Shown here one piece after another: positions 1 through 7,144 of a stretch of DNA of 7,144 bases. Within the stretch, counting starts at the first letter, position 1; each line of letters opens with the position of its first letter. Source of the stretch: Terriglobia bacterium (GTDB taxonomy: Bacteria; Acidobacteriota; Terriglobia; UBA7540); contig JALHUF010000388.1 of the NCBI GenBank assembly GCA_022866195.1, positions 1 through 7,144 of the forward strand, in the 5' to 3' direction. The position numbers were made by a program, and so were the translations under genes. The notes under the pieces were generated by a model that saw only the letters and a list, made by a program, of their open reading frames with translations, made no database searches and had not been told where the DNA came from.

Positions 1-145
1 GGAGATAAGCCAGGGCGCGCTCCGTCAACTTCTGAACGTAGGGTGTTAAGACAAACTCGTCGCTGGGCTCCAGCAGGAGGTTGTCACCGCCGGTCGGGAG
101 CCCGACCGGGGTAGCTGATAGGTTTGTCAGATCCTGGTGATTCAT
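1..145 (-). CDS. gvpN: GvpN, gas vesicle AAA+ ATPase (N-terminal fragment)
   Basis: This is the first 48 codons of GvpN; the gene continues past the left edge. GvpN is a MoxR-like AAA+ ATPase needed for efficient gas vesicle assembly. The visible part is a variable leader followed by LLLEPSDEFVLTPYVQKLTERALAYL at residues 23-48. It corresponds to the conserved family stretch (a Pro-rich start, then F-V-x-T-P-Y-V and an L-x-E-R-A-L-x-Y-L helix) just before the Walker A region, which lies outside the window. The ATG at 145 was chosen because it opens this frame and an AGGAGG lies upstream at 158-163, although the 12-base spacing is long. A nearer ATG at 155 is in another frame and soon stops. 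The gene lies 128 bases after the zinc-finger gene. Identification rests on a short stretch but the match is distinctive. Confidence 0.85.
   Translation of the reverse strand, partial: MNHQDLTNLSATPVGLPTGGDNLLLEPSDEFVLTPYVQKLTERALAYL
90..109 (-). repeat. Perfect palindrome inside the start of gvpN
   Basis: CCGGTCGGG and CCCGACCGG flank two bases (AG), a 9-bp perfect inverted repeat within codons 13-19 of gvpN. In RNA it would be an 8-bp stem with a 4-base loop. It lies about 36 bases after the start codon and could slow early translation or mark a polymerase pause; it may also be chance in GC-rich coding sequence. Confidence 0.6.
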
Positions 146-273
146 CGTAATTCATTCCCTCCTATTCCCACGCTTGTTGGTCAACAGCCTACTCGTCCCG
201 TGCCACACAGCAGGCACCTCGTGGCTCGGCCCGCTTTCGACCCGTTGGCCAGGGGTTTCTTTCCGCATTCGTC
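146..273 (-). other. Intergenic spacer before gvpN with a small hairpin
   Basis: No gene is seen in these 128 bases between the zinc-finger stop and the gvpN start. The only structure noticed is a perfect 5-bp inverted repeat at 200-217, GTGCC and GGCAC around an 8-base loop. It is not followed by a T-run, so it does not look like an intrinsic terminator. The gvpN ribosome binding site (AGGAGG) sits at 158-163. Confidence 0.4.
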
Positions 274-642
274 TCATTCCACGGGCAGCCATCCGCGGCC
301 GCGGCATTTTAGACACGCCATCGCTGGGGCTGAGGCGTCATCGCCCGTACCCTGGCACTGCGGGCACACAACGGTGGGGCCCGCCGGCAAGGGGACAAGC
401 CCTTTTCCGCCGCAAACGGTGCAGGTGAGCCTCTTGATGGCCCCGGTGCCCTGGCAATGCGCACAGCGTGCGTGTGGCGCCTGCACCTGCACTATGCCTC
501 TGCCTTTACAAACACAACAGGTGGAAAGCCAGGACATGATCCCAAACGGGTCCCTTCCGCTGCCGTGGCAAAAGGCGCAAGAAACCGCCGCCCCATCGGA
601 TTCGCTGGAAGCCGTTTTTGAAAGCATGATCTGCTCGCCCAC
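274..642 (-). CDS. Small protein with six DnaJ-type CxxCxGxG zinc-finger motifs
   Basis: A 122-residue protein made almost entirely of cysteine-rich motifs of the kind found in the central zinc-binding domain of DnaJ/Hsp40. Six CxxCxGxG copies start at residues 22 (CAFCHGSG), 42 (CCVCKGRG), 60 (CAHCQGTG), 74 (CTVCGGKG), 93 (CPQCQGTG) and 110 (CLKCRGRG). DnaJ normally has four, forming two zinc sites, so six could form three. There is no J domain (no HPD motif) and no DnaJ substrate-binding C-terminal domain. The start is either GTG at 642, just after an in-frame TGA, or ATG at 627, which removes five residues and no motif; neither has an ideal ribosome binding site. It follows the 31-codon ORF by about 31 bases and precedes gvpN. 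A role as a disulfide or folding helper in gas vesicle assembly is inferred only from motif and position. Confidence 0.8.
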   Translation of the reverse strand: MGEQIMLSKTASSESDGAAVSCAFCHGSGRDPFGIMSWLSTCCVCKGRGIVQVQAPHARCAHCQGTGAIKRLTCTVCGGKGLVPLPAGPTVVCPQCQGTGDDASAPAMACLKCRGRGWLPVE

Positions 643-673
643 GCGGGGTCACCCACCCTTCCGCTTGCTCTCC

Positions 674-769
674 TCAATGTAGGGCGTTATGGATCAGTCC
701 CTGGCGCGCGCTTCGCAATGCCCGGATCTCATTTCGCAATCGAGCCAGGTCGTGGGTTAGCACACCCAT
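674..769 (-). CDS. 31-residue ORF resembling the N-terminus of the GvpC-like proteins
   Basis: Starting from the ATG at 769, this frame encodes only 31 residues. It matches the opening of the two GvpC-like proteins upstream: M-G-x-L-x-x-D-x-x-R-L-x-x-E-I-x-A-L-R-x-x-R is shared by all three. It then ends at TGA without the KEERLAF segment or the Arg/Ala-rich tail. It could be a truncated third copy of the duplicated gene, or a functional minimal helix. A weak GAGG lies 10 bases before the ATG. No GvpC-like continuation was found in the other frames just downstream, so a simple single frameshift is not indicated. Its reality as an expressed gene is uncertain. Confidence 0.45.
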   Translation of the reverse strand: MGVLTHDLARLRNEIRALRSARQGLIHNALH

Positions 770-896
770 GGTGATTCTGCCTCGTCTGCCTTCCGTTCGA
801 GCCCGCTGCTGTTTGATGTGGCAGGGGGACGCAGCCGGGTGGCGGCCGGGCAACCGTTCAATCCCAATCCCCGAGACCTTGCTGACCGCCGGACCG
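770..896 (-). other. Spacer after the second GvpC-like gene
   Basis: There are 127 bases between the stop of the second GvpC-like gene and the 31-codon ORF. The part nearest that stop (881-896) repeats the sequence downstream of the first GvpC-like gene (from 1270), so the duplicated unit extends past the stop codon. Nothing else recognisable is seen. Confidence 0.4.
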
Positions 897-1226
897 CTAT
901 GCGCCCCTGCCGGCCCGAGCACGGCGCGCGGGAGCACGCGCGGGAGCACGCGCGGGAGCAAACTCAGCCCTCCTTTGCGATTGCTGCCCGTGCCCGGCCC
1001 AAGCACGGCCTGCGGCAGCCATCTCAGCCCTCATTTCCCGTTGCTGCCCGCCGACAGTTCGTTTCAGGTTTTTGCAGAAAGCAAGACGCTCCTCTTTGGC
1101 CTCCTTTGCCACCGTCTGGCGATCGCTGTTGCCCTCTGCGAGTTCTTCTCGGAACGCTCGACGGCTTCCGCGCAGCGCCTGGATCTCCCCGACCAATCGA
1201 GTCATGTCCTCTACCAATCTGCCCAT
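897..1226 (-). CDS. GvpC-like gas vesicle protein, second copy
   Basis: A 109-residue, Arg/Ala-rich, probably helical protein that is a tandem paralogue of the gene at 1286-1615. Both share MGRLxEDMTRLVGEIQALRG at residues 1-20, KEERLAFCKNLKRTVGGQQR, and an Arg/Ala/Gly-rich tail. The pattern A-R-x-A...L-A-F-x-x-x-L-x-x-T recalls the 33-residue repeat of GvpC, the protein that coats and stiffens gas vesicles, but the match is partial and the symbol is withheld. Compared with the first copy it lacks 8 residues in the middle (residues 31-44 here are AEGNSDRQTVAKEA, covering 22 residues there). It gains 8 in the tail through a threefold 12-base repeat encoding A-P-A-R units. Start: ATG at 1226 after an AAGGGGGG ribosome binding site. 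It follows the first copy by 59 bases. Confidence 0.7.
   Translation of the reverse strand: MGRLVEDMTRLVGEIQALRGSRRAFREELAEGNSDRQTVAKEAKEERLAFCKNLKRTVGGQQREMRAEMAAAGRAWAGHGQQSQRRAEFAPARAPARAPARRARAGRGA
925..960 (-). repeat. Perfect 3 x 12-base tandem repeat in the second GvpC-like gene
   Basis: The plus-strand unit CGCGCGGGAGCA occurs three times without a mismatch, at 925-936, 937-948 and 949-960. On the coding strand it adds A-P-A-R units to the tail, in frame because the unit is a multiple of three. The first GvpC-like gene lacks the extra copies, so this looks like slippage expansion after the duplication. Confidence 0.9.
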
Positions 1227-1285
1227 AGTATCCCCCCTTCTATTTTTTTCCGGCCATCTACCTGGCCACGCTGACCGCCGGGCCG

Positions 1286-1615
1286 CTAAGCGCCCCTACC
1301 GGCCCGAGCACGGCGCGGGGCAGTATGCTCAGCCCTCATTTCCGGTTGCTGCCCGTGCCCGGCCCAAGCACGGCGCGCGGCAGCCATCTCAGCCCTCATT
1401 TCCCGTTGCTGCCCGCCGACAGTTCGTTTCAGGTTTTTGCAGAAAGCAAGACGCTCCTCTTTGGTCCTCTTTGCCATGCGAGCGTGTGTGTCCGCAAAAT
1501 CCGCACACATTTCAACAACATCCATCACGAGTTCTTTTCGGAACGCTTGCCGACTTCCGCGCAGCGCCTGGATCTCCCCGACCAATCGAGTCATGTCTTC
1601 CAACAATCTGCCCAT
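1286..1615 (-). CDS. GvpC-like gas vesicle protein, first copy
   Basis: A 109-residue protein directly downstream of gvpA, the position gvpC takes in many clusters. It has a probable amphipathic helix at residues 1-30. A segment at 38-67 (DFADTHARMAKRTKEERLAF, then CKNLKRTVGG) resembles one GvpC repeat, with an A-R-x-A core followed by L-A-F and L-x-x-T. The tail is two 20-residue repeats (69-88 and 89-108) of pattern Q-Q-x-E-M-R-A-E...R-R-A-x-A-G-x-G. Classic GvpC has several 33-residue repeats and binds the outer shell; this protein has about one, so the family call is by pattern and context. Start: ATG at 1615 with AAGGAGGG upstream, preferred over the frame's further upstream extension, which has no conserved sequence. 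It contains a central segment that the second copy has lost. Confidence 0.7.
   Translation of the reverse strand: MGRLLEDMTRLVGEIQALRGSRQAFRKELVMDVVEMCADFADTHARMAKRTKEERLAFCKNLKRTVGGQQREMRAEMAAARRAWAGHGQQPEMRAEHTAPRRARAGRGA
1292..1411 (-). repeat. Two 60-base tandem repeats in the tail of the first GvpC-like gene
   Basis: Residues 69-88 (bases 1411-1352) and 89-108 (1351-1292) are direct repeats of exactly 20 codons. They share QQ-x-EMRAE and RRA-x-AG-x-G, and the DNA is also clearly similar, for instance the shared TCAGCCCTCATTTCC stretch on the plus strand. The second copy of the gene has the same pair, but its last unit is lengthened by the 12-base repeats. Confidence 0.8.
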
Positions 1616-1668
1616 CGTAGCCCTCCTTCTATTTTTCCGGTCATCTACCTCTCCACGCACTGCCAAGC

Positions 1669-1691
1669 GGAGGGCCACATGATGGCCCCCC
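1669..1691 (-). terminator. Strong hairpin between gvpA and the first GvpC-like gene
   Basis: Minus-strand RNA from this interval can form a 9-bp stem (GGGGGGCCA with TGGCCCTCC) and a 5-base loop. One pair is a G-U wobble that would be an A-C mismatch in the opposite strand's RNA, so the fold favours the sense transcript. It starts 31 bases after the gvpA stop. There is no T-run after it. It is therefore better read as a leaky terminator or 3'-end stabiliser, which would let gvpA RNA accumulate above that of the downstream genes. Confidence 0.5.
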
Positions 1692-1702
1692 ACTTGACGG
1701 TG

Positions 1703-1717
1703 GTCGGTCTCCAACCC
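1703..1717 (-). other. Small hairpin just after the gvpA stop
   Basis: The sense strand reads GGTTGG-AGA-CCGACC, a 6-bp stem with one G-U wobble and a 3-base loop, beginning 5 bases after the gvpA stop codon. It stands just before the stronger hairpin at 1669-1691, so the two may act together at the gvpA mRNA 3' end. Confidence 0.35.
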
Positions 1718-1721
1718 AGCA

Positions 1722-1940
1722 TCAGGCGGGAGCCGCAGCACTGGCTGTCAGACCGATAGCCTCGGCATACTTCAGGTAGGTCTCAACCGAGGCGATCACG
1801 ACGCGGGCCTCAACCGAGAGCAGCTCGATCCCGACCAGCGACACCTTCACCCAGGCGTCGATCACGATCCCCTTGTCGAGAATCCGATCGACTACTTCTG
1901 CCAGGCTCGAGGAGTCAGTCGACTTTACGACCTTTGCCAT
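1722..1940 (-). CDS. gvpA: GvpA, gas vesicle structural (shell) protein
   Basis: GvpA is the small hydrophobic protein that polymerises into the ribbed, gas-permeable, water-excluding wall of gas vesicles. The 72-residue product has the normal family length and the invariant core: [14 protein letters not shown] at 11-24, then [17 protein letters not shown] at 25-41 (first helix end and beta hairpin). [21 protein letters not shown] at 43-63 follows, with a short Ala-rich tail. The start is the ATG at 1940, preceded by AAGGAG with 7-base spacing; an ATG two codons earlier is too close to the ribosome binding site. A sigma-54 type promoter lies upstream at 2026-2041 and hairpins lie just downstream. 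Only one gvpA copy is seen in the window. Confidence 0.98.
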
Positions 1941-1955
1941 GGTCATTCTCCTTCC

Positions 1956-1981
1956 GGGTAACAAACTACCCATGTTTGGGT
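1956..1981 (-). promoter_or_regulatory. Overlapping alternative hairpins in the gvpA leader
   Basis: In the sense RNA, ACCC-AAACAT-GGGT (1968-1981) and GGGTA-GTTTGT-TACCC (1956-1971) are both possible stem-loops but share the same GGGT, so only one can form at a time. The second ends just before the AAGGAG ribosome binding site. This could influence gvpA translation or stability; the stems are short and the idea is speculative. Confidence 0.3.
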
Positions 1982-1983
1982 TA

Positions 1984-2013
1984 GGGCATGCCTCGCGTAT
2001 GCGAGACCTGCCC
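1984..2013 (-). promoter_or_regulatory. Stem-loop at the predicted 5' end of the gvpA mRNA
   Basis: The sense strand reads GGGCA, a 3-base interior bulge, CTCGC, loop ATAC, GCGAG, a 3-base bulge, TGCCC. That makes two 5-bp stems separated by a symmetric internal loop. With the sigma-54 element at 2026-2041 the expected transcription start is near 2015, so this hairpin would sit almost at the 5' terminus. Such end hairpins often protect abundant mRNAs from decay. Confidence 0.45.
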
Positions 2014-2025
2014 CGCCGCCTTGCG

Positions 2026-2041
2026 TGCACAACTGATGCCA
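2026..2041 (-). promoter_or_regulatory. Sigma-54 (-24/-12) promoter for gvpA
   Basis: The minus strand reads TGGCATCAGTTGTGCA. Against the sigma-54 consensus TGGCAC-N5-TTGCA it keeps TGGCA, the obligatory GG and GC dinucleotides separated by exactly 10 bases, and TGCA. It differs at the last base of the -24 box and the first of the -12 box. The predicted start is near 2015, giving a leader of about 75 bases to the gvpA ATG. An NtrC-family activator encoded at the right end of the same cluster provides the expected partner. Confidence 0.7.
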
Positions 2042-2082
2042 CGCCCTAGAGTTATCGGCGGGTTTCACGAAGACCTTGATTC

Positions 2083-2107
2083 AAAAGAGAAAGCCCCCAT
2101 CGCGGGG
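2083..2107 (-). terminator. Possible intrinsic terminator upstream of the gvpA promoter
   Basis: The sense strand has CCCC-GCGAT-GGGG (extendable by one T-G pair) followed by GCTTTCTCTTTT. The stem is short (4-5 bp) but GC-only and is followed by a pyrimidine/T-rich tail. It would stop read-through from the gvpL/F operon about 40 bases before the gvpA promoter. Confidence 0.35.
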
Positions 2108-2296
2108 AGAATTGTCGCACCTGGAAGGGGCCATTAAGGAATTCACTCCATAGAATGCAGGCGCTAGTTGCGAGGCATGTAATCCCGATAGGTGACGTCG
2201 AGAGGGCCACGTCGTTTTCGGGGTTCGCGCGGAGCAGGACTCAGTGGTCGAATCGGCCATTCCCAATCGAGTCCAGCCGTCTCCGGATTGATCACC

Positions 2297-2321
2297 GACC
2301 TGTCCCGAAACGGGAAAGGTC
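2297..2321. promoter_or_regulatory. Inverted repeat 1, candidate activator site
   Basis: GACCTGTCCCG, spacer AAA, CGGGAAAGGTC on the plus strand: 11-bp arms with one mismatch. It has no T-run on either strand, so a DNA-binding palindrome is a reasonable reading. Its centre is near 2309, roughly 294 bases upstream of the predicted gvpA start. Enhancer sites for NtrC-family proteins are palindromes upstream of sigma-54 promoters. Confidence 0.4.
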
Positions 2322-2337
2322 AGCGAACTTCCTTCCG

Positions 2338-2360
2338 AGGGTGGAAACGATTTCAACCCT
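2338..2360. promoter_or_regulatory. Inverted repeat 2, candidate activator site
   Basis: AGGGTGGAAA, spacer CGA, TTTCAACCCT on the plus strand: 10-bp arms with one mismatch. Its centre (2349) is 40 bases from the centre of inverted repeat 1, close to four helical turns. The two do not share obvious sequence, which weakens the idea of one protein binding both. Confidence 0.35.
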
Positions 2361-2376
2361 GACTGAGTAAGGGCAG

Positions 2377-2414
2377 GTGGTTTCCGCCTCGGGACTTCCC
2401 AGACCGAGAACCAC
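2377..2414. repeat. Inverted repeat 3, bulged
   Basis: GTGGTT and CTCGG on the left pair with CCGAG and AACCAC on the right around an 11-base loop, with a 5-base bulge on the left arm. It lies about 70 bases past the stop of the second gvpL/F gene. It could be part of that transcript's 3' end or a DNA site. Confidence 0.35.
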
Positions 2415-2485
2415 GCTCTGGAAGGGTAGGCTTACGTTCAGGCATCCCCAACCTACTAAGGCCTCCAAATGTCTGGGACGGACAT

Positions 2486-3208
2486 CTACCTTTCGAGGGA
2501 ATCAACAAAGTTGTACGGCGGCCACGGGCCGCTCAAGAGCAGCTTGACAGAATCCTTCAGATGGAGGTGACGAGCGGCTTGGCGAAATGATTCTACGGAA
2601 CCTCTTGGCACGAGGAAGTAGAGGGACAAGAGACGGCTCCTGGCCGAATCCGGGAATTCCACCTTGCGGCGAACGTAGAGGCCGGCCAGGGAACCCCAAA
2701 GCTCCTCTACCAACAATCGCTCGTGCCGGCCTGCGCGGTCCAGGCCCAGATAACGTTCTCGCTTTGCTGCAAGGTAAGCAGCGCCGGAATTAACCAGAAG
2801 GGGAAAGGATTTTGGAGGGACAGGCCGTGCATCGCTCTCCGTTCCCGCTCCGGAACTGTCGAGGAGAACATGGATACCCATCTCCCCCAGGCCCTCGAGT
2901 TCGTCGAGAAGCGCGCCGTATTCATCGCGGTGGCTTTCCAGCAGGCAGACGGCCTCGGATGCGTCTTCAAGCTGACATCCATACCGCATGGGGATTACGG
3001 TCTGGTCGCGATACAAATGTTCGACGACCGCTTCGTAGGCGAGAATTTGTGAGATATCAGGAACCAGATCCGATTCCACAAGCTCAGAAAGCCCCGCGCT
3101 CAAACCATTCTGAGCCAGCACGAATACCGGTTTCCCTCCGACTCCCAGAGGTATTCCGGGTCTTGGTTGTGCCGGGCTGCGGAAGATGCAGTAAAGCAGG
3201 TAACTCAT
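2486..3208 (-). CDS. gvpL/F: GvpL/GvpF family gas vesicle protein, second paralogue
   Basis: A 240-residue member of the GvpL/GvpF family, accessory proteins that bind GvpA early in vesicle assembly. It opens with MSYLLYCIF, the usual family first strand. A central segment, E-A-V-V-E-H-L-Y-R-D-Q-T-V-I-P-M-R-Y-G, matches the conserved 'H...V-x-P-x-R-F-G' region. The family hallmark GPWPPYNF lies near the C-terminus at 227-234. Length is typical. The ATG at 3208 overlaps the TGA of the upstream paralogue as ATGA, indicating translational coupling. The open frame extends further upstream, but that part lies over the paralogue and shows no family similarity. It is the last gene of the right-hand operon. 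Which of the two is GvpF and which GvpL cannot be settled here. Confidence 0.93.
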   Translation of the reverse strand: MSYLLYCIFRSPAQPRPGIPLGVGGKPVFVLAQNGLSAGLSELVESDLVPDISQILAYEAVVEHLYRDQTVIPMRYGCQLEDASEAVCLLESHRDEYGALLDELEGLGEMGIHVLLDSSGAGTESDARPVPPKSFPLLVNSGAAYLAAKRERYLGLDRAGRHERLLVEELWGSLAGLYVRRKVEFPDSARSRLLSLYFLVPRGSVESFRQAARHLHLKDSVKLLLSGPWPPYNFVDSLER

Positions 3209-4023
3209 GGGGCCGTTCCCATCGATAGAGGAGGAACAAAGCGATAAGGGGGCCAGGGCCCAGAAAGTTCGAAGACCAGCCCCCTGGTGGCATGGTTCTG
3301 GTTCACCTGATCGATTCGCAAGCGAAATGCCGCGCTCGCGCCTCTCGGCAGCAGGAAGGCCCAATTCAGCACAACCTCGATTCCGCTTTCTGGGGGCTCG
3401 CGAGGTACAACTTGACATTCGCGGAAATCCGAAGCCTGCTTCCTCAGGTCGCTCGCGACTTGCTGGCAGGTTTCATTTAGCCAGAGGCTCAGTTCTTTCT
3501 CTGCACCTCCTCGGATCTGCTGTTCTTGGAAGTAGCGTGTTCCTGGAGGCAGCGCGGCGAGTTGCTCCTGCTGTGCGGCTAGGTTTGCGGAGATCAGGGC
3601 CTGCGCGGCTTCCCTTCTGTCGAGCAGGCCCTTGACTGACCATTCTTCTTGATCAGCCACCCGCTCGAAAAACTGCGAAATGGTCTGGCGATGTGTATCG
3701 AGAAATTCCGTCAAGCTTTTCTGCGACGAGAAGAGAGTCCCGAAGCGGACGGGCAGCACGGGAGAATGACGCATCACCTCCTCCACTACCTCCTCGTGGC
3801 GCAGGGCGCGCGGCCCCACCCAAGCTAGCTGTTGCATTTGGAGTTCTGCCGCCGGGCCGCAGAAATCTTGTCGGGCCACCTCGCTCACGACTGCACAGAC
3901 ATCCGGGAAGCGCCGAAGTACAGAAAGGGGATGCCGACCATCCACACCGCTCCCCTGAAGCTCCCCGACGAGGTCGGAGCGAGCAAAGCAAAACAGATAG
4001 AGCGCTGTCTGGCTCTTCTCCAT
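3205..4023 (-). CDS. gvpL/F: GvpL/GvpF family gas vesicle protein, first paralogue
   Basis: A 272-residue GvpL/GvpF protein. It starts MEKSQTALYLFCFA, a hydrophobic first strand like that of its neighbour. The mid-section E-E-V-V-E-E-V-M-R-H-S-P-V-L-P-V-R-F-G-T-L-F is the best conserved block of the family. A long charged helical stretch follows, then the C-terminal hallmark GPWPPYRF at 255-262. The family provides minor shell or assembly proteins that contact GvpA. The ATG at 4023 directly abuts the TAG of the CDC48 gene (TAG-ATG), and its own TGA overlaps the next gene, so three genes are coupled in series. It is longer than the second paralogue because of the helical insert and a longer tail. 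Confidence 0.93.
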   Translation of the reverse strand: MEKSQTALYLFCFARSDLVGELQGSGVDGRHPLSVLRRFPDVCAVVSEVARQDFCGPAAELQMQQLAWVGPRALRHEEVVEEVMRHSPVLPVRFGTLFSSQKSLTEFLDTHRQTISQFFERVADQEEWSVKGLLDRREAAQALISANLAAQQEQLAALPPGTRYFQEQQIRGGAEKELSLWLNETCQQVASDLRKQASDFRECQVVPREPPESGIEVVLNWAFLLPRGASAAFRLRIDQVNQNHATRGLVFELSGPWPPYRFVPPLSMGTAP

Positions 4024-6177
4024 CTACTCTTCACCAATGTCTTTGAGAGTCTGCTGACGAATCTCTTCGAGCGCCGCCTCCAGGTCGCTGGCCTCAATGG
4101 TGACCCGCACCTGGTCAGCGGGTGCCTTTTCGCCCGCCTGAACGGCTCGCCGGACAGCTCGCCGGGCAGCTTGGTTGCAGACCGAACCAATATCGGCGCC
4201 GCTAAAGCCGTCGGTTCGGGAGGCCAAGTCCTTGAAACTGATCCCCAGGCCGAGAGGTTTGTCCTGCAAATGGATGGCGAAAATTTCGCTGCGCCCGTTC
4301 TCGTCGGGAAGCGGAATCTCCACGACCTCGTCAAAGCGGCCCGGCCGGAGAATGGCGGGATCAAGTAAGTCTGCCCGGTTGGTCGCGCCGAGGACCAGAA
4401 CCCCTTTCAGCTCTTCCACCCCATCAAGTTCCGCGAGAAACTGGCTCAAGACGCGCTCCGCAACGTGCGAATCCGACGAGCCGGCACCTCGGCTGGGCAC
4501 CAGCGCGTCGATTTCATCGAAGAAGACGATGCAGGGTGCGGCCTGGCGCGCTTTGCGAAAGACCTCCCGCACGCCTCTCTCGGATTCCCCGACATATTTG
4601 GAGAGCAACTCCGGCCCTTTGACCGAGATGAAGTTCACCTTCGTTTCGCTGGCAACTGCTTTGGCGAGGAGGGTCTTTCCGCAGCCGGGGGGACCCGATA
4701 GCAGAATTCCCTTGGGCGGGCGGATCCCTGCCTGGGTGAACAGGCCGGGGTGCTGGAGCGGCCACTCGACCGCTTCCACGAGGCGCTGTCTGGTCTCGGC
4801 CAAACCACCGACGTCCTGCCAGCGCACGTTGGGGACTTCCACAAATACCTCGCGCAGCGCCGAAGGTTCAATATCCCGCAAGGCCTCCAGGAAATCGTCC
4901 ATTTCCACCTCGAGCTTGGCCAGTTGGTCATAAGGAATCTGCGCCAGGCCAAAGTCCACGTCGGGCATAATGCGCCGCAAGCAAATCATCGCGCCTTCGC
5001 GGCACAGGGCTTCGAGGTCGGCCCCCACAAACCCGTGCGTAATCTCCGCCAGGCGACTCAGGTCTACTTTTTCAGACAGAGGCATGCCGTGGCTATGAAT
5101 CTCCAGGATCTGCAACCGTCCGTTACGGTCGGGTATAGGGATACTGATCTCTCGATCAAACCGCCCCGGCCGCCGCAGGGCCGGATCGAGCATGTTAGGC
5201 AGGTTGGTCGCGGCGATGACGATGACCTTCCGTCGTTTGGCGAGCCCGTCCATCAACGCCAATAGCTGGGCGACGACCCGCTTCTCGACCTCGCCCACCA
5301 CTTGCTCTCGTCGGGGGGCAATGGCGTCAATCTCATCCAGGAAGATGATGCTCGGGGCCTTGCGACTGCCCTCTTCGAAGATCTTCCGCAAATGGGCCTC
5401 GCTCTCCCCGTAGAACTTGTGGATGACTTCGGGCCCGCTGACGGCAAAGAAGCTCGCCTGGGTCTCATGCGCGATAGCACGGGCGATCAGCGTCTTGCCG
5501 CATCCGGGAGGTCCGTGCAGAAGCACACCCTTCGGCGCATCAATTCCCAGGCGCTCGAAGACCTCGGGATAGCGCAGGGGTAGTTCGATCATTTCCCGGA
5601 TGCGCAGGAGTTGGGGCTTCAGGCCGCCGATGTCCTCATAGGAAATCGCGCGGGCGGCCGTTTCCTCGGGTTGGGCTCCCTTGGAGATCACGAGCTGGGT
5701 CGTTGGGTTAATCAGCACGGGACCTCTGGGCACTGTGCTTTCCACCTTGAAATCCGCCCAGCGGGCTCCAAAGAGGATGGCCCGGATGCGGTTCTCGGCC
5801 AAAACCGGCAGGCCATCGAGGCGGCTGCCGATGTAATCCAAATCGCGCTCGGAAGGAGTAATGTTGGTGGGGGCCAGCACGACCCGCTCGGCGGGCGGAC
5901 AAGCGATCTTGCGCACTTGCACGAACTCATCGAGCCCTGTCCCGGCATTCTCGCGGGTGATTCCGTCCAGTTGAATCCGGGACTGACCGCGCATCTCCTT
6001 GTAAGCCGGCATCGCCTTGCACACGGTCCTACCCTTACCCACAACTTCCACGATGTCGCCTACCTCCACCTGCAATCTCGCGAGGTCCTCCGGTCCCACG
6101 CGGGCGTACCCACGACTCACGTCCTTGCTGATCGCCTCGCTGACTTTGAGCTTGAGCGACTTCTCTTCGGTTTCGAT
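4024..6177 (-). CDS. CDC48/VCP-like double AAA+ ATPase in the gvp operon
   Basis: Predicted 717 residues. CDC48/p97/VAT proteins are hexameric unfoldases that extract or remodel proteins with ATP. Order: an N-domain (residues 1 to about 180, with LKVSEAISKDVSRGYARV near the start), D1 with Walker A GPPGCGKT at 222-229 and Walker B FLDEID at 279-284, and D2 with Walker A at 495-502 and Walker B FFDEID at 552-557. Pore loops (HKFYGESE, SKYVGESE) and RPGRFD arginine-finger motifs are present in both domains, so both look active. Length is close to archaeal VAT. The frame has no ATG, GTG, TTG or CTG before GTG at 6120, which would remove conserved N-domain residues 8-19. The likely start is ATC at 6177, six bases after a perfect GGAGGA. 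The gene lies between hsp20 (20-base gap) and gvpL/F. It probably remodels gas vesicle proteins; that is inference from location. Confidence 0.93.
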   Translation of the reverse strand: METEEKSLKLKVSEAISKDVSRGYARVGPEDLARLQVEVGDIVEVVGKGRTVCKAMPAYKEMRGQSRIQLDGITRENAGTGLDEFVQVRKIACPPAERVVLAPTNITPSERDLDYIGSRLDGLPVLAENRIRAILFGARWADFKVESTVPRGPVLINPTTQLVISKGAQPEETAARAISYEDIGGLKPQLLRIREMIELPLRYPEVFERLGIDAPKGVLLHGPPGCGKTLIARAIAHETQASFFAVSGPEVIHKFYGESEAHLRKIFEEGSRKAPSIIFLDEIDAIAPRREQVVGEVEKRVVAQLLALMDGLAKRRKVIVIAATNLPNMLDPALRRPGRFDREISIPIPDRNGRLQILEIHSHGMPLSEKVDLSRLAEITHGFVGADLEALCREGAMICLRRIMPDVDFGLAQIPYDQLAKLEVEMDDFLEALRDIEPSALREVFVEVPNVRWQDVGGLAETRQRLVEAVEWPLQHPGLFTQAGIRPPKGILLSGPPGCGKTLLAKAVASETKVNFISVKGPELLSKYVGESERGVREVFRKARQAAPCIVFFDEIDALVPSRGAGSSDSHVAERVLSQFLAELDGVEELKGVLVLGATNRADLLDPAILRPGRFDEVVEIPLPDENGRSEIFAIHLQDKPLGLGISFKDLASRTDGFSGADIGSVCNQAARRAVRRAVQAGEKAPADQVRVTIEASDLEAALEEIRQQTLKDIGEE

Positions 6178-6189
6178 GGTGGCTCCTCC
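6175..6189 (-). promoter_or_regulatory. Ribosome binding site and ATC start codon of the CDC48-like gene
   Basis: GGAGGA at 6184-6189, then the six-base spacer GCCACC, then ATC at 6175-6177 in frame with the conserved N-domain. No standard start codon lies between the upstream in-frame TAA and GTG 6120. That GTG has AAGGA only one base away, which is poor spacing. Rare ATT/ATC-type starts are known (infC uses ATT in E. coli). A sequencing error from ATG is the alternative. Confidence 0.65.
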
Positions 6190-6197
6190 GAAGCAGG

Positions 6198-6716
6198 CTA
6201 CTTAGGGCACTTGATCTCCAAAACCCCGTTGTTACACGAGACCTGCATCTTCTCCTTGGAAACGCTGCGGGGCAGGAGAACCTCCTTGCGGTACTTCTTG
6301 TCGCCTCTCTCAGCGGAAATCGTCAGCACATCGTCCTTGACGTCAATCCGCACATCCTCTTTGCTGATGCCGGGCAACTCTGCCAAAAGCAGCAGGTGGT
6401 CCTCTTCCTCAAAAACATCGACCATGGGTTCACGCACCTCCTGAACCTCGGTTCGTCCGGATTTGATGTCCCGGCGAATATTCCCAAAGGGCTCGATGCG
6501 CGGCCCCTCATCCCCCAGCCCCACCTTAACCGTAAATCCGTAGATGCCCCTGAGCTGTTTTTCTGGGCCGCGAATCTCTCCCGTTCTGGAGAGCTCTCGC
6601 CCGGTTTCGGCCAAGTCGCTGAGCTTTTCAAATAGGTCTCCCAAGCCCTTGAGTATCCCTCCGACGCCGCCTTCAATCCCGCCGTGCGAGTTCCTGTCTT
6701 TTTTCTTCTCTGCCAT
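6198..6716 (-). CDS. Hsp20/alpha-crystallin family protein of gas vesicle clusters (GvpH-like)
   Basis: A 172-residue small heat shock protein. Such chaperones hold unfolding clients in solution without ATP. The alpha-crystallin domain covers about 94-172: REPMVDVFEEEDHLLLLAELPGI, a beta-strand series DVRIDVKDDVLTISAE, and the C-terminal GVLEIKCPK, with the conserved L-P-G-I and G-V-L-x-I. It ends right after the domain and lacks the usual I-x-I tail used for oligomer contacts. The first 90 residues are unlike ordinary Hsp20: a charged start, a Gly-rich GGVGGILKGLGDLFEKL helix, then GIYGFTVKVGLGDEGPRIEPFGNI at 58-80. I recognise this as the extension of Hsp20-like proteins in gvp clusters; haloarchaeal GvpH is also Hsp20-like. 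The start is ATG at 6716, seven bases after the activator gene, with AAAGAG or AAGGA upstream. The open frame reaches 12 codons further, over the activator. Confidence 0.9.
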   Translation of the reverse strand: MAEKKKDRNSHGGIEGGVGGILKGLGDLFEKLSDLAETGRELSRTGEIRGPEKQLRGIYGFTVKVGLGDEGPRIEPFGNIRRDIKSGRTEVQEVREPMVDVFEEEDHLLLLAELPGISKEDVRIDVKDDVLTISAERGDKKYRKEVLLPRSVSKEKMQVSCNNGVLEIKCPK

Positions 6717-6723
6717 AAGCTCT

Positions 6724-7144
6724 TTATTCCTTTCGGTCTGTAATAATGCCATATTGTCTGATTTTGGAATGGATGGTTTTATAATCGATGTGAAGCAGGC
6801 GAGCGGCTTTCGCTTTATTGCCTGCCGTTTCCCGCAGCACGTGGGCTAAGATCTCCCGCTCCATGGCGACGATCTTGCGGTGCTTGATTTCTTTGAGCGA
6901 AAGGCCTCCCTGGGGCGTGTCCTGAGTCTCCTGATCGCCTCCCAGGCGCGGAAGCGTCTGCTTGTGGGATACCCGCTCCATCCCCAAGTGGTGCTCGGCG
7001 ATTATATCGTCCGCCAGAAGCACGGCCCGGCGGATCATGGAACGGAGCTGCCGAACATTTCCGGGCCAATTGTAAGAGAGCAAAGCATCGACCGCCGATT
7101 GCGTAAAGCTCTTCACGTTCTTCTGCAACTCGAGATTGGTGAGA
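6724..7144 (-). CDS. Sigma-54-dependent NtrC-family activator (C-terminal fragment)
   Basis: 139 residues are visible; the start lies beyond the right edge. NtrC-family proteins use an AAA+ domain to open promoters bound by sigma-54 RNA polymerase. Visible parts are the end of the AAA+ domain (L-L-S-Y-N-W-P-G-N-V-R-Q-L-R at about 21-34, the WPGNVRxL signature, then RRAVLLADDII), a variable linker, and a Fis-type helix-turn-helix at the C-terminus (about 103-135, A-G-N-K-A-K-A-A-R-L-L-H-I-D-Y-K-T-I). The receiver or sensor domain, the Walker motifs and the sigma-54-contacting loop are outside the window. NtrC-type regulators (GvrA, GvrC) control gas vesicle genes in Serratia, and a sigma-54 promoter is present before gvpA here, so control of this cluster is likely. 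The stop lies 7 bases before hsp20, suggesting co-transcription. Confidence 0.93.
   Translation of the reverse strand, partial: LTNLELQKNVKSFTQSAVDALLSYNWPGNVRQLRSMIRRAVLLADDIIAEHHLGMERVSHKQTLPRLGGDQETQDTPQGGLSLKEIKHRKIVAMEREILAHVLRETAGNKAKAARLLHIDYKTIHSKIRQYGIITDRKE

Follow-up and report, generated by a model that had tools for sequence, protein, structure and literature searches.

Why should a gas vesicle gene cluster carry, between its genes for GvpC-like coat proteins and gvpN, a gene for a protein with six CxxCxGxG motifs of the DnaJ type? Gas vesicles serve as ultrasound reporters, and the assembly of the vesicle is not settled. The gene in question lies in a stretch of 7,144 nucleotides from a Terriglobia bacterium (Acidobacteriota; contig JALHUF010000388.1), which was analysed as a whole and is referred to here as the window; a preliminary description of it had suggested a dedicated redox or folding helper, or a scaffold, for vesicle assembly. 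Among the papers listed in searches of an open-access library, none describes such a gas vesicle protein in its title or abstract opening. The main text of a paper on proteobacterial gvp clusters, including that of Desulfomonile tiedjei, does not contain the word 'zinc' (PMC4982088), and the main text of a paper on ArsA in gvp clusters contains neither 'DnaJ' nor 'zinc' (PMC2963123).

The six-motif gene and its cluster

The window holds the following genes, given in the order in which they are read on the minus strand:

Upstream of the Hsp20/GvpH-like gene, minus strand: Fis-type regulator, end only
6198..6752, minus strand: Hsp20 / GvpH-like small heat shock protein (PF00011, PF05455)
4024..6120, minus strand: CDC48-like double AAA ATPase (PF00004, PF02359)
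3205..4023, minus strand: GvpF/GvpL family (PF06386)
2486..3418, minus strand: GvpF/GvpL family (PF06386); longest frame, true start likely later
1722..1940, minus strand: gvpA, major shell protein; PF00741 and the NCBIfam GvpA model match on the longer frame 1722-2042, start read at 1940
1286..1615, minus strand: GvpC-like helical gene, copy 1; no Pfam family
897..1226, minus strand: GvpC-like helical gene, copy 2; no Pfam match
674..769, minus strand: short frame, GvpC-like first helix (MGVLTHDLARLRNEIRALRSARQG...), fused to the zinc protein in the relatives P0002 and P0003
642-274, minus strand: gene of the six-motif CxxCxGxG protein, 122 aa from GTG at 642
1..145, minus strand: first part of gvpN (AAA ATPase), the rest lying beyond the contig end; by eye it resembles GvpN of locus L021

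Most of what the preliminary description had said about the gene itself holds: its coordinates (274 to 642), its six motifs, the lack of a J domain and its placement between the GvpC-like genes (1615-1286, 1226-897 and the short frame 769-674) and the start of gvpN (145). The strand had to be corrected to minus, the plus strand having three stops in frame. The motifs begin at residues 22, 42, 60, 74, 93 and 110 of 122 and contain twelve of the protein's 13 cysteines, and shuffling the same residues 20,000 times gave a mean of 0.02 CxxCxGxG motifs and a maximum of 2. The GTG at 642 is perhaps not the true start, because some homologues, such as P0005, start near the ATG at 627; this is the likelier start and gives a protein of 117 aa.

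A Pfam scan of the 122 residues returned no J domain. Above their cut-offs are the cysteine-rich module of DnaJ (PF00684, 41.3 bits against 32.7), albeit in a protein with six motifs and not four, Anti-TRAP (PF15777, 37.3 bits against 32) and DUF5351. Below them are the NCBIfam models of DnaJ (36.7 bits, far under 377.2) and Anti-TRAP (RtpA; 41.7 bits against 65) and the BSD2 model PF25436 (BSD2_CRD; 12.7 bits against 27), and the Halo_GVPC repeats of PF05465 gave no match at E up to 1. PF27659 is precomputed on 18 of 120 listed relatives, and a newer Pfam release with this entry may already cover part of the family. The window's own assembly (85% complete) shows a single copy of the gene; its contig C100 carries GvpF/L and two GvpA-family genes (L132), possibly the other part of the window's gvp cluster.

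The label GvpC-like is given to the neighbouring genes by position and helical repeats, and the iterated profile may include other helical proteins. For 20 GvpC-like proteins the 25 Pfam families shown, out of 29, include neither PF01304 nor PF05465; HHH_5 matches four of the 20 and DUF4332 three, and a search of solved structures with the window's GvpC-like copy found one chance-level match. Copies 1 and 2 of the window (897-1615) are near-duplicates with 78% identity in alignment, and copy 2 terminates in a short APAR-type repeat. In Desulfocicer vacuolatum the end segment of the GvpC-like protein (L037:2769-3959) looks like a helix-hairpin-helix.

Linkage to gas vesicle loci

Relatives of the six-motif protein are widespread. 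Of the 368 candidates from a protein search, 367 are relatives at an E value of 1e-3 or less, and 120 of them were listed. A scan of one genome per species, queried with two peptide patterns from the six-motif protein itself and for that reason blind to gene context, gave 181 relatives, of which the best 80 were kept (loci L021-L100). These best 80 come from deltaproteobacteria, Acidobacteria, Calditrichaeota, Planctomycetes including anammox bacteria, Chloroflexi, Nitrospinia, Rokubacteria, Schekmanbacteria, Sumerlaeota, Lentisphaerae, Bacillota, Nitrosomonadaceae and gammaproteobacteria, single taxon assignments being uncertain since most are metagenome bins; the named strains among them are Desulfocicer vacuolatum DSM 3385 (L037), Marinobacter gelidimuriae (L026) and Aquisphaera insulae (L095).

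Each of the best 80 of the 181 loci contains at least one of GvpA, GvpN and GvpF/L, as detected with profiles built from seeds of the window and L021. Three of these kinds are present in 62 loci, two in 15 and one in three (L062, L067 and L091). The same profiles found no GvpA, GvpN, GvpF/L, GvpC-like, Hsp20 or CDC48 gene in 19 control loci with DnaJ-sized frames (flanks of at most 1.5 kb). When the neighbours are counted among the seven gene types recognised, the nearest upstream gene is GvpC-like in 58 of the best 80 loci and the nearest downstream gene is gvpN in 57; at the other 23 the next recognised gene is not gvpN, and in six of these no recognised gene follows within the stretch available. 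In four loci the six-motif frame, read at its longest, starts 4 bases within the GvpC-like gene.

Whole genomes tell the same story. In the 40 hosts of L021-L060 (the hosts of L061-L100 being outside this search) all 52 copies that matched at E up to 1e-15 lie in gvp loci. The best match is at the known locus in 40 of 40 hosts, ten further copies are on the same contigs, and of the last two one is L072 by position and the other L138, which holds GvpN and GvpF/L. A sample of 396 genomes of the phylum contains 24 with PF00741 and six with a six-motif match at E up to 1e-15 (the match in G385 being partial), a cut chosen post hoc because the next matches were mostly DnaJ-sized frames; with at most 11 candidates scored per genome, misses are possible. 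Five of the six matched genomes belong to the 24 with PF00741 (Fisher p 3e-6, or 4e-5 without the window's genome), and in the four of them other than the window's genome the six-motif gene was read within gvp clusters. The exception is G440, where a six-motif relative (L131, 9771-10211) has no gvp gene in 20 kb, a weak AAA match only, and neighbours that by eye are regulator- and pilin-like; the assembly (89% complete) has no PF00741 match.

The preliminary description had proposed a profile search of the homologues' genomic context as a check on the dedicated role; what this search found is linkage to gvp genes and not scatter, with L131 as the sole known exception. A dedicated gas vesicle role of the six-motif protein is well supported, and strongly so by the gvp genes at 80 of the best 80 of 181 loci.

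The gene is nevertheless outside the universal core of gvp clusters, as follows from the clusters that seem to lack it in the phylum sample, on plasmids and in Methylocella. Nineteen of the 24 gvpA-bearing genomes of the phylum sample have no six-motif match at E 1e-15, and vesicles there are probably made without the protein. No plasmid record holds a six-motif relative at E 1e-5, though 45 records hold GvpA, and the Methylocella cluster runs from gvpA through a helical gene straight into gvpN. Among 100 genomes of the host's relatives 36 matched, all of them partially and in DnaJ-sized frames of 267 to 459 aa.

A proposed build of three paired-motif units

The number and spacing of the motifs are conserved. 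The best copy has six CxxC motifs in 76 of the best 80 of 181 loci (overlapping motifs merged), the exceptions being L077, L080 and L081 with five and L100 with 18 in one frame. Among 79 six-motif copies the first gap measures 20 residues in all 79 and the second 18 residues in 77. A gene that is here by chance, coding for a plain DnaJ fragment or for an independent zinc protein of another kind, would account for the PF00684 match and for a relative such as L131 outside any gvp locus. The motif spacing and the gvp linkage, both conserved in many groups, together with the absence of gvp genes from the DnaJ-sized control loci within their short flanks, leave this explanation next to no probability, and a DnaJ fragment is rejected on linkage and motif spacing.

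Alignment A2, with 76 rows that were all picked for six motifs (four six-motif copies were excluded), shows a periodic pattern. A hydrophobic residue stands at position +9 after motifs 2, 4 and 6 in 96-99% of the rows and at +8 in 49-86%, and hardly ever at these positions after motifs 1 and 5. Motif 3 is an exception, with a hydrophobic +9 residue in 89% of the rows. The registers in which known structures align point the same way: with one profile DnaJ (1exk) falls on motifs 1-4 and with the other on motifs 3-6, and Anti-TRAP structures align to motifs 3-4 or 5-6, while human DnaJA3 (2ctt) departs from the odd-even register, being shifted by one motif when aligned with profile A2. From the hydrophobic pattern and these registers, the protein reads as three tandem odd-even units of two motifs each, where DnaJ has two such units and Anti-TRAP one:

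466..579, minus strand: unit 1, motifs 1 and 2 (CAFCHGSG, CCVCKGRG), with a conserved DPFGIMSWLS loop between them
367..465, minus strand: unit 2, motifs 3 and 4 (CAHCQGTG, CTVCGGKG); Anti-TRAP 2bx9 aligns here
277..366, minus strand: unit 3, motifs 5 and 6 (CPQCQGTG, CLKCRGRG); Anti-TRAP 3lcz aligns here

The loop that separates motifs 1 and 2 contains D26, which is invariant in A2, and P27, F28, S32 and S35, which are nearly so; these five residues form a candidate site for a partner.

The AlphaFold2 model of 274-627 is a confidently predicted compact fold (pLDDT 92.1, pTM 0.81). In it motifs 2 and 4 are each followed by a strand pair, and strands also precede motif 1 and follow motif 6. This predicted layout would fit a pairing of motifs 2-3, 4-5 and 6-1 around zinc, and three zinc ions per protein, as predicted, would fit the three-unit sequence pattern. 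Searches with the model gave weak or local structural matches only, DnaJ and BSD2 among them; weak matches of this kind do not establish a new fold.

The protein shares with the cysteine-rich domain of DnaJ (PF00684) the CxxCxGxG motifs in odd-even pairs, but DnaJ has four motifs and a J domain, and the whole predicted six-motif fold superposes poorly (TM 0.22). The single odd-even unit of Anti-TRAP (RtpA, PF15777) matches units 2 and 3, but Anti-TRAP has one unit where there are three here. A regulator that sequesters another protein, as Anti-TRAP does TRAP, would be in keeping with the PF15777 score and a local structural match of 31-32 columns; the missed NCBIfam Anti-TRAP cut-off and a location among structural genes, away from the window's regulator gene, make such a function very improbable.

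Fusions, multiplied modules and the vesicle coat

In two relatives the zinc domain is joined to a GvpC-like helix. P0002 and P0003, the closest relatives among 121 listed, fuse a short GvpC-like first helix to the zinc domain, unlike the window, where the helix and the zinc domain are separate frames. Each lies on a metagenome contig roughly 1 kb long. The 121 listed proteins include no other such fusion, and the 108 frames taken from the loci contain none at all. The model of P0002, calculated from an alignment that contained five GvpC-like proteins, has one helix (residues 2-50) followed by the zinc domain.

The module also occurs in several copies. At 16 of the best 80 of 181 loci the six-motif gene and gvpN are followed by a second copy of a diverged six-motif type, and L091 contains four consecutive frames, one of which carries four motifs and the others six each. 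A frame of L100 (2506-3954), in a locus with gvp genes, has 18 CxxC motifs of which 14 are CxxCxGxG; the module can thus be multiplied. Such copies, the fusion to a GvpC-like helix and the reported multimerisation of haloarchaeal GvpC via its C-terminal part (PMC9372576) would suit a structural coat element, one that would stiffen the mature shell and cross-link its GvpC-like rods. With the fused form in only two of 121 listed proteins, we consider this role improbable.

A docking adaptor or a chaperone?

A positional parallel comes from the haloarchaea. In Halobacterium the end of gvpC directly precedes gvpN, and a C-terminal fragment of its GvpC with a zinc-finger motif is reported to bind GvpC, GvpN, GvpO, GvpF, H, I and L in split-GFP assays (PMC9372576). 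The two systems have in common a zinc-finger element that is tied to a helical GvpC and encoded directly before gvpN. They differ in that the haloarchaeal element is one small finger inside GvpC, with, as read by eye, one CxxC and histidines, whereas the six-motif protein is the product of a separate gene and has twelve motif cysteines. Halobacterium GvpC itself has seven stretches of PF05465 (Halo_GVPC). Homology between the two zinc elements was considered and rejected (hhalign probability 0.7%, six columns).

This parallel, together with the nearby GvpC-like gene and the fusions, leads us to propose that the six-motif protein is a non-enzymatic docking adaptor, or hub, at the gas vesicle shell, a reading to which we give slightly less than an even chance. 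The protein, predicted to hold three zinc ions, would bind the GvpC-like helical coat protein and recruit the ATPase GvpN and GvpF/L-type factors to the growing shell, and this recruitment would allow an ordered addition of GvpA and GvpC. The six-motif protein would then be a non-homologous counterpart, encoded by a separate gene, of the C-terminal zinc-finger part of haloarchaeal GvpC.

The main rival to the docking hub is a folding or assembly chaperone without a J domain that would keep GvpA or GvpC soluble, perhaps with Hsp20, the CDC48-like ATPase and, where present, DnaK. It is fed by kinship to DnaJ, whose cysteine-rich domains are the best sequence matches among solved structures, by the appearance of DnaJ and BSD2 among the weak structural matches, and by the Hsp20 and CDC48-like genes in the window's cluster. 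BSD2, an assembly factor of plant Rubisco, offers a precedent: it, too, is described as a DnaJ-like zinc protein without a J domain that serves one large assembly, and it is reported to stabilise an assembly intermediate, but it has two zinc sites and is described from plants and algae only (PMC5859369). DnaK/Hsp70-like frames occur in six of the best 80 of 181 loci (L049, L054, where the frame is partial, L089, L091, L096 and L098); the other 74, whose stretches are often cut, have none. The nearest recognised neighbours, moreover, are mostly gvpC-like genes and gvpN and not gvpA or chaperone genes, and haloarchaeal GvpF is already reported to bind monomeric GvpA (PMC9501494). On balance we judge a chaperone function unlikely, though not markedly so. 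Of the roles that the preliminary description had offered, the redox function finds nothing in its support, and the folding helper or the scaffold may each be right.

The Desulfocicer vacuolatum gvp cluster is reported to yield vesicles in E. coli (PMC10344784). In the genome of this strain (L037, taxid 1121400) the six-motif gene (10010-10348) follows a GvpA-family gene on the 3' side of the cluster. By eye, ArsA-like ATPases are encoded in the gvp clusters of L021 (9586-11538), L037 (6673-8589) and L091 (6464-8635), an association with gvp clusters that has already been described (PMC2963123).

Implications for gas vesicle biology

A conserved gene between a coat gene and gvpN, present in many bacterial groups, has gone unnamed in the gas vesicle literature examined. 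Its wide spread, the second six-motif type after gvpN and the fusions could not have been seen from the window alone. If the gene is needed, gvp operons cloned without it would fail, which may bear on clusters that remain without vesicles in new hosts. If the docking role is true, zinc modules of unrelated fold have become associated with GvpC on at least two occasions. Many bacterial vesicle systems may, as a tentative generalisation that we hold to be somewhat less probable than its negation, use a three-zinc hub from an unrelated fold in place of the haloarchaeal GvpC finger, and this hub would tie the coat to the GvpN motor.
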